Notes under the pieces: generated by a model
The model's database searches: none
What the model saw: only the letters and a program-made list of their open reading frames with translations
Told to the model about the DNA's origin: nothing
Translations under genes and position numbers: made by a program
Source: Zetaproteobacteria bacterium
Lineage (GTDB): Bacteria > Pseudomonadota > Zetaproteobacteria > Mariprofundales > Mariprofundaceae
NCBI GenBank assembly: GCA_021545665.1
Contig: JAJRTX010000001.1
Location: 1 to 5,393, forward strand
Reading direction: 5' to 3'
Length of the DNA stretch: 5,393 bases
Shown here: positions 1 to 5,393 of the stretch, in pieces
Numbering within the stretch: the stretch's first letter is position 1
Layout: each line of letters opens with the position of its first letter

Positions 1-1
1 C

Positions 2-1012
2 GGCGCTTTGTACGAGAATGCCGCAGGCCAATGGAAAAGTAATCCCAAGATTGGTTTCGGTGAGTTTGGTCTGATCTCATCCGGCGCCTATGATAATTTC
101 TCATGGTGGCTGGATGCCAGTCTGGCGGGTGCCGATACCGGTATAGGTATGCTCGAAGGTATTTATTATTTCAATGATCTTTTGAAAGTTCGATTTGGAC
201 GCATACAGAATAATGTCGGTTACGGCATGACTATGATGTCACACCGGCCATTGGGTTGGGGCTGGGTTGATTCGGCCCAGATGGCTGGAGCTACCATGCT
301 GATGATGACCGATGGCGTGAGTATTCAGGGCACAACGAATGGCGATTCCGGTGTTGGCACTGCATATACATTTTCTGTTGGCACATCCGGTAAAAACTTT
401 GCCCAAAATAATCAGAACTCATATAATTTCTATGGTCGTATATCGCAGGAAATTATGGATAATCATATTATTGGCGTGTTTGGCTATAAATCAAAGAACT
501 ATAGCTCCGATGCATTCGGAGGCGAAGGCGCCATGCTGATGGCGATGGATCCACTCGCAGGCGGTGGCGGCGTTATAGCTGTTAATCCCATGCAGTTTTC
601 CGATGTTAAACGTTACGGCATCGACTTTGCTATCAATTATGGCGAACCTTTACAGGCTTGGGGAGCGATTACATATGGCAAGCAGACCAGTTTTTTGACT
701 GGTACAAAGCTGGATGTTATTGCTGCGACGGTTTCAGCTGAATGGAACTTTGCCGATGCATGGCTAATTGGTGCAAAATTAGACTATAGCAGAACTGATT
801 TACAGATGGGGACGGCAGGGGTTCTGAGGCCAGAGGCGACCACGAATTTAACGGTTTTCGGTATTTACCAAATCGTCCAGAACGTACAGATGATTGCTTC
901 ATTCACAAGGAGTAAAAATGTGGTGAACTTTATGGGTCTGGCAGCTGGTCGTACAACGGTTGATCAGCAGAATATCAATACAGGTCTGCTGGCAATTGAT
1001 GTAGCTCTTTAA
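2..1012 (+). CDS. Outer-membrane beta-barrel (porin-like) protein, 5' end missing
   Basis: The reading frame is open from the first complete codon (position 2) to a TAA at 1010-1012, giving 336 visible residues. No credible start with a ribosome site is seen; the TTG at 8 is just an in-frame codon, so the gene almost certainly begins upstream of the window. The protein is rich in Gly, Asn, Tyr and Phe. It shows short alternating polar/hydrophobic stretches ended by aromatic residues, and turn-like Gly/Asn/Asp segments, as in outer-membrane barrels. A segment reading F-G-R-I followed by Gly/Tyr-rich residues near visible residues 64-76 is typical of porin strands and periplasmic turns. The chain ends in an alternating strand (A-I-D-V-A-L) closing on Leu rather than the more usual Phe. 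The family is not recognised; a passive diffusion pore is the likeliest role. A terminator follows directly, so it is probably a separate transcription unit from the metal genes. Confidence 0.65.
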   Translation, partial: GALYENAAGQWKSNPKIGFGEFGLISSGAYDNFSWWLDASLAGADTGIGMLEGIYYFNDLLKVRFGRIQNNVGYGMTMMSHRPLGWGWVDSAQMAGATMLMMTDGVSIQGTTNGDSGVGTAYTFSVGTSGKNFAQNNQNSYNFYGRISQEIMDNHIIGVFGYKSKNYSSDAFGGEGAMLMAMDPLAGGGGVIAVNPMQFSDVKRYGIDFAINYGEPLQAWGAITYGKQTSFLTGTKLDVIAATVSAEWNFADAWLIGAKLDYSRTDLQMGTAGVLRPEATTNLTVFGIYQIVQNVQMIASFTRSKNVVNFMGLAAGRTTVDQQNINTGLLAIDVAL

Positions 1013-1028
1013 TAGCAGATGAGAAATA

Positions 1029-1055
1029 AAAAAGGGAGGGGGCCCCTCCCTTTTT
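1029..1055 (+). terminator. Rho-independent terminator after the porin-like gene
   Basis: An A-run is followed by GGGAGGGGG, then CCCCTCCC and five Ts, 16 bases after the porin stop codon. The arms pair as GGGAGG with CCTCCC around a five-base loop, and the flanking A and T runs extend the stem. Because A and T tracts flank both sides it could also stop transcription from the opposite strand, but no convergent gene is seen. Confidence 0.88.
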
Positions 1056-1189
1056 ACTTTTGCTAACAATTGAATTCATGCCATATTTGAATGCACCTCT
1101 TTTGGGCATGAACCAGTAATAAAAAATGATCAATAACGACTTATTCATTTGCATTTCGAGCTGCATTTGTTTCACTGAAGGAGAAGTCA

Positions 1190-1873
1190 ATGAGTCATGT
1201 ACAGGAGCTTGTAGGGGTAGTGCGGCATGGTTTGCTGATGGCAGTTCTGGCACTTATATGCGGTGCCTTGTGGGCAGCATATCTGGCGACCCATCATGAG
1301 CAATTTCACAGCGCTTTCGAGATGCAGGAAGCCGAGATCCAGTTAGCAAAAATGGACCACTTGATGGAAGATATGAATATGGACGCTATGCAAATGGGGC
1401 ATGTCCATGAGGAAGGGGCGACCGCAGATCATCAGAACCATGATGCAGGAGCACATGCTACGGGTGAGCAACACAGTCATTCCGGCTCTCTGTCCAAAGA
1501 TGCCATGCAGCGTCTGTTACGCGGACATATTCATTTTATGGGTATTGGGGTTCTGGCTGCCGTTTTGCTGCTTGTTACGGCATTTACATCGCTGAAAACC
1601 TGTTGGAAGAAAGTGCTGGGCTGGACACTCGGCCTTGGTGCGCTGGCCTATCCGCCCGCATGGATATTGATGGGTTTTCGCACCGTAGAACTTGGCCCGG
1701 AGGCAGCTGAGGCTAGTGTGATATGGTTATTCGGCCCTGCTGTCGGCCTGTTACTGGCATCAATGTTAGCTCTGTTTGTAGTGCTGCTTCTTGAAGCCAT
1801 CAATTTACAGCATCGCCTGCCGGTGGTGAAACTGTTCTTTTCAGACAAGCAAACAACAAACACCTTTCCGTGA
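1190..1873 (+). CDS. Four-helix membrane protein with His/Met-rich periplasmic loop
   Basis: The 227-residue protein starts at ATG 1190, with AAGGAGA at 1178-1184 as a well-placed ribosome site. Hydrophobic helices lie at about residues 14-34, 116-134, 142-162 and 177-201. The Lys-rich turn between helices 2 and 3 (S-L-K-T-C-W-K-K) should be cytoplasmic, which puts the long first loop in the periplasm with both termini inside. That loop and the start of helix 2 (residues 35-115) hold 13 His and 7 Met, including H-V-H, H-S-H and an M-N-M-D-A-M-Q-M run, as seen in Cu/Ag or Zn/Ni binding segments. Helix 2 begins G-H-I-H-F-M-G and helix 3 has a Y-P-P-A-W element. I do not recognise the family. 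A metal sensor, buffer or transport accessory is inferred. The next gene begins 42 bases later with no terminator between, so they are probably co-transcribed. No convincing promoter was found in 1057-1177. Confidence 0.85.
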   Translation: MSHVQELVGVVRHGLLMAVLALICGALWAAYLATHHEQFHSAFEMQEAEIQLAKMDHLMEDMNMDAMQMGHVHEEGATADHQNHDAGAHATGEQHSHSGSLSKDAMQRLLRGHIHFMGIGVLAAVLLLVTAFTSLKTCWKKVLGWTLGLGALAYPPAWILMGFRTVELGPEAAEASVIWLFGPAVGLLLASMLALFVVLLLEAINLQHRLPVVKLFFSDKQTTNTFP

Positions 1874-1915
1874 GAAAGATATAGCTGGCAGGTTTGTTGG
1901 GTGAGGAGATCCATG

Positions 1916-2992
1916 ATGAGTGAAACTGAAACACAAGAACAAACCAGTTGTTGCTGTCACGATAATCAAGCTGTATTTTTAGACCGGGCGATTGATCGAA
2001 TGAATCTCAATATGGCCCAGCGGCAGTTGCTTTTACAGTCATTCCGCGAAGTGTCGGTGCAAATTCCACTTAAAATTCATAATGGTGACACGGAAACACT
2101 ACACACCTTTACCGGCTACCGGGTGCAGCACAATCATGCACGTGGCCCGTTCAAGGGCGGCTTGCGTTTTCACCCTGATGTTCGACTTGAAGAAGTGAGG
2201 GCACTGGCTCAGTTGATGACCTGGAAAACCGCTCTTGTTGATATTCCATTTGGAGGTGCAAAAGGCGGTATTACAGTTGACCCCTCGACATTGACGGAGC
2301 GGGAACTGGAAATCTTGACGCGGAGATTCACGCAAAAAATGTCTCCCATATTTGGTGTCGATGAAGATATACCGGCACCGGATGTTAATACCAACCCGCA
2401 AGTTATGGCATGGATTTTTGACGAATACAGCAAATCCAACGGTCACACTCCGGGCATAGTAACGGGTAAGCCAATAGAGCTAGGTGGACTGGAGGGCCGA
2501 CTGGAAGCAACGGGTTATGGCGTGGCCTATGTAACAGCGATGGCCTGTGATTATCTGGATATTCCCTTGCAGGGCGCAAGCGTGGTTATTCAGGGATTTG
2601 GTAATGTCGGATCATTCGCCGCTCTTCGCCTTGAGGCTATGGGCACCCATATCGTAGCTATTTCTGATATGTATGGCGGTTTATTTAATGCGCAGGGAAT
2701 AAATATTGAATCTGCGATTGAACATGTCCGGAAAACCGGGAGACTGGAAGGATTCGCCGATGCACAGCCTGTGTCGAATGAGTTATTATTGGGGCTGTCC
2801 TGTGATGTGCTGATTCCTGCAGCCCTTGAGGGAACAATCAATTGCGATATTGAAGCAGCTATTCAGGCAAAGCTCATTGTGGAGGCGGCAAATATGCCGG
2901 TCACGCATATGGCAAGTGACAAGCTTCAGAATCGGGATGTTGTTATCATTCCCGATATTCTTGCCAATGCAGGCGGCGTAATAGCTTCGTAG
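1916..2992 (+). CDS. Glutamate dehydrogenase, cut short by in-frame TAG
   Basis: This belongs to the roughly 420-residue hexameric Glu/Leu/Phe/Val dehydrogenase family (GudB/RocG-like), which interconverts glutamate with 2-oxoglutarate and ammonia using NAD(P). Numbering from ATG 1916, the substrate domain has P-F-K-G-G (K80), M-T-W-K-T-A (K104), the P-F-G-G-A-K-G-G signature with catalytic K116, and A-P-D-V-N-T with D156. The nucleotide fold has G-F-G-N-V-G at 227-232. The frame stops at TAG 2990-2992 after residue 358, where relatives continue with Tyr-Phe/Tyr-Glu-Trp. The missing C-terminal segment is still encoded just after it (next entry). AGGAG at 1904-1908 sits 7 bases before ATG 1916 and 4 before ATG 1913; the GTG at 1901 overlaps the ribosome site and is unlikely. 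An odd Cys-Cys-Cys-His cluster lies at residues 12-15. As written, the product lacks the C-terminal helices that pack against the active-site cleft and is probably inactive unless the stop is read through. Confidence 0.9.
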   Translation: MSETETQEQTSCCCHDNQAVFLDRAIDRMNLNMAQRQLLLQSFREVSVQIPLKIHNGDTETLHTFTGYRVQHNHARGPFKGGLRFHPDVRLEEVRALAQLMTWKTALVDIPFGGAKGGITVDPSTLTERELEILTRRFTQKMSPIFGVDEDIPAPDVNTNPQVMAWIFDEYSKSNGHTPGIVTGKPIELGGLEGRLEATGYGVAYVTAMACDYLDIPLQGASVVIQGFGNVGSFAALRLEAMGTHIVAISDMYGGLFNAQGINIESAIEHVRKTGRLEGFADAQPVSNELLLGLSCDVLIPAALEGTINCDIEAAIQAKLIVEAANMPVTHMASDKLQNRDVVIIPDILANAGGVIAS

Positions 2993-3187
2993 TGTGAATG
3001 GGTGCAAAACATTCAACGCTTTTCCTGGGACAGGGATGTGGTTTTTGAGCGGATGGAGTCCCATTTATCCCGCAGTTTTGCCGAAGTTCAACAGTTGGCT
3101 AAGGCCTCGCATGTGGATTTCCGCACTGCCGCCTATGAACTCTCAGTGCGACGAGTGCTGCGTGCTGTTGAGTTAAGAGGGTTTTAA
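2993..3187 (+). pseudogene. C-terminal part of the glutamate dehydrogenase, beyond the TAG
   Basis: Reading on in exactly the same frame after the TAG gives 64 residues ending at TAA 3185-3187. They begin C-E-W-V-Q-N, with a single W-D late in the first helix, then an A-A-Y-E-L-S-V-R-R-V stretch and a final L-R-G-F. This is the standard end of the dehydrogenase family (E-W-V-Q-N ... A-A-Y ... R-V ... R-G). With the TAG counted as one residue the whole protein would be 423 residues, the normal family length. No frameshift or further stop is present. The only in-frame candidate start, GTG 3002, has no ribosome site, so separate translation is unlikely. It is either a remnant of a recently broken gene, a readthrough extension, or the result of a base-calling error at one position. 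Confidence 0.85.
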
Positions 3188-3205
3188 TGCATCTACTGAA
3201 GATGC

Positions 3206-3237
3206 TTGACTTGTGTGTAACACATAGGGTGTAAAAT
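3206..3237 (+). promoter_or_regulatory. MerR-type promoter/operator 1, upstream of the YHS-PII-merR operon
   Basis: The -35 box is TTGACT (3206-3211) and the -10 box TAAAAT (3232-3237), with a 20-base spacer instead of the usual 17. Long spacers of 19-20 bases mark promoters activated by MerR-family metal sensors. Inside the spacer is an imperfect inverted repeat, CTTGTGTG-TAA-CACATAGG, ending in GGGTG; its layout resembles known Pb/Cd-type operators (ACT...TAA...AGGGT). The same element recurs at 4544-4575. Confidence 0.85.
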
Positions 3238-3299
3238 TATGCATGAGACCACTATTGGCTGGGTAAGAAACGTTACCAGGTTGAAAAGAGGTGATAAAT

Positions 3300-3791
3300 A
3301 TGAATAAAAATATGACATGCCCCGTATGTGCGATGAACGTAGCTGATGATAAGATTTCGATGCAGTATTTTGGCATCCATTACAATTTCTGTTCGCAACA
3401 GTGCCATGAAAACTTTCTCTCCCAGCCAAAGTTGTATGTTGGCAAGGATGCAAAAAAAGCCGGGCGGCAGGAAGTTCTTAAATGCAGGAAATTTAAACTT
3501 GGCCAGTCGCTGACAATCCTTCAGATCAAGAAGGTTGGTCAGGAACTCGGGCAGTTGATGGGTATCAAACAGGTGGACGTTCAGAGTCAGGCTATTGCTG
3601 TCACTTATGACCTGCGGCAATGCCGTGCAGAACAAATTGAGACATGCCTGGCAGGAGCCGGGATAAAACTGGGAGAAGGATGGAGTGACCGCCTGCGTTT
3701 GGGTTGGATTCATTACACCGAAGAAAATGAATTGGACAGCCTGGCTGCTCAACCGGGGGCATGTTGCAATCGTCCGCCGAAACAAGGTTAA
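3300..3791 (+). CDS. YHS-domain protein with an HMA-like C-terminal domain
   Basis: The 163-residue protein starts at ATG 3300 behind a strong AAAGAGGTGA site (3285-3294); the GTG at 3291 lies inside that site and is rejected. Residues 6-48 form a YHS/TRASH-type metal-binding module: C7-P-V-C10, an aromatic Y/F stretch, then F-C31-S-Q-Q-C35, and P-K-L-Y-V-G. Residues 65-125 have the strand-helix-strand-strand-helix-strand order of a heavy-metal-associated (HMA) fold, but without its C-x-x-C metal loop. The tail ends in G-A-C-C-N-R-P-P (C155, C156), a possible extra thiol site. No signal peptide or membrane segment is seen, so it should be cytoplasmic. A metal chaperone or scavenger role is inferred. 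It is the first gene after MerR-type promoter 1, and its stop codon overlaps the ribosome site of the PII-like gene. Confidence 0.85.
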   Translation: MNKNMTCPVCAMNVADDKISMQYFGIHYNFCSQQCHENFLSQPKLYVGKDAKKAGRQEVLKCRKFKLGQSLTILQIKKVGQELGQLMGIKQVDVQSQAIAVTYDLRQCRAEQIETCLAGAGIKLGEGWSDRLRLGWIHYTEENELDSLAAQPGACCNRPPKQG

Positions 3792-3801
3792 GGAGAACGT
3801 G

Positions 3802-4134
3802 ATGAAATCAGAATGCATAATGACGATGGGAAAAGTCACAGCTACTTTTCGGCAAAGTATGCTGGGAAAAGTTGAACAAGCACTTCAGGAGCATGGTACT
3901 CATGGTTTCAGCATCACTTCTGTCCAGGGCTGTGGGGAGTATATGAACTACTATAATCAGGATTGTACAAGCAGCCATTCACGTATCGAAATATTTGTGG
4001 AAATGGATAAGGCTGAAGATCTCGCCGATGCGATTATGGAAGCCGCCCACATTGGCCAGCCCGGCGATGGCATAGTGGCGATAATGCCAGTCGAAAAGCT
4101 GTATCATATTCGCACAAAGTCTGAAACTGTGTGA
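3802..4134 (+). CDS. PII-family (GlnB-like) signalling protein, short-T-loop variant
   Basis: This 110-residue protein starts at ATG 3802, with AAGGAG at 3790-3795; the GTG at 3799 is too close to the site. It has the PII length and its C-terminal signature: G85-Q-P-G-D-G-I-V, then P-V-E-K and H-I-R-T. PII proteins are trimers that bind ATP/ADP and 2-oxoglutarate and control partners through the T-loop. Here the T-loop region (about residues 43-61, G-C-G-E-Y-M-N-Y-Y-N-Q-D-C-T) is several residues shorter than in GlnB and cannot be aligned to the uridylylated Tyr. The Lys that normally follows G-D-G is Ile91. Three Cys (5, 44, 55) are unusual. Similar divergent PII proteins are known next to heavy-metal efflux genes (the PII-NG group), so control of a metal transporter is more likely than classic nitrogen control. 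It sits 10 bases after the YHS gene and overlaps merR. Confidence 0.85.
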   Translation: MKSECIMTMGKVTATFRQSMLGKVEQALQEHGTHGFSITSVQGCGEYMNYYNQDCTSSHSRIEIFVEMDKAEDLADAIMEAAHIGQPGDGIVAIMPVEKLYHIRTKSETV

Positions 4135-4547
4135 TGTTTACTGTCAGCCAGTTGGCTGTTCGTTGCGATGTAACCCCTGAGACAGTACGCTATTACACCA
4201 GAGTGGGGTTATTGCATCCAGAGCGGCATCCTGACAATGGATACAAGCTTTTTGAATTTGATGATGTGCAGAAACTCCGTTTTATTCGGCGGGCAAAACT
4301 ACTCGGCTATACTCTGGCTGAAATCGAACAAGTTCTTCATCACAGTATGCAAGGTGATTCTCCATGCCCTATGGTGCGCGATTTTATCCAGCGTCGAATT
4401 GAATCAAACAAGGCGAAAATTAAAGAGTTAACCACTCTGCAAAAACGCATGGAAGCAGCGCTCAAGGCATGGGAAAACAAACCTGACGGCATGCCTGATG
4501 GGCATTCAATCTGCCATTTGATTGAGTCGTTCACAGAAGATGCTTGA
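4134..4547 (+). CDS. MerR-family metal-responsive transcription activator
   Basis: This is a 137-residue dimeric DNA-binding regulator. The N-terminal winged helix-turn-helix (residues 1-70) shows the family pattern V-T-P-E-T-V-R-Y-Y, then G-L-L-H-P-x-R, N-G-Y-K and D-V-x-K-L-R-F-I-R-R-A-K-L-L-G-Y-T-L-x-E-I. A long dimer helix follows (about 80-112). Cys78 (S-P-C-P-M) at the start of that helix and Cys127 (S-I-C-H-L-I-E) in the C-terminal tail match the two thiol positions of CadR/PbrR/ZntR-type sensors, with His124 and His128 as possible extra ligands. The ATG at 4134 overlaps the stop of the PII-like gene (TGATG), so translation is probably coupled; GTG 4131 is an alternative start. The gene is unusual in lying inside the operon it presumably activates rather than divergent from it. 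Its last codons carry the -35 box of promoter 2. The metal specificity cannot be read with certainty. Confidence 0.93.
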   Translation: MFTVSQLAVRCDVTPETVRYYTRVGLLHPERHPDNGYKLFEFDDVQKLRFIRRAKLLGYTLAEIEQVLHHSMQGDSPCPMVRDFIQRRIESNKAKIKELTTLQKRMEAALKAWENKPDGMPDGHSICHLIESFTEDA

Positions 4548-4575
4548 CCTGTGTGTAACACATAGGGTCTAGAAT
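4544..4575 (+). promoter_or_regulatory. MerR-type promoter/operator 2, overlapping the merR stop codon
   Basis: TTGACC (4544-4549) and TAGAAT (4570-4575) are separated by 20 bases. The spacer contains the inverted repeat CCTGTGTG-TAA-CACATAGG (7 of 8 positions pair), nearly the same as in promoter 1; the upstream bases GAAGATGC are also shared. The merR stop codon TGA (4545-4547) lies inside the -35 box. It should drive the second YHS gene and what follows, under the same regulator. Confidence 0.87.
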
Positions 4576-4608
4576 AGCTCATGTGGTTACCTTGGAAAGG
4601 AGGCTGGC

Positions 4609-4893
4609 ATGGATAGTTTAGGTTCTTTTCTTCTATTTGCTGTGTTGTTTTTTGTGATGGTGCGTTATGGCTGTGGCGCACATATGATACGTAGCCATCA
4701 TTCCAGACACAGTGGGCACAATGCGGAAGGTAAATTTATTGACCCTGTTTGCGGCAAAGAGGTCAATCCTGATCAAGGTTATGGCATGATGTGCGAAGGT
4801 GATCTTTACCGCTTCTGTTCTCGGCGATGCCTGGATCAATTCGATGAGCAACCCGAGTTATTTATTGCAAAAAATGCACTTCGTCATGAGTAA
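4609..4893 (+). CDS. Membrane-anchored YHS-domain protein
   Basis: The 94-residue protein starts at ATG 4609 with an AAAGGAGG ribosome site at 4596-4603. Residues 5-21 are a single hydrophobic helix acting as an N-terminal anchor. A short His-rich linker follows (His at 25, 30, 31, 34 and 37, plus Cys22). Residues 44-88 form a YHS domain: D-P-V-C48-G, Cys62, then Y-R-F-C70-S-R-R-C74 and Q-P-E-L-F-I. The four Cys positions match the metal-binding pattern seen in YHS modules of copper-handling proteins and P-type ATPases. The helix could place the domain on either side of the membrane; a basic linker (R28, R33) after the helix favours the cytoplasmic face. It is the first gene under MerR promoter 2 and is probably a membrane-docked metal acceptor or chaperone for a transporter (inference). 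Confidence 0.87.
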   Translation: MDSLGSFLLFAVLFFVMVRYGCGAHMIRSHHSRHSGHNAEGKFIDPVCGKEVNPDQGYGMMCEGDLYRFCSRRCLDQFDEQPELFIAKNALRHE

Positions 4894-5026
4894 CAGACTT
4901 TCTCTGGCCGCTGCCGGCCATGCAAGCAGTCTCTTTCCAGCTTTTACTCTTGCGATGAACTCTCAAGTTTTAATTGGTCGACGAACTGGAACCTGTCAGC
5001 CGCAATTCACCCCCAGAGAGTAAGTC

Positions 5027-5179
5027 ATGAAGTATATTCTGATCGTTAGTCTATTCGTTTTAAGTTTCGCCGCTATATCTGCTGTCGCCAATGAGGTGCG
5101 TCATCCGGCTGGTTCGGCAACAGAGCAAGCTGGCAGTTCCGCTGTTGTGCAGCCTGATGGCATGGGTATGGGGGTTTGA
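5027..5179 (+). CDS. Small secreted peptide with Met-rich end
   Basis: A 50-codon frame from ATG 5027 to TGA 5177-5179, with AGAGAG at 5015-5020 as a moderate ribosome site. Residues 1-21 are a clear signal peptide: M-K-Y, a hydrophobic core, and a likely cleavage after A-V-A. The mature part is only about 29 residues, low in complexity (Ala, Gly, Ser, Gln), and ends D-G-M-G-M-G-V. Small exported peptides with Met or His often accompany periplasmic metal systems, so a metal-binding role is possible but not shown. The same frame continues after the TGA with a Met/Cys-rich stretch up to 5257, so the gene may once have been, or may be read as, a longer protein. It lies 133 bases after the YHS gene and no terminator is seen between them. 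Confidence 0.6.
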   Translation: MKYILIVSLFVLSFAAISAVANEVRHPAGSATEQAGSSAVVQPDGMGMGV

Positions 5180-5257
5180 TCAAAATGCAAGATGCAAAAG
5201 ATGAGAGGGCGTATGATAAGTCAGCAATCCATGATGATGGATATGGGCGGCTGCTGA
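5180..5257 (+). other. Met/Cys-rich in-frame continuation of the small secreted peptide
   Basis: Directly after the TGA at 5177-5179 the same frame encodes 25 residues up to a second TGA at 5255-5257. Seven are Met and two are Cys, with M-M-M-D-M-G-G-C at the end. This composition fits a metal-binding tail and matches the D-G-M-G-M-G ending just before the stop. An internal ATG at 5213, preceded by GAGAGGG, could also start a 14-residue peptide. It may be a readthrough extension, a decayed gene end or chance. Confidence 0.3.
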
Positions 5258-5324
5258 TTCAAATGGATGCTTTCATACATTCAGCTTGCTGTCGTAATCG
5301 CATCTGTTGCGAAAGCTGTTTAGT

Positions 5325-5393
5325 TTGAAAATTAAAGCGGTTCTGTTGATTCTGATTGGAGTGGGCTTGATTGGCTGCGACATCGGCGCTGGC
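5325..5393 (+). CDS. Start of a lipoprotein or exported protein, cut by the window end
   Basis: The frame is open from 5298 to the end of the window. From TTG 5325 it reads as a lipoprotein-type signal: K-I-K, a hydrophobic core of about 13 residues, then L-I-G-C18 as a lipobox, followed by D-I-G-A-G. Asp directly after the Cys would, by the Enterobacteria +2 rule, favour retention in the inner membrane. The TTG at 5307 is an alternative start; neither has a strong ribosome site. Only 23 residues are visible, so the product is unknown. Given the metal context, the periplasmic adaptor or another component of an efflux system is a reasonable guess, but it is only a guess. Confidence 0.5.
   Translation, partial: MKIKAVLLILIGVGLIGCDIGAG

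Follow-up and report, generated by a model that had tools for sequence, protein, structure and literature searches.

Is the amber codon within a glutamate dehydrogenase (GDH) gene of a zetaproteobacterium a genuine stop, a codon that is read as sense, or an error of sequencing? The gene lies on the forward strand of contig JAJRTX010000001.1, within the 5,393 nucleotides analysed here (the window), in a frame of 423 codons (1916–3187) that has one internal stop and ends with TAA. Because the internal stop, a TAG, is codon 359 of 423 (2990–2992), the frame is not open throughout. Sequence reading revealed a candidate Shine-Dalgarno-like GAGGAG (1903–1908) ahead of the start, which is the ATG at 1913 or at 1916. 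Pfam profile searches identified both the GDH dimerisation domain (PF02812, 173.6 bits) and the NAD(P)-binding domain (PF00208), as in the Glu/Leu/Phe/Val dehydrogenases of the hexameric GDH type. The 358 codons before the TAG (1916–2989) comprise PF02812 and most of PF00208 (173.8 bits), and the remaining 64 codons plus TAA (2993–3187) match PF00208 positions 180–241 (42.4 bits). Since the profile reaches position 177 before the TAG and continues from 180 after it, the register is kept. The earlier note had described a lone amber codon in an otherwise full-length GDH, and this description held. Unlike other members of the family, the frame of the window is closed at codon 359, and the NCBIfam GDH models scored below their own cut-offs with the piece before the TAG, which was the only piece scored.

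We compiled a homologue list with the piece before the TAG as query (the best 120 of 8000 scored sequences, P0001 being the window itself). The closest full-length relative, P0002, is 86% identical. Columns were counted over the 115 relatives of at least 400 amino acids, omitting the shorter P0038, P0051, P0057 and P0098. At the position of the TAG, 113 of the 115 relatives have Tyr, one has Trp (P0034) and one His (P0047), in agreement with the previous claim of a conserved Tyr site; all four omitted sequences have Tyr as well. The Ser preceding the site and the Glu-Trp following are invariant among the 115, and the column directly after the site holds Phe (78), Tyr (34), Cys (2) or Ala (1). 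Solved GDHs, of which 6yeh_A, 8owm_A and 1b3b_A are nearest by sequence, read SYFEWVQN here and align end to end with the relatives when P0002 is the query.

The same picture emerged at the level of codons. Among 80 genome loci, whose nearest named members are Zetaproteobacteria and Mariprofundaceae, all 75 that showed the motif carry TAT or TAC at the site. Three more (L071, L074 and L079) read SYFEW on inspection by eye, which brings the Tyr codons to 78 of 80; the other two loci stop short of the site, L036 being broken by another sequence and the match in L039 running out together with the locus itself at residue 284. The comparison with close relatives proposed in the earlier note thus returned Tyr codons and no TAG. 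None of 119 relatives (the best 120 of a larger hit set, window excluded) ends at the site, and none of 120 shorter relatives (likewise the best 120 of a larger hit set) ends at the Ser before it. P0051, P0057 and P0098 (358–365 amino acids) were considered as relatives that also stop here and were rejected, as all three continue past the Tyr; moreover, a query of 358 residues preferentially retrieves pieces no shorter than itself. Neither the 239 listed relatives nor the 78 loci that reach through the site share the stop, and the window carries a probably inactivating lesion that has no counterpart in these relatives, as a pseudogene does.

Directly after the TAG, the window has TGT (2993–2995), a Cys codon where 112 of the 115 relatives have Phe or Tyr; the two with Cys are P0034 and P0096. 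The seven zetaproteobacterial loci read TAT-TTT (4), TAC-TTT (2) or TAC-TTC (1) at these two codons, and the TAG-TGT of the window is two or three substitutions away from all seven. A minimum of two substitutions, a few bases apart, thus parts the window from every one of the seven relatives. The single base change previously invoked accounts for the TAG codon but, given the neighbouring TGT, not for the whole local difference. The cluster of Cys and stop is compatible with a stepwise change, with a single double mutation and with a local sequence error. A few relatives, namely P0034 (SWCEW), P0047 (SHAEW) and P0096 (SYCEW), likewise have another pair in place of Tyr-Phe after the invariant Ser. 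The Trp of P0034 is encoded by TGG, one transition from TAG, and three or more substitutions are needed to reach its Trp-Cys pair from codons for Tyr-Phe. In a quick tree the window pairs with P0002 (SH-aLRT 91), which reads Tyr-Phe, and P0034 falls into another clade; we therefore rejected P0034 as the source of the stop-Cys state of the window.

What the loss of the C-terminus would mean for the enzyme was judged from an AlphaFold2 model of the sister sequence P0002 (30 sequences, mean pLDDT 76.5, pTM 0.79). The site corresponds to residue 360 of P0002, inside a predicted helix (353–368) that is followed by helices 374–399 and 403–421; pLDDT is only 67 for the block 361–370. With P0002 as query, solved GDHs align across the same C-terminal stretch. 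A product of 358 residues would be cut halfway through one helix and would lack the two C-terminal helices; with the loss of these predicted elements, it is probably inactive.

Downstream of the TAG, none of the 17 columns conserved at 90% is violated, versus one of 145 upstream. The earlier view that the 64 codons show no decay is right for these columns but may not extend to private changes. Measured against ten outgroups, the window has four private changes in 358 upstream residues and four in 64 downstream residues (one being the Cys), while P0002 has nine and two, respectively (Fisher's test: 0.02 within the window, upstream versus downstream; 0.32 between window and P0002). Identity of the window to P0002 drops from 86.0% upstream to 79.7% downstream; most other pairs listed likewise vary more after the site than before it. 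Since private changes are uneven within the window but not between the lineages, and most pairs differ more in this part, the downstream sequence shows no clear decay and provides no proof of constraint.

The GDH query matched 11 of 78 zetaproteobacterial genomes, eight at 69–80% identity and three at 39–44%. With the close type in eight of 78 genomes, its distribution marks the gene as accessory in the class. One of the eight close matches (G067) covers only 162 residues and is cut by a contig end. Internal stops were flagged in none of the 11 matches. A second sequence of the same population, intact or broken, was not found: the search with the C-terminal piece gave no match, and a 130-residue piece before the TAG gave 1073 matches, the best-scoring of them 60% identical. 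Plasmid and phage records held no near-identical DNA, and in viral contigs no relative of P0002 was confirmed. In 369 gammaproteobacterial genomes (E up to 1e-100), the gene was detected at 24 places in 23 genomes, with internal stops in one genome, G378 (two TGA). We dismissed these two codons as a sign of recoding, as the frame leaves the family behind NAGGV and enters a sequence that occurs at nine places in that genome, many of them at contig ends, and looks like an insertion element. The GDH gene is thus also lost in other carriers, by other means. The break in G378 (L107, contig C52, about 33189–33342) lies right behind NAGGV, near the codon equivalent to the TAG.

On the forward strand the window holds, in this order, the end of an outer-membrane-like protein gene, a 227-codon gene, the GDH gene, a YHS-domain gene, a P-II-like gene, a MerR-family regulator gene and a second YHS-domain gene. 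Neither of the first two has a Pfam match; the gap between them contains a strong terminator-like hairpin of 12 pairs (1029–1055), listed on both strands. Two MerR-family-type promoters with a near-identical core (TTGACY, 20 bp, TARAAT; 3206–3237 and 4544–4575) precede the first YHS, P-II-like and MerR genes and the second YHS gene, respectively. The first of them, of the operator/promoter kind (TTGACT, 20 bp, TAAAAT, forward strand, by sequence), lies just behind the GDH gene and is context, not part of the stop. Similar sites, with three substitutions, stand just before the GDH gene in L001 (GDH at 5920) and L006 (GDH at 6001), so that a single metal-responsive unit may comprise GDH, P-II and YHS proteins. 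The MerR-type sites recorded in these two loci are at 5816 and 9072 in L001 and at 5926 in L006. The small P-II-like protein (3802–4134) matches PF00543 with 54 bits and falls well short of the NCBIfam GlnB/GlnK cut-offs, and its gene adjoins that of the MerR-type regulator; it may represent a divergent P-II whose surroundings are linked to metals.

The seven terminal stops of the window, GDH included, are four TAA and three TGA. The earlier note had counted correctly that no gene ends in TAG, but the hint of unusual TAG handling that it saw there is statistically empty: in eight related loci TAG ends 15 of 80 mechanically picked open reading frames of at least 150 amino acids (five of the 15 lie in loci where TAG also closes the GDH gene), and at this rate none in seven is expected by chance with a likelihood of about 23%. 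The GDH gene itself terminates with TAG in five of the seven zetaproteobacterial loci (L001, L002, L003, L006 and L034), with TGA in L004 and with TAA in L005. Searches for the pyrrolysyl synthetase PylS (TIGR02367) gave sub-cut-off matches in 75 of the 78 genomes of the class and none above the cut-off (maximum 40.6 versus 178.15 bits), which one of 14 control genomes passed; the weak matches are most simply explained as other class II synthetases. Among 1,489 codons, the window has 28 TAT and 12 TAC (40 Tyr), 20 TGG (Trp) and one in-frame TAG. It contains no tRNA gene, hence no suppressor tRNA, and no Rfam family at gathering score. Unusual handling of TAG thus found no support in the tests run. 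Recoding of TAG in the lineage, to pyrrolysine, Tyr or Trp, would agree with its absence from the ends of the window genes, and a TAG within the frame is what pyrrolysine and other amber-recoding systems have. Unlike those systems, the class has no synthetase over the cut-off in the 78 genomes examined and uses TAG as a common terminator, even for this very gene, and a single in-frame TAG beside so many Tyr and Trp codons does not look like lineage-wide reassignment; nor is GDH a methylamine methyltransferase. Recoding is already refuted for the class in the genomes examined, and we give it next to no credence.

Of the three options in the earlier note, a recent nonsense mutation fits best. 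We consider it probable that an accessory GDH gene is present in the window as a private nonsense allele of recent origin, with a product that is very probably dead. A Tyr codon would have changed to TAG in one population, translation should be terminated at it by release factor 1, and the resulting 358-residue protein, with half a helix and two C-terminal helices missing, would very probably not function; the 64 codons behind the TAG would still look coding because little time has elapsed. We infer that the cell really carries this stop, that translation ends at it and that the product is inactive. The single lesion with its frame kept, the Tyr codons of the relatives, the ordinary use of TAG as a stop nearby, the accessory nature of the gene, the broken family member in G378 and the predicted fold of P0002 all speak for the nonsense allele. 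Against it stand the single contig, with the same population not found again, the purifying pattern downstream, which is equally expected under readthrough, the lack of flagged internal stops in the 11 zetaproteobacterial matches, and the rare Cys beside a rare stop, a cluster that an error would produce too. Such an error would mean that a sense codon of the cell appears as TAG through a local miscall in one contig, which perhaps created the neighbouring Cys as well; it is a possible but distinctly less likely explanation. It would suit a contig of 5,393 bases that is otherwise free of defects over 1,489 sense codons and has two rare letters within a few bases at a site where none of the 239 listed relatives ends; yet each of the two differences is a substitution that leaves the frame intact, and P0034 and P0096 do have a Cys there, so that one of the two changes is biologically plausible. 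Belinky et al. (2021, PMC7918605) describe in-frame stops in bacterial genes as widespread, short-lived and mostly polymorphism. The GDH of the window resembles these cases in its single stop, intact flanks and lack of long-term conservation, but that study used only stops common to two or more genomes, to exclude errors, whereas ours is one unreplicated observation. Among the papers listed by our literature searches, we saw nothing on GDH stops in Zetaproteobacteria.

Amber readthrough, the remaining option of the earlier note, was unsupported in the tests run. A suppressor or near-cognate tRNA would decode UAG at a low level and throttle GDH, the general code being unchanged. We regard this as improbable, even though the conserved columns downstream are kept. 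A suppressor tRNA is absent from the window, and TGT GAA after the TAG does not match UAG-CAR-YYA, the leaky stop context known from tobacco mosaic virus; a U after UAG, as here, favours termination. The authors of PMC7918605 make the case that bacterial genes tolerate many in-frame stops, but they required conservation, and none of the 239 listed relatives or of the 78 loci that reach through the site has a stop here. Somewhat less credible still is that the site tolerates stops transiently, with low-level UAG decoding preserving some GDH and TAG being a step on the way from Tyr-Phe to, for example, Trp-Cys. On this view the Cys beside the TAG would belong to that path too, and P0034 and the window, which belong to different clades, would represent independent passages. 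That the 358-residue product works as a protein, alone or together with a restarted C-terminal piece, is very doubtful. In-frame GTG (3002) and ATG (3053) codons could serve such a restart, but by eye no AGGAG-like site precedes the in-frame restart codons listed, none of the 239 listed relatives is split here, and the cut would fall inside a predicted helix.

Were the stop both real and subject to readthrough, it would provide a natural example of nitrogen metabolism throttled by a stop codon, next to the gene for a P-II protein, but nothing in this analysis points there. With a recent nonsense allele as the best-fitting reading, the finding is an ordinary one, a single broken copy of an accessory enzyme gene on one contig, and as it stands it matters little.
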